NCBI RefSeq assembly: GCF_000517625.1
Contig: NZ_CP007055.1
Location: forward strand, 1,922,001-1,986,000
Length of the DNA stretch: 64,000 nucleotides
From: Halostagnicola larsenii XH-48
Lineage (GTDB): Archaea > Halobacteriota > Halobacteria > Halobacteriales > Natrialbaceae
Reading direction: 5' to 3'
Every line of letters starts with the position of its first letter. Within the stretch, counting starts at the first letter, position 1. This document shows positions 1 through 64,000 of the stretch, one piece after another. A model generated the notes under the pieces. It had not been told where the DNA came from, did not search any database, and was given only the letters and a program-made list of their open reading frames with translations. Made by a program: the position numbers and the translations under genes.

Positions 1-39
1 CGTACAATTACGGTCCTGCCTCGCGTGACTTCCTGTCGA

Positions 40-246
40 ATGACTCCCACGAACCAGACCTGTCCGATCTGTCAGAGCGCGTTCGAGAAAGAAACGCGAC
101 TGACGGTCCACCTCGAGGTCGAACACCGGAAATCGGAGCTCGCGACCTATCTCGTCGAGAACCGCGGCGGTTCGGCAGCACCGATCGCTGGTCCGGAAGA
201 CGACGAGGAGTCGCGTTCGAACACTCACACCGCACCCCGGCTGTGA
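40..246 (+). CDS. Small C2H2 zinc-finger protein
   Basis: This is a 68-residue protein with one C2H2-like finger near the N-terminus: CPIC, then 12 residues, His, four residues, His (CPICQSAF...HLEVEH). The rest is short and hydrophilic, ending in an acidic, Ser/Thr-rich tail. Single-finger proteins of this size are common in haloarchaea and may bind nucleic acid or protein; the exact role is unknown. I chose the ATG at 40; an in-frame GTG lies five codons earlier, at 25. The upstream promoter lies mostly outside the window. Existence is fairly sure, function is not. Confidence 0.65.
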   Translation: MTPTNQTCPICQSAFEKETRLTVHLEVEHRKSELATYLVENRGGSAAPIAGPEDDEESRSNTHTAPRL

Positions 247-315
247 GGCGTCTTCGTCGCCCCAGAATCAGGCGCTCTCCCCCTCGCTTTCTTCGTCAGC
301 CGTTGGGATGAGCCA

Positions 316-1005
316 TCACTCCGCGGAGCCGGAGCCGGAGTCGATCGAAAGCGACCGGCGAGCGCCGAGTGCGAGTTCACGGGGTGTCTCAGCAGAAAGC
401 TGTGGAACCGTCTCGACGGCGTGTCCCGTCATCCGCTCGAGTTCCGCGACGTTCGTCCGCTCGGCTGTCGTCTCCCCGCGATACTCGTTACAGACGATCG
501 AGTGGACGGAGACGCCGCGACGCTCGAGCGCCTCAACGGTGAGCGTCGTGTGATTCAGCGTTCCGAGTCCCGATCGAGTCACGACGACGGCCGGGCACGC
601 GAGATCCGCCACGAGGTCGATCACGTCGCGGTCTCCCGCGAGTGGCACGTAGAGCCCGCCGATTCCCTCGAGCACGCCTACCTCGGCCGCCTCGAGGGCG
701 TCATCGCAGCGTTCCCGTAACCCCTCGTAGGAAAGCTCGACGCCAGCACGCTCGGCGGCGACCCGCGGGGCGAGGGGCTCTTCGAGGTATTCGAAACAGG
801 TCGCAGCGTCGGGGTCCTCGCAGGCCGCCTCGACGAACCCGGCGTCGTCGTCCGGCGGATGGCCCGTCTGGGCGGGCTTGACCGCTCGAGCGTCGATTCC
901 AGCGTCTCGAAGGACCGTGACGACGGCCGCCGTGATAACGGTCTTGCCGACGCCCGTGTCAGTGCCGACGACGGCGATCCGGTCGTGGTCGTGCTCGAGA
1001 ATCAT
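316..1005 (-). CDS. bioD: Dethiobiotin synthetase
   Basis: BioD forms the ureido ring of dethiobiotin from 7,8-diaminopelargonate, CO2 and ATP, in the cytoplasm. The 229-residue product begins with a variant P-loop, GTDTGVGKTVITA (about residues 14-26), followed by the substrate-binding KPAQTG stretch. EGIGGLYVPL matches the family's conserved EGAGG segment. The length is normal for the family. It lies 25 bp downstream of bioF on the same strand and is most likely in the same operon. bioA and bioB are not in the window. Confidence 0.93.
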   Translation of the reverse strand: MILEHDHDRIAVVGTDTGVGKTVITAAVVTVLRDAGIDARAVKPAQTGHPPDDDAGFVEAACEDPDAATCFEYLEEPLAPRVAAERAGVELSYEGLRERCDDALEAAEVGVLEGIGGLYVPLAGDRDVIDLVADLACPAVVVTRSGLGTLNHTTLTVEALERRGVSVHSIVCNEYRGETTAERTNVAELERMTGHAVETVPQLSAETPRELALGARRSLSIDSGSGSAE

Positions 1006-1030
1006 AGCAATTCAATCGGATCGGAGTCGT

Positions 1031-2266
1031 TCAAAACAGCCCGACTTTCTTCCCGACGATCTGGAACGCCTCGAGGCAGTTGACGATGTCCGCTTCGTCG
1101 TGTGTCGCGGTCGGGGCGATGCGAATCCGGCTGGCTCCCTCGGGCACGGTCGGCGGCCTGATCGCCGGCGCGACGATGCCGCGCTCGCGCAGGCCCGCGG
1201 CGAGGTCGAGGGCGTCCCGGCGGTCGCCGATGATCACGGGAAGGACCTGCGAGTCCCCAAGAACCTCGAGATCGAGCGCCTCGAGGCCGTCCCGGAGGTG
1301 GGCGACGTTCTCCCAGAGGCGTTCGCGGACGTCGCCGTAGCGGGAGATGTGAAGCGCCTCGCTCGCCGACGCGGCCGCCGGCGGCGCGAGCCCCGTCGAG
1401 TACACGAACGATCGCGCCTCGTTGATCAGGAGTTCGATCAGCGCGTCGCTGCCGGCGACGTACCCGCCCTGGCTCGCCAGCGCCTTCGAGAGCGTTCCCA
1501 TCTGGACGTGGACGCGATCCTCGAGCGACTCCGACTGGACGATGCCGCCGCCGTCGGCGTACAGCCCAGTCGCGTGTGCCTCGTCGACCATCACCCACGC
1601 GCCGACTTCCTCGGCGGCCCGACAGATCGCCTCGAGCGGCGCGACGGTGCCGTCCATGCTGAAGACCGAGTCCGTCACGATCAGCCAGGACTCGTCGGAT
1701 CGGTCGTCCGCGCCGGTGGGTTCCGTCGATTCATCCCGTTCGGCGCGTGCCGTCAGTTTCGCTCGCAAATCGTCCGCGTCACAGTGGTCGTAAACCACGA
1801 CATCGGCGTCGGCGAGGCGACTCGCGTCGATGATGCTCGCGTGGTTCAACTCGTCGGAGAAGATCACGTCCGGGTCGAGCGCGGTGATCGTCCCGACGTT
1901 CGCGGCGTACCCCGACGAGAAGGTCAGCGCGCGATCCGTGCGTTTGGTCTCCGCGAGCAGCCGCTCGAGGTCGTGGTGGACGAGCGTGTCGCCGGTCACC
2001 AGCCGGCTGGCAGCCGAGCCGGTGCCAACGGTCGCCGCGGCCTGTCTCGCCGCGTCCTGCACGCGCTGGTCGCCCGTGAGCCCGAGATAGTTGTTCGAGG
2101 CGAACACCAGCGCTTCTTCGGACTCGAGGACCGGCAGATCACCGCCGGAGGGCTCGGCGAAGTACCCCCGCTCCGCGATGCTGTCGACGGGCGACAGCGT
2201 CCGTTTCAAGTCGTTCGCCTCGCGTTGGCGGAGGCGCGTTTCCAGCGCGAACCCACGGTCTACCAT
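1031..2266 (-). CDS. bioF: 8-amino-7-oxononanoate synthase
   Basis: This PLP enzyme condenses pimeloyl-CoA/ACP with L-alanine in the first committed step of biotin-ring formation. The 411-residue product has the alpha-oxoamine synthase features: SNNYLGL near residue 60, TGSAASRLVTG, FSDELNHASIID, the VMVDEAHATG strand and the PLP-lysine motif GTLSKALASQGGY. A TATA-like AAAGTAAAACC on the minus strand (2291-2300) lies 25-34 nt before the ATG, suggesting a leaderless mRNA that continues into bioD. 2-amino-3-ketobutyrate CoA ligase is a close relative, but the bioD neighbour settles the call. Confidence 0.92.
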   Translation of the reverse strand: MVDRGFALETRLRQREANDLKRTLSPVDSIAERGYFAEPSGGDLPVLESEEALVFASNNYLGLTGDQRVQDAARQAAATVGTGSAASRLVTGDTLVHHDLERLLAETKRTDRALTFSSGYAANVGTITALDPDVIFSDELNHASIIDASRLADADVVVYDHCDADDLRAKLTARAERDESTEPTGADDRSDESWLIVTDSVFSMDGTVAPLEAICRAAEEVGAWVMVDEAHATGLYADGGGIVQSESLEDRVHVQMGTLSKALASQGGYVAGSDALIELLINEARSFVYSTGLAPPAAASASEALHISRYGDVRERLWENVAHLRDGLEALDLEVLGDSQVLPVIIGDRRDALDLAAGLRERGIVAPAIRPPTVPEGASRIRIAPTATHDEADIVNCLEAFQIVGKKVGLF

Positions 2267-2440
2267 CTACGTGGAAGGTGATCGCCCCCCGGTTTTACTT
2301 TCACGGTTCGTGGCCGCCGAACCAGCGCCGTTTCATCGATCGTCCGCTCGGGTGTACATCCCAGTCGCGTCGTCCCAAATACGATGCAGTCCGAAACGCC
2401 GGCCGTTTCGTTTTATCGCCACGGCCGTGGTTTACCGCCC

Positions 2441-3589
2441 ATGCTCGAGCGTGTCCGTGCCCATCGTCCGCGGGGTCGCGTCGCCGTCTGGATCGTCACG
2501 GCGATCGCGTTGCTCTCGATAGCCACCGGCGTGATCGCCATCGTCACCGAACCGACCGTCCAGACGGGCGGGTTCTGGGGCGACTTGCAGGCGGTTTCGG
2601 AGTTCAGCGGGACCGTCCTCGGCTTCGCGTTACTCGTCAGCGCCTGGGGAATGTATCGCGGCTTTCGGCTCGCGTACGTCGTCGCCGCGGCGCTCGTCCT
2701 CCTCGCCGCAGTCCACGGGGTCGCCCAGTCGCGCCTGCTCTCGATCCCGCTCGTGGTGCTGTCGCTTGGCGGCCTGGTCGTCCTCGTCCTCACGAGCGAC
2801 CGATTCACCAGGTCGACGTCGCTCACCGCGACCCAGATCGGCTCGATGATCGCGATCATCGGCGTCTTCTCCTACGGGACCGCCGGCGCCTACGCGCTCC
2901 GGGCGGGATTCGCCGAACTCGAGACCGTCCTCGACGCCGTCTACTTCACGTTCGTCACCGCCAGCACGGTCGGCTACGGTGACGTTCACCCCCTCACACA
3001 GGGCGCGCGGCTGTTCGCGGTTTCGCTCATCGTGCTCGGACCGACGACCGTCGGGCTGACCGTCGGTTCGCTGATCGGCCCCGAAATCGAGAGTCGCCTC
3101 TCTCGAACCGGACGACGAGCGAAAGAACTGGATCGGACGGATGGACGCGAGCGAATCGCCGTGCTCGGCTACGACGGGCTGACCGAATCGCTCGTCGACG
3201 GCCTCGAGAAGCACGCGGACGTGTGCGTGGTCAGCGACGACCAGACGGTGACCGGTCGACTCGAGAGTCGGACCGTCGACGTGGTCGTCGGCGACCCGGC
3301 CGACGAGGAGACGCTTCGGCAGGCGCAGGTAGACGCGGCGAACGCCGTCCTCGTCGCCACGGCCGACGACGCACGGAACACCTACGCCGTGCTCGCCGCG
3401 CGGGAACTGACCGACGCGCGGATCGTCGTCTGTACGGAAACGGGAAACCGGGACGCCCTCGAGAAAGCCGGTGCCGATGTCGTAGTCGATCCCGGAAAGC
3501 TACTGACGAACGCCATCGTCGGAACCGCAGCCGGTTCGAGCCAGGGGCGCGATCACTCCGCCGCGTCGACTGCCGACCAGAGCGGGTAG
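2441..3589 (+). CDS. Two-pore-helix potassium channel with TrkA-N domain
   Basis: This is a K+ channel protein of about 382 residues. The N-terminal half holds several hydrophobic membrane segments, then a pore helix with the K+ selectivity filter STVGYGD (about residues 175-181). The C-terminal half is a RCK/TrkA-N Rossmann domain starting RIAVLGYDG, followed by the expected DVVVGDPADEETL pattern. Gating by nucleotide or ligand is likely. I chose the ATG at 2441 because a TATA-like GTTTTATCG lies 23-31 nt upstream; an earlier in-frame ATG at 2384 would precede that box. The 3' end overlaps the convergent gene by 37 bp. Confidence 0.88.
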   Translation: MLERVRAHRPRGRVAVWIVTAIALLSIATGVIAIVTEPTVQTGGFWGDLQAVSEFSGTVLGFALLVSAWGMYRGFRLAYVVAAALVLLAAVHGVAQSRLLSIPLVVLSLGGLVVLVLTSDRFTRSTSLTATQIGSMIAIIGVFSYGTAGAYALRAGFAELETVLDAVYFTFVTASTVGYGDVHPLTQGARLFAVSLIVLGPTTVGLTVGSLIGPEIESRLSRTGRRAKELDRTDGRERIAVLGYDGLTESLVDGLEKHADVCVVSDDQTVTGRLESRTVDVVVGDPADEETLRQAQVDAANAVLVATADDARNTYAVLAARELTDARIVVCTETGNRDALEKAGADVVVDPGKLLTNAIVGTAAGSSQGRDHSAASTADQSG

Positions 3590-4530
3590 AGGTCGTCTTC
3601 GATGGGGTCGGTGATCGTCTCGTCGCCGAGTTCGAGTCCGGATTCGGTCGCCGCCTCGCGAACGGTTCCGATCGCGGCCGCCTCGATGCCGTTCGCTGCC
3701 AGCGACTCGAGCGCGGACTCGAGGCTGTCCTCGGGTATCGTCGCGAGAAGCGCCCCCGACCCGAAGATGCGCAGCGGGTCGACGCCGGCGGCTTCACAGA
3801 GGGCGACCGTCTCCTCGCGAACCGGGACGGCGTTGCGATCGATCTCGAGTCGACAGTCCGACGCTCTGGCGATCTCGAGCAGTCCGGCGGCGACGCCGCC
3901 CTCGGTCGGGTCGTGCATCGCCGTCGCGTGCTCGCGAACGAGACGCGCGGCGGGGACGACGCTGATCTCCTCGAGAAACGTCTCGGCTCGCTCGCAGATC
4001 GTCGGGTCCACGTCGAGATCGTCCCCGAAATCCGCCGCGAGGATCGCGGTTCCCTCGAGTCCCGCCGAGCCGGTCAGGATGACTGCATCGCCGGGGTTCG
4101 CCCCGCCGGTCGGGACGAACGACTCGGTCGCCCCCATCGCCGTCAGCGAGACGAGCGGTCGCTCGAGCGCATCGACGTACTCCGAGTGGCCGCCGACGAT
4201 CGACGCGCCGATCTCGCGCGCGGCGGCGTCGAGGTCGCGGCTGATCGGCTCGATATCGGCCCCCTCGGGGAGCATGACGACGGCGGTGAGCCACCGCGGG
4301 TCGGCACCGGAGGCTGCGACGTCGTTGCACGCGACGTGGACGCCGAGCGTGCCGACCTGTGAGGCCGCGAGCGAGATCGGATCGGAACTCACGACGAGCG
4401 TGCCACCCGGCCAGTCGACCGCAGCGGCGTCCTCGCCGTCTGCGGGTCCCTGCAGGACGGTTTCGTCGGCTGCTCCCGTCCGTCCGAACACGTGCTCGAG
4501 CAGATCGGCCGGACCTACTTTCCCGGGCAT
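3553..4530 (-). CDS. AIR synthase-related protein (HypE/ThiL-like)
   Basis: This 325-residue protein belongs to the PurM/HypE/SelD/ThiL ATP-binding superfamily. Visible features are the N-terminal ATP-binding stretch (TLVVSSDPISL, HVACNDVAASGA), GGHSEYVD and the C-terminal HDPTEGGVAAGLLEIA followed by a FGSGALLATI glycine loop. The start MPGKVGPADLLEHVFGRTGA resembles HypE. No hydrogenase or selenophosphate genes are nearby, so the substrate is unknown. I take the ATG at 4530; the longer open frame upstream has frame-shadow composition. Its 3' end overlaps the K+ channel gene tail-to-tail. Confidence 0.8.
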   Translation of the reverse strand: MPGKVGPADLLEHVFGRTGAADETVLQGPADGEDAAAVDWPGGTLVVSSDPISLAASQVGTLGVHVACNDVAASGADPRWLTAVVMLPEGADIEPISRDLDAAAREIGASIVGGHSEYVDALERPLVSLTAMGATESFVPTGGANPGDAVILTGSAGLEGTAILAADFGDDLDVDPTICERAETFLEEISVVPAARLVREHATAMHDPTEGGVAAGLLEIARASDCRLEIDRNAVPVREETVALCEAAGVDPLRIFGSGALLATIPEDSLESALESLAANGIEAAAIGTVREAATESGLELGDETITDPIEDDLYPLWSAVDAAE

Positions 4531-4606
4531 ACCAAATCCTGGGTCGATCGTCGGTTTGTAGCTGTCGGCTCCGGACGGCGGAACTACCGGGTCGTTCCCC
4601 GGTTCG

Positions 4607-5122
4607 TCACTCCTCCTCGAGCAGGGAATCGACCAGTCGCTCGAAGCGATCGACGAGCCTGGTTCCCGGCGTCGGCGAAACGGCCTCGAGCAGGGCCGCC
4701 GTCTCCGAGGGTCGAACCAGCGAGAGGGAGACGCGATTGCCGCGGACGTACTCCCGCTCGACGACGTCGCAGTCTTCGAGGTGCGAAAGGTGGTGCTCGA
4801 GCGTGCTCCGGGGGATGTCGAGGTCGGCGGCGAGCGCACCCGGTCGGGCGGACTCTCGAGAATAGATCGCCGTCGCGATGGCGCCCGCGGTCTCCCGGCG
4901 CAAAACGGCGACGGCGTCTCGCTCCCACGCGTCGTACTCCGGCGGGTAGTAGTGCGTGCGACCGAACTGCTCGTGTCGAATTACGCGGCCGTCGTCGACC
5001 AGTCGTCGCACGTGATACTGGATCTGCCCCGGCGCGAGCGAAAGGTCTCGCACGAGGGCGTTGAAGTGGATTCCAGGATCCGTTCCGATCTCGGCTTCGA
5101 TCTGCGCTCTTGTTTCGTTCAT
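4607..5122 (-). CDS. Winged-helix transcriptional regulator with two HTH domains
   Basis: This 171-residue regulator has two wHTH units. The first (residues 1-60) contains HFNALVRDLSLAPGQIQYHV, with wing RVIRHEQFGRTHYY. The second (80-130) contains ALAADLDIPRSTLEHHLSHL, with wing VVEREYVRGNRVSL. This is the common haloarchaeal tandem-wHTH layout. It is divergent from the His-rich membrane protein gene with about 207 bp between starts, so it may control that gene or itself. No ligand domain is visible. The longer frame upstream of 5122 overlaps the other gene and is not credible. Confidence 0.82.
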   Translation of the reverse strand: MNETRAQIEAEIGTDPGIHFNALVRDLSLAPGQIQYHVRRLVDDGRVIRHEQFGRTHYYPPEYDAWERDAVAVLRRETAGAIATAIYSRESARPGALAADLDIPRSTLEHHLSHLEDCDVVEREYVRGNRVSLSLVRPSETAALLEAVSPTPGTRLVDRFERLVDSLLEEE

Positions 5123-5329
5123 CGTCGCGTGGTCTCCTGTCTCGCACCAGCGTCCGCCTCGAGGGAGTCGGCGGCCGTGACCCGCCGACTCGAGTCCCCT
5201 GTATTGAGTCCGTAGATAGCAGTGAGCGAGAGCATACGTCGTCATTGTGTCCGGGGGGTCTTCCCGCCCTCGATTTTTCGGCGTTCGAACCACAACCAGT
5301 TTAGCCGCCACCCGTCTGGTACCGACACG

Positions 5330-6109
5330 ATGGAACGAAAATCGGTTCTCCTCGGCGTTGCAGTCGTTCTCGCCGGCTATTCGGCGTTTGCACACCTCGG
5401 CGTCGGACTCGCCGAGGTGCTCGGGTCGGTTCCCGACGGGTCGCTGACCGTCGTTCCCATGCTGTTCATCCTGAGCGCCGTCGTCGTCGGTCTCTTTCTC
5501 ATCTCGCTCGCTCGAGGGGTCGCTCTTCCGACGATCTATCTGGTGGGCGGCGTCCTCATGGTCCTGCACCTGGTGGCCTACGTCGACGTCCACGCTACGG
5601 GATATTTCGAGACGGCGACCGGCGTCGACATGCACGGACACGGCCACGAGGGCGGTCACGGCCATGACGGCAGTCACACTCACGACGCCAGCCAGAGCCA
5701 CGAGAGCGGGCACACCCACGACGACAGCAGCGGTCACGAGCACAACGACGACAGCAACGACCACGGGGCGGACGGTCACACCCACGGCGACGGCGAAGCC
5801 GGTCACACTCACGACGACGGCACGGAAAACCACAGCCACGACGGTAGCTCGAGCAATCACACTCACGACGACGATGCTGCGGGCGGCCACAGTCACGCTG
5901 ACAGTGGGTCAAGCACTCACACCCACGAGAATGGCGCGGACGGCCACACCCACGCTGACGGCGGCGACGAACACACTCACAGCGGCGACGAGTCTGCGGG
6001 ACAGGTCCTCGTCTCGCACCTTCGAGACGACCTCACCGCGCTCTCGACGAAAATCGCAGAAACCGGTTCCGCGATCGCGTTCTTCGCGCTGTACGTCCTC
6101 GAGCGATAA
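5330..6109 (+). CDS. Histidine-rich membrane protein
   Basis: This 259-residue protein has three N-terminal hydrophobic segments (about residues 5-30, 37-60 and 65-90). A region of about 130 residues follows, built of degenerate GHTHDD/GHSHAD units with more than 35 His and many Asp. A last hydrophobic segment, SAIAFFALYVL, closes the protein. The His/Asp repeats are typical of Zn, Ni or Co binding linkers, so metal storage, sensing or transport help is likely; no known transporter family is recognised. The ATG at 5330 has a TATA-like CAGTTTAGCC about 27 nt upstream. A wHTH regulator is divergent. Confidence 0.75.
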   Translation: MERKSVLLGVAVVLAGYSAFAHLGVGLAEVLGSVPDGSLTVVPMLFILSAVVVGLFLISLARGVALPTIYLVGGVLMVLHLVAYVDVHATGYFETATGVDMHGHGHEGGHGHDGSHTHDASQSHESGHTHDDSSGHEHNDDSNDHGADGHTHGDGEAGHTHDDGTENHSHDGSSSNHTHDDDAAGGHSHADSGSSTHTHENGADGHTHADGGDEHTHSGDESAGQVLVSHLRDDLTALSTKIAETGSAIAFFALYVLER

Positions 6110-6158
6110 TCTGACGGTCTCGCGAGATTTTCTTCGTCCGGACAGACTGGAGTCGCGC

Positions 6159-6335
6159 TTACGGTCTGACGATGTACCCCTCTGCCTCGAGCGATTCGAT
6201 CACGCCCTCGGGAGCGGCCGCGGCGGCGTCGCCGGTGGCCGCGAACTCGAGTTCGTTCTCGCCGATCACGTCGAATCTGTAGTCGGTTCCCTCGTAATCG
6301 ACGACGACTTGCTCGCCTTCGACGGTGATGTCCAT
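6159..6335 (-). CDS. Small hypothetical protein
   Basis: This is a 58-residue acidic protein starting MDITVEGEQVVVDYEG and ending SLEAEGYIVRP, with an Ala-rich middle. It looks like a small all-beta or alpha/beta domain without Cys or membrane segments. Support for a real gene is haloarchaeal codon bias and a TATA-like GTTTTACC on the minus strand at 6367-6374, 32-39 nt before the start. I do not recognise the family. It sits alone between the His-rich protein and the monooxygenase operon. Confidence 0.6.
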   Translation of the reverse strand: MDITVEGEQVVVDYEGTDYRFDVIGENELEFAATGDAAAAAPEGVIESLEAEGYIVRP

Positions 6336-6444
6336 GCGGATCGAGCCAACGTACGACCGAGAGGGTGGTAAAACTGGTCGCTCGAGCGCCGATCCGCGCT
6401 GGCACCTTCAAATACAAACGATCCGAGCGCCCTGGACGAGGAAA

Positions 6445-7455
6445 TCACCTCGAGTCGTCCGCAGGGGCCAGCGCCGACAGCGTCTCTCGAATCTCGGCTT
6501 CGCTCGCGCCGCGGGGGAAACTCACCGCCACGGCGTCGACGCCCCCGAGCGACTCGAACGCCGCTAGGTTCTCTCGAGCCGTCTCGAGACTGCCCGCGGC
6601 ACAGAGTTCGTCCAGAAGGTCGTCGTCGAGGGCCGCGGTCGCCCGCTCGCGGTCGCCCTCTTGCCAGGCGTCGTGGATCGTTTCGGCCTGCTCGTAGCCC
6701 TGTCGGACGAGCGAATCGCGATAGTACGTTCCCATGCCGCCGATGTAGAAGGCGGCGTGCTGGCGAGCGAGTTCCCGCGCTCGTTCGGCGTCCTCGAGGG
6801 CGCAGCAGGTTACGCCAACCGTCACGCGAACGTCCTCGGGCGACCGGCCGCCGAGTTCGGCCCCGCGCCGGAGGTCCTCGAGCCTGTCTGCCATCCCGTC
6901 GGCCGTGAACATAATCGCGTGCCAGCCGTCGGCGAAGCGGCCGGCGAGTTCGACGGCCTTCGGTCCCATGCCGGTCACGTCGACCGGCGGCGTCCGCGCG
7001 GGGGGCTCGCTCCGGAGTTTGAACCCCGAGAGCGAGAACTGGTCGCCGTCGTACTCGACGGGGTCGCCCGAGAGCACCCGTCGAATTACCTCGACGTACT
7101 CGCGAGTGCGACGAAGCGGGTCGTCGAACTCGAGGCCATGCCAGTTCTCGATCACGATGGGGCCACTCGGCCCGATTCCGAGGCGAAATCGCCCGTCTGC
7201 AACCTCCTGTAACGTGGCCGCGGTCTGGCCGAGCAGGGCGGGCGAGCGCGAGTAGGTGTTGACGATGCTCGAGCCGACCCCGATCGTCTCGGTTCGTTCG
7301 GCGATGGCGGTAAGCACCGTCACCGCGTCCCGGCCCCACGTTTCGGGCAGCCACGCGAAGTCGTAGCCGCCGGCTTCGGCCGCCTGCGCGTACTCGACGA
7401 GGGCGTCGACGCTCGGCTGTGCGGCCACCGGAAGGTGGACGTCTCGAGAACTCAT
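6445..7455 (-). CDS. LLM-class flavin/F420-dependent oxidoreductase
   Basis: This 336-residue protein has the luciferase-like TIM barrel: an early YDFAWLPETWGRDA strand, GVGSSIVNTYSRSP, RFRLGIGPSGP and VDVTGMGPKAVELAG. The fold uses FMN or F420; haloarchaea make F420 and many LLM members here resemble F420-dependent reductases such as methylene-H4MPT reductase. The substrate is unknown. The ATG at 7455 overlaps the stop of the upstream SDR gene (ATGA), so the two are probably translationally coupled and form one operon. An in-frame extension upstream runs through the SDR gene and is not used. Confidence 0.85.
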   Translation of the reverse strand: MSSRDVHLPVAAQPSVDALVEYAQAAEAGGYDFAWLPETWGRDAVTVLTAIAERTETIGVGSSIVNTYSRSPALLGQTAATLQEVADGRFRLGIGPSGPIVIENWHGLEFDDPLRRTREYVEVIRRVLSGDPVEYDGDQFSLSGFKLRSEPPARTPPVDVTGMGPKAVELAGRFADGWHAIMFTADGMADRLEDLRRGAELGGRSPEDVRVTVGVTCCALEDAERARELARQHAAFYIGGMGTYYRDSLVRQGYEQAETIHDAWQEGDRERATAALDDDLLDELCAAGSLETARENLAAFESLGGVDAVAVSFPRGASEAEIRETLSALAPADDSR

Positions 7456-8228
7456 ACGTCCGGCGACTCCTCGACTCGAGGGACGCCCTTGGCGGCAATC
7501 GTTTCGCCGACCATGTACGACGAGGCGGGACTCGCGAGGAACTGCGCGATGTCGGCGATCTCCTCGACGGTTCCGATCTGTCGATCCACGTCCGACCGGT
7601 CGATCGAGTCCGCGGAGACGCCCATCTGACTCTCGACGCCGGGCGTGGCGACGAAGCCGGGAGCGATGCAGTTGACCCGAACGCCGTCTCCCGCCCACTC
7701 GGCGGCGAGGGATGTCGTGAGGTTGATCACGGCCGCCTTCGCCGCGCCGTAGTGGCTCATGTACGCCGATCCCTGCTGGCCGGCGACGCTCGCGAGGTTG
7801 ATGACCGCGCCGCCGCCGTCCTTGAGGTGTTCCGCGGCGGCGTGCGTGCAGTGGTAGGTCCCGTTGACGTTGATGTCGACGATGGTCTCCCAGCCGTTCG
7901 GACTGATGTCGTCGAACCCGGCCATGAACGACGCCCCGGCGTTGTTCACCAACACGTCGAGACCGCCGAACTCCTCGACGGTCGTCTCGACGAGCGCCTC
8001 GACGGCCTCGCGGTCGGTCACGTCGCACTCGACGGCGACGGCGTCTCCCGGTCGGTCGCTCTCGAGAATGCCATCTGCGACCGGATCAACGTTGTCCTGT
8101 TCGCGCGAGCAGATGACGACATCGACGCCGTCGGCCGCGAACGACTCCGCGATCGCCTTCCCGATCCCGCTCGAGGCGCCCGTGACGACGGCGACGTCGC
8201 CGTCGACGCTGAACTGTTCGGTACTCAT
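7452..8228 (-). CDS. Short-chain dehydrogenase/reductase
   Basis: This 258-residue classical SDR has the NAD(P) motif TGASSGIG (about residues 16-23), the NNAG motif (VLVNNAGASF), the catalytic Ser region NLASVAGQQG and YxxxK as YGAAK, then the PG motif APGFVATPG. It is a 3-oxoacyl/glucose-dehydrogenase-like oxidoreductase of unknown substrate. It is first in a two-gene operon with the LLM oxidoreductase. It is divergent from the FMN hydroxyacid oxidase across a 265-bp, partly AT-rich intergenic region. Confidence 0.88.
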   Translation of the reverse strand: MSTEQFSVDGDVAVVTGASSGIGKAIAESFAADGVDVVICSREQDNVDPVADGILESDRPGDAVAVECDVTDREAVEALVETTVEEFGGLDVLVNNAGASFMAGFDDISPNGWETIVDINVNGTYHCTHAAAEHLKDGGGAVINLASVAGQQGSAYMSHYGAAKAAVINLTTSLAAEWAGDGVRVNCIAPGFVATPGVESQMGVSADSIDRSDVDRQIGTVEEIADIAQFLASPASSYMVGETIAAKGVPRVEESPDV

Positions 8229-8493
8229 CTGTCCTCACCGGCGCGGGCCGATTGCGTGTTCGATCGGCAGCTTACCATTGTTAGATACAGTTAGGAATAC
8301 GAAGGCACTGTTAATAAAGTTGGGCGCGAGAAGCGTATCGTTAAGTACTCGGTCACCATTGACACCGATACGCATACGTGGACGAGCGACCGCCGAGACG
8401 GGCCTGAAAACCGAGTCGGATACCGTGATCCGAACACCCGGATACTGGAGGAAGGTGCGTGGCCCGCCAAGCGGTCGTCCACTGGAGAATCCC

Positions 8494-9696
8494 ATGGCAG
8501 ACGAGCATTCACAACCGGATCGAACCCGGTACGGACCCGACCGACAGGAAGCGATCTATCGGAGCGGAATGCTCCGAAACGAGTTACCGGAGTATCCCGT
8601 TTCGTTCGAGGACTTAGCGCAGCGAGCGCTCGAGGAACTCGACGACGAGGCGGCCGCCTACGTCGCCGGCGGAGCCGGCTCGGAGTCGACGATCGAAGCC
8701 AACGACCGGGCGTTCGACGAGTGGCGAATCGTTCCCCGAATGCTCCGAGACGTCTCCGAACGCGATCTTTCGCTCGAGCTGTTCGACACGGAGCTTCCAG
8801 CACCCGTCCTGCTCGCGCCGATCGGCGTTCAGTCGATCGTCCACGACGACGCCGAACTCGCGGTCGCCCGCGCGGCGGCCGAGTTCGAAATCCCGTTCGT
8901 CTGTAGCTCCGTCGCCTCGTACACGTTCGAGGAGGTTGCAGACGAACTCGGCGACTCGCCGGGCTGGTTCCAGCTCTACTGGAGCTCCGATCGCGACGTG
9001 GCAGCGAGCTTCCTCGAGCGCGCCGAAGACGCCGGATACGAGGCCGTCGTCGTCACTCTCGACACCCCGAAGATGGGGTGGCGAGAACGTGACATCGAGC
9101 TGGGATACCTCCCGTTTCTCGAGGGTGAAGGCGTCACGAACTACTTCGAGGACCCGGCGTTCCGCGAGCGAATCGACGGCGAACCCGAGCACAACCTCGT
9201 CGCCGCCCTCGAGTCTTTCACGGACTGTTTTGGCAACCCCTCGCTGACGTGGGACGACCTCGAGTTCCTGCGGGAACGGACCGATCTCCCGATCATCCTC
9301 AAAGGGATTCTCCACCCGGACGATGCGCGCGAGGCCGTCGCCCGCGGTGTCGACGGGATCGTCGTCTCGAACCACGGCGGTCGCCAGATCGACGGGGCGG
9401 TTCCCGCACTCACGGCGCTACCGGACGTCGTCGAAGCTGTCGACGGGGCGATTCCGATCCTCTTCGACAGCGGGATCCGCCGGGGCAGCGACGCGTTCCG
9501 CGCGCTCGCGCTGGGTGCCGACGCCGTGCTTCTGGGCCGGCCGTACGTCTACGGACTCGCGGTCGGCGGCGAAGACGGCGTGCGGTCGGTGCTCGGAAAC
9601 TTCCTCGCCGATCTGGATCTGACCGTCGGACTCGCGGGCTGTCGGACGCTCGCGGAGATCGACCGTTCGAAGCTCAAACGGCGGGATCGGAGATGA
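8494..9696 (+). CDS. FMN-dependent alpha-hydroxyacid oxidase (lactate 2-monooxygenase type)
   Basis: This 400-residue enzyme belongs to the glycolate/lactate oxidase family that oxidises L-2-hydroxy acids with FMN. Features are YVAGGAGSE near residue 50, LAPIGVQSI, the SWFQLYW-like GWFQLYWSSD strand, the FMN-binding Lys in IILKGI, catalytic His in VVSNHGGRQID, FDSGIRRGSD and LGRPYVYGL. The length and N-terminus resemble lactate 2-monooxygenase more than glycolate oxidase. The ATG at 8494 is preceded by GGAGA with six-base spacing, so this start has a Shine-Dalgarno, unlike most genes here. It overlaps the HAD gene (ATGA). Confidence 0.87.
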   Translation: MADEHSQPDRTRYGPDRQEAIYRSGMLRNELPEYPVSFEDLAQRALEELDDEAAAYVAGGAGSESTIEANDRAFDEWRIVPRMLRDVSERDLSLELFDTELPAPVLLAPIGVQSIVHDDAELAVARAAAEFEIPFVCSSVASYTFEEVADELGDSPGWFQLYWSSDRDVAASFLERAEDAGYEAVVVTLDTPKMGWRERDIELGYLPFLEGEGVTNYFEDPAFRERIDGEPEHNLVAALESFTDCFGNPSLTWDDLEFLRERTDLPIILKGILHPDDAREAVARGVDGIVVSNHGGRQIDGAVPALTALPDVVEAVDGAIPILFDSGIRRGSDAFRALALGADAVLLGRPYVYGLAVGGEDGVRSVLGNFLADLDLTVGLAGCRTLAEIDRSKLKRRDRR

Positions 9697-10445
9697 CCGG
9701 ACCGGGCGGAGCGACGAACGGCGGTTCGAGGGGCGAACGCGAGCCGGACCACAGCCGCTGGGAGGCCGTCTTCTGGGACATCGGCGGCGTCATCCTCGAC
9801 CTCGAGTCGGTGCAGGCGGCCCACGCCTCGTTCGTCGACGAACTCGCCGACCAGTACGACCTCGAGACGAGTCGGGAGCGAGCGCTCGAGACGTGGCGGT
9901 CGACCCTCGGAGATCACTTCCGCGCTCGAGACGGCACGGAGTTTCGCTCGGCTCGATCGGGCTACGCCACGGCCGTCGAAACCCTCGTCGGCGAGGCGGT
10001 TCCCCGCGAGGACTGGAAACCGGCCTTCGAGGCGGCCGTGGACGAGTCCATCGAGCCGGTTCCCGGCGCGCCGGAGACTATCCATCGACTCGCCGAGCGG
10101 GACCTCCACGTCGGCGTCGTCAGCGACGTCGACGACGCCGAGGGCAAACGGATGCTCGAGCGCTTCGGGGTGCGATCGGCGTTCGATTCGATCACAACCT
10201 CCGAGGAGGTCGGGCGGACCAAACCCGATCCGGCGATGTTCGAGACCGCACTCGAGAAATCGGGGACGACACCCGAACGCTCGCTCATGATCGGCGATCG
10301 GTACGAACACGACGTGAACGGGGCCGCCGAGGCGGGCATTCACGGCGTCGCGTTCGGCGCGGAAGACGGGCCGGCCGTCTCGTATCGAATCGAGGAGCCC
10401 CGCGAGGTGCTCGAGATCGTCGACGAACGGGGGAGAACATTGTAA
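9693..10445 (+). CDS. HAD-family hydrolase
   Basis: This 250-residue haloacid-dehalogenase-like phosphatase has motif I FWDIGGVILD (nucleophile Asp near residue 29), motif II in VVSDVDD, the Lys region GRTKPDP and motif III MIGDRYEHDVNGA. A helical cap lies between motifs I and II (about residues 45-115). It resembles the phosphoglycolate phosphatase/epoxide-hydrolase-N subgroup. Its ATG overlaps the stop of the hydroxyacid oxidase, implying coupled expression. If the oxidase handles glycolate, a phosphoglycolate phosphatase role would fit, but this is inference. Confidence 0.85.
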   Translation: MTGPGGATNGGSRGEREPDHSRWEAVFWDIGGVILDLESVQAAHASFVDELADQYDLETSRERALETWRSTLGDHFRARDGTEFRSARSGYATAVETLVGEAVPREDWKPAFEAAVDESIEPVPGAPETIHRLAERDLHVGVVSDVDDAEGKRMLERFGVRSAFDSITTSEEVGRTKPDPAMFETALEKSGTTPERSLMIGDRYEHDVNGAAEAGIHGVAFGAEDGPAVSYRIEEPREVLEIVDERGRTL

Positions 10446-10503
10446 AATCGAGGGTTCGTCGAAACTATTTTCGTTAAGCATCCTGAGGGTAACAGACACA
10501 ACT

Positions 10504-10578
10504 ATGCCGAACCGTATCGACGCGGGCAGCGAGCGCCCCCAGCCGCGAAACCGTGTGGATCCATCGGCGGAACTATGA
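10504..10578 (+). CDS. Possible 24-residue leader ORF
   Basis: A 24-codon frame beginning MPNRIDAGSERP and ending VDPSAEL overlaps the ATG of the next gene (ATGA at 10575). A TATA-like TTCGTTAAGC lies at 10470-10479, placing a leaderless transcription start at about this ATG and not at the downstream one. It could be a coupling peptide that loads ribosomes onto the kinase gene. It could equally be a chance frame in a short 5' UTR. The peptide has no recognisable motif. Confidence 0.35.
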   Translation: MPNRIDAGSERPQPRNRVDPSAEL

Positions 10579-11636
10579 GCGACGACTATCACGAGCGCCT
10601 CGTCGACGAGGACGCGCTGGCGTCGTTTCTGACCGACCACCTCGGGCCGGCCGACGCGTACGACGTTCGCCGACACCTCGAGGGCCACTCGAACGAGACG
10701 CTGTTCGTCACGTGGGGTGATCGAGAGCTGGTCGTCCGCCGGCCGCCGCCGGGCGATGTCGCGGAGACGGCCCACGACGTGCTTCGAGAGTATCGGGTGA
10801 CGAACGCCGTCGCGTACACCGACATTCCCGTCCCGGAACCGCTTTTCGCGTGCGAAGACCACGACGTCATCGGGAGCGACTTCTACGTGATGGACCGCCT
10901 CGAGGGCGACGTGCTCCGGGAGGACGAACCCGAGCGCTTCGCGAACCCGGACGCTCGAGCGCGGATCGGCGAGGAACTCGTCGATACGCTGGCGACGATC
11001 CACGATCTGGACTACAAATCGGTCGGCTTGGGCGAGTTCGGACGCCCGACCGGCTACACCCAACGGCAGGTCGACCGCTGGGGCCAACAGCTCACGTGGG
11101 CGTTCGACGTGACCGTCGAGGAACGCGAAGTGCCGGATCTCTCCGACGTCGGCGAGTGGTTACAGGAGAACGCACCCGAATCACATCCGCACACGCTCGT
11201 CCACGGCGACTACAAGCTCGACAACGTGATGTTCGGACCGACGGAGACGCCGGAATTGATCGGCGTCTTCGACTGGGAGATGTCGACGCTCGGCGACCCG
11301 CGCGCGGATCTGGGCTGGATGCTTTCGTACTGGCGCGATCCGAAAGATCCCGACCCGTCGATTCCGGAGTTAACGACGCGCTTTATGGAACGAGAGGGGT
11401 ACTCGAGTCGCCGCGAACTGGTCGAGCGCTGGGAGTCCCAGACGGGCTACGAGTTCGAACACGAGCGGTTCTACCGCGCGCTCGCAGTGTACAAACTCGC
11501 CGCCCTCGGCGAGATGTTCTTCCGGCGCTACCTCGAGGGCAACAGCGACGATCCGATGTACCCGAAGATGGAAGGTCGCGTGCCCGCGCTGGCCGCTCGA
11601 GCGAAGCGGATCGTCGACGGCGAGGAGCCCCTCTAG
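10575..11636 (+). CDS. APH-family phosphotransferase (ACAD10-N-like)
   Basis: This 353-residue kinase-like protein has the aminoglycoside-phosphotransferase fold. It shows NETLFVTWGDRELVVRRPP (N-lobe with nucleotide-binding Lys/Arg region), the catalytic loop LVHGDYKLDNVMFG and the metal-binding FDWEMSTLGDP. This subfamily is the one fused to or beside acyl-CoA dehydrogenases (ACAD10/11) that handle 4-hydroxy-acids by phosphorylation. Here the fatty-acid genes that follow support a role in hydroxyacid or acyl-CoA catabolism and not antibiotic resistance. Substrate assignment is inference. Confidence 0.83.
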   Translation: MSDDYHERLVDEDALASFLTDHLGPADAYDVRRHLEGHSNETLFVTWGDRELVVRRPPPGDVAETAHDVLREYRVTNAVAYTDIPVPEPLFACEDHDVIGSDFYVMDRLEGDVLREDEPERFANPDARARIGEELVDTLATIHDLDYKSVGLGEFGRPTGYTQRQVDRWGQQLTWAFDVTVEEREVPDLSDVGEWLQENAPESHPHTLVHGDYKLDNVMFGPTETPELIGVFDWEMSTLGDPRADLGWMLSYWRDPKDPDPSIPELTTRFMEREGYSSRRELVERWESQTGYEFEHERFYRALAVYKLAALGEMFFRRYLEGNSDDPMYPKMEGRVPALAARAKRIVDGEEPL

Positions 11637-11794
11637 GACCGCTGACCCCCTAGGACCGCTGCCAACAGTACCGCTGCTACCGGAAGTCAACCCATCCTCT
11701 GTGATAGAAACAATATGTCCTAAATACGTCCTGCTCGTTAACATTGTAATGATTGTTCGGAGGAATTAAGGTGTTCTCGACCGACGTGATACCC

Positions 11795-13753
11795 ATGTCA
11801 AAGGGAACCATCGAACGCGTCGCCGTCCTCGGCGCTGGGAGCATGGGTCACGGAATTACCGAAGTCACCGCGATGGCCGGCTACGACGTCACCATGCGGG
11901 ACATCGAAGCGGAACTCGTCGAGGAGGGTTACGACCAGATCGAGTGGAGCCTCGAGAAACTCGAGGAGAAAGACCGACTCGACGAGTCCGCGGCGGCGGT
12001 TCTCGAGCGAATCGAGACGACAACCGACCTCGGCGAGGCCGTTGCCGACGCCGATCTGGTGATCGAGGCGGCCCCCGAGAACCTCGAGTTGAAACACGAC
12101 ATTTTCACCGATCTCGAGGACCTGACCGACGAGGACACCTTACTCGCGTCGAACACCTCGAGTCTGCCGATCAGCGACATCGCGGACGTGCTCGAGAACT
12201 CAGAACGGGTCCTCGGATTGCACTTTTTCAATCCGCCGGTGAAGATGGACCTCGTCGAGGTCATCTACGGCGAGCAGACGACCGACGAGGTCGCCGAAGC
12301 CGGCTACGAGTGGGTCGAATCGATCGACAAGACGCCGATTTACGTCCGGAAGGACATCCGCGGCTTCGTCGTCAACACCGTTCTCGGCCCCTTCGGCGGC
12401 GAGGCGGCGTGGATGGTCTCGGAGGGCGAGGCGACGATCCGCCAGGCCGACGCGGCGATGGTCCACCGGCGCGGCTATCCCATGGGACCGTTCGAACTCG
12501 CCGACATGACCGGGATCGACATCGGCTACCACGTCCGAAAAGAAGCGGACGACCCAATCCCGCCGATCATAGAGGAGAAGGTCGAAAACGAAACTCTCGG
12601 TCAGAAGACTGGCGAGGGGTTTTACGACTACGAAAACGGAGATGGTGCCGACTACGAGCCCGGTGACGGCGACGGATTCGACACGCTCCGGATCGAAGCC
12701 CGTCTTGCTAACCGGGCGGCGTACATCGTCGGCGAGGGCGTTTCGACCCCCGAAGAAGTCGACACCGGCGTCCGACTCGGGCTCGGTTTCCCCGAAGGCA
12801 TCTGCCGCCGCGCGGACAGGATCGGCATCGACACCATCTTCGAGAAACTCGAGACGCTGCGAGACGAGACCGGTTCGGATCGATTCGAACCGCACCCCTA
12901 CCTCGAGCAGCTTCTCGAGGAGGGTCGAACCGGCGAGGACGCCGGCGCGGGCTTCTACGAGTACGGTACCGACGAAAACGGGCTCGATTCCTACCACAAT
13001 CTGAACGCCGACCTCGAGGACGGCGTCCTCCGGGTCGAACTCGATCGCCCGGAGCGGATGAACGCCCTCTCGGAGGATCTGCTCGCCGAAATAGACGACC
13101 TCTTCTCGGGCGTCGATACCGACGAGATCCGCTGTGTGACGATCGAGGGAGCGGGCGATCGAGCCTTTAGCGCCGGAGCCGACATTTCCGGCTTCGCCAG
13201 CACGAAGCCGACCGACATGATGGACGTGACGCCCGCGTTCGAGACGGTCAACGACTTCCCGCGGCCGGTCGTCGCCAGGATCGACGGCTACTGCCTCGGC
13301 GGCGGCCTCGAACTCGCACTCGCCTGCGACCTGCGGCTCGCAACGGAGCGCTCGCAGTTCGGCGCGCCCGAGATTGGGCTCGGCCTGATCCCCGGCGGCG
13401 GCGGTACCCAGCGACTCATGCGCATTTTGGGGGAGACTCGAGCGAAGGAACTCGTCTTCCGCGGCTCGCACATCGACGCCGAGCGGGCCCAGGACTGGGG
13501 ACTGATCAACCGCGCCGTCGACCGCGAGGAGTTCGACGACGTCGTCGAGGAGTTCGTAAGCGACCTGCGAAATGGGCCGCCGATCGGCCTCGAGGTCGCC
13601 AAGAAGGTGATGAACGAAGGCGAGGACGCCAGCATGGAAGCGGCCCTCGCGATGGAGAGCCAGGGATTCGGCCTCCTGATCAGCACGGACGACGTACTCG
13701 AGGGAACGGCGGCATTCGCCGAGGATCGAGAGCCCGAGTTCGAAGGGGAGTAA
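11795..13753 (+). CDS. 3-hydroxyacyl-CoA dehydrogenase/enoyl-CoA hydratase fusion
   Basis: This 652-residue protein catalyses two successive beta-oxidation steps. The N-terminal Rossmann domain starts VAVLGAGSMGHG, continues with NTSSLPISDIA and LGLHFFNPP, and is followed by two 3HCDH C-terminal helical domains (about residues 185-400). The C-terminal crotonase domain has RAFSAGADISGF, GYCLGGGLELALACDLRLA and IGLGLIPGGGGT. The HADH-first order is the archaeal one, opposite to bacterial FadB. Start choice is open: ATG 11795 has TATA-like AATTAA 30 nt upstream, but an in-frame GTG at 11771 follows GGAGG (11759-11763) with ideal spacing. Confidence 0.92.
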   Translation: MSKGTIERVAVLGAGSMGHGITEVTAMAGYDVTMRDIEAELVEEGYDQIEWSLEKLEEKDRLDESAAAVLERIETTTDLGEAVADADLVIEAAPENLELKHDIFTDLEDLTDEDTLLASNTSSLPISDIADVLENSERVLGLHFFNPPVKMDLVEVIYGEQTTDEVAEAGYEWVESIDKTPIYVRKDIRGFVVNTVLGPFGGEAAWMVSEGEATIRQADAAMVHRRGYPMGPFELADMTGIDIGYHVRKEADDPIPPIIEEKVENETLGQKTGEGFYDYENGDGADYEPGDGDGFDTLRIEARLANRAAYIVGEGVSTPEEVDTGVRLGLGFPEGICRRADRIGIDTIFEKLETLRDETGSDRFEPHPYLEQLLEEGRTGEDAGAGFYEYGTDENGLDSYHNLNADLEDGVLRVELDRPERMNALSEDLLAEIDDLFSGVDTDEIRCVTIEGAGDRAFSAGADISGFASTKPTDMMDVTPAFETVNDFPRPVVARIDGYCLGGGLELALACDLRLATERSQFGAPEIGLGLIPGGGGTQRLMRILGETRAKELVFRGSHIDAERAQDWGLINRAVDREEFDDVVEEFVSDLRNGPPIGLEVAKKVMNEGEDASMEAALAMESQGFGLLISTDDVLEGTAAFAEDREPEFEGE

Positions 13754-13807
13754 AACGACCGCGAGACGCACCGAGTTCAAACGAAGGGGCGGTGCGAACG
13801 ACCGGCC

Positions 13808-14323
13808 CTACTCCTCGCGAAGGTCCTCGTAGATCCGCGGATCGGTGCGGAACTTGAGGACGTTGTGGACCGCGGAGTTGCGGATGTTCGCGATGACGCC
13901 GCCGTAGTCCTTGTAGCACTCGTGGATCCACCGTGAGACCTCCTGGCGGTCCCGGAACATCATCACGGTCTTCCACTGGTACTCCCCATCGGAAAGGAAG
14001 AAAAACAGCGTGTGCTTGTCCTCGCGAATGTGCTCCATGGCCTCCTGCCAGCTGTCGGCGAAGTGTTCGGTGTTGAACTTGAACTCGAACAGCGCGAAGA
14101 TGTAGTACTCCTCGTTGGGGATGATCGCCTCTCGGAAGACGCCCTCGTCGCGCATTCGGCGGATCGATTCGCTGACGGTGACGTGTGAAACCTCGATGTC
14201 GTACTCCGACTCGAGCACCTCGGTTAGCTCTCGAGAGGAGAGTTGCGGATCGTCCGCGAGTTCGCAGAGAATTGCGATGTCGCGGTCTTTGAAGTCCCAA
14301 TTTGGGGGGTCGCCTTCGGTCAT
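13808..14323 (-). CDS. Lrp/AsnC-like winged-helix regulator
   Basis: This 171-residue DNA-binding protein has an N-terminal HTH (DRDIAILCELADDPQLSSRELTEV region, recognition helix in VSHVTVSESIRRM). An alpha/beta C-terminal half of about 100 residues looks RAM-like but has unusual aromatic content (EEYYIFALFEFKF, TLFFFLSDGEYQW). It lies downstream of the acyl-CoA dehydrogenase on the same strand and convergent with the beta-oxidation fusion, so it may regulate fatty-acid genes. The effector is unknown. Confidence 0.78.
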   Translation of the reverse strand: MTEGDPPNWDFKDRDIAILCELADDPQLSSRELTEVLESEYDIEVSHVTVSESIRRMRDEGVFREAIIPNEEYYIFALFEFKFNTEHFADSWQEAMEHIREDKHTLFFFLSDGEYQWKTVMMFRDRQEVSRWIHECYKDYGGVIANIRNSAVHNVLKFRTDPRIYEDLREE

Positions 14324-14426
14324 ACGGGCTTGTTTCGAGCCGCCTCACGTGTGCGTTTCGGTCGATCTGCACCTCTCGTCGAGACCTCGAACCACTCCAG
14401 ACGAGTACTGAGAAACTGTCCTCGTG

Positions 14427-15566
14427 TTACAGCAGCTGATCGGCGATGATGTTTTTCTGGATCTCGCTGGTCCCCTCGTAGATCTTGGTGATCCGCGCGT
14501 CGCGGTAGTAGCGCTCGGCGGGGTGGTCCGAGACGTAGCCGGCACCGCCGTGGACCTGGATCGATTCGTCGGCGACCTCGACGGCGCGTTCGCTCGCGAA
14601 CAGCTTCGCCATGCTGGCGAACTTCGCGGCCAGGTCGTCGTCCCCCTCCATCGCGTAGGTGGCCGCCCGGTAGGTCAGCGATCGAGCCGCCTCGACGTTA
14701 GTCGCCATCTCGGCGAGTTTGTGTTCGATCGCCTGGAAGTCCGAGATGGGCTGGCCGAACTGTTCGCGTTCGCCGGCGTACTCGAGGGCCGCGTCGAGGG
14801 CGGCCTGTGCGGTCCCGACCGCCTGCGCGGCGACGTTCACGCGGCCGGACGCGAAGAACTCCATGAGCTGGTAGAAGCCGCCGTTTTCGGTGCCGACGAC
14901 GTTCGCCTCGGGAACGAACACGTCGTCGAGGACGATCTCGGCCAGATCGGACGCGCGGATCCCGAGCTTGTTGGTGATCTTCGTCGCGTCGAAGCCGTCC
15001 GTATCCGTCGGCACGAGGAAGGCGGAAATACCCTCGTGACCGGCCCCGGGATCGGTCTTCGCCATCACGACGGCGACGTCGGCGACGGTTCCGTTCGTGA
15101 TCCACATCTTGTTGCCGTTGAGGAGGTAGCCGTCGTCGGTCCGCTCGGCGGTCGTCTCGATCCCCGCGACGTTCGACCCGTGGGCGGGTTCACTGATCGC
15201 GCTCGCACACGCCGATTCACCCGAGGCGATAGCTGGCAGCCACTCTTCTTTCATCCACTCGTCGCCGAACGCGTCGATCATCGTCGCCCCGAACGCCCGA
15301 CTGCCGATGGCGCTTCCGATACCCGGGTCGGCCCGCCAGAGTTCCTCGGTGACGACGACCCCCGAGAGGAGGTCCATCCCCGCGCCGCCGTACTCGATAG
15401 GGATACTCGTCCCGACGAGGTCCAGATCCGCCGCCTTCTCGACGAGTTCCGCTGGATACTCGCCGTTCTCGTCGTGCTCTCGAGCGACCGGTTCGATCTC
15501 CTCGGCACCGAACTCCCTGACGCTCTGTCGGATCGCGCGCTGTTCGTCCGTCAGCTGAAAGGACAT
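14427..15566 (-). CDS. Acyl-CoA dehydrogenase
   Basis: This is a 379-residue FAD enzyme that introduces the 2,3-double bond into acyl-CoA. It shows the expected ISEPAHGSNVAGI and KMWITNG (middle beta domain), REQFGQPISDFQAIEHKLAEM and the C-terminal VHGGAGYVSDHPAERYYRDARI. The catalytic Glu lies in IYEGTSEIQKN. The length fits short/medium-chain members. The TATA-like AAAAATATTTTT (15590-15601 region) is 24-36 nt before the ATG, so the mRNA is probably leaderless. With the HADH/ECH fusion across the convergent junction it makes most of a beta-oxidation set; a thiolase is not present here. Confidence 0.92.
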   Translation of the reverse strand: MSFQLTDEQRAIRQSVREFGAEEIEPVAREHDENGEYPAELVEKAADLDLVGTSIPIEYGGAGMDLLSGVVVTEELWRADPGIGSAIGSRAFGATMIDAFGDEWMKEEWLPAIASGESACASAISEPAHGSNVAGIETTAERTDDGYLLNGNKMWITNGTVADVAVVMAKTDPGAGHEGISAFLVPTDTDGFDATKITNKLGIRASDLAEIVLDDVFVPEANVVGTENGGFYQLMEFFASGRVNVAAQAVGTAQAALDAALEYAGEREQFGQPISDFQAIEHKLAEMATNVEAARSLTYRAATYAMEGDDDLAAKFASMAKLFASERAVEVADESIQVHGGAGYVSDHPAERYYRDARITKIYEGTSEIQKNIIADQLL

Positions 15567-15587
15567 ACGGCATGCACCACTTCCAGT

Positions 15588-15648
15588 GAAAAATATTTTT
15601 GGTTGGCAATTACATTCGTTAATCTACAAAACCTATTTTGGAATAGGT
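15588..15648 (-). promoter_or_regulatory. Acyl-CoA dehydrogenase promoter with inverted repeat
   Basis: An AT-rich box at 15588-15602 fits a TATA element for the acyl-CoA dehydrogenase start at 15566. About 30 bp further upstream is a perfect inverted repeat ACCTATT-TTGG-AATAGGT at 15631-15648. Its place just upstream of the TATA box suggests an activator or repressor site, possibly for the adjacent Lrp-like regulator. That link is inference. Confidence 0.5.
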
Positions 15649-15804
15649 GGTAGCATCTCGAGCGCGATACCATGTCCCCCTCTTCGTACCGCTCGAGAGG
15701 CCATTCCCCCGAAATCGAATAGAAAACCTCGGGCGACGAGTCTGCCCATCAATCCTCGTACGGAGTCCTTTCTCGAGATGTACCCCTCGGTCGGAAGGAA
15801 AGTA

Positions 15805-18651
15805 TCAGTCGTCCGTCGGGAGGCCCCGAACCGACTCCTCGCCGATTTCCTCGAGGACGTGCTCGTGAAAGTTCTGCAACGCGGCGCTCTCGTCTTCGGC
15901 GAGGACGACATCGCTCGCAGAGAGGGTCGCGAGGCCGAACGCTCGAGGGGTGGGTGAGTCCAGCAACTGACGTTCGACGACCAGTTCACCGCCGTCGATC
16001 CGCGAAACGATGTCCTCGATTTCGTCGACGTTCAGTTTGTCCTCGAGGATCTCGCGGTAGGTCTCCTCGATCACGGCGAACTCCTCGAGACCTTCCGCGA
16101 AGCCAAGCAGCATCTCGCTCGAGACCTGCTGTTCGCTGGCCGATTTTTCGTAGCCCTTGTAGCGTTTGAGGATCATCAGCGCTCGCGTCGCGTTGATCCG
16201 GAAATATCGCTGGAGCAGGTCGGTCCCGGAGATGGCGCTTCGGAGGTCATCCCGGACCTGCTCGGCCTCGAGATCCGAGACGATTCCCTCGAGGTCGATC
16301 TTCCGGTTGAGCGGCATCGAGAGGACGAACCCGTTGTCGGCGACGGCGACGCGGACGTTCGCGGTCGCCTCCTGTGCACAGCGGTAGGCGAACAGCCGGG
16401 AGAGGCCGTCGTTGACCTTTCGACCGTAGTTCGAGTGGACGTAGTAGTGTCGCTCGTACTCCTCGCGGTCGCGTTCGACCTCGATGGTGAGTCGGTTCTC
16501 GGTGCTCACGCTCTCGGGGCCGGCGTACCGAAGTTGGTGGTCGAATAGCCGCGCGATGGCGCGAACGCAGTCGTCGCCCAGGGGAAACTCCCGGAGCCAC
16601 GCACGGACCCGCGGCGAACCGCCCTCGGCGTGGTGGGCGAGCAGCTCCCGCTGGAACGCGAGGATTTCACATCCCAGATCGTACGACAGGGGCAGGCGTT
16701 CGGAATACCACGAGGGGACGGTCGGGCGGGCGCTCGTCCGATCCGCGTAGACCTTCGAGCCGCGTCGGTACTGGTACTCGAAGTGATCGCCGCCGAGGAC
16801 GAACACGTCGCCTTTCTCCAACGTGTCGAGGTAGTTCTCGTCGAGTTGGCCGACCCACTCGTCGCTCGCTCTGGTGTGGACGTTGCAGGTAAAGGAATCG
16901 GGAATCGTCCCGATGTTGGTCATGTAGATGACTCGAGCGAGCCGCCCTCGCTTGCCGATCAGCGGTTCGCCGACGGGGAACTCCTCGTAGTGGTGCTCGC
17001 CGTCGGGCGGGTCGTTCTCGTCCCGCCAGATCTTCGCGTAGACGTTTCGGTCCTCCATCCCGGCGTAGTCGGCCGTCAGGTAGCTCATCAGGGACTCGTA
17101 CTCGCCCTCGGAGTAGTTCCGGTACGGGTAGGCTCGCTCGAGAATCGTCCGAATCTCGCGCTCGGGACGAATCTCGGCGATCGCCATCCCGTAGACGTGC
17201 TGGGCGGCGACGTCCTGGGCGTTCTCTGGGATCGAAACGGAGTCGACGAAGCCGTCTTTGGCCTTTTTCAACATTACCGCACACTCGAGGAGTTCGTCCC
17301 GATCCAGCGCGATCACGCGTCCGGTCACCGTCTGGCCGACGCGGTGGCCCGCCCGGCCGACCCGCTGGAGGAGCGCGGCGACGGATTTGGGCGACCCGAC
17401 CTGAACCACGAGGTCGACGTGGGGCATGTCGATCCCTAGCTCGAGGCTGGTCGAGGAGGTGACGACGTCCAGTTCGCCGTCCTTGAGCTTCCCTTCGACC
17501 TCCTGGCGGACCCCCTTCGAGAGACTGCCGTGGTGACAGCCGGAGTTGTCCTCGCCGTACTCGTCGAAGCGCTCGCGCAGGTTGTGGAGCACGCGCTCCG
17601 CGCCGGATCGCGTGTTCGTAAACACCAGCGTGTTCGTGTGCTCCTGAATGTGTTCGTGAAGCTGCTCGTAAAACCGGTCCTGCACGACGTCTCGAGACGT
17701 GTTGATCAGGTCGTCGGTCGGACACTCGAGGCGGAGGTCGAACTCGCGGGCGAATCGCGCGTCGACGATATCGTATGGTCTCGGCGTTCGCTCGCCGTCG
17801 GATGCTGGTTCCGGATCGCTAGTCGGTCCAGACTCGCCATCGGATGCCGATTCGCTATCGGCCTTCGCCGGAGCAGAACCGTCCGCCTCGTCGTAGCCGA
17901 CCAGAAACTCCGCGACGCGAGACAGCGGCTCGATTGTCGCCGAGCAGCCGATTCGGGTGATCTCCGTCTCGCTCATCGCCTCGAGGCGCTCTACGCTCAC
18001 CGAGAGATGCGTGCCGCGCTTGCTCCCCGCGAGCGAGTGGATCTCGTCGACGATGACGTACTCGACGGTCCGAAGCTTCTCGCGGAACTTCGGGGAGTTG
18101 AGCAAGATAGCGAGCGTCTCGGGCGTCGTATTCAGAATGTGGGGCGTCTCCTCGAGCATCTTCTGTCGCGCGCTCGAGTCCGTGTCGCCGTGGCGGATCG
18201 CGTGGCGGATCTCGCCCATCGAACCGCCGCGGTCCTCGACGATCCCCTCGATCCCCTCGAGCGGGACCTCGAGGTTCCGGTGGATGTCGTTTGCGAGGGA
18301 CTTCAGCGGCGAGATGTACAGGCAGTAGACGGAGTTCTCTAGCCCGTCCTCGATTTCCCGATCACGCTCGAAGAGTTCGTTGATGATCGCGGTAAAGGAG
18401 GCGAGCGTCTTGCCCGATCCGGTGGGCGCACAGATCAGCGTGTTCGTCCCCTTGTGGATCTTCGGGATCGCGCCCGCCTGCGGCGGCGTGAAGAACCCGT
18501 CGTTCTCGGGAACGTACTCGCCGAACGCCTCGAGCCACCACTCCTGGAGGGCCGGCTCGAGCAGGTCGAACACCTCCCGGTCGTCGATCTCGGCGCTCGA
18601 GGGATCGAACGGCAGGTGCTCGTCGTCGACGGGCAGCGCGCTCCCATCCAT
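15805..18651 (-). CDS. lhr: Lhr-type DEAD/DEAH-box helicase
   Basis: This large superfamily-2 helicase of 948 residues has the Walker A motif CAPTGSGKT, Walker B/DEVH-type VIVDEIHSL, SAT motif GCSATIEPL, a helicase-C domain with VFTNTRSGAERV, TSSTSLELGIDMPHVDLV and motif VI LLQRVGRAGHRVGQ. The C-terminal DEAD/H-associated Lhr domain follows. A Glu/Ser/Asp-rich insertion of about 45 residues sits near residue 300, as in haloarchaea. It likely acts in DNA repair as a 3'-5' translocase. I use ATG 18651; an earlier in-frame start at 18723 would lie upstream of a probable promoter. Confidence 0.9.
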   Translation of the reverse strand: MDGSALPVDDEHLPFDPSSAEIDDREVFDLLEPALQEWWLEAFGEYVPENDGFFTPPQAGAIPKIHKGTNTLICAPTGSGKTLASFTAIINELFERDREIEDGLENSVYCLYISPLKSLANDIHRNLEVPLEGIEGIVEDRGGSMGEIRHAIRHGDTDSSARQKMLEETPHILNTTPETLAILLNSPKFREKLRTVEYVIVDEIHSLAGSKRGTHLSVSVERLEAMSETEITRIGCSATIEPLSRVAEFLVGYDEADGSAPAKADSESASDGESGPTSDPEPASDGERTPRPYDIVDARFAREFDLRLECPTDDLINTSRDVVQDRFYEQLHEHIQEHTNTLVFTNTRSGAERVLHNLRERFDEYGEDNSGCHHGSLSKGVRQEVEGKLKDGELDVVTSSTSLELGIDMPHVDLVVQVGSPKSVAALLQRVGRAGHRVGQTVTGRVIALDRDELLECAVMLKKAKDGFVDSVSIPENAQDVAAQHVYGMAIAEIRPEREIRTILERAYPYRNYSEGEYESLMSYLTADYAGMEDRNVYAKIWRDENDPPDGEHHYEEFPVGEPLIGKRGRLARVIYMTNIGTIPDSFTCNVHTRASDEWVGQLDENYLDTLEKGDVFVLGGDHFEYQYRRGSKVYADRTSARPTVPSWYSERLPLSYDLGCEILAFQRELLAHHAEGGSPRVRAWLREFPLGDDCVRAIARLFDHQLRYAGPESVSTENRLTIEVERDREEYERHYYVHSNYGRKVNDGLSRLFAYRCAQEATANVRVAVADNGFVLSMPLNRKIDLEGIVSDLEAEQVRDDLRSAISGTDLLQRYFRINATRALMILKRYKGYEKSASEQQVSSEMLLGFAEGLEEFAVIEETYREILEDKLNVDEIEDIVSRIDGGELVVERQLLDSPTPRAFGLATLSASDVVLAEDESAALQNFHEHVLEEIGEESVRGLPTDD

Positions 18652-18703
18652 TGTACGCGTCTGCGGTCCGTGCGGGTAAGAGGGTTTGGCCACCGGACCG
18701 GAA

Positions 18704-19143
18704 GTGAAGTTCCTGTCCATCACGACCCTCTCTCGGGAGGAGTTTCAGCCGGCTGATCTCGCGACGATCTGTCGGTGTCGATGGCAGGTGGAGTTGCTGT
18801 TCCGCGAACTCAAGACACAGTACGGATTTGATGAGTTCGACACGACGAAGAAGCATCTCGTGGCGATTCTACTGTACGCACCGTTGCTGTCGTTGGTCGT
18901 GAGTCGTGGTTTGCTTGTCCGGTCGTCGAACACGCTGCTGAGTGGATCATGTTCCCGGCGGAAGGCTGGCGGCGACCTTCCGGTCGCGTCCAGATAACTC
19001 TCCGTGAACTGAGGGAATATCTCGCCTCCTCACCGCCACCACTGTTACAGCGACTGATCGAAGACGCCCAGAAGACCCACCAACAACGACCAGTCCTCCA
19101 GGAACAGCTCGTGACCACCATCCAACTGACTGTTGAGGCTTAG
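18704..19143 (+). pseudogene. Truncated, frameshifted IS4-type transposase
   Basis: Only the C-terminal third of an IS4/ISH8-like DDE transposase remains. The first part (18704 to about 18940) encodes LSREEFQPADLAT, then RCRWQVELLFRELKTQYGFD (the conserved Y/R-E signature region with the last catalytic Glu) and ILLYAPLLSLVVSR. Around 18920-18945 the frame shifts by one. The tail continues in another frame as MFPAEGW...LRELREYL...PPPLLQRLIEDAQKTHQQRP to the stop at 19141-19143. No N-terminal domain or terminal inverted repeat is seen, so it is immobile. It starts within 60 bp of the Lhr start codon. Confidence 0.85.
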
Positions 19144-19233
19144 CTAAAGACCAATCCATCAGCAATAATATTTGTTTGGATTATATAAAATCCCACCAAT
19201 TTATATAGATCATCACGTTGTAGACTATAATTT

Positions 19234-20226
19234 TTGAACACCGACGAACCACCGTTATGTGTGCGATTTACCCAACCCGCCGGCCTCGCAACCCGCGCAG
19301 CAATCGCGGTGGGTATCAGCGGGATAGTCCTCGCCAGCAGCCTTGCCGTCGTATTGGTTCTAGTTATCGCCCTTACGATGGCTATCTCTGCCTATCTATC
19401 AGACTTTCTCGAGCTCGCTCATATTCTTCCGCCTCGAGCGATATGGCCACTCATCTGGTTGGCCGCAGCTGTCGGTGGGATTGTCTGGTTCGCTCGAACC
19501 ATTAAACAGGCAATTCGGAACGAACGTACTGAGCTATTTGAAAGGACGACGCCCATTTCGGAAGTACCGGTAGATGAGCGGTCGACCATCCAGTCTGCAG
19601 TCGGTCGATTTTCGAGACAGGTCGATATCCACCAGCCAGCGGTTCGTATTGATCCAACAGAGACGCCACTCGCATTTACAATGTATCGTCCAGTTGACCC
19701 GCTCATTAGATCTGACCAGAGTAAGATACCGACAATCGTCATCTCGAGAGGTCTCCTCGACACACTCTCTCAGGGAGAACTTTCAGCCGTTCTCGCACAC
19801 GAAATCGCACATATTGGTAACGATGATTTGAGATTGTTAACTGCCGCGCTCGTCCCACTCATCGCTGCCGAGACACTCACAGAAGACGTCGGATACACAT
19901 CAAACATCTTCGAAGTCTGCGGCCATCTCCTCAGCTTCGTCGCACTGGTGGGTATCGGTGTGTTTTCTCGCGGCAGAGAGATGGCCGCTGACCGCGGCGC
20001 TGTTGCAATAACTGGCGATCCAGCTGCACTCGCAACAGCACTCGAAAAAATCGACGGTTCATCGCCAGCCAAACCGATTTCGGACCTTCGAGAGCACGTT
20101 CGATCGACGAATGCGATAAATATAGTGCCGACGCTTGGGACTGAGCCAGTAAAATCAGGCCTTCGTTCAACGCACCCGTCACTCGAGACCCGTATTATGC
20201 AACTTCGGTCGCTGGCAGCCGACTAA
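19234..20226 (+). CDS. M48-family (HtpX-like) membrane metalloprotease
   Basis: This 330-residue protein has two N-terminal hydrophobic segments (about residues 20-55 and 68-88) and a cytoplasmic zinc-protease domain. Its HEIAH motif (in SAVLAHEIAHIGNDD) and the downstream third-ligand region GREMAADRGAV mark an HtpX/STE24-like quality-control protease. The start is TTG at 19234 (TATA-like ATTTATATA about 28-35 nt before) or in-frame GTG at 19261 (second AT box at 19222-19231). Base composition is clearly AT-richer than its neighbours. It sits between a transposase remnant and an inverted-repeat element, so acquisition by transfer is likely. Confidence 0.85.
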   Translation: MNTDEPPLCVRFTQPAGLATRAAIAVGISGIVLASSLAVVLVLVIALTMAISAYLSDFLELAHILPPRAIWPLIWLAAAVGGIVWFARTIKQAIRNERTELFERTTPISEVPVDERSTIQSAVGRFSRQVDIHQPAVRIDPTETPLAFTMYRPVDPLIRSDQSKIPTIVISRGLLDTLSQGELSAVLAHEIAHIGNDDLRLLTAALVPLIAAETLTEDVGYTSNIFEVCGHLLSFVALVGIGVFSRGREMAADRGAVAITGDPAALATALEKIDGSSPAKPISDLREHVRSTNAINIVPTLGTEPVKSGLRSTHPSLETRIMQLRSLAAD

Positions 20227-20575
20227 TCCTACTTCCGTAGTTCCTTCTATGAGGGTGTCATAGAAGAGTTTACACATTTGCCGTATAGCGATCTCCGTGA
20301 AGAGCAGCGCCAGCCAATCACTCTTACACTGACCATGACAACTGTTTTCTATGACACCCTCTGTATCGCATCTGTGTTCGGTTCGACGATAACTGCGCTG
20401 GCCGCGAGCGATTCGACGAAAAAACCGAATCGCTAGCACGATCCATCTTCACGCCCGATCGGTCGTCGATATTTACGGTTTCGAGCCTCCTGCAACATTT
20501 TAATCGGATACGAACCGAGAGTGAGGAGATCCGACAGAACACAATCTTCAACGGACCGCCCGTCGAAGACCGACC
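20227..20575 (+). other. Gene-free spacer with inverted repeats before nnr
   Basis: No credible gene is seen in these 349 bases. They hold the 111-bp inverted-repeat element at 20251-20361 and a separate perfect 9-bp-stem hairpin AGCGATTCG...CGAATCGCT at 20407-20434 with an A-rich loop. An AT-rich box CATTTTAATC at about 20497-20506 may be the nnr promoter. Composition changes back to GC-rich at about 20510, which looks like the right border of the accessory islet. Confidence 0.6.
20251..20361. repeat. 111-bp element with 15-bp perfect terminal inverted repeats (MITE-like)
   Basis: The left end, GAGGGTGTCATAGAA (20251-20265), and right end, TTCTATGACACCCTC (20347-20361), are exact reverse complements. 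The left end is also part of a local hairpin TTCTATGA-GGGTG-TCATAGAA (20246-20266). The interior has no gene. Short elements with terminal repeats and no transposase are typical of MITEs mobilised by a related IS. I see no clear target-site duplication. It lies next to the AT-rich protease gene. Confidence 0.6.
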
Positions 20576-22036
20576 ATGATCACAGGCGAGCGAATGGCCG
20601 CCGTCGACGAGAACGCGGCGGCGCTTGGCGTCACGCAAAAACAGCTGATGGAGTCGAGCGGCAACGCCGTCGCGAGGGCGGTCCGGGACGCCGCGGAACC
20701 GGACTCGAGCGTCGCGATCGTCGCCGGGCGCGGGAACAACGGTGGCGACGCGTTTGTCGCCGCCCGGTTTCTCGAGAGCTACGACTGCACGACGATTCTG
20801 CTCGGCCGTCCGTCAGCGATCGGCACCGAAATCGCCCGAGAGAACTGGGACGCGCTCGAGAACACGGACGCGGACGTGCGAACGGTGACAGATTCGAGCG
20901 CGTTCGAACACCCCGACGCCGACGTGGTCGTCGACGCGATGCTCGGCACTGGAATCAGCGGCGACCTCCGGGAACCGGAGGCGACCGCCGCGCGGGCGAT
21001 CAACGACAGCGATGCGACCGTGATCGCGGTCGACGTTCCGTCCGGGTTCGACGCTGATGCGGGGACAGGTTCGGATCCCGGAGGCCGCGACGCGCTCGCC
21101 GACAACGGTGTCGAAGCCGACCGCGTGGTTACCTTCCACGACGAAAAGCCGGGGCTCGAGGAGCTTTCGGCCGACATCACCGTCGCGGACATCGGTATTC
21201 CGGCCGCTGCGGAGCGATACGCCGGTCCAGGTGACCTCCGCGTCGCGCGACCCGACGGGCGAACGGGACGGGCGTTCGTCATCGGCGGCGGCCCCTATAC
21301 CGGAGCCCCGGCGCTGGCCGCCCAGGCCGCCCTCCGGAGCGGGATGGAACTCTCGTTCGTCTCGGCCCCGGATGCGGTCGCGGGCGAAATCCAGTCCTAC
21401 GCGGAGGATCTGATCGTCCAGCCCTACGACGGCGACCGGCTGGTTCCGGAGCAGGTCGATGGCCTCGTCGAGACCGCAGAACGCCACGACGACGTGGTGA
21501 TCCTCGGCCCCGGACTCGGAACCGCCGACGAGACACTCGAGGCCGCGCGCCAGTTCCTCGAGTCCTATACCGGCCCGGCGGTGATCGACGCGGACGCGCT
21601 CGGAGTTGTCCCCGACCTCGAGACCGAGGCGACGCTGGTCTGTACGCCGAATCGCCGGGAACTGGCGCGAATGGGCGGCCCGGAAACGGACGATCTCGAG
21701 GCCGCGGCGGACGAACTCGAGGAATTCGCGGCGGACCTCGGACACGTCGTCCTCGCAAAGGGCGTCGACGACGTGGCGACCGACGGCGAACGGACTCGGA
21801 TTTGCCGAGCGGGGACGCCCGGCATGGCCGTCGGCGGAACGGGGGACCTCCTCGCGGGTATCGTCGCCGGCCTGCTCGAGCACGCGGGGCCGCTCGAGGC
21901 CGCGACGGCTGGCGCGTACGTCAACGGGCGAGCCGGCGAGATTCGGGCGGAACGGATGGGGCAGGGATTCCTCGCCTCCGACCTGCTCGAGGAGGTTCCA
22001 GTAGTGCTTTGGAGCGAGAACGACGAGGGCGAGTAA
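20576..22036 (+). CDS. nnr: Bifunctional NAD(P)H-hydrate epimerase/dehydratase
   Basis: This two-domain metabolite-repair enzyme of 486 residues converts damaged NADHX/NADPHX back to NAD(P)H. The N-terminal YjeF epimerase domain contains AGRGNNGGDAFVAARFL, DAMLGTGISGDL and VDVPSGFDAD. The C-terminal ADP/ATP-dependent dehydratase domain contains VIGGGPYTGAPALAAQAALRSG, ILGPGLGT, VIDADAL and the nucleotide-binding GMAVGGTGDLLAGIVAGLL. The length is normal. moaC follows after three bases, so the two are very likely co-transcribed. Confidence 0.93.
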   Translation: MITGERMAAVDENAAALGVTQKQLMESSGNAVARAVRDAAEPDSSVAIVAGRGNNGGDAFVAARFLESYDCTTILLGRPSAIGTEIARENWDALENTDADVRTVTDSSAFEHPDADVVVDAMLGTGISGDLREPEATAARAINDSDATVIAVDVPSGFDADAGTGSDPGGRDALADNGVEADRVVTFHDEKPGLEELSADITVADIGIPAAAERYAGPGDLRVARPDGRTGRAFVIGGGPYTGAPALAAQAALRSGMELSFVSAPDAVAGEIQSYAEDLIVQPYDGDRLVPEQVDGLVETAERHDDVVILGPGLGTADETLEAARQFLESYTGPAVIDADALGVVPDLETEATLVCTPNRRELARMGGPETDDLEAAADELEEFAADLGHVVLAKGVDDVATDGERTRICRAGTPGMAVGGTGDLLAGIVAGLLEHAGPLEAATAGAYVNGRAGEIRAERMGQGFLASDLLEEVPVVLWSENDEGE

Positions 22037-22039
22037 CGA

Positions 22040-22588
22040 ATGAGCGACGATCATCCGACGACCACGCCGGACGAGAACGGCGGGTCGAATACCGATTCCG
22101 ACGGCGACGCCGACCGGCTCACCCACACGACCGACGACGGCGACGTGCAGATGGTCGACGTCGGCGACAAGCCCGACACCAGTCGCCGCGCCGTCGCCGC
22201 GGGAGAGATTCGTCTCCAACCCTCGACGCTCGAGGCGATCCGCGACGACCGGATCGGCAAGGGCGACGTGCTCTCGACCGCCCGAATCGGCGCGATTCAG
22301 GCCGTCAAACACACCTGGGAGACGATCCCGATGTGCCACCAGATCCCGATCACGAACGTCGACACCGACTTTTCGCTCGAGAACGACCACGTGGCGCTCG
22401 AGGTCGCCGTCGAGACGACGGGGAAAACCGGCTGCGAGATGGAAGCGCTCGAGGGCGTCACGACCGGTCTCAACGTCGTCTGGGATATGGTCAAAGCCGT
22501 CGAGAAAGACGAGGATGGGCAGTATCCGGCGACAGGGATCGAGAACGTGCGAGTGCTCGAGAAGGAAAAGCGGCCAGCGTCGGAATAG
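22040..22588 (+). CDS. moaC: Cyclic pyranopterin monophosphate synthase MoaC
   Basis: MoaC converts 3',8-cyclo-7,8-dihydro-GTP into cPMP in molybdenum-cofactor synthesis. The 182-residue product has VQMVDVGDKPDTSRRAVA, the conserved Lys/His region QAVKHTWETIPMCHQIPI and EMEALEGVTTGLNVVWDMVKAVEKD near the C-terminus. An acidic N-terminal extension of about 30 residues precedes the family core, as is usual in halophiles. It is three bases after nnr. MoaA and MoeA are not in the window. Confidence 0.94.
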   Translation: MSDDHPTTTPDENGGSNTDSDGDADRLTHTTDDGDVQMVDVGDKPDTSRRAVAAGEIRLQPSTLEAIRDDRIGKGDVLSTARIGAIQAVKHTWETIPMCHQIPITNVDTDFSLENDHVALEVAVETTGKTGCEMEALEGVTTGLNVVWDMVKAVEKDEDGQYPATGIENVRVLEKEKRPASE

Positions 22589-22610
22589 CACGGAGAAACG
22601 AAGGGAACAG

Positions 22611-23630
22611 ATGACGCTTCAAACGCCGCTCTGTGACGCGCTCGGAATCGAATGGCCGATCGTTCAGGCACCCATCGGCAGTGCGACGAATCCCGAACTG
22701 GCCGCCGCCGTTTCGAACGCCGGCGGACTCGGCCATCTGGCGGTCACGTGGCGGGATCTCGAGGAGACGAGACGGGTGATCCATCAAACTCGCGAGCGGA
22801 CCGATAACCCGTTCGCAGTCAACCTCGCGCTCGATGACGCGACGACGATTCTCGAGACTGACGGTCATCTCGAAGTCATTCTCGACGAGGGCGTCGATGC
22901 CGTCTCCTTCTCGTTTGGCAGTGCTCGAGAGTACGTCGATCGCGTTCACGAAGCAGGCGCGATCGTTTTCCAGACTGTCGGGAGCGCAACGGCCGCACGG
23001 GAGGCGGTAACCGCCGGCGTCGATATCGTCGTCACACAGGGCATCGAAGCCGGGGGACACGTCCAAAGTGAGGTCGCAACGACGGTACTCGTGCCTCGAG
23101 TTGCGGATGCGGTGGGGGACGAAGTGCCGATCATTGCCGCAGGTGGGATCGGCGACGGGCGGGCTATTGCTGCCGTCCTCGGGCTCGGCGCTGACGGCGC
23201 GTGGCTCGGAACTCGATTCGTTGCAACCGAGGAGGCGACAGTTCACGACGACTACCAGCGGTTGCTCTGTGAGAGCGACGAAACCGACACCAGTCTGACG
23301 ACGCTGTTCGATAAGGGCTGGCCCGGAATGCCCCATCGCGTCCTGAAAAACGAAACGATCGAGCGGTGGGAACGAGCGGGACAACCTCCAACCGGCGAGC
23401 GGCCGGGAGAGCACGATGTCGTCGCGACCACCAACGCGGGGGAACCGATCGAACGATACGACGAGGTGCTTGCAACACCCGATGTAGACGGAGACGTTGA
23501 AGAGATGGCGCTTTTCGCCGGCCAGAGTGTCGGTCTTACTGACAACGTGCAACCTGCCGAAGCGGTCCTCGAGGAACTTGTCGCCGAAGCACGGGAAGCG
23601 ATGTCACAGCTCCCGAAGCGGAGAGAATAG
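22611..23630 (+). CDS. Nitronate monooxygenase-like FMN enzyme
   Basis: This 339-residue TIM-barrel protein belongs to the NMO/2-nitropropane dioxygenase family. It starts with a typical WPIVQAPIGSATNPELAAAVSNAGG, and has the QGIEAGGH catalytic-His motif and the phosphate-binding IIAAGGIGDGRAIAAVLGLGADG. Members oxidise nitronates or act as FMN enoyl reductases; the substrate here is unknown. It begins 22 bp after moaC on the same strand and may be the last gene of that operon. Codon use is slightly less GC-biased than in its neighbours. Confidence 0.87.
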   Translation: MTLQTPLCDALGIEWPIVQAPIGSATNPELAAAVSNAGGLGHLAVTWRDLEETRRVIHQTRERTDNPFAVNLALDDATTILETDGHLEVILDEGVDAVSFSFGSAREYVDRVHEAGAIVFQTVGSATAAREAVTAGVDIVVTQGIEAGGHVQSEVATTVLVPRVADAVGDEVPIIAAGGIGDGRAIAAVLGLGADGAWLGTRFVATEEATVHDDYQRLLCESDETDTSLTTLFDKGWPGMPHRVLKNETIERWERAGQPPTGERPGEHDVVATTNAGEPIERYDEVLATPDVDGDVEEMALFAGQSVGLTDNVQPAEAVLEELVAEAREAMSQLPKRRE

Positions 23631-23680
23631 CGGTACCGTTCAAAACTGATCGACAATTCGAACCAGGACGGCCATCGGGC

Positions 23681-24424
23681 TCAGAGATCCATCCCGCCGT
23701 TGACGTCGATCACTTCGCCCGTCACGTACGAGGAATCCTCGCTCGCGAGGAACCGGACGACGGCGGCGATGTCCTCGACTTCAGCGAGTCGTTCGAGGGG
23801 GACACTCGAGATGATCCGCTCGAGGACGTGTTCGGGAACCGTCTCGACCATATCGGTGGCCGTAAAGCCCGGCGCGACGCAGTTCGCGGTCGAACCGCCC
23901 TGCGCGAGCTCGAGCGCGATCGTTCGGGTGAAGCCGAACATGCCGCTCTTGGCGGCGGCGTAGTTCGCTTGCCCGAAGTTACCCTGCTTGCCGACGACGC
24001 TCGAGATGTTGATCAACCGGCCCTCCTCGGCGTTCCAGATGTCGTCGTAGAACGTCTGCGTGCAGTTGAACATCCCGCCGAGATTGACATCCATCACGCG
24101 ATCCCAGTCCGCTCGAGTCATTTCGGTGAACTGATGATCCGCGGTGATGCCGGCGTTGTTCACCAGCACGTCCGCCGGACCGAACGCCTTGAGACAGACC
24201 TCGCGCATGTGTTCGACGGCGTCGCGGTCGGAGACGTCGGCCTGGGCGGTGACCGCCGAACCGCCCGCCGATTCGATCGCGTCGACCGCGTCGTGGGCTG
24301 CCCCCTCCGACGAGCGATAGTTGATGACGACGTTCGCCCCCTCCTCTCCGAGGTACTCGGCGATCCCTCGACCGATGCCTCGAGCCGAGCCGGTGATGAC
24401 GCAGGTTCGCCCATCCATTGACAT
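23681..24424 (-). CDS. phaB: Acetoacetyl-CoA reductase (SDR)
   Basis: This 247-residue SDR reduces 3-ketoacyl-CoA to (R)-3-hydroxyacyl-CoA, the monomer for polyhydroxyalkanoate. Motifs are TGSARGIGRGIA, NNAGITAD, ISSVVGKQGNFGQANYAAAK (Ser and Tyr-Lys catalytic residues) and the end VTGEVIDVNGGMDL. The FabG/PhaB family is broad, but its place right after phaC supports PhaB. A strong TATA-like CTATATAAT (24448-24456) lies 25-33 nt before the ATG at 24424, so it has its own promoter as well as following phaC. Confidence 0.88.
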   Translation of the reverse strand: MSMDGRTCVITGSARGIGRGIAEYLGEEGANVVINYRSSEGAAHDAVDAIESAGGSAVTAQADVSDRDAVEHMREVCLKAFGPADVLVNNAGITADHQFTEMTRADWDRVMDVNLGGMFNCTQTFYDDIWNAEEGRLINISSVVGKQGNFGQANYAAAKSGMFGFTRTIALELAQGGSTANCVAPGFTATDMVETVPEHVLERIISSVPLERLAEVEDIAAVVRFLASEDSSYVTGEVIDVNGGMDL

Positions 24425-24591
24425 AGATGCCTAGACAATAGTCCGCATGCCCTATATAATGACGTACGGACTCTCAGTTATCCAGACGAAGGAGACCGTT
24501 AATAAGGCTCTTTGAACGGGCGAACAAAAGTAGCGATAACACCGAAACTATCGTCTGGTATCGCGAGGGTTCCGTTCCCGGTGGCGCGAAC

Positions 24592-25995
24592 CTATCTCGA
24601 GCGAGCCTGCTCGATCCAGTCCTCGATTCGGGCCGGCGAGATTCCGGTCTCCGTAGCCAGGTCGGCGGCGTCCGCTGCAGCGAGGTCGCCGATCGTTTCG
24701 ATCCCCGCCTCGTGGAGGTCGTCCGCGTACGCCTCTCCGATACCCGAAAGGTCGGTGAGATCCGCGTCGGAATCGGTTCCGTCGATTTCGATCTCGACGC
24801 CCGCTTCGTCGACGCCGGTCTCGTCACCGTCGACATCCGCAGCGAGTGCGGCATCCGATTCCTCCGCAGCCGCAGACTCGGCATCCGGTTCCGCCCCGCC
24901 CTCGAGGTCGCTTTCGGCTCGCTCCTCGAACCACTCACAGACCTGCGGCCAGAGTTCGTCGTGGCTCCGCGAGGAGACAGACATGCCGATGTGGCCCGTC
25001 GGGAACTCGAGGATCTCGGTGTCCTCGGAGGCGATCGCGTCGTTGAACGGTTTCGAGGCGTTCGGCGGGATGAGGTGGTCGTACTCGGCGACGATCTGGA
25101 GGACCGGCATCTCGATGTTCTCGAGGTCGACGCGCCGGTCGCCGAGGACGAGTTCGTTCTCCATCAGCTTGTTCTCCTGGTAGATGTCGGTGATGAACTC
25201 CTCGTAGGCGGCGCCGGCGACGTCGATCCCCTCCGAGAGCCAACGCTCCATCCGAGCGAAGTTCTCGACGAAGTCCTCGTCGTCCATGTTGTCGTAAAAG
25301 CGGACGTACTTCGTCACGTTGTTCGCGACGGGATCCATCAACGCGAAGCCGACGTCGAGGAACTCGGCGGGGACGTTGCCGTACGTGTTCGTGACCCGAT
25401 CCGGATCGTAGTAGTCCTCGGCCCCCCACAGCTCGAGGACGCCGCCGTCGCCGGCGAAGCAGAGCCCCGACGCCATCAGTGCGAGGTTCTTGACTTTCTC
25501 CGGGTAGAGCGCGGCGTACATGGCCGACTTCGTGCCGCCCATGCAGTAGCCAAGGATGTTGATCTCGTCCTCGCCCGACCGGTCGCGGACGACGTCGACG
25601 CAGTTGTCGATGTACCGGGTGACGTAGTCCTCGAGCGTGAGCGAGCGATCGAGCGCCGATGGCTCGCCCCAGTCGATCAGATACACGTCGAAGCCCGCCT
25701 CGAGGAGCGTCTGGACGACCGATCGATCCGGCTGTAAGTCGAGGATGTAGGGCTTGTTGATCAGCGCGTAGACGACGAGGATCGGCACGTCGTGTTGGTT
25801 TTCGGTCTTCGGTTCGTAGTGCAACAACTCGAGTTTGTTCTCCTCGTAGACGACCTCGCTCGGCGTCTGGCCGACCTCGACGTTCTCGAGCGTTTCCGTC
25901 CGTTCGGGCGCGACGCGGGTCTTCTCGGCGAGTTCGGCGGCCCCTTCCCAGGCCTGCCGTTGCATGTCCATCGCGAGTGTGTATGGGTTTTTCAT
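24592..25995 (-). CDS. phaC: Class III polyhydroxyalkanoate synthase subunit PhaC with helix-hairpin-helix tail
   Basis: PhaC polymerises (R)-3-hydroxyacyl-CoA into PHA on granules and needs PhaE. In the 467-residue product the lipase-like box GYCMGG gives nucleophile Cys151, with Asp306 in AEYDHLIPP and His335 in GHIGMSV completing the triad. The catalytic core ends near residue 360. An acidic, low-complexity linker (361-411) follows, then a helix-hairpin-helix-like domain (412-467) with [17 protein letters not shown] and [14 protein letters not shown]. Haloarchaeal PhaCs carry C-terminal extensions; the HhH identity of this one is my reading. It is last in the phaR-P-E-C operon. Confidence 0.93.
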
Positions 25996-26043
25996 TGGGT
26001 GGGTGATCCGTATGTGGGAGATCAGTCCGTCGACGCTCCGCAG

Positions 26044-26598
26044 TTACTGCTCGTCCTGGTCCTCGAGGTGCTCGAGGACCCGATCGAGTTTCTGCTCGAC
26101 GGCGTGCTGGCGTCGCTCGAGTTCGACGAGGCGGTCGCCGACTTCGACCACGTCGCTCTCGGTTGCGAACCCGAGCGTGCGAAGCGTCGTTTCGGCGGCC
26201 TCGTCGGCCTGCTGTTGGGCCTCGAGTACGTCCCCGACGGTTTCGCCGGTCATCTTGGCGAACGCCGTCGTGGACATCACGTCCTTGAACGCGTCGTTGG
26301 CCGTGTTGAGCCAGATATCGCGGAACTCCTCGATATCGACGTCTTCGCCCTCGAGCTGGTCGTTCATCCGCTCGACCATCTGCTGGGAGGCGTCCATCCA
26401 CGTCTCGTAGGCCCGGGCGTAGCCCTCGACGCCTTCGGAAACCTCGTTTTCCTCGGCCGCTTCGCCGACCGTCTCCGACCAGCTTTCGACGAACTGGGCC
26501 TGGGCTTCCATGTTCTGCTCGAGCGCCTCGAGAAACTGTTCGTTCCACTGTTCGGCGGCCGCGTTCCAGTCGTGCACCTGGGATGTCGGATCTGTCAT
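26044..26598 (-). CDS. phaE: Polyhydroxyalkanoate synthase subunit PhaE
   Basis: This 184-residue acidic, almost entirely helical protein is the partner of PhaC in archaeal class III synthase. It starts with W-rich helices (VHDWNAAAEQWNEQFLEAL) and ends in a likely coiled coil (LVELERRQHAVEQKLDRVLEHLEDQ). Sequence is poorly conserved across species, but location directly upstream of phaC and the helical profile fit haloarchaeal PhaE. It is 39 bp after phaP and 48 bp before phaC on the same strand. Confidence 0.88.
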   Translation of the reverse strand: MTDPTSQVHDWNAAAEQWNEQFLEALEQNMEAQAQFVESWSETVGEAAEENEVSEGVEGYARAYETWMDASQQMVERMNDQLEGEDVDIEEFRDIWLNTANDAFKDVMSTTAFAKMTGETVGDVLEAQQQADEAAETTLRTLGFATESDVVEVGDRLVELERRQHAVEQKLDRVLEHLEDQDEQ

Positions 26599-26637
26599 GA
26601 ATAAAATTGATCGTTGGAGCGTGAAAGCGTTTCGGGA

Positions 26638-27123
26638 CTATGCGGAGGTGTCGAACTCCGACGCGGCGTCTTCGACGTTCTCGGCGACGGCCGTAACGTT
26701 GGCTTCGGCCTGCTCGTGAGCGTCGAGGAACGCGTCGAACGAACTGTCGACGGCGTCGGTGTAGCTGTCGGCGAACTCGTCGTAGGCCTCGCCGGAGTCC
26801 TCGACCGCTTCGATGATCGACTCGAGGGTTTCGACCTGTGCCTCGGTGGCGTTCTCGAAGCCCTCGTCGACCAGTTCGTGGAGTTCGTCGACGTCGGCCG
26901 CCTCCTCCGGAAGCGATGCCTCGACGGCGTCGAGCGACGCGTGAATCGCCCCTTTCGTCAGGTCGGCGTTGCGCTCGAGCATCGAACTCGAGGAGTCGAC
27001 GACGGTCGCGAAGGCGTCGATCGACTGCTTTTGGGCCTCGACGGCGTCGTGGGTGAGCGTCTGGCTCTGTTTCACTGCGGTGCGCTGTGCGTCGAACAGT
27101 TGTGTAAGTGGGGTCTGGGTCAT
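26638..27123 (-). CDS. phaP: Phasin
   Basis: This 161-residue acidic helical protein (begins MTQTPLTQLFDAQRTAVKQS) lacks Cys and has long amphipathic helices. Phasins coat PHA granules and limit their size. It lies two bases after the phaR stop and 39 bp before phaE, as in Haloferax mediterranei phaRPEC. Family identity rests mainly on context and helical character because phasins diverge quickly. Confidence 0.85.
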   Translation of the reverse strand: MTQTPLTQLFDAQRTAVKQSQTLTHDAVEAQKQSIDAFATVVDSSSSMLERNADLTKGAIHASLDAVEASLPEEAADVDELHELVDEGFENATEAQVETLESIIEAVEDSGEAYDEFADSYTDAVDSSFDAFLDAHEQAEANVTAVAENVEDAASEFDTSA

Positions 27124-27125
27124 TG

Positions 27126-27443
27126 TTATTCGTCCTCTCGGTCGCGTTTGACGGGGACGACGATCGTCTGAACGATGTCTCCTTCTTCGATGTCGAGGGC
27201 GTCTCGTTCGGGACCGGGAATGCTGACCCGGCCGCCGCTCTGGACACGAGCCTTGAACGTCGCCGTGCCCATGTTCATCGGCCCGAGCGACGACATTCCC
27301 TCGAGCGGGTTCGCCGTACCGGCCTGCATCATCTGTTTCAGCAACTCCTGCTGTGATTGTGCGACCTGCTCACCGGCTTCCTGCATCTGCTCTGTAAACA
27401 TCGCGGGCGGAAACCAGGGTGATCGGTCGGAGTCGTCCGTCAT
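27126..27443 (-). CDS. phaR: AbrB-type PHA regulator PhaR
   Basis: This 105-residue protein has an N-terminal helical half (QMQEAGEQVAQSQQELLKQM) likely to bind granules or oligomerise. Its C-terminal SpoVT/AbrB swapped-hairpin DNA-binding domain contains ARVQSGGRVSIPGPERDALD and IEEGDIVQTIVVPV. In Haloferax mediterranei PhaR represses the phaRP operon and is titrated by PHA granules. I chose ATG 27443 because the TATA-like CTTATTA lies 25-31 nt upstream; an earlier in-frame start at 27503 would precede the box. First gene of phaR-P-E-C. Confidence 0.88.
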   Translation of the reverse strand: MTDDSDRSPWFPPAMFTEQMQEAGEQVAQSQQELLKQMMQAGTANPLEGMSSLGPMNMGTATFKARVQSGGRVSIPGPERDALDIEEGDIVQTIVVPVKRDREDE

Positions 27444-27467
27444 CAACAGTACGAACGCGCCGATCGC

Positions 27468-27507
27468 TAATAAGCGTTTCCGATAGGAACCATCTAATAC
27501 CATTAGA
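27468..27507 (-). promoter_or_regulatory. phaRPEC promoter with candidate operator
   Basis: The minus-strand TATA element CTTATTA at 27468-27474 sits 25-31 nt before the phaR start. An inverted repeat TCTAAT-ACC-ATTAGA at 27493-27507, just upstream of the TATA box, is a good candidate operator for the AbrB-type PhaR repressor encoded by the first gene. The site is seen in sequence; the binding is inference. Confidence 0.55.
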
Positions 27508-27700
27508 ATACATTGAGTGGTTTGTACAGTATTACATTGTGCTCGAATGGTGGGTCAATTCACAATTTCAGCTCAAAAGAGAACCCACACAAGATCTACG
27601 ATCCGAATACCACCCAATAACAGACCTAAACACACCATTTTGTAGTTATTAACTCTCCTCGGAGGGAGCCAAAGGAGACTTAACGACGACTCCCGTACGT

Positions 27701-28423
27701 ATGCTGTATCAGATGTCCCAACAAAACTCGGGGGAAACGGAGTTTTCCGCCATGACAGATGCCTGGTCAGCGATGACACGAAGTTTCATTCGGACCACGG
27801 CCGCTGCGAACCGCGCGGCGGTATCTGCGATGGTCCCCACGACGGGGATGGACCGATCGGATGACGACGACTCGAGTCTGTCCGACTCGGATGATCAACT
27901 CCCGAACGGCTCCGCTGGAGCCACTGGAGAGTCGGCAGACGCCATCTCGGCACCGATCCAGTCCGTCGACTACTCCGATCTCGACTGGGATTTCGAACGC
28001 ACCGTCGACGACCCCGCCCACATCAGCGTCGGCGACACCGTCACCTTCGAGAAAACGCTCACGGACGAGGACGTGCGAGCGTTCGCCCACAGCAGCGGCG
28101 ATACGAACCGGCTGCACCTCGACGACGAATTCGCCGCCGAGACGCGCTTCGGGAAACGCATCGTCCACGGAACCCTCGTCTCCGGACTCATCAGCGCCGC
28201 ACTCGCCCGACTCCCCGGGCTCACGATCTACCTCTCCCAGGACCTCGAGTTTCGGGGCCCCGTCGGTATCGACGACCGAGTCTCGGCGCGCGTCGAAGTC
28301 GTCGACGCGCTCGGCAACGACCAGTACCGACTCGAGACCCTCGTTCGCGACGAGGACGCGGACGAGACTGTAGTCGAGGGAGAAGCCGTCGTCCTCATCG
28401 ACGGGTTCCCCGCGAACAGCTAA
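27701..28423 (+). CDS. (R)-specific enoyl-CoA hydratase (MaoC/PhaJ-like) with N-terminal extension
   Basis: The C-terminal ~150 residues form a hot-dog-fold hydratase with the hydratase-2 motif: FAHSSGDTNRLHLDDEFA then FGKRIVHGTLVSG (catalytic Asp and His). Such enzymes convert trans-2-enoyl-CoA to (R)-3-hydroxyacyl-CoA, feeding PHA from beta-oxidation. The first ~85 residues are extra: an amphipathic, Ala/Met-rich helical segment (MTDAWSAMTRSFIRTTAAAN) then an acidic linker, which could tether the enzyme to granules. The start is ATG 27701 or 27713; TATA-like GACTTAAC is at 27678-27685. It is divergent from phaR. Confidence 0.85.
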   Translation: MLYQMSQQNSGETEFSAMTDAWSAMTRSFIRTTAAANRAAVSAMVPTTGMDRSDDDDSSLSDSDDQLPNGSAGATGESADAISAPIQSVDYSDLDWDFERTVDDPAHISVGDTVTFEKTLTDEDVRAFAHSSGDTNRLHLDDEFAAETRFGKRIVHGTLVSGLISAALARLPGLTIYLSQDLEFRGPVGIDDRVSARVEVVDALGNDQYRLETLVRDEDADETVVEGEAVVLIDGFPANS

Positions 28424-28559
28424 CGCGGCCCACCGTACGCGGCGACGACGCTCGAATTCGTGGCGGTCTGTGACGGCCGAGAGGTGGGGGATTCTCCGCG
28501 TTCCGGAAGACGAGGACACCGAAACGAAGACGTATTTTTCTCCGGACCGAATACCGAAC

Positions 28560-29609
28560 ATGACGACAGAGGACGAATCCGACGAGTCCGGTCGCCGGAG
28601 CGGCCTCGAATCGACCCCGGAGACGACCGTCGAACCGGTGTCGAGCGCGGCTGCCGACGGGACGACCGACCGATCCGCGACGGCGTCAGCCGAAACCGTT
28701 TCCGACCCGAGTGATGCCTTTCAGGCGCTCGGTAACGAAACGCGAATGGGTATCCTCGATACGATGCTCGAGCGGACCGACGAAACCGAGACGGGCGTTA
28801 CCTTCTCCGAACTGTTCGAGGCGTCGACCGTGGATACCTCGGCGGGCTTTGCGTACCACCTCGAGCAACTCGTCGGGCCGTACCTCGCGAAAGACGGCGA
28901 CGAACACTACGAACTCACCTACGCGGGACGGAAGATCGCACGCGCTATCGCGACGGGAGCCTACACTCGACGCGTCGATCACCCGCCGATATCGCTCGCC
29001 GAGTCGTGTCCGTTCTGTGGCGAGCAGTCTCTCGCGGCACAGGCTACCGACAACGTCGTCGCGGTCGCCTGCGAGAACTGCGACCGATCGCTGTTGCGCC
29101 TCGGATTCCCCCCGTCGGGGCTCGAGTCCCACGGCGAGTCGTTTCCCGACGCGTTCGATAGACATCACCGTCACCGGCTCGGACTCATGGCCGAGGGCGT
29201 CTGTCCGGAGTGCAGCGGGGAAATCTCCTCGGAGCTGGTCAGGACAGCGCCGTCGACCGACGACGCGCTTCCTTCGGAGTTCGAAGAGCACGTCCAGGCC
29301 GCCTTCGACTGTGAGGTCTGTGGCACCGAAGTTCGCTGTCCCGTTTCGCTCGCGTTTCTCGACCGTCCCGAGGTCGTCTCGTTGTACCACGACCACGGAC
29401 GAAACGTCCGCGACCGCCCGATCTGGAACGTCGGCCACGAGTGGACCGAAACGATCCTCTCGGAGGAGCCCCTCGCGGTGCGCGTCGTCGTCGAACTCGA
29501 GGGCGACGTTCTCGCGCTCTACGTCGACGAACGACTCGACGTCGTCGACGTGCAACGGTCGGAAACGAACGCGTCGACTTCCGAGGGCGCGGCCGATGCC
29601 GCGGCATGA
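28560..29609 (+). CDS. ArsR-like winged-helix protein with zinc-ribbon region
   Basis: This is a 349-residue protein. An acidic, Ser/Thr-rich N-terminal ~55 residues is followed by a wHTH (DAFQALGNETRMGILDTMLE, then SAGFAYHLEQLVGPYL). Two Cys clusters follow, CPFCGEQ...CENC and CPEC...CEVCGTEVRCPV, and then an alpha/beta C-terminal domain. The DUF7351/7347-type haloarchaeal regulators look like this. A TATA-like GTATTTTTC at 28532-28540 sits 20-28 nt before the ATG, supporting this start over an earlier GTG/ATG. The target is unknown; it follows the PHA hydratase on the same strand by 136 bp. Confidence 0.82.
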   Translation: MTTEDESDESGRRSGLESTPETTVEPVSSAAADGTTDRSATASAETVSDPSDAFQALGNETRMGILDTMLERTDETETGVTFSELFEASTVDTSAGFAYHLEQLVGPYLAKDGDEHYELTYAGRKIARAIATGAYTRRVDHPPISLAESCPFCGEQSLAAQATDNVVAVACENCDRSLLRLGFPPSGLESHGESFPDAFDRHHRHRLGLMAEGVCPECSGEISSELVRTAPSTDDALPSEFEEHVQAAFDCEVCGTEVRCPVSLAFLDRPEVVSLYHDHGRNVRDRPIWNVGHEWTETILSEEPLAVRVVVELEGDVLALYVDERLDVVDVQRSETNASTSEGAADAAA

Positions 29610-29748
29610 GCCGACACGAGCGACGGTGAATCGGGTATGCATGAGCCCTCGGCGGATTGGCAACGAATAAGCCAGCGGCGGACTGGCGACGCGTAATCCA
29701 GTGGGAGGTCACCGGCAATTTCGCGATCACCCTACGAGCGAGCGCGGC

Positions 29749-30519
29749 TCACGCTGTCGTTTCTGCCAGCGCGGATTCGATCTCGTCAGCCGAGAGCCGG
29801 TCGATCCTCGTCGGCTCCGAATCGATCGTCAAGACGGTCAGTTCGGCCGGCTCGAGGGCCGACTCGGCCGTCGTCTCGAGCGCCTCGAGGGCCGTGACCG
29901 TTCCCCGATGTCGACCGCCCTGACTCGCGCTATCGACAGCACCGCCTCCGAGTAGTTTGTCCTCGAGAATCGCCCTGATATCCTGCGATCCGTCGCCGAT
30001 CGCGGCCGCTTGCCAGCCGGACGACGTTCCGCCCGGATCGACCTCGTACAGTCGCGGTCGAGTCCCGCCGCGAGCGGTCGGCCCCTCGTCGATGCCGGCG
30101 ACGAGCAGCGCCGACCCGTACGGTCGCGAACCGCCGGAGTGGGTCGACTCCTGGACGTGATCTGCGATCTCTTTTGCGAGGGGTTCGACGCCGATCGGTT
30201 CCCCGTACCGCAGCCGGTGGCGTTGCCCGGCGTTCCGTGCGAATTCCACGAGCATCCGCCCGTCGGCGGCGTGTCCGGCCGTTGCGACCGCGATGTGGTC
30301 GTCGACGCGGTGGACCTTTTCGACGGAGTCCGGCTCGAGCAGCGGCGAGCGGAGTCGCTTTCGCGCCGCCAGAACGACCCCGTCTTTGGTCAGAACGCCG
30401 ACGCTCGGCGACCCCCGTTCGACGGCCTCGCGGGCGTATTCGACCTGATAGAGTCGACCGTCGGGTGAAAAGATGGTACTCCCGCGGTCGTAGGCCTGCT
30501 GGTGTGCGTTCGAATCCAT
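29749..30519 (-). CDS. Proteasome alpha subunit (divergent paralogue)
   Basis: This 256-residue protein has the alpha-subunit N-terminal signature QQAYDRGSTIFSPDGRLYQVEYAREAVERG, which forms the gate and outer ring. The central part is more divergent than typical PsmA: RKRLRSPLLEPDSVEKVHRV and a Gly/Ser/Arg-rich HSGGSRPYGS replace the usual residues. The C-terminus lacks an obvious regulatory tail. It lies two bases downstream of the beta subunit gene, so alpha and beta would be made in step. Main haloarchaeal psmA genes are usually separate from psmB; this pair is probably an extra set. Confidence 0.85.
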   Translation of the reverse strand: MDSNAHQQAYDRGSTIFSPDGRLYQVEYAREAVERGSPSVGVLTKDGVVLAARKRLRSPLLEPDSVEKVHRVDDHIAVATAGHAADGRMLVEFARNAGQRHRLRYGEPIGVEPLAKEIADHVQESTHSGGSRPYGSALLVAGIDEGPTARGGTRPRLYEVDPGGTSSGWQAAAIGDGSQDIRAILEDKLLGGGAVDSASQGGRHRGTVTALEALETTAESALEPAELTVLTIDSEPTRIDRLSADEIESALAETTA

Positions 30520-30521
30520 CG

Positions 30522-31334
30522 TCAGGCCACCTCCCCGTTCGACTCCTCGCCTCCGATCGAACCGGCCCCCGACCCGGACGCCGAATCGGTGATCGAAGCT
30601 ATCGCCGAATCGACGCCGTCGTAGGCGTCCAGGTCGAGCGCCTCGTCCGTAATAGTCGCGACCGTTATCCCGTCGCCGCTTGCGGTATCTCGTTCGGTCG
30701 CGTTTCGAACGGCCTCCGAGACGACCGTCGCGAGCTCCGACACCGGAAGGCCCGGCTCGTAAGCCCCCTCGAGCGTGCCGTAGGCGAGTTGCATGCCGCT
30801 TCCGCTCGCGGCGTAGTCGCTTTGCATGACGCCGCCGCCCTGCCCGATATCGTAGACGGACGGTTCCTCGTCGACGCCGGCGAGCACGAGGTCGAGAACC
30901 CGGTACGGACCGCGACGAACGAGGTCGCCCGCGGTCGTCGCCGCAGTCTCGACTGAGGCGGAATTTCCGTGGCGCATCTCATAGAGGCGTAATTCGGTAC
31001 GCAGTCGCCGGACGAACGCCTGAGCGTCGCTGACGCTACCCGCGAAGGCGACGGCCGTTCGGTCGCCGACGGGTGCGATCTTTCGCATGCGTCGGTTCGT
31101 GACGAATCGACCGCCGAGACTCGCACGCGTATCCGCAGCGAGGACGACGCCGTCGGACCCGACGGCACCGATCGTCGTCGTTCCAGTTTTGACGACGCGA
31201 GTGGGCTGATCGCTTGGGGCCTGTTTCGCTCGATCGACAGACCGCCTGCCGTTCGCCTCGCGGAACTGCCCGCTCGGAGCGTCGAGTGCTCGACCCAGAC
31301 GGTTCGATCGATCGTTGGTGGGTAATCGTCTCAT
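30522..31334 (-). CDS. Proteasome beta subunit (divergent paralogue)
   Basis: This 270-residue precursor should be cut between Gly51 and Thr52 (VVKTG/TTTIGAVG) to expose the catalytic N-terminal threonine. Other family features are VVLAADTRASLGGRFV, MRKIAPVGDRTAVAFAGSVSDAQ, GSGMQLAYGTLEG and ERDTASGDGITVATI. The C-terminal 30 residues are Ser/Gly/Asp-rich and extend past the usual end. The start is ATG 31334, with GTG one codon earlier. A weak TATA-like CTTAA is at about 31357-31361, and a 20-bp palindrome lies just upstream. Confidence 0.87.
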   Translation of the reverse strand: MRRLPTNDRSNRLGRALDAPSGQFREANGRRSVDRAKQAPSDQPTRVVKTGTTTIGAVGSDGVVLAADTRASLGGRFVTNRRMRKIAPVGDRTAVAFAGSVSDAQAFVRRLRTELRLYEMRHGNSASVETAATTAGDLVRRGPYRVLDLVLAGVDEEPSVYDIGQGGGVMQSDYAASGSGMQLAYGTLEGAYEPGLPVSELATVVSEAVRNATERDTASGDGITVATITDEALDLDAYDGVDSAIASITDSASGSGAGSIGGEESNGEVA

Positions 31335-31368
31335 CACCCGTGATAGCCGCCTCGAGCGGTTAAGTGAT

Positions 31369-31388
31369 AGCTAAAATATATTTTAGCT
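31369..31388. promoter_or_regulatory. 20-bp perfect AT-rich palindrome between divergent genes
   Basis: AGCTAAAATATATTTTAGCT is a perfect palindrome in the 145-bp gap between the proteasome beta gene and the phosphohexomutase gene. It is centred 44-45 nt upstream of the beta start and about 100 nt upstream of the mutase start. Position and symmetry suggest a dimeric-regulator operator or paired upstream promoter elements for the beta gene. Confidence 0.6.
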
Positions 31389-31479
31389 CGAGCGGCGTAG
31401 AAACGCTCGCGAAACGACCGATTCGACCCATCGGTACGAGCTATCAATACATAAGTGGCTGCTCGCGAAACGTTCGCCC

Positions 31480-32883
31480 ATGACGTTGTTCGGGACGGCG
31501 GGAATTCGTGGGCCAGTCGACGGAACGGTAACACCCGCGGTCGCACTGTCGGTGGGGCAGGCCGCCGGAGCGCCGGGCGAAACGTTCGTCGTCGGTCGCG
31601 ACGGACGCGAAACGGGCCCCGCTCTCGCCGCCGCGATGGAAGCCGGCCTCGAGAGCGCGGGTGCCGACGTGTTGCGTCTCGGTCAGGTCCCAACACCGGC
31701 GCTCGCCTTCGGTTCGCGGGGACGGCGCGGAGTGATGGTGACGGCGAGTCACAATCCGCCCGAGGATAACGGGATCAAGCTCTTCGCCGACGGCGTCGAA
31801 TACGACCGCGATGCTGAACTGGCTATCGAAGCCGCCGTCGGATCACCCGAACCAGCGCGGTGGGACGAGTGGGGGCGCTCGGCCGACCGCGAGATACTCG
31901 ACGCGTATCGAGACGCGGTGACGGCCTACGTCCGCGAGCGATTTCCGACTCTGTCGGACGGAAACGACGCCGAAACCGCGACGGAAGAATCGAGGCCGCT
32001 CGAGGGACTTTCGATCGCCGTCGACTGCGGCGGCGGCGTCGGCGCGCTCGCGACGCCCCAGATCCTCGAGCGACTCGGCGCCCGCGTCGCGGCGTTGAAC
32101 GCGACCGTCGACGGCCACTTCTCGGCCCGGGAGAGCAAACCCACGCCCGAGACGCTCACCGACCTTTCGGCGTTTCTCGAGTCGGGCTCGTTCGACCTCG
32201 GAATCGGTCAGGACGGAGACGCCGACAGGTTTGTCGTCCTGGGACCCGACGGCGACGTGATTCACGAGGATACGATTCTGGCGGTCGTCGCGGCCCACTA
32301 CACGCGGCGGGCCCACAGTTCGGATCCTGTCGTGGTGACGACGCCGAACGCCTCCGCGCGGATCGACGAACAGGTTCGCACCGCGGGAGGTCGCGTCGAA
32401 CGCGTTCGTCTCGGTTCCCTTCACGAGGGGATCGCCCGCGAGCGCGAGGAGGGCGACGCAGACACCGAAGTCGTCTTCGCGGCCGAACCGTGGAAACACA
32501 TCCACACCCGCTTTGGCGGCTGGATCGACGGCGTCGCGAGCGCCGGCATTATCGCCGCGCTGACCCGCGAGGCAGGCGGCACCGACGCGCTCCGCGAACC
32601 CGTCACCGAACGGCCCTACCGAAAGGTGAGCGTGGACTGTCCGGAACAGCACAAAGAGCCGGCGATGGAGGCCCTCGAGACCGCGCTGCCGGACGCGTTC
32701 CCGGACGCCGAGGTCGACACGGACTACGGCGTGCGCCTCGAGTTCCCGGACGCCTCGTGGGTGCTCGTTCGCCCGAGCGGCACCGAACCCTACGTCCGGA
32801 TTTACGCCGAAAGCGACGCGGTTGACCAGCTTGTCGCAGATGCCCGCGAGGTCGTCGAGACGGCGATCGCGAACGCGGACTGA
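31480..32883 (+). CDS. Phosphohexomutase (phosphoglucosamine mutase-like)
   Basis: This 467-residue alpha-D-phosphohexomutase interconverts 6-phospho- and 1-phospho-sugars. It starts MTLFGTAGIRGPV and has the phosphoserine loop TASHNPPEDNGIK, the Mg-binding GQDGDADRF, the sugar-binding AAEPWKHIH and the C-terminal phosphate loop RPSGTEPYVRIYAE. GlmM is the nearest named type, but archaeal members can have mixed PGM/PMM activity, so I leave the symbol empty. A TATA-like ATACATAAG about 25-33 nt upstream supports the ATG at 31480. It is divergent from the proteasome pair. Confidence 0.88.
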   Translation: MTLFGTAGIRGPVDGTVTPAVALSVGQAAGAPGETFVVGRDGRETGPALAAAMEAGLESAGADVLRLGQVPTPALAFGSRGRRGVMVTASHNPPEDNGIKLFADGVEYDRDAELAIEAAVGSPEPARWDEWGRSADREILDAYRDAVTAYVRERFPTLSDGNDAETATEESRPLEGLSIAVDCGGGVGALATPQILERLGARVAALNATVDGHFSARESKPTPETLTDLSAFLESGSFDLGIGQDGDADRFVVLGPDGDVIHEDTILAVVAAHYTRRAHSSDPVVVTTPNASARIDEQVRTAGGRVERVRLGSLHEGIAREREEGDADTEVVFAAEPWKHIHTRFGGWIDGVASAGIIAALTREAGGTDALREPVTERPYRKVSVDCPEQHKEPAMEALETALPDAFPDAEVDTDYGVRLEFPDASWVLVRPSGTEPYVRIYAESDAVDQLVADAREVVETAIANAD

Positions 32884-32946
32884 GATCGTGGACGAGAGAG
32901 TGCGTTCACCAGCCCATCGCCCACACAGTGTTCGATAGCGCTGCCC

Positions 32947-33423
32947 TCACTGCGGGAAGACGGAGAGTTCAGAAAAATAGCTCCGATAGAATCCAGTATC
33001 GAAACTGAGCAGGGCATCGGCATCGGCGGGCACGCGACCGCCGATGACGAAATCAGCGGCGATATGCTGACGGGGTATGAGACGTTCGTCACATTGCTCA
33101 CATCGGACGGTCCGTTTCTCCCCGCAGGACGGACACTGGAGTCCGTTTGGCCGTCGATCCGTGTACCGTTTGACCTGCTGTCCAGCCTCGAGGAGCGCCT
33201 CCTGAGAGGGTTCGACGAGCCGGATACTCAAGTCCTCGAGAAACCGATTTAGTTCGGATGCGGTCTCGAAATGCCCATCGGCTGCGAGTTCGGCGTAGAC
33301 GATCGACGTAATAGTCACTCGCCCGTCCTGATATGCGCGTCGAAGTTCCGATTCAGCGGTATCGGAGTACTCATCATCGTACAAAAGCGCGAGGAGGACG
33401 TTCGTATCGACCGCCGTTATCAC
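32947..33423 (-). CDS. PIN-domain RNase toxin (VapC-like) with zinc ribbon insert
   Basis: This 158-residue PIN nuclease has acidic residues in AVDTNVLLALLYDD (start), the conserved Glu of IVYAELAADG and the C-terminal Asp pair region ADADALLSFDTGFYRSYF. A CxxC...CxxC ribbon (CPSCGEK...RCEQC) is inserted near residues 95-112, followed by RQHIAADFVIGG. VapC toxins cleave tRNA or rRNA. The GTG start overlaps the stop of the upstream AbrB antitoxin frame (GTGA at 33420-33423), the usual toxin-antitoxin coupling. Confidence 0.88.
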   Translation of the reverse strand: MITAVDTNVLLALLYDDEYSDTAESELRRAYQDGRVTITSIVYAELAADGHFETASELNRFLEDLSIRLVEPSQEALLEAGQQVKRYTDRRPNGLQCPSCGEKRTVRCEQCDERLIPRQHIAADFVIGGRVPADADALLSFDTGFYRSYFSELSVFPQ

Positions 33424-33740
33424 GGTCCCCTCGTGGTGGTTTCGTCGTCATTCGAATCGGAACGACTCTCATCCGCTGTCCCGCTGCTCCCGCGGGGGTA
33501 CTCGCCGCGGAGCCGGCGCATCCGTTCGGGCATCGATTCGCCGCTTTCGGCGGCGCCACGGTATTTTTCGAAGGGGTCCGTGCCCTCCGTCGTTGTCGGC
33601 TCTTCCTTACGGATTTCGTATCCGGAGCCGGTCTGTTCGAAGGCTACTTCGTCACCTGGTCTGATTCCCAGCCGATCCCGGATCTCCTTCGGGATGGTGA
33701 CCTGTCCCTTGGTGGTGACGCGAGGTATATACGTGTATAC
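33420..33740 (-). CDS. AbrB/SpoVT-type antitoxin, start codon unclear
   Basis: The open frame encodes RVTTKGQVTIPKEIRDRLGI, then RPGDEVAFEQTGSGYEI, an AbrB DNA-binding domain. A hydrophilic tail that would wrap the toxin (KYRGAAESGESMPERMRRL) follows, ending TTTRGP. It should repress its own promoter and block the PIN toxin encoded next. An in-frame TAG lies at 33741-33743, and no ATG, GTG or TTG occurs between it and the conserved domain. The TATA-like TAATTAAG near 33753-33760 predicts a leaderless start at about 33728-33731, where the codon is ATA. The gene may use a rare start or may have lost its own. Confidence 0.7.
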   Translation of the reverse strand, partial: VYTYIPRVTTKGQVTIPKEIRDRLGIRPGDEVAFEQTGSGYEIRKEEPTTTEGTDPFEKYRGAAESGESMPERMRRLRGEYPRGSSGTADESRSDSNDDETTTRGP

Positions 33741-33900
33741 CTATGCAGTAATACTTAATTAGTATTACCCCATTCAGACCAGACCGGCTCTCTTCGGATG
33801 GTGCGATTCGAGGAGCACCGAACGGCGTTGATCCGAAACAGTTGATCCGACACTGCAGACTACACACGAGTTCAAGTAGACGGATTCCATCACCACGGGT

Positions 33901-35073
33901 ATGGAACTCGACGGCGTTCGCGTCCTCGATCTCACGCGATTGCTTCCGGGCCCGTACGCGACCCAGCTTCTCGCCGACCTCGGTGCCGAAGTCATCAAGA
34001 TCGAAGCGCCGGAGACGGGCGACTACGCGCGACAGATGTCGCCCCGAACCGACGACGGAACGGGTGCAATCTTCGCCGCGGTCAACCGCGGCAAACAGAG
34101 CGTCGTCCTCGACCTGAAAACCGACGACGACACCGCGGCGTTCTACCGGCTCCTCGAGGACGCGGACATCGTCGTCGAGGGCTTCAGACCCGGCGTCGCC
34201 GAGCGACTCGGCGTCGACTACGAGACGGTCTGCGATCACAACTCCGAAATCGTCTACTGCTCGCTGACCGGCTACGGACAGGACGGCCCGAAGCGCGACG
34301 ACGCCGGACACGACCTGAACTACGTCGGTCTGTCGGGGCTGCTCGAGATGACGCGTTCCGACCCCGAATCGACGCCCCAGATTCCGGGCTATCCGATCGC
34401 GGACATGGCCGGCGGGTTGTCAGCCGCGTTCGGGATCGTCTCCGGACTTCTCTCGCGCGAACTCGGCGACGGGACGGGGTCGTACCTCGACGTCTCGCTG
34501 ACCGACGCGATTATTTCGTTCTCGCAAGTCGTCGCATTGCCGGCGCTGCTGGGAGAAGAACCGCGACCGGGTGAGAGTCTCCTGACCGGTGACCTCCCGT
34601 GGTACGACGTGTACGAGAGCGCCGATGGATCCTACGTAACGATCGCCGCGCTCGAGAAGCGGTTCTGGCTCGCGTTCTGCGAGGCGATCGACCGCCCCGA
34701 CCTCGAGTCGCTTCACGGGACCGCCGATGTGGCCGAACGTGACGCGCTCCGTGCGGAACTCGAGTCGATTTTCGCCGATCGAACGCGCGCGGAGTGGGCC
34801 GATATCGCGGGTCCCGACGTTCCGGTCGAACCGGTGCTATCACCGGCAGAAGCGCTCGAGCATCCACAGATCGATGCCCGCGGAATGGTCCGCCGGGCGC
34901 AGCCGGAGACGGAATACCCCGCGATCGTCTCCCCGATCACCGCCGACGAGTCGACCGGTCGGGAGGGAGTACCGGACCACGGCGAGCACACGGACGCGGT
35001 TCTCGAGGCCGCGGAGAACGGAGACACGGACCTCGAGGAACCCTCGAGTGGAACTGAACGGTCCGAGAAGTAG
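33901..35073 (+). CDS. CaiB/BaiF-family CoA transferase
   Basis: This 390-residue class III CoA-transferase or alpha-methylacyl-CoA racemase-like enzyme begins with the signature LDGVRVLDLTRLLPGPYATQLLADLGAEVIKIE, shown here only in part. It also has VEGFRPGVAERLGVDYE, CSLTGYGQDGP and the catalytic Asp in YPIADMAGGLSAAFGI. The C-terminal 25 residues are acidic. Members move CoA between acids or epimerise 2-methylacyl-CoA; the substrate is unknown. It fits with the fatty-acid genes elsewhere in the window but stands alone here. Confidence 0.88.
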   Translation: MELDGVRVLDLTRLLPGPYATQLLADLGAEVIKIEAPETGDYARQMSPRTDDGTGAIFAAVNRGKQSVVLDLKTDDDTAAFYRLLEDADIVVEGFRPGVAERLGVDYETVCDHNSEIVYCSLTGYGQDGPKRDDAGHDLNYVGLSGLLEMTRSDPESTPQIPGYPIADMAGGLSAAFGIVSGLLSRELGDGTGSYLDVSLTDAIISFSQVVALPALLGEEPRPGESLLTGDLPWYDVYESADGSYVTIAALEKRFWLAFCEAIDRPDLESLHGTADVAERDALRAELESIFADRTRAEWADIAGPDVPVEPVLSPAEALEHPQIDARGMVRRAQPETEYPAIVSPITADESTGREGVPDHGEHTDAVLEAAENGDTDLEEPSSGTERSEK

Positions 35074-35156
35074 CGGTCTGACGAGTACGGCTGGCAAACC
35101 GGCCGGCGATCCGGGCGGTCGGTGCTTTCTTGCCGACAGTCGCGGTATCAGTAGTT

Positions 35157-35549
35157 ATGAACGACGAAACACTGGTCGAGATGGCGCGAGACGTTCAGTC
35201 GAAAGCGCACGTGCCCTACTCCGAGTACCAGGTCGGCGCGGCCCTCGAGACCGCGGCGGGCGACGTGTACGTCGGCTGTAACATCGAAAACGCGAACTAC
35301 AGCAACAGCCTCCACGCCGAGGAGGTCGCCATCGCCGAGGCGATCAAAGAGGGCGCGACCGAGTTCGAACGCATCGCCGTTAGCTCGAGTCGACGCGACG
35401 GCGTCACCCCCTGCGGGATGTGCCGACAGACGCTCGCCGAGTTCTGCGGGGACGACCTTCGCGTGATCTGTGACGAGGGAGAGTCGACGAGCGAGTACAC
35501 CTTGGGCGAGTTGCTCCCCGACACGATAACCGAAGAGATGCTCGAGTAA
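35157..35549 (+). CDS. cdd: Cytidine deaminase
   Basis: This 130-residue zinc enzyme deaminates cytidine and deoxycytidine to uridine. Zinc and catalytic motifs are HAEE (SNSLHAEEVAIAEAI) and PCGMCRQTLAEF, with the N-terminal HVPYSEYQVGAAL that binds nucleoside. The length is normal for the tetrameric bacterial/archaeal type. ATG 35157 is the first methionine of the domain. A uridine phosphorylase gene lies about 1.1 kb downstream, so pyrimidine nucleoside salvage is the likely joint role. Confidence 0.94.
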   Translation: MNDETLVEMARDVQSKAHVPYSEYQVGAALETAAGDVYVGCNIENANYSNSLHAEEVAIAEAIKEGATEFERIAVSSSRRDGVTPCGMCRQTLAEFCGDDLRVICDEGESTSEYTLGELLPDTITEEMLE

Positions 35550-35637
35550 TACCCTGAACCGATCGGTGCAGGTGAAACACGAAACAAGTCTGGAAGGGGG
35601 ACAGAACAACTATATCAAATCTGCAACAAGTACTAGT

Positions 35638-36027
35638 ATGGTTTCACGTGATACGTCCGTTCACCTCGCCGCTTTGCTGTTGGGGTTTGTTGCCCTATCG
35701 CTGGTCGACAACTACAGCATCGGCCCGGAAACCGGCGCAACACCGATAGTTGGATTCGTGCTGTTCTACGGCCTCGTCCTCGGTGGGGCGCACCTCTATC
35801 TCGCGGTCCGAGGTGAAGACGGGATGATTCCGGTGCAAGCGCGGTGGCGGTACGTGACGATGCTCGCCGTCCTCCTCGGCGCAAGTCTGGTGATCTTTTA
35901 TGCGGGCGAGCGAACGGTCGCTTCCGTCTCACTCGGTACCATCGGCCTCGTCGTGATTCTACTCACGGTCGTCAGTTACGTCGTCACCGAATCTATCGCA
36001 GGGTATCGGTCGTCTCGTTCCGCGTGA
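35638..36027 (+). CDS. Four-helix membrane protein, unknown function
   Basis: This 129-residue protein has four hydrophobic segments of about 20 residues: HLAALLLGFVALSLVD, VGFVLFYGLVLGGAHLYLAV, YVTMLAVLLGASLVIFYAG and LGTIGLVVILLTVVSYVV. There is no known motif. ATG 35638 has a TATA-like AACTATATC at 35608-35616, 22-30 nt upstream, supporting a leaderless start. It sits between cdd and the convergent DUF488 gene. Confidence 0.72.
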   Translation: MVSRDTSVHLAALLLGFVALSLVDNYSIGPETGATPIVGFVLFYGLVLGGAHLYLAVRGEDGMIPVQARWRYVTMLAVLLGASLVIFYAGERTVASVSLGTIGLVVILLTVVSYVVTESIAGYRSSRSA

Positions 36028-36131
36028 ACGGTCAGTTGCGGATCGGCTGACTCATCGAAGGGAGATCGAAATCATCTCCTCGAAGTCTGTCACCCCCTCG
36101 AGGCCTGCGATGACTCTCCTTGCCCCGATAC

Positions 36132-36560
36132 TCACCCGTCCTCGAGGTACTCCCGCAGAATCGTCCTGTGACACCGCTTTTTCGCCGTGTTCTCGAAGCA
36201 GACGAGCGCGATCGATTCGCCAGCCTCGAGACGTTCTTCGAGCGTCTCGAGTGCGTCCTGCGCGCTCGCCGACTCCTCGAGATGCGCGCGATACGCCGTC
36301 TCGAAGCCGACCTCCTCCCAGGCGGCGTTGTGTGCGCCTTCCCCGCAGAAGCCGCGCATCTTCAACGCCTCCTCGGCTGATTTGGTCGACTCGAGCAGCG
36401 GTTCCGGTGGCCCGAGTTCGGGGACGTTCTCGTCGACGGCGGCGTGAAACCAGCCCGTCGGATTCCGGACCACGCCGACGAGCGTCGTGTCCGGGTCGAG
36501 TTCCTCGAGGTCGTGTTGCAACGCGGCGACGTACGTGTCCGCGAGGTGGCCGCTTGCCAT
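36132..36560 (-). CDS. DUF488-family protein
   Basis: This 142-residue protein carries the DUF488 C-terminal signature IALVCFENTAKKRCHRTIL (Cys-x-Glu ... CHR). The N-terminal part (TLVGVVRNPTGWFHAAVDEN) is less typical. The biochemical role of DUF488 is unknown. ATG 36560 lies 24-32 nt from a TATA-like TATATAAA (minus strand, 36584-36592) that seems shared with the divergent uridine phosphorylase gene. Confidence 0.75.
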   Translation of the reverse strand: MASGHLADTYVAALQHDLEELDPDTTLVGVVRNPTGWFHAAVDENVPELGPPEPLLESTKSAEEALKMRGFCGEGAHNAAWEEVGFETAYRAHLEESASAQDALETLEERLEAGESIALVCFENTAKKRCHRTILREYLEDG

Positions 36561-36583
36561 ACCGTCCGATTGGGGCTCCCGGC

Positions 36584-36592
36584 ATTTATATA
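36584..36592. promoter_or_regulatory. Shared bidirectional TATA element
   Basis: The sequence TTTATATA/TATATAAA lies between the divergent DUF488 (start 36560) and uridine phosphorylase (start 36621) genes, which are only 60 bp apart. Read on either strand it is a good archaeal TATA box at workable distance: about 24-32 nt to one start and 29-37 nt to the other. No second box is seen in the gap, so one near-symmetric element may serve both genes. Confidence 0.55.
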
Positions 36593-36620
36593 CGACCCCG
36601 GTGCGAATCACACGAACCTC

Positions 36621-37442
36621 ATGGCAGGACACAGCGAAGACCCGAACGCGGACGAACAGTACCACCTCGAGGTCGGCCCGGAAGACATTGCCGACACCGT
36701 CTTGCTCCCGGGGAATCCGGAACGGATCGACAAGATCGTCGCCCACTGGGACGAGTACGACGAGCGGGCCTATCACCGGGAGTACCGGACCGCGACCGGC
36801 ACCTACGACGAGACGCCGATCTCGGTGACGTCGACGGGGATCGGCGGGCCGTCGGCGGCGATCGCGGTCGAAGAACTGGCCCGCGTCGGCGCGGAGACGT
36901 TCATTCGGGTCGGCTCCTGTGGCGCGTTACAAGAAGAGATGGCGGTCGGCGATCTGGTCATCACGACGGGCGGCGTTCGCCAGGAAGGCACCAGCAGCGA
37001 GTACGTCCGCGAGGACTACCCCGCGAACGCCGACTACGAGGTCGTCTGCGCGCTCGTCGCCGCCGCGGAGCGACTCGGCTACGACTACCACACGGGCGTC
37101 ACGATGAGCGCCGATGCGTTCTACCCGGGTCAGGGCCGACCGGGGTTCGAGGGCTTCGAAGCCGCCGGCTCGACGGAGTTAGTCGACGAACTCAAAGAAG
37201 CGAACGTGAAAAACATCGAGATGGAAGCCAGCGCGATCATGACCATCGCGTCGATTTACGGACTCCGAGCCGGAGCCGTCTGTTCGGTCTACGCCAACCG
37301 GGAAACCGGCGAGTTCCGGACCGAAGGCGAGTCCCGCTCAGCCGAAACAGCCTCGCTGGCGACGCACCTTCTGGCGAAAATGGACGCAGTGAAACGTGAG
37401 GCCGGTGCGGATCGGTGGCACGCCGGCCTCAGCCTCGAGTAG
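36621..37442 (+). CDS. udp: Uridine phosphorylase-family nucleoside phosphorylase
   Basis: This 273-residue PNP/UDP-family enzyme cleaves uridine with phosphate to uracil and ribose-1-phosphate. Features are TVLLPGNPERIDKI (phosphate/Asp region), TSTGIGGPSAAIAVEEL, FIRVGSCGALQ and the ribose-binding NIEMEASAIMTIASIYG. The EMEAS form and overall length favour the uridine phosphorylase branch, though purine substrates cannot be excluded. The start is ATG 36621. Together with cdd upstream it suggests a pyrimidine nucleoside salvage or catabolic set. Confidence 0.87.
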   Translation: MAGHSEDPNADEQYHLEVGPEDIADTVLLPGNPERIDKIVAHWDEYDERAYHREYRTATGTYDETPISVTSTGIGGPSAAIAVEELARVGAETFIRVGSCGALQEEMAVGDLVITTGGVRQEGTSSEYVREDYPANADYEVVCALVAAAERLGYDYHTGVTMSADAFYPGQGRPGFEGFEAAGSTELVDELKEANVKNIEMEASAIMTIASIYGLRAGAVCSVYANRETGEFRTEGESRSAETASLATHLLAKMDAVKREAGADRWHAGLSLE

Positions 37443-37478
37443 TCTCGAGCGCGGAAAACTGGATTGCTTCTCGCGGGT

Positions 37479-38243
37479 TTAGCTCCGGATTCGGATGACG
37501 CCTTCCTCGAACACCCGTCTGTTCGGTACGATGAACTCCTCGGAGTCGTCTTCGATCTTCGTGACGAACAGATCGACCTCTTGGACGATACCAGACTGGT
37601 CGCCGATCCGCACCCGGTCGCCGATGCTGTAGGGCTGGTTCAACAGGAGGTAGATACCCGCGGCGCTCGAGACGAGAAAGTCTTTGAACGCGTAACCGCC
37701 GACGATGACGATGCCGACGGTGTAAACGGCGAGCAGGATGAGCAGGGCGAACACGTGCACACCGATCTGATCCAGCGCGATGATAAAGGCGATATACAGC
37801 ACCGAGTACTTCACGACCTTCGGGATAATCGCTACCTCGGGGAGCTTGACGCCGCGGAGGTACTCGCTGACGCTCAGTTCGGCCTTGTCGGCGATGATGA
37901 ACCCGAGAATCAGCACGAAGACTGCGATGAAGACCTGCGGAATGAATTGGATGATATTCGCCCAGAACGCGTCGGTCGGAAGGAGCTCTGCGATGTGGAT
38001 CGCGGTGAGGACCGCGATGCCGTAGATGAACCACGAACTGATCCGAGCGACGATCTCGACCGTGGACGTACCGAGGCTCTGGGCGGTGCGTTCGAACGGC
38101 GTCCCTTCGACGGCGTCGGTGACCCCGGCCGCACTGAGCAGTTCCTTGTTGAGCTTTCCGACGAGATACCCGACGACGAGGCCGAGCGCGAGCACTGCCA
38201 CGGCGATGACCGCAGGTTCGTCGACGAGCGTCTGCCAGTCCAT
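37479..38243 (-). CDS. MscS-family mechanosensitive channel
   Basis: This 254-residue protein has an N-terminal hydrophobic segment (AVIAVAVLALGLVVGYLVG) and several more membrane segments. The MscS core is the pore-lining Gly/Ala helix (GIVIVGGYAFKDFLVSSAAG) and the small beta domain (YSIGDRVRIGDQSGIVQEVD, then FIVPNRRVF). It would release solutes when turgor rises. It starts one base after the dacZ stop, so c-di-AMP synthesis and the channel are made from one mRNA; the same pairing is known in Haloferax volcanii. Confidence 0.9.
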   Translation of the reverse strand: MDWQTLVDEPAVIAVAVLALGLVVGYLVGKLNKELLSAAGVTDAVEGTPFERTAQSLGTSTVEIVARISSWFIYGIAVLTAIHIAELLPTDAFWANIIQFIPQVFIAVFVLILGFIIADKAELSVSEYLRGVKLPEVAIIPKVVKYSVLYIAFIIALDQIGVHVFALLILLAVYTVGIVIVGGYAFKDFLVSSAAGIYLLLNQPYSIGDRVRIGDQSGIVQEVDLFVTKIEDDSEEFIVPNRRVFEEGVIRIRS

Positions 38244-38244
38244 A

Positions 38245-39057
38245 TCAGTACGCCTCCGGATCGACCTCGATCAGTAACTCGCCACCTTTGAACGCCCGTA
38301 CCATGCCGTCGCTTTCGGAAAGCGCGATCGCGATCGCGTTCGTATCTCTGGTGATCGCACCGCCGGCCATGTGTCTGGCCCCGAGCCCTTTCGGGATGTC
38401 GACGCCTTCCGCGGACGGCTCGAGATACCGGTAGGCAGAGACGATCTTGCCCGAATCGGAGATGACGAACGCTCCGTCGAGACGCGAGAACTCCTTTAAC
38501 ATTACGCTCACGATCGGGTCGCCGACGTGTACGTGAGATTTTTCGAACGGGTTGTACGAAAGCGGTCGGGACTTGTTCATCACTTTTCCGGCGTCGCCGA
38601 CGACGAACAACGCCCCGACGGGCTTGCCCTTCTGGCCTTTCTTGCCGAGTTCGATCGCGAGTTCGAGCACCGCCTTGATCACCTCGGGATCCGCACGCGA
38701 CCGCGAGAACAGGTCGTAAATACCCGTCTTCGAGTCGGCGTCCGCTCGAACGCGCGAGACGGTGTCGATGCTGTCACTGAAGACGCTCGTCGCACACGCC
38801 AGTACGTCCCCATCTTCGATGATGTCCTGTTGCAACGCGCCCTCGAGTCCGAAGGAGATCCGCTCTGCGACGTCTTCGAACTCGAGCGGGAGTTCGACGA
38901 ACGTCTCCGCACTCACGACGTTTTCCGTGCCAACGACGATGACGTCGAGTTCGTCGACCGAGGAAAAGCGCTCGTAGTACGACCCGCTCGGCCCGAAGAG
39001 TACGACGGCATCGACACCCGAGAAGATGTCCCCGAACACGTCGTCTAATCCGTCCAT
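38245..39057 (-). CDS. dacZ: Diadenylate cyclase DacZ
   Basis: This 270-residue archaeal c-di-AMP synthase has an N-terminal sensor-like domain (residues 1-120) and a DisA-N/DAC catalytic domain. The DAC domain carries the DGA motif (LDGAFVIS, 194-196) and GARHM (226-230), the archaeal form of GTRHR. It makes c-di-AMP from two ATP, a messenger tied to osmotic balance and essential in Haloferax volcanii. ATG 39057 precedes MDGLDDVFGD; the longer frame to 39207 adds unconserved residues. First gene of an operon with the MscS channel. Confidence 0.9.
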   Translation of the reverse strand: MDGLDDVFGDIFSGVDAVVLFGPSGSYYERFSSVDELDVIVVGTENVVSAETFVELPLEFEDVAERISFGLEGALQQDIIEDGDVLACATSVFSDSIDTVSRVRADADSKTGIYDLFSRSRADPEVIKAVLELAIELGKKGQKGKPVGALFVVGDAGKVMNKSRPLSYNPFEKSHVHVGDPIVSVMLKEFSRLDGAFVISDSGKIVSAYRYLEPSAEGVDIPKGLGARHMAGGAITRDTNAIAIALSESDGMVRAFKGGELLIEVDPEAY

Positions 39058-39194
39058 TACTCCTAGAAGTCGTTCGTGATCGAATAAACGTTGTGGGCTT
39101 GAACGGGTGAGAACCTTCAGCATACGTTCCGGGCGGAGTTGCGTACCGAGAAATTGTGGATAACACTTATGATGATGATCCAACAGTATCCCAC

Positions 39195-39446
39195 ATGGCC
39201 TACGCACACCGATCGGAACGGCTCGTGCCGTCGTCTACCTGGGCAACACTTCGTGATCGAACCCTCGAGTTGTTACTCGTGGTCTCGCTGGCCCTCGGAG
39301 TGGCGTCACTGACCTCGCTTTCGACCGGCAATCCGGAGTCCATCGCGATGATCGCCGGCCTGAGTTTCGTCCTTATCGTCGGCGGGCTAGCGACGATTCG
39401 GCTCATCGAGTACCTCGAGGCGAACGGCGTTCCTGCCCTCGAGTGA
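39195..39446 (+). CDS. Small two-helix membrane protein
   Basis: This 83-residue protein has two hydrophobic segments, LELLLVVSLALGVASLTSL and IAMIAGLSFVLIVGGLATIRL, and charged ends. No family is recognised. ATG 39195 has an AT-rich CACTTATG about 22-30 nt upstream. It is divergent from dacZ across about 137 bp and is followed by another small membrane-protein gene. Confidence 0.68.
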   Translation: MAYAHRSERLVPSSTWATLRDRTLELLLVVSLALGVASLTSLSTGNPESIAMIAGLSFVLIVGGLATIRLIEYLEANGVPALE

Positions 39447-39564
39447 GACACCTGCAGTGTCAGACGCGCAGCCTGCGACCCGAACCCCGACAGTGGGCGT
39501 AGTCGCTGATTTTGACACGAGCGATCTCAGAACGCTTTTTCCCGGTCGGCCGAATCCCTCGAGT

Positions 39565-40011
39565 ATGAACGATCTCGTCCCGGCTGTGCTCGGTCCAGTG
39601 GTGATCGGTGCCGTCTCGGTGCTCGTCTACTGGGACGCGCGACGGGTCGGCGTCGTCTGGCCCCCGGTCTGGGCGCTCCTCATGTTCGTGACGGGGATGC
39701 TGGGTCTCGGACTCTTCCTGTTCGTTCCGTCAATACCGCTTCCCGGCCTGCTCGTCATCCTTCTCATCGGCCCGATCTTCTACGCGTTCGAGCGGGACGA
39801 CACCAGACACAGCGGGGAACCAGCCGATCCGCACACGCTCGCCGACGCGGGGACGACCCACGAGAGGTCGGCTCCGGGCGAGTCCGACCGCGAGCCCGAA
39901 AATGGAACAGCCGACTCGAGCGACGGGCCGAACGGACGAAGCGGTGCTGGCGGGACGGACGAGATATCGCAGGAGCAAGTCGATTCCGACGAGTACGCCG
40001 AGAGACGATAA
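39565..40011 (+). CDS. Membrane protein with acidic cytoplasmic tail
   Basis: This 148-residue protein has three hydrophobic stretches in the first 75 residues (VLGPVVIGAVSVLVYW, PVWALLMFVTGMLGLGLFLFV, LPGLLVILLIGPIFYAF). A Ser/Asp/Glu/Gly-rich tail of about 70 residues follows. This is a common haloarchaeal layout of unknown function. ATG 39565 lies 24-31 nt after a TATA-like CGCTTTTT (39532-39540 region), favouring it over an earlier start at 39457. Confidence 0.7.
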   Translation: MNDLVPAVLGPVVIGAVSVLVYWDARRVGVVWPPVWALLMFVTGMLGLGLFLFVPSIPLPGLLVILLIGPIFYAFERDDTRHSGEPADPHTLADAGTTHERSAPGESDREPENGTADSSDGPNGRSGAGGTDEISQEQVDSDEYAERR

Positions 40012-40050
40012 CGGGCGCAACTGTCCGTCAGCCGGCGGTGAGAGCGCGAG

Positions 40051-41040
40051 TTACCACTGGTGGTGGACGTCGTCGTAGACCACTTGCTCGTAACTGTCGC
40101 GAACCGCGCCGTGGGTCTGCTTCGAGAGGGGATCGAACGACGACGCTTCGACGTTCTCTCGAATGTGTTCCGGCGAACTCGAGCCGGGGATAACCGTCGA
40201 GACGGCGTCGTGGTCGAGAATCCAGCGCAGGGAAAACTGCGCGGTCGTCATCCCGTCGGGCACGTGTTCGTCGATCCGGCCTGCGAACTCGAGCCCCCGC
40301 TCGAATGGGAGTCCGCTGAAGGTCTCGCCGCGGTCGAACGCCTCACCCTCGCGATTGAAGTTTCGGTGATCGCTCTCGTCGAACTCCGTGTCAGCCGAGA
40401 GCGCACCGGTCAGCAGTCCGGACGCCAGCGGGACGCGGACGATAACCCCGATGTCGCGCCGTTTTGCCTCCTCGAGGAACAGGTCCGCGGGGCGCTGGCG
40501 AGCGGGATTGAAGATTATCTGGATCGTCTCGACGCAGGGGTACTCGATCGCTTTCAGCGCCTCCTCGACCTTCTCGACGCTCACGCCGACGTGGTCGATT
40601 TTCCCGGCCTCGACGAGCGATTCCATCGCGTCGAACACTCGCGGCTGGTAGTAGGCCGCCGGCGGCGGACAGTGTAGTTGTACCAGATCGAGCGTGTCCA
40701 CACCCAGGTTCTCCCGGGAGCGATCGACGTGTTCCTCGAGAGTCTCTGCGGTGTATCCCGCGGCCTCGTGGGGATCGATCCGCCGGCCGACTTTGGTCGC
40801 GACGGTCACGTCCTCGGAGCCGTCCCACTCGGAGAGCACGTCCGCGATGTACTGCTCGCTCGCGCCGTCGCCGTAGACGTCGGCGGTATCGAGGAAATCT
40901 ACCCCCTCCTCGAGGGCCGTCCGGACGGCCGTTCGAGCCTCCTCGCTCGAGACCTCGCCCCAGTCGGAGCCGATGTTCCAGGTGCCGAGGCCGACTTCAG
41001 TTACCGACAGGTCGGTCGAACCGAGTCGTCGCTGTTCCAT
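40051..41040 (-). CDS. Aldo/keto reductase
   Basis: This 329-residue NADPH-dependent TIM-barrel oxidoreductase begins MEQRRLGSTDLSVTEVGLGT. Catalytic residues are visible: Asp and Tyr in DTADVYGDG, Lys in VATKVGRR and His in LVQLHCPPP. The cofactor-binding end VSTVIPGSSSPEHIRENV is standard. The substrate is unknown; it resembles the YhdN/tas-like group. It is monocistronic by appearance, followed downstream (plus-strand left side) by the membrane-protein gene in convergent orientation. Confidence 0.9.
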   Translation of the reverse strand: MEQRRLGSTDLSVTEVGLGTWNIGSDWGEVSSEEARTAVRTALEEGVDFLDTADVYGDGASEQYIADVLSEWDGSEDVTVATKVGRRIDPHEAAGYTAETLEEHVDRSRENLGVDTLDLVQLHCPPPAAYYQPRVFDAMESLVEAGKIDHVGVSVEKVEEALKAIEYPCVETIQIIFNPARQRPADLFLEEAKRRDIGVIVRVPLASGLLTGALSADTEFDESDHRNFNREGEAFDRGETFSGLPFERGLEFAGRIDEHVPDGMTTAQFSLRWILDHDAVSTVIPGSSSPEHIRENVEASSFDPLSKQTHGAVRDSYEQVVYDDVHHQW

Positions 41041-41476
41041 ACGCTATCGTTGGCAAGGAGGTATTTGACTCTGTTTCACTTGCTAGCGAGCAGGGAAGAG
41101 AAAAGCCGGAACGGAACCACGACAGATTACTCCGCCCTTTTCCAACGACGTGCGGTGGCGCGCGCTGAATCGCGGTGAGTGCGAGGTCCGAGCGGAGCGA
41201 TGCTCCGCAAGCCGCTTGCGAACCGCGATTCGATATTGTGCGAGGTCTTCGGTCACTTCGTGACCGAACGGCTTGGAAGTCACGAAGCGTCTTCCAGTGG
41301 ATGAGTGAGCGAACGGCGAGAGCGAGCGAATCGGCTGGGGAGGGCGTGGAAATTCGTGTTGCCAACGCGAGTGAGAAACCGAGTGAAATCCGCAGCAAGA
41401 AAGCAAGCCAGATTAGCAACAGGATACGCAGGCAAAACCCGCTTTAATAGTAGGTCACAACACGACAGTAGCTCTT
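41041..41476. other. Gene-free, hairpin-dense region
   Basis: I see no credible gene in these 436 bases; the open frames have the arginine/serine-rich look of chance frames. The region is packed with inverted repeats. A long stem GAATCGCGGT (41167-41176) with ACCGCGATTC (41222-41231) encloses GCGGAGC-GAT-GCTCCGC (41192-41208). CGGTCAC-TTC-GTGACCG (41250-41266) and TGGAAG...CTTCCA (41274-41296) follow. GTGCGAGGTC occurs twice (41179 and 41238). It could be a structured RNA or a degenerate repeat cluster. Confidence 0.55.
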
Positions 41477-41695
41477 CTACCGTTCTCGAAGACCTTCCAC
41501 GAAGAGATAGAAAATCCAGTAGAAAGTAATAACTGCAATTACTATCCCACCGAGGCCGAGCAAGACGCTTCCGCCGTAGATGGCTCCAACCGCCCAGCTA
41601 AGTCCGATTAGCCCCGCTATCGCGAGTAGCACGCCGAGAATCGAGCGGTGAATAGCGGAAACGAACGCCCCCGTCCCGGAATCGTTCTCGACCAT
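41477..41695 (-). CDS. Small two-helix membrane protein
   Basis: This 72-residue protein has two hydrophobic segments, ILGVLLAIAGLIGLSWAVGA and GLGGIVIAVITFYWIFYLF, and ends VEGLRER. There are no cysteines or motifs. Membrane topology and codon use support a real gene; the function is unknown. It lies between the hairpin-dense region and the tRNA-Leu repeat cluster. Confidence 0.62.
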   Translation of the reverse strand: MVENDSGTGAFVSAIHRSILGVLLAIAGLIGLSWAVGAIYGGSVLLGLGGIVIAVITFYWIFYLFVEGLRER

Positions 41696-42069
41696 GTTTC
41701 AGATCCTCAATTCGATTATCGATAAGTTTTCCGGCGCTCCGTACCGCCCTCGGGCCTCACCCATCCCCCGGCAATGTCACCCGCCACTGACGGCCTCCAG
41801 CGACCTGCTCCCATTCTGACTCGAGTTGCCACTTCGGATATCGATGATAGCGTTCGCGGACCGGATTCGAACCACGGGGATTTCGCTTCGTTCGTCCTCT
41901 GGGCCGCGAATTCGTATTGGCGATGCGTCTCCTCGCGAGTTTGCGAGCGACAAAATGCGCGGGACCGGATTCGAACCACGCGAAGACGTGCTCGCTTCGC
42001 TGCGCGCGACTTCTCTCATTCGAATCCGTATTGGCGATGCTTCTCCTCGCGAAATTGCTCGGAGAAGCA
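41696..42069. other. Gene-free region downstream of tRNA-Leu
   Basis: No gene is credible here. Most of the region is taken by two partial, diverged copies of the tRNA-Leu 3' end and its downstream flank (described separately). The left 150 bases (41696-41850) hold AT-rich sequence, probably the promoter of the small membrane protein gene that starts at 41695. Confidence 0.55.
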
Positions 42070-42070
42070 T
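41857..42070 (-). repeat. Two diverged partial copies of the tRNA-Leu 3' end and flank
   Basis: The acceptor/T-arm sequence of tRNA-Leu (plus-strand GCGCGGGACCGGATTCGAAC at 42071) recurs at 41957, and in shorter form (GGACCGGATTCGAACCA) at 41858. The segment next to the tRNA 3' end also recurs: a CGTATTGGCGATGC-T/G-TCTCCTCGCGA block at about 42026-42050 and 41913-41936. Unit spacing is about 114 and 104 bp. Just past the intact tRNA 3' end, ATGCTTCTCC/GGAGAAGCAT forms a 10-bp stem (42037-42070). The copies are too short to be tRNAs. Confidence 0.75.
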
Positions 42071-42154
42071 GCGCGGGACCGGATTCGAACCGGCGGACCC
42101 CTACGGGACAGCGTCCTAAGCGCTGCGCCGTTGGCCTAGCTTGGCTACCCGCGC
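42070..42154 (-). tRNA. tRNA-Leu (anticodon UAG)
   Basis: This is a complete 85-nt class II tRNA on the minus strand. The acceptor is GCGCGGG/CCCGCGC with discriminator A. The D-arm is GCC...GGC. The anticodon stem CAGCG/CGCTG carries the loop C-T-TAG-G-A. A long variable arm TCCCGTAGGGGTCC and T-arm GCCGG-TTCGAAT-CCGGT follow. CCA is not encoded. A TATA-like TTCTTACTCG on the minus strand lies about 25-35 nt upstream (42179-42188). No intron is seen. Confidence 0.95.
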
Positions 42155-42226
42155 GCAGGCTACCGTTCCCGCGATTCGAGTAAGAACCTGTCGATCCGAT
42201 CGAGTCTCCGGTCCGGCCCGCTCCCA

Positions 42227-42403
42227 TCAGTCGTGGACCAGCGGCTCTTCGGGGGACCAATCCGGCGGAACGATGAAGGTCACGTGCTCTGAATCCCGCA
42301 ATTGGTGGAGCTCCGCCGCCTGTTCGGCCAGCGATCGATCTCGGTAGGGCATCTCAAGGCCGCAGCCGGTACAGACGAGTTTGCATGTTGGGTCGGTACT
42401 CAT
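42227..42403 (-). CDS. Small zinc-binding-type protein
   Basis: This 58-residue protein starts MSTDPTCKLVCTGCGLEMPY. It has one Cys cluster (C-x3-C-x2-C) and a helix with His residues (AAELHQLRDSEHVTF) that could complete a zinc site. It ends in an acidic segment (PPDWSPEEPLVHD). Such small zinc proteins are common in haloarchaea and function is mostly unknown. I use the ATG at 42403 because it directly precedes the Cys cluster. Confidence 0.65.
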   Translation of the reverse strand: MSTDPTCKLVCTGCGLEMPYRDRSLAEQAAELHQLRDSEHVTFIVPPDWSPEEPLVHD

Positions 42404-42686
42404 GATAAGACGCGGGCCGCGGGGAGCGACGGGCGTCACCTACGGGTTCTGGTTCGTCCGGCTTTAGTAATCGCGACCTAGTAAAATCGCAAGCGAACGG
42501 CCAGTTTCCCTAGTCGTTCGTAGCTGAACGTTGCCCGAAACAGCCACCTATTGCGGTGAGTATCCACCACCAGAGACCGTTCATGGGGCCCGTAACTTCG
42601 AGTAATCGATACCCGCAGCCGACCAACAGCCGACATTCGTCCGAAAGGTCCGTGGATTTATCCCCATCCCGCCGAACGGGTTCAAT

Positions 42687-42995
42687 ATGCACAGTGCGCG
42701 CGACCGCGTCGAGCACGAAGCCTGGCTCGAGGAACTCGAGTTGATCGCGGATCGGCTCGACCTCTCGAGCGAGGCCCGCTCGTACGCTGGCGATCTCTTT
42801 CTCACCGATGTCCCAGAGTCGGATCGGTCCAAACGGGCCGTCCTGGCGGCGAGCATCTACGCCGGCTCGCTTGTCGCTGGCGACGGCCGCACTCAGGGAA
42901 CGGTTGCCGATGCGGCCGACGTCTCGCGGCTCTCGATCCAACAGCGCTGGAAGGACTTACTCGAGACGGCCGGACTCGAGCCCCCGCGGTGGTAA
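42687..42995 (+). CDS. TFB cyclin-box-like mini-protein
   Basis: This 102-residue helical protein shows KRAVLAASIYAGSLVAGDGR, then TQGTVADAADVSRLSIQQRW. This resembles one cyclin repeat of transcription factor B (helix-turn-helix with a V-S-x-x-S-I-Q-x-R-W recognition helix). It lacks the N-terminal zinc ribbon and second repeat of a true TFB, so it cannot replace TFB; it may be a DNA-binding regulator. A TATA-like GATTTATCC at 42654-42662 lies 25-33 nt before the ATG. Confidence 0.72.
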   Translation: MHSARDRVEHEAWLEELELIADRLDLSSEARSYAGDLFLTDVPESDRSKRAVLAASIYAGSLVAGDGRTQGTVADAADVSRLSIQQRWKDLLETAGLEPPRW

Positions 42996-43145
42996 CGCTC
43001 TCCATCGATCGGTTTACCCGAGTAAAGCGGCGTAAGTGCCAGCTACGGTGACGAAACGGTATCCTGCGGCAAGAACCAATGGAAACGGTGGCGAGCGAGA
43101 AATGTACTCTCAGAAACGGACCAATCTTGTGCGAGCCCTCGCTCG

Positions 43146-43619
43146 CTACTGACCGTCGCCGTCGAGCAGGTGGCCGTGTTCGTCGATTTCGCCGTTGACG
43201 ATCCGCGTACTCGAGATGATATCGCCGTCCTCAGCTCGAAGGTGCGGAACGACGACGACCTCGAGCGGATCGAGCCCGCGATCGCGCCGAATTTCGTTGA
43301 TTTTCTCGCCCCCATCGACGGTTTCCGGCGAAACGACGAGGTAATCGAAGGGCGGCTCGGTCGCGATGCCGGTCGGCTCCGTGAGCGTTCGGATTTCGAA
43401 CGTTCGATCGTACTCCTCGGCGACGGGCTCGAGTTCGCCCTCGAGGCGATCCTTCCGTTGATCGAACGATCGGACGGGTCGGTCCTCGTGGCGGGTTTTC
43501 GGCGCGAGGTCGTCGCTCGTTAGCCCGACGGTCACGTCTCCGAGTTCGAACGCCCGTTCGAACAGCCGCCGGTGGCCGTCGTGGACGGGGTCGAACGTCC
43601 CACCAAGCGCGACATCCAT
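43146..43619 (-). CDS. coaD: Phosphopantetheine adenylyltransferase, archaeal type
   Basis: This 157-residue nucleotidyltransferase transfers AMP to 4'-phosphopantetheine in CoA synthesis. It begins MDVALGGTFDPVHDGHRRLF with the HxGH motif, and has the KIKE-type region VSPETVDGGEKINEIRRDRG and the C-terminal ISSTRI motif. The length fits the archaeal/eukaryotic PPAT family. It is divergent from the malic enzyme gene with about 141 bp between starts. Confidence 0.92.
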   Translation of the reverse strand: MDVALGGTFDPVHDGHRRLFERAFELGDVTVGLTSDDLAPKTRHEDRPVRSFDQRKDRLEGELEPVAEEYDRTFEIRTLTEPTGIATEPPFDYLVVSPETVDGGEKINEIRRDRGLDPLEVVVVPHLRAEDGDIISSTRIVNGEIDEHGHLLDGDGQ

Positions 43620-43760
43620 ATCCGATTGGACTGTCGCAGGCCGTATAAAAGGGTCGAATCGTCGAACCGGGACGTGTCGGGAGAAGACACACAGAAAATA
43701 CGTCGATAGTCGAACTGCGCCTTCGCATTGTTTTTAGTGGTCCACGTTAGTGAGCCACGT

Positions 43761-46016
43761 ATGGGATTAGACGAGGACGCACTGGAGTACCACCGCATCG
43801 ATCCACCCGGAAAACTCGAGATTTCGACGACGAAACCGACGAATACGCAGCGCGACCTCTCGCTGGCGTACTCGCCCGGCGTCGCCGCACCGTGTCTCGA
43901 GATCGACGAGGACGAATCCGAGGCGTTTCAGTACACCGCCAAGGGGAACCTCGTCGGCGTGCTCTCGAACGGCTCTGCAGTGCTCGGTCTCGGAGATATC
44001 GGTGCCCAGGCCTCCAAACCAGTTATGGAGGGGAAAGGCGTCCTCTTCAAGCGGTTCGCCGATATCGACGTGTTCGACATCGAACTCGACGATGCGGACC
44101 CCGAGAAGATCATCGAGGCCGCGAAGATGATGGAGCCGACCTTCGGCGGAATCAACCTAGAGGATATCAAAGCCCCCGGCTGTTTCGTCATCGAAGAGCG
44201 CCTGCGCGAGGAGATGGACATTCCCGTCTTCCACGACGACCAGCACGGAACCGCGATTATCTCCGGTGCGGCGTTGCTCAACGCGGCCGATATCGCCGAC
44301 AAGGAGATCGAAGACATGAAAATCGTCTTCTCGGGGGCCGGCGCGAGCGCGCTCGCGACCGCCAAGTTTTACGTCTCGCTCGGGGCGAAGCCGGAGAACA
44401 TCATCATGTGTGACTCCTCGGGAATCATCACCGAGGCCCGCGCGACGGCCGACGATATCAACGAGTACAAACGGGAGTTCGCCCGCAACGTGCCCGAGGG
44501 CGACCTTTCGGACGCGATGGAAGGTGCCGACGTCTTCGTCGGCCTCTCGGTCGCTGGAATCGTCTCCCAGGACATGGTCCGCTCGATGGCCGAGGATCCG
44601 ATCATCTTCGCGATGGCAAACCCCGACCCCGAAATCGGCTACGCGGAAGCCAAGGAGGCTCGAGACGACACCGTCATCATGGCTACCGGCCGATCTGACT
44701 ACCCGAATCAGGTCAACAACGTCCTCGGCTTCCCGTTTATCTTCCGGGGTGCGCTTGACGTGCGAGCGACCGAGATCAACGAGGACATGAAAGTCGCGGC
44801 GGCCAGCGCGCTAGCTGAGCTGGCTCGTCAGGACGTTCCCGACGCGGTCGTCAAAGCCTACGGCGACGACCCCATCCAGTACGGCCCCGACTACATCATC
44901 CCGAAGCCGGTCGACCCGCGCGTGCTATTCCGGATCGCCCCCGCCGTCGCGGAGGCCGCGATCGAATCCGGAGCCGCCCGCACGGATATCGATATCGACG
45001 AGTACGAAGAACAGCTCGAGGCCCGTCTGGGCAAATCTCGAGAGATGATGCGCGTCGTCCTCAACAAGGCAAAGAGCGACCCGAAGACGGTCGCACTCGC
45101 CGAGGGAGAAAACGAGAAGATGATCCGGGCGGCCTACCAGCTGCAAGAACAGGGTATCGCCCTGCCGATCCTCATCGGCGACGAAGACGAGATCAAATCG
45201 ACCGCCGCGAACCTCGGCCTCGACTTCGACCCGCAGGTTGCAGATCCCGACGCGGGCGATTACGAACGGTACGCAGAACGGCTGCACGAACTCCGCCAGC
45301 GCAAGGGGATCACGCGCACTGAAGCGGGCGAACTCGTCCGACACGACACGAACTACTTCGGCAGCGTGATGGTCGAAGAAGGTGACGCTGACGCCTTCCT
45401 CACCGGCCTTTCCCATCACTACCCGTCGGCGCTTCGCCCGCCGCTGCAGGTGATCGGTACCGCGGACGACGTCGACTACGCCGCCGGCGTCTACATGCTC
45501 ACGTTCAAGAATCGCGTGATCTTCATCGCCGACGCGACCGTCAACCAGTCGCCCGACGAGGACGTGCTCGCCGAGGTGACCAGACAGACCGGGAAACTCG
45601 CCCGGCGGTTCAACGTCGAACCACGCGCCGCATTGCTCTCGTACTCGAACTTCGGCAGCGTCACGAACGAAGACACCGTCAAACCGCGTAAAGCGGCCCA
45701 GAAACTGCAGGACGACCCCGCGGTTGATTTCCCCGTCGACGGCGAGATGCAGGCCGACACGGCCGTCGTCGAGGACATCCTCGAGGGAACGTACGGCTTC
45801 TCGGAACTCGAAGAGCCCGCGAACGTGCTCGTCTTCCCGAACCTCGAGTCGGGCAACATCGGCTACAAACTGCTTCAGCGCCTCGGCGGTGCGGATGCGA
45901 TCGGCCCGATGCTAACCGGGATGGATAAACCCGTCCACGTTCTCCAGCGAGGCGACGAGGTCAAAGACATCGTCAACCTGGCCGGCGTGGCCGTCGTCGA
46001 CGCACAGCAGGAATAA
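43761..46016 (+). CDS. Malic enzyme with phosphotransacetylase-like C-terminal domain
   Basis: This 751-residue MaeB-type enzyme oxidatively decarboxylates malate to pyruvate. The N-terminal malic domain (residues 1-155) has [12 protein letters not shown] and [19 protein letters not shown]. The NAD(P) domain has [18 protein letters not shown]. From about residue 430 a phosphate acetyltransferase-like domain follows ([33 protein letters not shown]); in this fusion it is regulatory and usually inactive. A TATA-like TTTTTAGTG (43731-43739) lies 22-30 nt before the ATG. Confidence 0.93.
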
Positions 46017-46150
46017 CGAATCCCCCTTGCCGGAGACGATGGACGTATCGAACGCGGATCGTCCGTACGATGCTCATTCGCCGGACCTGTCGGATGCACC
46101 TGCCGGGCGAAAAGGTTGCATTCAAGTATCCGCCCGGACTTTCAACGGGT

Positions 46151-46522
46151 ATGCAAGATCAGGGCCGTTCTACTCGCAAGCGAACCGGCGGACGACTCAA
46201 GCACCTTCGAAACCGACGAAAGTACGAACTCGGCCGCCTACCAACCGAGACTGAGGTCGGCGAACCGCGCTATCGAACCATCGACGCCCGGGGCAACGAC
46301 GAGAAGACTCGAGCGCTCGCGACGAACGTCGTGAACGTCAACAAAGGCGGCGAAACGGTGACGACCGAGATCAACGACGTCGTCGAAAACGACGCGAATC
46401 CCAACTACGTTCGACGGAACATCATCACGAAGGGGGCAGTCATCGACACCGATGAAGGCAACGCTCGAGTCACCTCCCGTCCGGGACAGACCGGGCAGGT
46501 CAACGCCGTTCTTCTCGACTAA
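46151..46522 (+). CDS. rps8e: 30S ribosomal protein S8e
   Basis: This 123-residue archaeal/eukaryotic small-subunit protein begins MQDQGRSTRKRTGGRLKHLR. It continues with RKYELGRLPTETEVG, RNIITKGAVIDTDEGNARVTSRPGQ (shown in part) and ends QVNAVLLD. The basic N-terminus with an otherwise acidic body is typical of halophilic S8e. ATG 46151 gives the normal length. It stands alone downstream of the malic enzyme. Confidence 0.95.
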   Translation: MQDQGRSTRKRTGGRLKHLRNRRKYELGRLPTETEVGEPRYRTIDARGNDEKTRALATNVVNVNKGGETVTTEINDVVENDANPNYVRRNIITKGAVIDTDEGNARVTSRPGQTGQVNAVLLD

Positions 46523-46646
46523 CGCCGGTTTCGTTCTTCATAAACATGCCGACCGTGACCGCCAACGAGAGCCATCTCTTCACACGGTTCGAGCCCACGA
46601 CTTGGCATTAGTCCTCCTGACTCTCGGTTCGAGAACGCAAAAGCGA

Positions 46647-46805
46647 TTATTCGGCCGTCTTCGTCTCGCGCCCGGTAACGAACTGGCGGAGACGATCGGA
46701 GTACATGCCAACGACGATTCCGAGCATAAACGTCAGGTAACTCGGAACGAGTATCCACAGGAGATTCGCGTGCCCTTGTCCAGCGTGCAGTAGGGTTTCG
46801 ACCAT
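46647..46805 (-). CDS. Small single-helix membrane protein
   Basis: This 52-residue protein starts MVETLLHAGQGHANLLWILV, continues with PSYLTFMLGIVVGMYSDRLR and ends GRETKTAE. One or two short hydrophobic segments are flanked by a charged C-terminus. The composition is coherent and unlike the chance frames on the other strands, and codons follow haloarchaeal bias. The function is unknown; it could be a small subunit of a membrane complex. Confidence 0.6.
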   Translation of the reverse strand: MVETLLHAGQGHANLLWILVPSYLTFMLGIVVGMYSDRLRQFVTGRETKTAE

Positions 46806-46986
46806 AGGTCGGGTAACTCAATACACGGAAATGAATCTGCCGGTATCCACATTTGTTTCCAGAAGAGTGTGCGAATTGATCGGACGTTCACGAGTTAGCC
46901 GAAACAGATAGCCGGTCGAAGAACGGCTTTTGCAGTATCCGTCCATCTTCGCACGAAGGGCCGGTGGAATTCGACCGACGGATGCG

Positions 46987-47982
46987 TTAGGGACTCGGCG
47001 CTGCCTTCTGTAACGCCGTTTCCGCGATGTTACCGCCGTAGTCGGCGCTTCTCGAGAGCGAGTCGACGATTAGGCCGAGCGACTGGGCTTGCATCGGGTC
47101 GAGTTCTCGAAGCATGTCGTCGATGGTCCGCGTGTGTTCGTCGATCTCGAGGATCAGTTCTCGAGCGGCGTGTCCGAGTCGATTTGCCTCTTCGCTGTCC
47201 TCGGCGAACAGCGCATCCAGCGACTTCTCGAGCACGTCGAAGGCGTCGTCGCGAAGTGCGACCAGTGCGTCGGCGACTTCCTCCGGAATCTCCTCGAGTT
47301 TGAGCGCGAGCTGGCTGATTTTGACCGCGTGGTCGGCGACCCGCTCGAGCTGTCTGGCGCTCGAGTGGTAATCGAAACAGTCCTCCCGGGGAACGCCGAG
47401 TTCTTCGGCGGCTCGAGGCGAGCGCAGCGTCGCGCGGAAGATCCGCGAAACCACGAGCCAGAGTCGATCCACGTCGTCGTCCCGTTCGATCACGTCGCGG
47501 GCGATGTCGTCGTCGTTCTCGACGAGCGCGGTGATGGCGTCGTCGAGCATCGACGAGGAGATCAGCCGCATGCGGGTCACGGCGTTGACGATCGAGAGCT
47601 CCGAGGAGTCGAGCAGGTCCTGAATCACGACGCTGTCGGTCGTCTCCTCTAACACCTCGACGCCGACGAGGCTCTGGGTCGCATTTCGAATCGCGCGACG
47701 CTGGTCGGTCGTAATCCGGTTCGCCTCGAGGCGGATCAGATCGAAGCCGCTGACGTACATCGTCATGACGGCTCGAGTCAGTCGGTCGTCCTCGAGGCTC
47801 GAGACATCGAGCGTTCCCTCCTGTCTATCGACGTCGCTTTTCGGCGTCAAAAGCAGCGAATCGTCCTCGGGATAGAACGCGACGGTCGTTCCTGCGCTGA
47901 CCTGGTTTTCGGTCGCCCAGGATTTCGGCAACGATACTGTGTACGTCGACCCGCCCGTCACCTGGACTTTGCGCGTCTCCAT
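46987..47982 (-). CDS. AbrB-PhoU phosphate regulator
   Basis: This 331-residue protein has an N-terminal AbrB/SpoVT DNA-binding domain (METRKVQVTGGSTYTVSLPK, SWATENQVSAGTTVAFYPED). Two PhoU-type three-helix bundles follow, containing ERDDDVDRLWLVVSRIF and ARQLERVADHAVKISQLAL. Haloarchaeal PhoU proteins of this fused form regulate phosphate uptake. ATG 47982 is 24-33 nt from a TATA-like AGATTTATG on the minus strand (48006-48014); an earlier start at 48009 would overlap the box. No pst genes are adjacent. Confidence 0.87.
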   Translation of the reverse strand: METRKVQVTGGSTYTVSLPKSWATENQVSAGTTVAFYPEDDSLLLTPKSDVDRQEGTLDVSSLEDDRLTRAVMTMYVSGFDLIRLEANRITTDQRRAIRNATQSLVGVEVLEETTDSVVIQDLLDSSELSIVNAVTRMRLISSSMLDDAITALVENDDDIARDVIERDDDVDRLWLVVSRIFRATLRSPRAAEELGVPREDCFDYHSSARQLERVADHAVKISQLALKLEEIPEEVADALVALRDDAFDVLEKSLDALFAEDSEEANRLGHAARELILEIDEHTRTIDDMLRELDPMQAQSLGLIVDSLSRSADYGGNIAETALQKAAPSP

Positions 47983-48240
47983 ACACGGTCGTTTTGGGCA
48001 TGGTAACATAAATCTATCTCAATCTATAGAGAGCAGACAGATATCGGCCAGAGAAGCAGTATATGCCACCTATTCGAAGCACAGTAATCGGAAACTACCA
48101 CCGTGTAATAGGGTGTTAGGGGTTGTCCAATAGAGATCTATATATTCGATCGGACGGTCAAAGACGACCCAGTCATCCACGTACTGTCGAAGACGGGCTA
48201 CCACAGGATACTCGACTCGAGGGAGAACCGCGATCAGCTA

Positions 48241-48717
48241 TCACTCCGATAGCGTGACTCCCTCGTCGGCCGCGTTCCGGAGCGCGTCGGAGCGACCGTG
48301 GCTCCCGGGGGCGATCGCAACCGTTCGAATGCCGGCCGCGCCCGCATGCTCGAGCACCGGTTTGAAATCCGTGTCGCGGGAGACGACGACGAGGACATCG
48401 ACGGGATCGGTCGCGGTAAACGCGGTCGCATCCACGGCCAGTTTGACATCCACGTCACCGCTTGTGATGACGACCTCGTACCCGCGGGCTTCGGCGGCCT
48501 GGATCAACCCCGGCGTCGCGTGTTCGTCGAGGTAGAGTCGGGTGATTCCGACGCGTCCGTACTCGAGTGCGGCATCGCGAACATCGTCAAGGTCAACGTC
48601 GAATTCCTCGCGGAGCACGTTCGGTCCGTCGACAAAGAGTCCGACGGTCGGTGGCGATTCGGGTGAGGTCTCCGGCGAAGACTCGAGACGAGAGCGAACG
48701 CGGTCGAAGACGGACAT
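48241..48717 (-). CDS. NYN-domain (LabA/PIN-like) putative nuclease
   Basis: This 158-residue protein has the NYN fold of the PIN superfamily: VGLFVDGPNVLREEF with the first Asp, DVDVKLAVDATAFTATDPVDVLVVVS with central Asp residues, and SRDTDFKPVLEHAGAAG. Likely an RNA-processing nuclease, as for other NYN proteins; the target is unknown. The N-terminal 20 residues are Ser/Pro-rich and probably flexible. It lies downstream of the DapA-family gene on the same strand by 111 bp. Confidence 0.85.
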   Translation of the reverse strand: MSVFDRVRSRLESSPETSPESPPTVGLFVDGPNVLREEFDVDLDDVRDAALEYGRVGITRLYLDEHATPGLIQAAEARGYEVVITSGDVDVKLAVDATAFTATDPVDVLVVVSRDTDFKPVLEHAGAAGIRTVAIAPGSHGRSDALRNAADEGVTLSE

Positions 48718-48828
48718 AGATACTACACCGTAGCGGGGGTCCCGAAATAGGTGTGACGAAAGGAGCGGTCGGCAGTCGTTCCCGTCCTCAGGGATTCGCC
48801 CCAGCGGAGTCGGACGAACGGGACCGAC

Positions 48829-49719
48829 TCACTCGGCGAATTCCTCGAGCGCCCGATCGACCGCAGTACCGATCTGCGCTGCCCCGTCGCCGTCGACGGG
48901 AACCAGCGGCGGCCGAACGCGAGCAGACGAGACGACATCGCGATGCGCGAGCGCGGTTTTTGTCGCCGGTGCGAAGCCGAACTCCGCACACGATTCGAAC
49001 AGTGGACTGATCGCGTTCTCCTGAAGCTCTCGACCGCGCTCGTCGCGCCCCCGTTCGATAGCAGTACCGTAAACCTCCGGAAGGACGTTCGAGAGCGCGT
49101 TGACGCCGCCATCAGCGCCCATCCGAATCGACGGGACGAGAAGTGAATCGTATCCCTGAAGCACGAGAAAATCAGCGGGCGTTCGCGCCAGAATCGAGAG
49201 GAAATACTCGAGATCACCGCTCGAGTCCTTGAGCCCGAGTATTCGGTCGTGACCGGCGATCGCCTCGACCGTTTCGGGGGCGATCCGCTGACCGGTACAC
49301 GCCGGAATGTTGTACACCAACAGGGGAAGCGCCGAGTGGTCGGCGACGCGCTCGAAAAACCGTTGATTTCCCCGCGGGGCGTTCGCCGTGTGAAAGTACG
49401 GCGGGGTGATCACCGCCGCGTCGGCTCCCGCAACCGCACTCGCGTCGATCGCTTCGAGGACGGATTCGACGTCCGTCGCCGACGCGCCCGCCAGGACGGG
49501 AACCGACGACCGATCGACGACGTGTTCGACGAGCAGTCGCCGTTCCGCTCGCGACAGACTCGCGAACTCGCCGGTCGTTCCGGCCGGAAACAGGGCGTCG
49601 ATAGACCTCGACTCGAGGTGGTCGATCAGCGCGGTCAGTTCGTCCGTATCGACAGTGCCGTCGTCGAAGGGGGTGACCAGCGGGCAGGTGATGCCCCGCA
49701 GCCGTTCTCGGATATCCAT
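48829..49719 (-). CDS. DapA-family class I aldolase/lyase
   Basis: This 296-residue TIM-barrel enzyme has FPAGTTGEFASLS (pyruvate carboxylate-binding GTTGE), catalytic Tyr in LLVYNIPAC, and Schiff-base Lys in ILGLKDSSGDLEYF. It could be dihydrodipicolinate synthase, N-acetylneuraminate lyase or 2-keto-3-deoxy-gluconate (KDPG) aldolase. Haloarchaeal KD(P)G aldolases belong to this family, and no lysine-pathway gene is adjacent. ATG 49719 begins MDIRERLRGITCPLVTPF, the expected N-terminus. It is divergent from gcvT. Confidence 0.85.
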   Translation of the reverse strand: MDIRERLRGITCPLVTPFDDGTVDTDELTALIDHLESRSIDALFPAGTTGEFASLSRAERRLLVEHVVDRSSVPVLAGASATDVESVLEAIDASAVAGADAAVITPPYFHTANAPRGNQRFFERVADHSALPLLVYNIPACTGQRIAPETVEAIAGHDRILGLKDSSGDLEYFLSILARTPADFLVLQGYDSLLVPSIRMGADGGVNALSNVLPEVYGTAIERGRDERGRELQENAISPLFESCAEFGFAPATKTALAHRDVVSSARVRPPLVPVDGDGAAQIGTAVDRALEEFAE

Positions 49720-49976
49720 GCGTGGGCCTCGTCGTCCATCCCCAAAGACGTACTCCCGCGTATCCACATCACGTAGGAAAGCGCCGCGAATACTCGAGAG
49801 GACGCCTCGTGAATATCTCCCGATCACTATCGCCGGGATCGGTGTCAGTCTGTTCCGAGATCGGTGTTAGTCCGATCCGGAATTTCGTCTGGGACGGGCC
49901 ACGCCGGCCGATGAGTCGAGAGAGATCAGGCGCAGCGACGAAAAGACATTACTATCCCGGGGGTGTCCAGTCGATT

Positions 49977-51077
49977 ATGCCGCTTCAGACGCCGCCGTTA
50001 CGTGGGGTCCACGACGACGACGGGGCGAAGTTTACCGAGTTCGGCGGCTGGGATATGCCCGTCGAGTTCGAGTCGATCCGAGACGAACACCTCGCCGTAC
50101 GGACGGATGCCGGGAAGTTCGACGTTTCGCACATGGGCGAGATTCACGTCACTGGCCCAGATTCGACACGACTTCTTCAGGGACTCACCACGAACGACGT
50201 GGCGGCACTCGAGGTCGGCGACTCCCAGTACGCAGCTATCACCGACGAGGACGGAACGATCATCGACGATACGGTGATCTACCGGCTGCCGGACGAAGAC
50301 GGAACGGCGACGTATCTGTTCGTCCCGAACGCCGGCACCGACGAGGCGATCCACGAGCGATGGATCACCCACCGAAACGAGTGGGACCTCGAGGCGACCG
50401 TCGATAACATGACCGACGAATACGCCATGTTCGCCGTGCAGGGCCCGAACTCGGCCGCCCTCGTCGATACCGCGGTTGACGAGTCGATCGCGAGTCTCTC
50501 GCGGTTCGAAGCGAAAGAGACCACGATCGACGGCGTGGCGTGCTGGACGGGGCGAACGGGGTATACGGGCGAAGACGGCTTCGAATTTATCGTTCCGTGG
50601 AACGACGCCGAATCAGTGTGGTCGGCTATCGACTGCCGGCCTTGCGGGCTGGGCGCACGCGATACGCTCCGAATCGAGGCCGGCTACCTCCTCGCCGGTC
50701 AGGAGTTCGATCAGGAATCCAACCCGCGGACCCCCTACGAAGCCGGCATCGGATTCGCCGTCGCGCTCGAGACCGAATTCGTCGGTCGGGATGCTTTAGA
50801 GCGAGTCCACGAGCGGGGCGTCGAGGAGAAACTCGTCGGATTCAAGCTGATCGATCGGGGCGTCCCGAGAAACGGCTACGACATCACGAACACCGACAGT
50901 CGCGTCGTCGGCACGGTCACGAGCGGGACGATGAGCCCGACGCTCGAGTCGCCAATCGGGCTCGGATACGTGCCGGTCGAGTACGCGGATCCGGGGACGA
51001 CGCTCAAAGTCGTCGTCCGCGGGCAGTCAAAGAAAGCGCGGGTCGAAACGATCCCGTTTATCGACACAGTACAATGA
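49977..51077 (+). CDS. gcvT: Glycine cleavage system aminomethyltransferase (T protein)
   Basis: GcvT moves the aminomethyl group from lipoyl-GcvH to tetrahydrofolate, releasing ammonia. The 366-residue product has [34 protein letters not shown], the folate-binding Asp in [26 protein letters not shown] and [22 protein letters not shown] 49977 has a TATA-like CATTACTATC (49947-49956) 21-30 nt upstream. It overlaps gcvH by four bases (ATGA). gcvPA/gcvPB do not follow, so the P protein must be encoded elsewhere. Confidence 0.95.
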
Positions 51078-51457
51078 ATTTCGACATTCCAGCTGACAGA
51101 CGGTACCAAGAATCACACGAGTGGGCGCTCGAAACGGACGGCGTCGTCCGCGTCGGCATCACCGACTTCGCACAGGACGAGCTCGGCGACGTCGTTTTCG
51201 TCGAACTACCGGACGAAGGGACTGACCTCAGTCAGGACAAGGAGTTCGGCGTCGTCGAATCGATAAAGGCCGTTTCGGACCTCTACGCGCCGATCAGCGG
51301 CGAAGTCGTCGCCGTCAACGATGCGCTGTTCGATGCGCCGGAACTGGTCAACGACGATCCGTTCGGCGACGGCTGGATGCTCGAGATCGAACCGGCAGAC
51401 GCGGACGAACTCGAGTCGCTGCTCTCCGACGACGAGTACGAGGACCAGATCGCGTAA
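51074..51457 (+). CDS. gcvH: Glycine cleavage system H protein
   Basis: This 127-residue lipoyl carrier shuttles the aminomethyl group between P, T and L proteins. The lipoylated Lys65 lies in [14 protein letters not shown], and the HEWA start ([13 protein letters not shown]) and [10 protein letters not shown] are conserved. It is translationally coupled to gcvT by an ATGA overlap. The acidic C-terminus ends DDEYEDQIA. The next gene is an unrelated secreted protein. Confidence 0.95.
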
Positions 51458-51576
51458 GGACGACTCGAAAAGCGGGTGATCCCTTCCAAATCCCCGAATC
51501 ATCCATCATCGTACCTGTTACCCGCGGAGAAAGTAAGGAAAATTTACTTGTACCCCTAGCAACAATCGGGGCCTGT

Positions 51577-53604
51577 ATGCAACAGTGTCCCCGCCGTACA
51601 ATCCTTGGTGGTATCGGTACGACCATGGCTGCTGCCCTCGCCGGATCGACAGTCGCCGCACCGGACGAAGAAAACGTCCCTACCGCCTCGACTACGACCG
51701 AATCGACGTTCGACGACGTGCTCGCGTACCTCCCAGCGTCCGTCGTCGAAGACTCGATGATCGTGAGCGTGACGGACTACGAACGGATGCGCCAGGCCGA
51801 CCAGCCGTACGGTCCGTCGCCGCCGATCAACACGTCCGAGATCGATGCCAGCAACGTTTCGAAAAGCGCCCTCGTCACGTCCTACACCGATGAGTACTCG
51901 CAACCGGTTACGGTCCTTGCCGGCGACATCGAACTACCGGAATCGACCGACTCGAGCGAAACCGACGCCGGAGTCGAGTACGAGTACTACGAACCCGAAT
52001 CAGACGGCGTCATCGGATCTGATGGCGACGTCATCGTCGCATCAGCAGACAGAGAGACGATTGAAGCGGCTTTCGATGCGAACGCGGACGAAGGAGATCG
52101 ACTCCTCGACGCCGAGTCGACGATCGAAACGGGACTGTCCACCTTCGAGGAAAGCGACGCACGGTACGTTCAAATAAGCGACGAACAACCAACTTCGGGC
52201 AGGCTCGAAGACGTCGACATCGAGTACAGCGTTACCGCCCAAACCGTGCTCGACGCCGACACCCTCGAGATGTCGATCGGGATCGAACTCGAGGACGAAT
52301 CGGACGCCACGGACGAACTGATCGAAACCCTCGAGAGCGAATTCGCCTACGCTGCAACCACGGACGAACCCTCGGTCGATGTCGACGGGTCGTTCGTCAG
52401 CGCAACGGTTGAACGCGATCTCGCCGCCGAACGGGCCGTTCGAGAGCACGACAGCCCCGGTTTTCTCCAGGTCGAGCGCGACTTCGATCTCGACGACGAC
52501 GTGCTCGAGATCGAAATCGGTCGCGGTGATCCCACGCCGATCGAGGACCTCACGCTCGAGGTCGGTGGCGAACCGTACGATCGCGATATCTGGGCCGACG
52601 GACACGGTAAACTCGAGGAAGGCGACACGATCGTCATCGATATGGACGATGTCGAACCGAACCTCTCCGTTTCTCTCAGCCACGACCACGAACTTGGGAG
52701 CAGTTCATCGGGAACGACGATCCTCTCTCACTTCCGGTTCGACTCCTCGTTCGACATCGATTCGGGCGAACTCACCGTCGAATACGCAGAGGAGTTCCCT
52801 CTCGACGGCGATCAGGTCTTCCTCGCGGCCTTCGAGGAACGCCAAGAGTACCGCATGAACGAAGAGGGGCCCGAACCGCGGGTATCCACGCAACCGTGGG
52901 ACGGTAAAACGTTGTCTAAAGGAGATACCGCGACGCTCGAGGACGTCGACGCCGGCGACGAGATCGTAATCGGTTGGGAGGGAACGGACTACGACGACAG
53001 TATCTGGCGACACCGGGCGAATCCGCCGGGACGAGCGCGTTTCGAGTACGAGTACGACAGCGAGACGCTCGAGGCGACGCTCGAGTTCGATCCGCTGGGA
53101 GACGACCCGGAATCGGAGTCGGCAGACGATGTCGAACGCTCGGCGGCGGAGTACGAACTCCTGATCGACGGCGAACCGGCGGACACCCAGTGGACTGACG
53201 AGTTCGATACCGTCTCCTCGGGTGCGACGATCGAGGTCGACGAAGTTGCTGTCGGCTCGGACGTCGAGGCCGTCTGGGCCGACACCGGAACCCGCATCGG
53301 CGGGACGCGAACGCAGCCGTCGATCGAATTCGAGTACGACGACGGGACCGTCGAACACGTCGGTGGCGACGCGTTACCCGCAGCCGACCTCGAGGCGGAA
53401 ATCTGGGCCGAAAACGGGAGATATACACTCGCACTCGAAGACGAAGTCGACGGGGATTTCGAGGACGGAGAGTCGTTCACCATCGACGCCGAGAGTGTGA
53501 CCGACCGCAACGACGACGATGTCGAGGAAATCGGCACGGTAAACCACGTGTCGGTCCGGTACAACGGCCAGTACCAGGTCGGATATGCATTTCCGGACCG
53601 GTAG
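51577..53604 (+). CDS. Large Tat-exported acidic beta-domain protein, unknown function
   Basis: This 675-residue protein begins MQQCPRRTILGGIGTTMAAA, a twin-arginine (RR-T-I-L) signal with a hydrophobic core and AA-rich cleavage region near residue 28. The mature chain is very acidic. After an alpha/beta first part (to about 285) with dozens of Asp/Glu, the second part seems to repeat a beta-sandwich-like unit. Its similar openings are FDLDDDVLEIEI, FDIDSGELTVEY, YEYDSETLEATLEF and FEYDDGTVEHVG, each near a YDRDIWADG- or YELLIDGEPAD-type turn. Probably a cell-surface or secreted binding protein. AT-rich promoter sequence precedes the ATG. Confidence 0.75.
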   Translation: MQQCPRRTILGGIGTTMAAALAGSTVAAPDEENVPTASTTTESTFDDVLAYLPASVVEDSMIVSVTDYERMRQADQPYGPSPPINTSEIDASNVSKSALVTSYTDEYSQPVTVLAGDIELPESTDSSETDAGVEYEYYEPESDGVIGSDGDVIVASADRETIEAAFDANADEGDRLLDAESTIETGLSTFEESDARYVQISDEQPTSGRLEDVDIEYSVTAQTVLDADTLEMSIGIELEDESDATDELIETLESEFAYAATTDEPSVDVDGSFVSATVERDLAAERAVREHDSPGFLQVERDFDLDDDVLEIEIGRGDPTPIEDLTLEVGGEPYDRDIWADGHGKLEEGDTIVIDMDDVEPNLSVSLSHDHELGSSSSGTTILSHFRFDSSFDIDSGELTVEYAEEFPLDGDQVFLAAFEERQEYRMNEEGPEPRVSTQPWDGKTLSKGDTATLEDVDAGDEIVIGWEGTDYDDSIWRHRANPPGRARFEYEYDSETLEATLEFDPLGDDPESESADDVERSAAEYELLIDGEPADTQWTDEFDTVSSGATIEVDEVAVGSDVEAVWADTGTRIGGTRTQPSIEFEYDDGTVEHVGGDALPAADLEAEIWAENGRYTLALEDEVDGDFEDGESFTIDAESVTDRNDDDVEEIGTVNHVSVRYNGQYQVGYAFPDR

Positions 53605-53741
53605 ATCGCACAGTAGGTGACCTGAAACAGCACCGCCCGGTCGCTCATTTCTGAGTTGTTGGTAGACACCCGGTCCGCTTCTCGTCCAGCCGATCAGTCG
53701 AAGGCCTGCAGCTGGTCGGTGGCGAGAGGTTTACGGCCGTC

Positions 53742-54488
53742 TCAGTTCGATTCGGACGGCTCTCCCGTCTCGACCCGCTCGCGAATCCATGCCGCGGCCG
53801 CTTCGACCGTTTCCTCGTTGTTACCGGTGACTCGCAAGCGCCCGAGTCGATCCTCGCTTTGGGGATAGCTCCCGACGGAAACGTCGAATTGCTCGTCGAC
53901 TCCCTCGAGAACCGTTCGAAGCGATCCTTCGGGAGCCGGCGTGTAGACGGTTTCCGAGACGACATCGCCCGAGAATTCGGTCTCGACCGTTTCGAACATG
54001 GCCTTCATCTCCGCCGGAATGCCGGCGAAGACGTAGACGTTCTCGATCACACAGCCCGGCGACCAGCCGGCGTCCGTGACGATCGGTCTCGCACCCTCCG
54101 GCAGCGAGGCCGCGGCGTCGATGTCGAACTCGAGTTCGTACTCCTCGAAGAACTCGGGGCGTTCTTCCCGCAATTTCCGCCCTTTCTCGAGGATTTGCTC
54201 GCGGACGGCCGGAACGACGACGAGATCGCGCTCGAGACCGGCAGCTACGGACTCGAGAGTCACGTCGTCCGGCGTGCCGCCGAGACCGCCGGTGACGACG
54301 ACGGCGTCGAACCGCTCGCTCCACGCCGCGACGGTGTCGGCGATGAGCGCGCGATCGTCGGGAATCGTCAAGATTCGGCGGATCGCCCCGCCGCGGTCGG
54401 TGATCTTCTCGGCGAGCCACGACGCATTCGTATTGGTCGTCCGCCCGGCGAGCAGTTCGTCACCGATCGTGAGGATCGCGACCTGCAT
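53742..54488 (-). CDS. CinA-N/MoCF-type molybdopterin-binding protein
   Basis: This 248-residue protein has the MoCF/CinA N-terminal fold. It starts MQVAILTIGDELLAGRTTNT, continues ASWLAEKITDRGG, and has the nucleotide/molybdopterin-binding VVVTGGLGGTPDD. FAGIPAEMKAMFE corresponds to the conserved GVPxEM segment. CinA-N domains act as ADP-ribose or NMN-linked pyrophosphatases in some species; the C-terminal deamidase domain is absent. ATG 54488 removes a spurious N-terminal extension. It is divergent from the HTTM gene. Confidence 0.85.
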   Translation of the reverse strand: MQVAILTIGDELLAGRTTNTNASWLAEKITDRGGAIRRILTIPDDRALIADTVAAWSERFDAVVVTGGLGGTPDDVTLESVAAGLERDLVVVPAVREQILEKGRKLREERPEFFEEYELEFDIDAAASLPEGARPIVTDAGWSPGCVIENVYVFAGIPAEMKAMFETVETEFSGDVVSETVYTPAPEGSLRTVLEGVDEQFDVSVGSYPQSEDRLGRLRVTGNNEETVEAAAAWIRERVETGEPSESN

Positions 54489-54602
54489 ACTGCGGTGTTC
54501 TCGTCGTTCACGGTTATATTTCGCGGCGACCGCCACGACCGTCCAAGAGGGGAAAGCACTTATAGAGAGGCTGACAACCGCGAAAGCGATTGTACCCGTC
54601 GC

Positions 54603-56141
54603 ATGTCTGCTGATCGATCACCGCCTCCGGACTCGAGTGTTGCCGACACAGGGCTCGGTCCTGCGGTTCGGTCCCTGATCCGCGCGCGACTCGGAATCGA
54701 TCCGCGAGCCCTCGCCGCGTTTCGGATCGCACTCGGAACCGTCCTCGTCGCCGATCTGCTCGTCCTTCGCGTTCCCGGACTCGTTCCGTTCTACACCGAC
54801 GCTGGCGTGTTCCCCAGATCGGCGCTCGCGGAGACCTATCCGGCGTTCGCGTCCGTCTCTATCCACGCACTATCGGGGTCGCCGTGGGTACAGGGAATCC
54901 TCTTTGCGATCGCCGGCGTCTTTGCCGTCTGTCTGTGTCTCGGGTACCGAACTCGTCTCGCGACGCTCGTCTCGGTCGTGTTGCTGGCCTCGCTCCAGAT
55001 CAGGAACCCGCACGTCCTCAACGGGGGCGATACGATCCTCACGTCGCTGCTGTTTCTGGGCCTGTTCCTTCCGCTGGGCGCTCGGTGGTCCCTCGACGCC
55101 CGTCGCCGCGCGCGAGAGTCGGACGGACAGACGCGGATGGCGACGGCCAGCGGCGGTCGCATCGTCTCGGTTGCGACAGTGACGATTCTCGGTCACTTCG
55201 TCATCATTTACGCGACGAACGCGATTTTGAAGTTCCAGAGCGAGCCCTGGATGGAGGGGGTCGCAGTCCGGCGAATATTCTATCTCGAGCAGTTTCTCGC
55301 CTTTCTGGGGCCGTCTCTGTCGGAGTTTCCACTCGTCCTCACGGCGGTCAACTGGGCCTGGATCGGGACGCTTTCGGCGGCCCCGCTTCTCGTCCTGTTG
55401 GTCGGATGGGGCAGAACCGCCGTCGTCGCCGCCTTCGTCTGTAGCCACCTCGGCATGGTACTGACGATGCAACTCGGGGCGTTTCCGTTCGTCATGATAA
55501 CGGGTTTGCTGTTGTTCCTCCCGCCGCGGGTCTGGGATCGGGTCGAACGCAGCCGGACTCGAGCAATCCTCGATGGGCTCGAGACACGCACGCGAACCAA
55601 AATACCTCGTAGACCAGGGCTTTCGATGCCGTCGATCCCATCGATCCAGATTCCCGCCACGTTCGGTCGGGCCGGTCGTATCGGCGCAACTGTCATTCTG
55701 GTCACTGTGTTGCTCACGTCGACGCTCTGGCAAACGGCTCAGGCGGGGCTCGTCGACTCGCCAGCCCCTGAACTGGAAGGGAGTCTGGACGATGTCGGTT
55801 GGGTGTTTTTCGCACCGAATCCGCCGGACGCTTCGACGGACTATGTCGTCGAAGCCGAACTCGAGTCTGGCGACCGAGTCGATCTCGCGACGGGCGAGCA
55901 AGTCACGCTGGATCGACCGCCCAATCCCGCACAAACGTACCCCTCGACGCTCTGGAAACACTTCGGGATGAACATCCGCTACGCCGATGCGAGCCAGTTC
56001 GAACCCAGCGTCGAGTACGTCTGTGCCCAGTCCGATCGCAACATCGAGACCGTGACGATATACAGTCTCGAGCAACCGGTCGGCCCGGATGGACCAACCG
56101 GCGACCCCGTCGCAGACGAGCGAATTTCGAGGGCGTGTTGA
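54603..56141 (+). CDS. HTTM-domain membrane protein (vitamin K carboxylase-like)
   Basis: This 512-residue protein has about eight to ten hydrophobic segments between residues 40 and 395. The HTTM pattern is visible: FRIALGTVLVADLLVLRVPG, LVPFYTDAGVFPRSAL, NPHVLNGGDTILTSLLFLGL (shown in part) and YATNAILKFQSEPWMEGVAV. A C-terminal extracytoplasmic domain (about 400-512) contains WVFFAPNPP. HTTM proteins resemble the membrane part of gamma-glutamyl carboxylase but their reaction in archaea is unknown. AT-rich CACTTATAG lies about 38-46 nt upstream of the ATG. Confidence 0.82.
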   Translation: MSADRSPPPDSSVADTGLGPAVRSLIRARLGIDPRALAAFRIALGTVLVADLLVLRVPGLVPFYTDAGVFPRSALAETYPAFASVSIHALSGSPWVQGILFAIAGVFAVCLCLGYRTRLATLVSVVLLASLQIRNPHVLNGGDTILTSLLFLGLFLPLGARWSLDARRRARESDGQTRMATASGGRIVSVATVTILGHFVIIYATNAILKFQSEPWMEGVAVRRIFYLEQFLAFLGPSLSEFPLVLTAVNWAWIGTLSAAPLLVLLVGWGRTAVVAAFVCSHLGMVLTMQLGAFPFVMITGLLLFLPPRVWDRVERSRTRAILDGLETRTRTKIPRRPGLSMPSIPSIQIPATFGRAGRIGATVILVTVLLTSTLWQTAQAGLVDSPAPELEGSLDDVGWVFFAPNPPDASTDYVVEAELESGDRVDLATGEQVTLDRPPNPAQTYPSTLWKHFGMNIRYADASQFEPSVEYVCAQSDRNIETVTIYSLEQPVGPDGPTGDPVADERISRAC

Positions 56142-56253
56142 GACAGTTTCCCGATCGACCTGTAAGCACTCGAGAACGGTCAGCAGCGAGTCAGAGGGTA
56201 CTCGGTGTGAACTCTCCAGAACGTTTATTCTATCCGTTATTTACTAGTTCTAT

Positions 56254-56466
56254 ATGGGGACGTTCTCGCTCACGCAAACGGAGTTGCAGATCCTCCGCGT
56301 TCTATTCGTGGTACTCGTGTTCGTCGGCATCGCAGGAAGGGCACTTTCTGGTGGGACGTTACTCGAATCAGTCGTTGGCGGTGGTGTGATTGGCGGACTG
56401 ACCTTTATTCCACTGGCTCTCATTTACTTCGTGTACCTGTTTGGCACGCGTCGGTCGGTGTCATAA
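56254..56466 (+). CDS. Small two-helix membrane protein
   Basis: This 70-residue protein has two hydrophobic segments, ILRVLFVVLVFVGIAGRAL and GGLTFIPLALIYFVYLFG, with a Gly-rich loop between. It begins MGTFSLTQTELQ. A TATA-like GTTATTTACTAG (about 56225-56236) lies 18-29 nt upstream. No family is recognised. Lower GC than nearby genes. Confidence 0.62.
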   Translation: MGTFSLTQTELQILRVLFVVLVFVGIAGRALSGGTLLESVVGGGVIGGLTFIPLALIYFVYLFGTRRSVS

Positions 56467-56507
56467 CTCGTCTCACGTAACGCAAGGCGGCTACAGCGCT
56501 CACGAAT

Positions 56508-56659
56508 TTGTTCGCGAGAGAAATGCGTTGGCTGGGATTTGAACTACTCCTGAGAACCTGGTCGTAAAACTCGCAGAACCTCAGTATAATTCAAATCCAG
56601 ATAGAAATCTCTCCTCACGTAGTTGTTCGCGAGAGAAATGCGTTGGCTGGGATTTGAAC
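56508..56659 (-). repeat. 37-bp perfect direct repeat including the tRNA-Gly 3' end
   Basis: The 37 bases at 56508-56544 are identical to 56623-56659. The right copy covers the last ~20 bases of the intact tRNA-Gly (T-arm and acceptor) plus 17 bases of its 3' flank. The left copy is an orphan fragment 115 bp downstream of the gene in its direction of transcription. Between them is about 78 bp of moderately AT-rich sequence without a gene. Confidence 0.85.
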
Positions 56660-56709
56660 CCAGGTTGTGACCATGGCAAGGTCACGTGATACCACTACAC
56701 TACCAACGC
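56639..56709 (-). tRNA. tRNA-Gly (anticodon GCC)
   Basis: This is a complete 71-nt tRNA on the minus strand. The acceptor is GCGTTGG/CCAACGC with discriminator A. The anticodon stem TGACC/GGTCA carries loop TT-GCC-AT, and the T-arm is CTGGG-TTCAAAT-CCCAG. CCA is not encoded and there is no intron. A TATA-like CTTATACATC on the minus strand (56740-56749) lies about 31-40 nt upstream. Confidence 0.95.
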
Positions 56710-57012
56710 CCTGCTACACTTCTGAATACATCGGGAGGGATGTATAAGGGTTGCGAATCGACTTGCTCTCGAGAGACAATCACACGAGGGCGTCGATTTC
56801 GCGGTCTCGAGCGGTACGCCCCCAAAATGCGCTCGATCGGTCGAGATACGGGGGAAATAGAACACGTTAGGTGACGGAAGTGTGCGTGTGGCTGATACGC
56901 ACGAATTCGAGACTGAGAGAGGTTGACAGCCGGAAACGATTCCGCTACCCTTTTACGATCCCGTCAGGAAATATCGCTACAGTCTAGTGACGAGGCGCCG
57001 AAGCGTCACGGT
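56710..57012. other. Intergenic region between tRNA-Gly and the S10 operon
   Basis: No gene is credible in these 303 bases. They hold the tRNA-Gly promoter on the minus strand, within a small inverted repeat ATACATC-GGGAG-GGATGTAT at about 56727-56746. On the plus strand, two AT-rich boxes (CCCTTTTACG near 56949 and AAATATCGC near 56968) are candidate promoters for the ribosomal operon leader gene. The box distances imply a short 5' UTR. Confidence 0.5.
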
Positions 57013-57894
57013 ATGACCACAAGCGTACTCGTACCGTCGTCACTCGCTCGAGAAGCCGAGGACAAACGCGAGGCGACTCGCAAACTCGGTTACGTCGCCC
57101 GCGCGGCGACGATTTATCGGGCGGATCGCCTGATCGTCTACCCAGATCGGGACGGCGAAACGGGGAAATTAGGCGGCGGGTTCGTACACACCGTACTGCG
57201 GTACGCCACGACGCCTCCGCATCTCCGAAAGGAGATCTGGGGCAAGCGGGACGAACTGGAGTACGTGGGCGTCTTACCACCGCTCCGTGCCACGTCACAG
57301 ACCGGCTCCGAATCCGACGATTCGGGGTCGAAAAGACAAGGAATCGTGACCGAGGTCGGACCTGATCAACGCGTCCGGGTCAATTGCGGACTGCAACACC
57401 CGATCTCTCTCAACGTGCCATCGGAGATGGCACTCGCGGAGGGAGAGCGCGTGACAGTCAGGATCTCTTCGCGACGACCGGTCCGTGCGAAAATCGTCGA
57501 CAAGCCCACACAGGGGCTATCGATCGAGCAAACGGACCTTTCGGCGGCTCTCAGCCGTGAGGACGCCGGCGTCCGAATCGCAGCTTCCCGGTTCGGTGAA
57601 CCGCTCACCGTGGGGAAACTCGAGACGCTGGCCGGACGACTCGAGCGGGACGGTCTCACCGTCGCGTTCGGTGCGCCCGAGAGAGGGCTGCCGGCAATCC
57701 TCGGCATCGATGCCGACGCCGTACAGAAAGACGGCGTCGCGCGACTCGATGCCGCGGACGACGCAGACGTCGAACCCAACGGCGATCCGGGGTTCGACCT
57801 CTGGCTCAATACGGTTCCGAACCAGGGAAGCGACGTGGTACGAACGGAAGAAGCGCTGTTCGCCACGCTCGCTTCCCTCACATTGAGAGCGTGA
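57013..57894 (+). CDS. SPOUT-superfamily RNA methyltransferase (DUF171 type)
   Basis: This 293-residue protein belongs to the archaeal SPOUT/Trm-like methyltransferase family commonly found just before rpl3. It has an N-terminal TTSVLVPSSLAREAEDKREAT segment (shown in part), a VGYVARAATIYRADRLIVY-like strand and an inserted OB-like beta domain (about residues 105-165, QGIVTEVGPDQRVRVNCGL). The C-terminal knot region contains LTVAFGAPERGLPAIL and ends LWLNTVPNQGSDVVRTEEAL. The target is probably rRNA uridine; not certain. I chose ATG 57013, 30 codons inside a longer frame. The uL3 start follows four bases after its stop. Confidence 0.83.
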   Translation: MTTSVLVPSSLAREAEDKREATRKLGYVARAATIYRADRLIVYPDRDGETGKLGGGFVHTVLRYATTPPHLRKEIWGKRDELEYVGVLPPLRATSQTGSESDDSGSKRQGIVTEVGPDQRVRVNCGLQHPISLNVPSEMALAEGERVTVRISSRRPVRAKIVDKPTQGLSIEQTDLSAALSREDAGVRIAASRFGEPLTVGKLETLAGRLERDGLTVAFGAPERGLPAILGIDADAVQKDGVARLDAADDADVEPNGDPGFDLWLNTVPNQGSDVVRTEEALFATLASLTLRA

Positions 57895-57898
57895 TAGA

Positions 57899-58918
57899 AT
57901 GCCACAACCAAACGCACCACGCAAAGGCTCACTCGGGTTCGGTCCACGACAGCGTGCGACCAGCGAGGTCCCACGATTCAACTCGTGGCCGGACGACGAT
58001 GGACAGCCAACGCTCCAGGGCTTCGCGGGCTACAAGGCCGGCATGACCCACGTGGTAATGGTCGACGACGCCGCTAACTCGACGACCGAGGGAATGGAGA
58101 CGACCGTTCCCGTTACCATCGTGGAGACGCCGCCGATGCGCGCCGTCGCTCTGCGTGCGTACGAAGACACACCGTATGGTATCAAGCCGATAACCGAGGT
58201 CTGGACCGACGAGTTCGACGACGATCTCGATCGCGTCCTGGACCTTCCCGGAGATGACTACGACGTCGAGGCCGCCGAGGCCGATCTTCGCGACCTGCTC
58301 GAACAAGGCCGCGTCGACGACGTTCGCGTCATCACCCACACAGTACCCGGTTCCGTGCAGTCGGTCCCGAAGAAGAAGCCGGACGTCATGGAGACGCGCG
58401 TCGGCGGCGGTTCCGTCGAGGAACGCGTCGACTTCGCACTCGATGTGGTCGCCGACGGCGGCGAGCACGTCCTGAACGACGTCTTCCGTGCCGGCGAGTA
58501 CGTCGACGCAAGCGGCGTCACGAAAGGGAAAGGAACGCAGGGTCCGGTCAAACGCTGGGGCGTCCAGAAGCGAAAGGGCAAACACGCCCGTCAGGGATGG
58601 CGCCGCCGCATCGGTAACCTCGGTCCGTGGAATCCGAGCCGCGTTCGCTCGACGGTTCCACAGCAGGGACAGACGGGCTACCACCAGCGCACCGAACTGA
58701 ACAAACGCCTCGTCGACATCGGCGACGGCGCAGACGCGACGGTCGACGGCGGCTTCGTCAACTACGGCGAAGTCGACGGGCCGCACGCGCTGATCAAGGG
58801 CTCGCTCCCCGGGCCGAACAAGCGTCTCGTACGCTTCCGCCCGGCGATCCGACCCGGAGACCAGCCGCGCCTCGATCCCGAGGTTCGGTACGTCTCCACC
58901 GCATCAAACCAGGGATAA
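57899..58918 (+). CDS. rpl3: 50S ribosomal protein uL3
   Basis: This 339-residue archaeal L3 begins MPQPNAPRKGSLGFGPRQRA, like the eukaryotic/archaeal branch. It has LQGFAGYKAGMTHVVMVDD, and the central loop GVQKRKGKHARQGWRRRIGN that reaches the peptidyl-transferase centre. It ends GPNKRLVRFRPAIRP. The length is normal. First r-protein gene of the S10 operon. Confidence 0.97.
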   Translation: MPQPNAPRKGSLGFGPRQRATSEVPRFNSWPDDDGQPTLQGFAGYKAGMTHVVMVDDAANSTTEGMETTVPVTIVETPPMRAVALRAYEDTPYGIKPITEVWTDEFDDDLDRVLDLPGDDYDVEAAEADLRDLLEQGRVDDVRVITHTVPGSVQSVPKKKPDVMETRVGGGSVEERVDFALDVVADGGEHVLNDVFRAGEYVDASGVTKGKGTQGPVKRWGVQKRKGKHARQGWRRRIGNLGPWNPSRVRSTVPQQGQTGYHQRTELNKRLVDIGDGADATVDGGFVNYGEVDGPHALIKGSLPGPNKRLVRFRPAIRPGDQPRLDPEVRYVSTASNQG

Positions 58919-58921
58919 CCC

Positions 58922-59674
58922 ATGCAGGCAACAGTACGAGACCTGGACGGTGCAGACGCAGGGGAAATCGAGCTCCCGGCGGTCTTCGACACGCAGTTCC
59001 GCCCGGACTTGATCGCCCGTGCCGTCCGCACGTCACAGGCCAACCGAAAACAGGACTACGGCGCCGACGAATTCGCGGGCATGCGAACGCCTGCGGAATC
59101 GTTCGGTAGCGGCCGCGGTATGGCCCACGTTCCGCGAGAGAACGGACGCGCTCGGCGCGTTCCACAGGCTGTCTCGGGACGAAAGGCACACCCGCCGAAA
59201 GCCGAGAAGGACCAGACTGAATCGATCAACACGAAAGAAAAGAAACTGGCCGTCCGCAGCGCCATCGCTGCGACGACCGATTCCGAACTCGTCGCCGACC
59301 GCGGCCACCAGTTCGACGACGACACCGAACTCCCGCTGGTCGTCAGCGACGAGTTCGAAGACCTCGTCAAGACGAAGGAGGTCGTCTCCTTCCTCGAGGA
59401 AGTCGGTGTCGATGCCGACATCGAGCGCGCCGACGAGGGTCGAAACGTACGATCCGGACGCGGGACAACCCGTGGCCGCAAGTACAACACGCCGAAATCG
59501 ATCCTCTTCGTCACCTCGAGCGAAACCGGTCCGTCGCGGGCCGCTCGCAACCTCGCCGGTGCCGACGTCGCGACCGCCGCCGAAGTCAATGCGGAGGATC
59601 TCGCGCCGGGTACCCAGCCGGGTCGGCTGACGATCTGGACCGAAAGCGCACTCGAGGAGGTGGCCGAGCGATGA
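58922..59674 (+). CDS. rpl4: 50S ribosomal protein uL4 (L4e)
   Basis: This 250-residue archaeal L4 has the tunnel-lining loop GRGMAHVPRENGRARRVPQA followed by VSGRKAHPPKAEK. Its C-terminal part contains NLAGADVATAAEVNAEDLAP. It starts three bases after rpl3 and its stop overlaps the rpl23 ATG by four bases. Confidence 0.97.
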   Translation: MQATVRDLDGADAGEIELPAVFDTQFRPDLIARAVRTSQANRKQDYGADEFAGMRTPAESFGSGRGMAHVPRENGRARRVPQAVSGRKAHPPKAEKDQTESINTKEKKLAVRSAIAATTDSELVADRGHQFDDDTELPLVVSDEFEDLVKTKEVVSFLEEVGVDADIERADEGRNVRSGRGTTRGRKYNTPKSILFVTSSETGPSRAARNLAGADVATAAEVNAEDLAPGTQPGRLTIWTESALEEVAER

Positions 59675-59925
59675 AATCGATCATCGACTATCCTCTCGTC
59701 ACCGAGAAGGCGATGAACGACATGGACTTCGAGAACAAGCTCCAGTTCGTCGTCAACGTCGACGCCACCAAACCGCAGATCGCGGACGTCGTCGAAGAGC
59801 GCTTCGACGTCGGTGTCACCGACGTCAACACACAGGTAACGATGAACGGAACCAAGAAAGCAACCGTCAAACTCTCCGAGGACGACGACGCGCAGGAAGT
59901 CGCCTCGCGAATCGGGGTGTTCTGA
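59671..59925 (+). CDS. rpl23: 50S ribosomal protein uL23
   Basis: This 84-residue protein begins MKSIIDYPLVTEKAMNDMDF and has the conserved LQFVVNVDATKPQIADVVEE. It binds near the exit tunnel and is the docking site for SRP. It overlaps rpl4 (ATGA) and is two bases before rpl2. Confidence 0.97.
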   Translation: MKSIIDYPLVTEKAMNDMDFENKLQFVVNVDATKPQIADVVEERFDVGVTDVNTQVTMNGTKKATVKLSEDDDAQEVASRIGVF

Positions 59926-59927
59926 GA

Positions 59928-60650
59928 ATGGGACGACGAATTCTCGGACAACGACGCGGACGCGGGACGCCGACGTTCCGCGCCCCGTCACACCGGTACA
60001 AGGCAAAGCTCGAGCACAAGAAGCCGGAGGACAGCGATGTCGTTCGCGGCACGATCGTCGACATCGAACACGATCCCGCCCGGTCGGCTCCGGTCGTCGC
60101 CGTCGAGTTCGAAGACGGCGACCAGCGGCTCATCCTCGCACCGGAGGGAGTTACGGTCGGCGACGAGATCCAGGTCGGCATCTCCGCGGAGATCAAGCCC
60201 GGGAACACGCTCCCGCTGGCGGAGATCCCCGAGGGAGTTCCGATCTGTAACGTCGAGGCGAATCAGGGCGACGGCGGCAAGTTCGCCCGTTCGTCTGGCG
60301 TCAACGCGGACCTGATCACCCACGACCGCGACGCAGCGGTCGTGCAACTTCCAAGCGGCGAGGTCAAGCGCCTCGACCCGCAGTGTCGTGCGACCATCGG
60401 CGTCGTCGCCGGTGGCGGTCGAACGGAAAAGCCGTTCGTCAAGGCAGGAAACAAGTATCACAAGATGAAAGCCCGGGGCACGAAGTGGCCCCGCGTCCGC
60501 GGTGTTGCGATGAACGCCATCGACCACCCGTTCGGTGGCGGTGGCCGACAGCACCCCGGCAAGCCCAAGTCCGTCTCGCGCGACGCACCGCCAGGGCGGA
60601 AGGTGGGCGACATTTCCTCGCGCCGTACCGGCCGAGGTGGTGACAAATGA
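59928..60650 (+). CDS. rpl2: 50S ribosomal protein uL2
   Basis: This 240-residue protein begins [20 protein letters not shown] and has [11 protein letters not shown] and [20 protein letters not shown]. The universally conserved peptidyl-transferase loop [20 protein letters not shown] carries the key His. Overlaps rps19 by four bases. Confidence 0.97.
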
Positions 60651-61069
60651 GTTCTGATTACCGAACCGGCCGTGAAGGTGAGTTCACCTACCGCGGTCAC
60701 ACGCTCGAGGAACTGCAGGAGATGGAACTCGAGGACGTCGTGGAACTGCTCCCCGCTCGCAAGCGGCGAAGTATCGAACGCGGTCTTTCGGTCGAACAGG
60801 AGAAACTGCTCGAGAAAGCCCGCGAGAAAGACGAGGAGACGACAGCGAACACACCGATCCGTACGCACCTCCGGAACATGCCGATTCTCCCGGAGTTCGT
60901 CGGACTGACGTTTGCCGTGTACAACGGCCAGTCCTTCGAGCGCGTACAAGTCGAACCCGAGATGATCGGTCACTATCTCGGCGAGTTCCAGTTGACCCGG
61001 ACGTCCGTCGAACACGGACAGGCCGGTATCGGTGCGACTCGTTCGTCGAAGTTCGTCCCACTGAAGTGA
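60647..61069 (+). CDS. rps19: 30S ribosomal protein uS19
   Basis: This 140-residue archaeal S15/S19-type protein has [20 protein letters not shown] and [20 protein letters not shown]. The conserved C-terminal end is [20 protein letters not shown], then [12 protein letters not shown]. Head-domain protein that contacts tRNA. rpl22 follows after seven bases. Confidence 0.96.
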
Positions 61070-61076
61070 TCAACGC

Positions 61077-61559
61077 ATGGGAATCAACTACTCAGTCGAC
61101 GCAGATCCCGACGCCACCGCGAAAGCGATGCTTCGGGAGCGTCACATGAGCCACAAGCACAGCAAGGAGGTCGCACGCGAACTCAAAGGTCGAACCGTTG
61201 GGGACGCACAGGCGTACCTCCAGGACGTCATCGACGAGAAGCAATCGGTCCCGTTCCGCTCGCACAACAGCGGCGTCGGACACCGATCGGACATCGACGG
61301 CTGGGATGCCGGCCGCTATCCGGAGAAAGTCAGCGAGGCGTTTCTCGATCTCTTAGAGAACGTGTCCTCGAACGCGGATCATCAGGGATTCGATGGCCAA
61401 TCGATGGAAATCGCCCACGTCGCCGCCCACAAGGTCGGCGAATCCGTCGGCCGAAAGCCACGAGCGATGGGACGTGCCTCGGCGTGGAATACGCCGCAGG
61501 TCGACGTCGAAATCGTCGTCGAAGAGGTCGACACCGCTGACGAGGGAGGTGACAACTGA
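61077..61559 (+). CDS. rpl22: 50S ribosomal protein uL22
   Basis: This 160-residue protein begins MGINYSVDADPDATAKAMLR and contains HMSHKHSKEVARELKGRTVG. The tunnel hairpin region is AHKVGESVGRKPRAMGRASA. The acidic tail is typical of halophiles. The rps3 ATG follows immediately after its stop. Confidence 0.96.
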   Translation: MGINYSVDADPDATAKAMLRERHMSHKHSKEVARELKGRTVGDAQAYLQDVIDEKQSVPFRSHNSGVGHRSDIDGWDAGRYPEKVSEAFLDLLENVSSNADHQGFDGQSMEIAHVAAHKVGESVGRKPRAMGRASAWNTPQVDVEIVVEEVDTADEGGDN

Positions 61560-62507
61560 ATGTCGGACGAACATCAATTCATCGAAAACGGCCTGCAGCG
61601 ATCGCAGATCGACGAGTTCTTCGAAGAGGAACTCGGTCGTGCGGGCTACGGTGGTATGGACGTCGCCAAGACGCCGATGGGAACGCAGATCGTTCTCAAA
61701 GCGGAGAAGCCGGGAATGGTCATCGGCAAAGGCGGCGAGAACATTCGGAAAGTGACGACGGCACTCGAGGAGCGGTTCAACCTCGAGGACCCCCAGATCG
61801 ACGTACAAGAGGTCGAAGAACCCGATCTGAACGCCCGAATCGTCGCCGACCGACTCTCGAACGCCCTCGAGCGCGGTTGGTACTTCCGAAAGGCCGGTCA
61901 CACGACGATCGACCGAATCATGGATGCCGGCGCACTCGGTGCCGAGATCGTCCTCTCCGGAAAGGTGACGGGCGCACGCTCGCGCGTCGAGAAGTTCAAC
62001 CGCGGCTACATCAAGCACAACGGCGAACCCGCTGAAGAGGTCGTCGACCACGGCCAGGGCGTCGCGGTCATGAAGCTCGGAACCATCGGCGTTGATGTCA
62101 AGATCATCCCGCCGGGAGCCGAACTTCCCGACGACTTCCAGATCCACGACGATATGGATCCCGAAGAGGTCGTCCCCGACGCCGTCGAAGCGAACGAAGG
62201 CGTCGAAGAACTGCTCGAGGCCGAACCGGAAGCAGACGAAGCCGCGGAGGCTGACGAGGAGGGTGCTGCCGACGCAGAGGCGGACACCGAAGCCGACGCG
62301 GACGAGGCTGACCTCGACGAAGAGGTCGTCGAGGAGGTCATCGAAGAAGAAGTCGAGTCTGAAGAAGCCGCGGCCGACGACGACTCCGCCGAGGACATCG
62401 AGGAAGATCTCGACGAACTCGAGGAAGACGTCGAAGCTGAAGCCGAGGAGCTCTTAGACGAGATGGAAGCAGCGGACGACGAGGACGCCGAGGAGGATGA
62501 TTCCTGA
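61560..62507 (+). CDS. rps3: 30S ribosomal protein uS3 with long acidic tail
   Basis: This 315-residue protein has a KH domain with [20 protein letters not shown] and the C-terminal S3 domain ending near residue 210 ([20 protein letters not shown]). The last ~95 residues are almost only Glu, Asp and Ala, a low-complexity acidic tail found in haloarchaeal S3 proteins and probably disordered. The stop and the rpl29 start share one base (TGATG). Confidence 0.96.
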
Positions 62508-62767
62508 TGGCGATTCTCCACGTTGCAGAAATTCGCGACATGACGGCTGCAGAGAGAGAAGCCGAACTCGAGGAGCTCGAGACCGAGCTTCTCAACCAGA
62601 AGTCCGTCCTCGCGGCCGGTGGTGCACCGGAGAACCCGGGTCGCATCGGCGAACTGGGTCGCACCATCGCGCGGATCAAAACGATCCAACAAGAAGAAGG
62701 CGACTTCGAGGGCGAGGCGTCTCGAAGCGAAGGCGGTGAAACCGCCGACGAAGCAGACGCCGAATAA
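62507..62767 (+). CDS. rpl29: 50S ribosomal protein uL29
   Basis: This 86-residue two-helix protein begins [20 protein letters not shown] and contains [20 protein letters not shown], then [16 protein letters not shown]. It has a short acidic C-terminal extension. Exit-tunnel rim protein. Overlaps rps3 by one base. Confidence 0.95.
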
Positions 62768-62778
62768 GCAATAGAGAA

Positions 62779-63261
62779 ATGGCACTCACACCAGAGACAC
62801 TCCCCCGACACGAACTCAACGGCCTTCCGGTCCGCGTCGTCGAAAGTGACGACGAGGGACGGGAAGGACTCGAGGGACGCGTCGTCGTCGAGACGACGAA
62901 GACGCTCTCGATCGAGGTTTGCGTTCCGCCGGAAGCGGAACGATGGCGAGACGGTTCGACCGTCGAGCGCGAGGACGGAGCGTCTCGAGTGGTGATGGTG
63001 CCGAAATCGGGCACGGTATTCGAGTTCGCGATCACAGATGAAGCCGCCGAGGACGAGAAGTCCTCGGGGACTGCGTCCAAACTGGCCAACACTCAACCCT
63101 CGTCGACCGACGAGGACCGAGCCGGCGCTAATTCCGACGGCTGTCGTGCCGACCGGCACGCCGCTGGCGAGGACGTGGCCTACGTTACGGTCGATGGATC
63201 GCGGCTGCTCTCACGACCCGCCCGACGAACAGAAACGTCAGGTGATTCACCATGGCAATAG
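62779..63261 (+). CDS. rnp1: Ribonuclease P protein component 1 (Rpp29/Pop4)
   Basis: This 160-residue Sm-like protein is a subunit of archaeal RNase P, which trims tRNA 5' leaders. Conserved parts are ETLPRHELNGLPVRVVES, GLEGRVVVETTKTLSIE, VVMVPKSGTVFEFAI and the C-terminal VTVDGSRLLSRPARR. Between them, about residues 95-135 form a hydrophilic Ser/Asp/Ala insert larger than in non-halophiles. It overlaps rps17 by ten bases. Confidence 0.92.
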   Translation: MALTPETLPRHELNGLPVRVVESDDEGREGLEGRVVVETTKTLSIEVCVPPEAERWRDGSTVEREDGASRVVMVPKSGTVFEFAITDEAAEDEKSSGTASKLANTQPSSTDEDRAGANSDGCRADRHAAGEDVAYVTVDGSRLLSRPARRTETSGDSPWQ

Positions 63262-63701
63262 GATTAGACGTAACAACGCCTCCGGAACCAGAAAACCCGG
63301 AGGAGTACGACTACGAGAAGTGTCCGTTCTACGGCGAGCTTTCCGTTCGAGGGCAGATCCTCGAGGGAACGGTCGTCTCGACGGACATGGACAAGTCCGT
63401 AGTCGTCGAGCGAGAGTACGACGTGACGGTTCCGAAGTACGACCGTCAGATGAAACGTCGCTCGCGCATCCCGGCACACGTGCCGGGCGTGCTCGAGCCG
63501 CTCTCGGTCGGTGACACGGTCAAGATCGCAGAGACCCGACCACTGTCGAAGACGAAATCGCACGTGGTCGTCGAAGTAACCGAAGAAGCGACCGCCGAGG
63601 ACCTCGCAGAGCTAACCCGTCAGAGCGAACCTGAACGGGAACTCTCCGCAGAGGACGTCTCCGCGGACGCAGACGAAGACGAAACCGACGGTGATCAGTG
63701 A
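63252..63701 (+). CDS. rps17: 30S ribosomal protein uS17
   Basis: This 149-residue archaeal S17 begins [20 protein letters not shown]. It has [40 protein letters not shown] and [14 protein letters not shown], with a 40-residue acidic C-terminal tail. It overlaps rnp1 by ten bases at its start and rpl14 by one base at its end. Confidence 0.95.
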
Positions 63702-64000
63702 TGGAGGCGATGAAAGCCGACGTCACCCAGGGACTCAAGAAGGGGTCGCTGGTCACGTGTGCCGACAACACCGGCGCGCGGGAACTCAAGATCATCAGCG
63801 TCTCGGGCTACCACGGCACCAAGAGCCGCCAACCGAAGGCGGGAATCGGTGACAAAGTGACCGTCTCGGTCACCAAGGGTACCCCCGAGATGCGCCGACA
63901 GGTCCTCGAGGCCGTCGTCGTTCGCCAGCGGAAGTCGATCCGCCGGCCCGACGGCACGCGGCTGAAGTTCGAGGACAACGCGGCAGTCATCATCGACGAG
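63701..64000 (+). CDS. rpl14: 50S ribosomal protein uL14, 3' truncated by window edge
   Basis: The first 100 codons are present. They encode [60 protein letters not shown] and [20 protein letters not shown], followed by DNAAVIIDE. This is the typical archaeal L14 of about 132 residues. The ATG shares its A with the rps17 stop. About 30 residues lie beyond the window. Confidence 0.96.

Follow-up and report, generated by a model that had tools for sequence, protein, structure and literature searches.

The attC sites of integrons carry the core consensus RYYYAAC ... GTTRRRY. In these sites, short inverted borders enclose a variable hairpin, and one strand is the active one (PMC2727003). Recombination is also directed at tRNA genes, where tRNA-targeting integrases follow a logic in which the tRNA is restored after recombination (PMC8371274). 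In the archaeon Methanopyrus kandleri, a palindrome lies downstream of about half of the tRNA genes (PMC5217627). Here we describe the tRNA-Leu(UAG) locus of Halostagnicola larsenii XH-48, which shares some traits with each of these. It lies in a 64,000-nucleotide stretch of contig NZ_CP007055.1 (positions 1,922,001 to 1,986,000), which we refer to as the window.

Results and Discussion

Anatomy of the tRNA-Leu(UAG) Locus

The units take the form T-hp1-T'-hp2-T, in which T is a direct copy of nt 53-73 of the gene's own tRNA, T' is a reverse-complement copy of nt 54-63 of that tRNA, and hp1 and hp2 are hairpins. At tRNA-Leu(UAG), the order on the minus strand, read 5' to 3', is tRNA, hp1, T', hp2, T, hp1, T', hp2, T (Table 1). 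The original prediction held that the 3' end of the tRNA is repeated downstream in the same orientation and that its flank is repeated with it. Both statements are borne out. The direct repeat GGACCGGATTCGAACCACG is present downstream at 41858 and 41962 and in the gene itself at 42076, the copies being spaced 104 and 114 bp apart, and 41882-41977 matches 41996-42091 at 76% identity over 96 nt. Shuffles predict 0.06 occurrences of the 20-mer CGCGGGACCGGATTCGAACC in the window, where two are present (41958 and 42072). The DNA fold scores mark unit 1 as intact (z -2.8) and unit 2 as degenerate (z +0.8), and as RNA the locus folds better than shuffles (z -3.4). The inverted T-arm copy had been missed. 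Because TTCGAA in this tRNA is palindromic, T' is easy to overlook here; it is plain at tRNA-Lys(CUU), where GCGCGATTTGAA stands opposite TTCAAATCGCGC, and at tRNA-Thr(CGU) the inverted copy spans 20 nt.

Table 1. Parts of the tRNA-Leu(UAG) array of Halostagnicola larsenii XH-48, in window positions
Feature	Position	Strand	Basis
tRNA-Leu(UAG) gene	42070..42154	-	ARAGORN; Rfam RF00005
Parent T, nt 53-73 of tRNA-Leu(UAG)	42070-42090	-	inside gene
Unit 1 hp1, GCTTCTCC stem, cap GA-GC-AATTTC-GC-GA	42038..42069	-	direct reading, DNA fold, family covariation
Unit 1 T', GGATTCGAA, reverse complement of the tRNA T-arm 3' half	42019..42027	-	direct reading; family profile nt 54-63
Unit 1 hp2	41977..42018	-	family-wide core; covariation
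21-nt core GCGCAGCGAAGCGAGCACGTC of unit 1 hp2	41985-42005	-	
First T copy downstream, 21/21 identity with tRNA nt 53-73	41956..41976	-	
Unit 2 hp1, degenerate	41924..41955	-	direct reading; weak fold
Unit 2 T', degenerate, CGAATTCG	41907..41914	-	direct reading
Unit 2 hp2, GCGGCCCAGAGGACGA..GCGAAATCC type; same type at Leu-TAG in G001 and G003	41873..41906	-	
Second T copy downstream, decayed; first 15 nt intact	41852..41872	-	

Across tRNA genes, the copied block has sharp edges. Among the copies scored, identity of the downstream copies to the tRNA is 0.92-0.98 over most of nt 53-73 and 0.83 at nt 73; outside the block it falls to 0.29 at nt 51 and, beyond nt 73, to 0.53 and 0.45. T' is complementary to the tRNA over nt 54-63 only. 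The borders are GATTYGAAC ... GTTCRAATC. The content between copies is always hp1-T'-hp2, about 100 bp (over 403 successive copies, median 98 bp and longest 376 bp).

A structural pairing of T' with the downstream T, kept up by ongoing selection, was considered and rejected: 8 cases were compensated, against 70 T-only and 216 T'-only deviations. An earlier count gave 56 T' positions following the tRNA and 21 following T, some of the 21 being spurious. Since T' does not track a changed downstream T, the T'/T helix may be important during exchange and not be kept up continuously. An extra C in the T-loop (GTTCACAATC in place of GTTCAAATC) recurs in downstream T copies from unrelated tRNAs and genera, namely, L007 (Trp), L010 unit 2 (Lys-CTT), L062 (Phe), L106 (Val), and L257 (Phe), and may abolish the copy's function as a T-loop or recombination site. 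Some hp2 carry nested hairpins in the apical loop (L008, L006, and L275; hp2 of Lys-TTT and Ser-GGA). The Ser-GGA hp2 is ∼40 nt longer in G001, a genome of the same genus, than in H. larsenii, as if hairpins insert into hairpin loops.

Three further observations concern the surroundings of tRNA-Leu. Mechanically called ORFs across the array (window 41757-42260) give MRGTGFEP.. and similar translations from the T-arm repeats, and the arrays may be the artifactual source of annotated haloarchaeal hypothetical proteins of that type. A 102-aa ORF ∼0.5 kb upstream of tRNA-Leu (window 42687-42995, plus strand) matches a single TFIIB repeat (PF00382), and similar sequence is found upstream of tRNA-Leu in relatives (L027, L041, L042, L047). 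In genome G006, tRNA-Leu(UAG) stands twice in tandem with a few bases and an N between the copies (L029, 1407-1582), possibly an assembly artifact at the array.

Hairpin Structure and Strand Polarity

The hp1 stems vary between loci yet pair in 93.9% of cells, compared with 71.7% in shuffles; compensatory change is seen in 9 of 10 pairs, and slid controls give 23-49%. hp2 together with T'/T also covaries, at 13 of 21 pairs. A conserved cap, 5'-GA-RC...GY-GA-3', lies between the hp1 stem and its loop and is probably a tandem sheared G.A motif. The tandem GA caps led us to consider an H/ACA- or C/D-like guide RNA, which was rejected: no pocket and no ACA/CUGA boxes were seen by eye, and Rfam returned no match. 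The cap is polar: 203 occurrences fall on the tRNA sense strand and 24 on the opposite strand, with 12 upstream and 2 in reversed sequence. The sense strand also folds better than the antisense in ∼75% of units with DNA and RNA parameters alike (controls, 51-56%).

Such features could belong to an RNA element: structured 3' trailers of the pre-tRNA that terminate transcription, provide signals for tRNase Z or processing, or switch between two pairings of T', one with the tRNA T-arm and one with the downstream T. The strict tRNA linkage, the sense-strand polarity, the strong covariation of the stems, and the RNA fold score of the locus all fit this reading, which we nevertheless judge rather unlikely. 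Were the hairpins kept as RNA, G.U mismatches would be expected to exceed A.C, and they do so in the acceptor stems of the tRNAs of the same loci, our positive control (24:1, p = 1.5e-6). Capped stems lean the same way at 33:21, which is not a significant excess (p = 0.13), and the ratio across all hairpins is 35:46. Loop type provides a second line of evidence. GNRA is a common type of RNA tetraloop. It accounts for 3 of the 42 tetraloops found here, whereas 87 of 112 cap triloops are GNA, the loop class of extraordinarily stable DNA mini-hairpins (PMC4686876). Several isoacceptors, moreover, lack any array, hairpins are swapped inside the genus (see below), and Rfam reports only RF00005, the tRNA itself, at the locus, with no match for the hairpins. 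The terminator or processing-signal role that had been suggested for a 3' module draws no support from the G.U versus A.C strand-asymmetry test, although it keeps some likelihood.

Because there is no G.U excess and the loops are GNA triloops with few GNRA tetraloops, we favor, short of proof, folded single-stranded DNA of the non-template strand over RNA; the capped stems taken alone lean slightly to RNA. It is mismatch symmetry and loop type that decide this preference, as RNA and DNA folding energies both favor the sense strand. The polarity itself could come from exposure of the non-template strand in tRNA transcription.

Distribution among tRNA Genes and Genomes

A copy of the gene's own 3' end matching at least 18 of 21 positions lies downstream of 235 of 392 haloarchaeal tRNA genes (controls: foreign tRNA end 7, upstream 4), in a set that is enriched for positives, since some loci were fetched via unit patterns. 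Within this set, tRNA-Leu(UAG) is positive in 37 of 38 cases, and Ala-TGC, Ser-GCT, Pro-GGG, and Thr-GGT give none; a Thr-GGT unit is visible in the H. larsenii genome, just beyond the length limits of the count. Per-genome figures are free of the enrichment. At a loose threshold of at least 15/21, they are 26 of 43 tRNA genes in H. larsenii, 17 of 30 in G058, 12 of 29 in G040, and 21 of 45 in G039, where foreign tRNA ends average ∼12/21 and upstream matches number 0-2, but 8 in G039. In G039, about a dozen tRNA genes, low-scoring ones included, form a dense cluster on one strand (G039:C1:2635124-2637763) that recalls a provirus-borne tRNA array.

The pattern T'-N(25-55)-T is present in nearly all sampled Halobacteriales genomes, usually with several to two dozen matches each. 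Among ∼310 other genomes of the phylum, a small minority have 1-2 matches, which is chance level, and hardly any matches arise with the reversed pattern used as control. An exact 26-nt hp2 core is found in 79 stretches among 84,980 species genomes, 78 of them haloarchaeal. The remaining one is from a hypersaline "Bacteroidetes" MAG in which the sequence flanking the core matches a haloarchaeal contig. Bacteroidetes bacterium QS_9_68_14 shares tRNA-Val unit sequence with the Halobacteriales MAG QS_4_66_20 (L198, PXTT01000074.1; L255, PXRK01000070.1), and its contig is probably mis-binned haloarchaeal DNA.

The linkage to tRNA genes is close. Copies of the core lie no more than 500 nt downstream of a same-strand tRNA gene in 73 of 81 cases, and the other 8 are mostly near contig ends or next to visible T copies. 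The core stands behind ∼20 tRNA species, and the flanking T'/T fit the local tRNA. When sites were picked blind to tRNAs, 84 of 88 fell 3' of a same-strand tRNA, at most 400 nt away. In the H. larsenii genome, hp1-type caps with a clear stem are all at tRNA 3' ends, that of L440 being at an unlisted tRNA-like end. At this site (∼1500 in L440; G000:C1, about 655,370), GTTCGAATTCGCGCCGGCCCA is followed by a canonical hp1 hairpin, and the Rfam tRNA scan shows no gene; it is probably an unlisted tRNA gene or a tRNA remnant.

This distribution makes it improbable that the hairpins are REP/RAYT-like palindromes mobilized by a Y1 (HUH) transposase that works on folded single strands. Strand-polar single-strand hairpins would suit such an enzyme, and a Y1 transposase was detected in 58 of the 97 genomes. 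However, PF01797 (Y1) was undetected in the other 39, including the array-rich G040, G058, G288, and G350; because several of these carry many units, a Y1 transposase is not required. The hairpins are also confined to tRNA ends, as the blind sites indicate, with no spread through intergenic space.

The viral collections bear on a further possibility. The 26-nt core has no match in 2.9 million viral contigs (IMG/VR), where the T'..T pattern is unspecific. GAGCGNAGCGAG by itself is unspecific as well (25 matches versus 22 in the reversed control). A unit query gave no phage match and one partial match, to a Haloarcula plasmid. We therefore see very little chance that the copies are tyrosine-integrase sites left after repeated integration and excision of integrative elements, even though the block spans the T-loop to the tRNA 3' end in an att-like manner, archaeal integrases prefer tRNA 3' ends (PMC8371274), and tyrosine recombinases are present in 97 of 97 genomes. 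The insert is always the same short hp1-T'-hp2, the same hairpins stand behind many tRNAs, and the loci read showed no integrated element between copies. The original prediction had argued against ordinary att remnants and against an element between the copies, and both points agree with what we find; the att-remnant reading is already largely refuted.

Turnover within the Genus

We compared H. larsenii with G001, in which collinear neighboring blocks are mostly about 80-97% identical. Behind an unchanged hp1, hp2 is swapped at Arg-CCT, Val-TAC, and Asp; at Ser-GGA, hp1 is swapped ahead of an unchanged hp2. Leu-TAG, Ser-CGA, Asp, and Ile-GAT differ by whole units added or removed at T, gain and loss being unpolarized, and the number of units is also unequal at Lys-CTT and Val-GAC. 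By eye, the Leu-TAG array of G004 is a hybrid of two G001 units with its junction at T'. Near-identical hp2 are found at different tRNAs inside one genome, for example, at Arg-UCU and Thr-CGU (score 0.89).

That the tRNA tail and flank were simply duplicated in tandem on the spot, outside any wider system, is scarcely credible and, as a full account, already refuted by the hairpin cores common to different tRNA species: unit number does shift at T between relatives and some adjacent or paralogous units are near-identical (for example, Asp in G001), but neighbors usually carry unrelated hairpins, T' is inverted, and the stems covary. The small tandem expansion first envisaged fails as the whole story, given the unrelated hairpins of neighboring units and the identical hairpins behind other tRNA genes.

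Proposed Explanation

The hairpins are structurally constrained, sense-strand polarized, and common to different tRNA loci, and changes within the genus fall at the T/T' borders. The earlier suggestion of a 3' module that spreads with tRNA ends essentially matches the data. The tRNA-Leu(UAG) locus belongs to a haloarchaea-wide family of hairpin arrays anchored on tRNA genes, and we think the chances about even that these arrays are made of recombining, T-loop-anchored ssDNA cassettes. The family exists whatever its mechanism, for which the argument is one of comparative anatomy.

Only tentatively do we propose an order-wide cassette system in which ssDNA hairpins are recombined into and out of T-loop-anchored arrays, a functional analogue of integron arrays that holds hairpins rather than genes. 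The functional form would be the folded non-template strand, exposed, for example, during tRNA gene transcription or replication. T and T' would serve as recombination anchors, with T/T or T'/T' exchange deleting or joining units, so that hairpin loss and swapping could be explained, and exchange at the T-loop core would import new hairpins while leaving the tRNA 3' end intact. A unit recombining in the T-loop must carry nt 53-73, or else the tRNA gene is broken, and the sharp 53-73 block would follow from this; tRNA-targeting integrases obey the same kind of rule. The benefit may lie with selfish hairpins or in a buffer shielding tRNA genes from integrative elements. Tyrosine recombinases are a possible, unproven agent. 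Several observations count against the cassette model: none of these enzymes, nor any other recombinase, is linked to the arrays, the origin of a new unit with correct T and T' was not observed in the genomes compared, and T' does not follow changes in the downstream T.

In almost every haloarchaeon, a large fraction of the tRNA genes is followed by such arrays, which seem to be undescribed in Rfam and in the openly licensed PMC literature, where we found no earlier description. The arrays bring together the ends of tRNA genes, DNA hairpins, and fast modular recombination, and could represent a new mobile or recombining element, a protective buffer for tRNA genes, or a DNA-structure signal for tRNA transcription. 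These readings are directly testable through Haloferax volcanii genetics.

Comparison with Known Systems

The M. kandleri palindrome (PMC5217627) is likewise a hairpin downstream of many tRNA genes in an archaeon, but it is a single fixed CGTTA(N)9TAACG in one species, without tRNA copies or modules. REP/BIME palindromes with RAYT transposases and the haloarchaeal PATEs (PMC3119063) are similar in being non-coding palindromic repeats that form structured single strands, whereas the arrays are limited to tRNA 3' ends, have borders matched to each tRNA, and are independent of a Y1 transposase.

Tyrosine-integrase att sites in tRNA genes (Williams 2002 classes; review, PMC8371274) share the identity block from the T-loop to the tRNA 3' end, the restored tRNA, and the copy of the 3' end (nt 53-73) in the same orientation. 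In contrast, the array inserts are ∼100 bp, with two hairpins and an inverted T copy, and the arrays are order-wide, with neither an element nor an integrase alongside.

Relative to integron attC sites (IntI, folded bottom strand; PMC2727003), the arrays hold hairpin inserts (median 98 bp) in place of gene cassettes, have no linked IntI, and are anchored on tRNA T-loops with borders that are copies of the host tRNA. The array core is GTTCRAATC versus GTTRRRY in attC, the fourth core base being C, not R. Lacking the attC core consensus, cassette genes, and an element between copies, the arrays are members of neither the integron attC nor the tRNA att class. They have in common with attC sites short inverted borders round a variable hairpin, structure conserved over sequence, a strand polarity that fits a single active strand, a tandem array built on a fixed anchor, and the exchange of modules.
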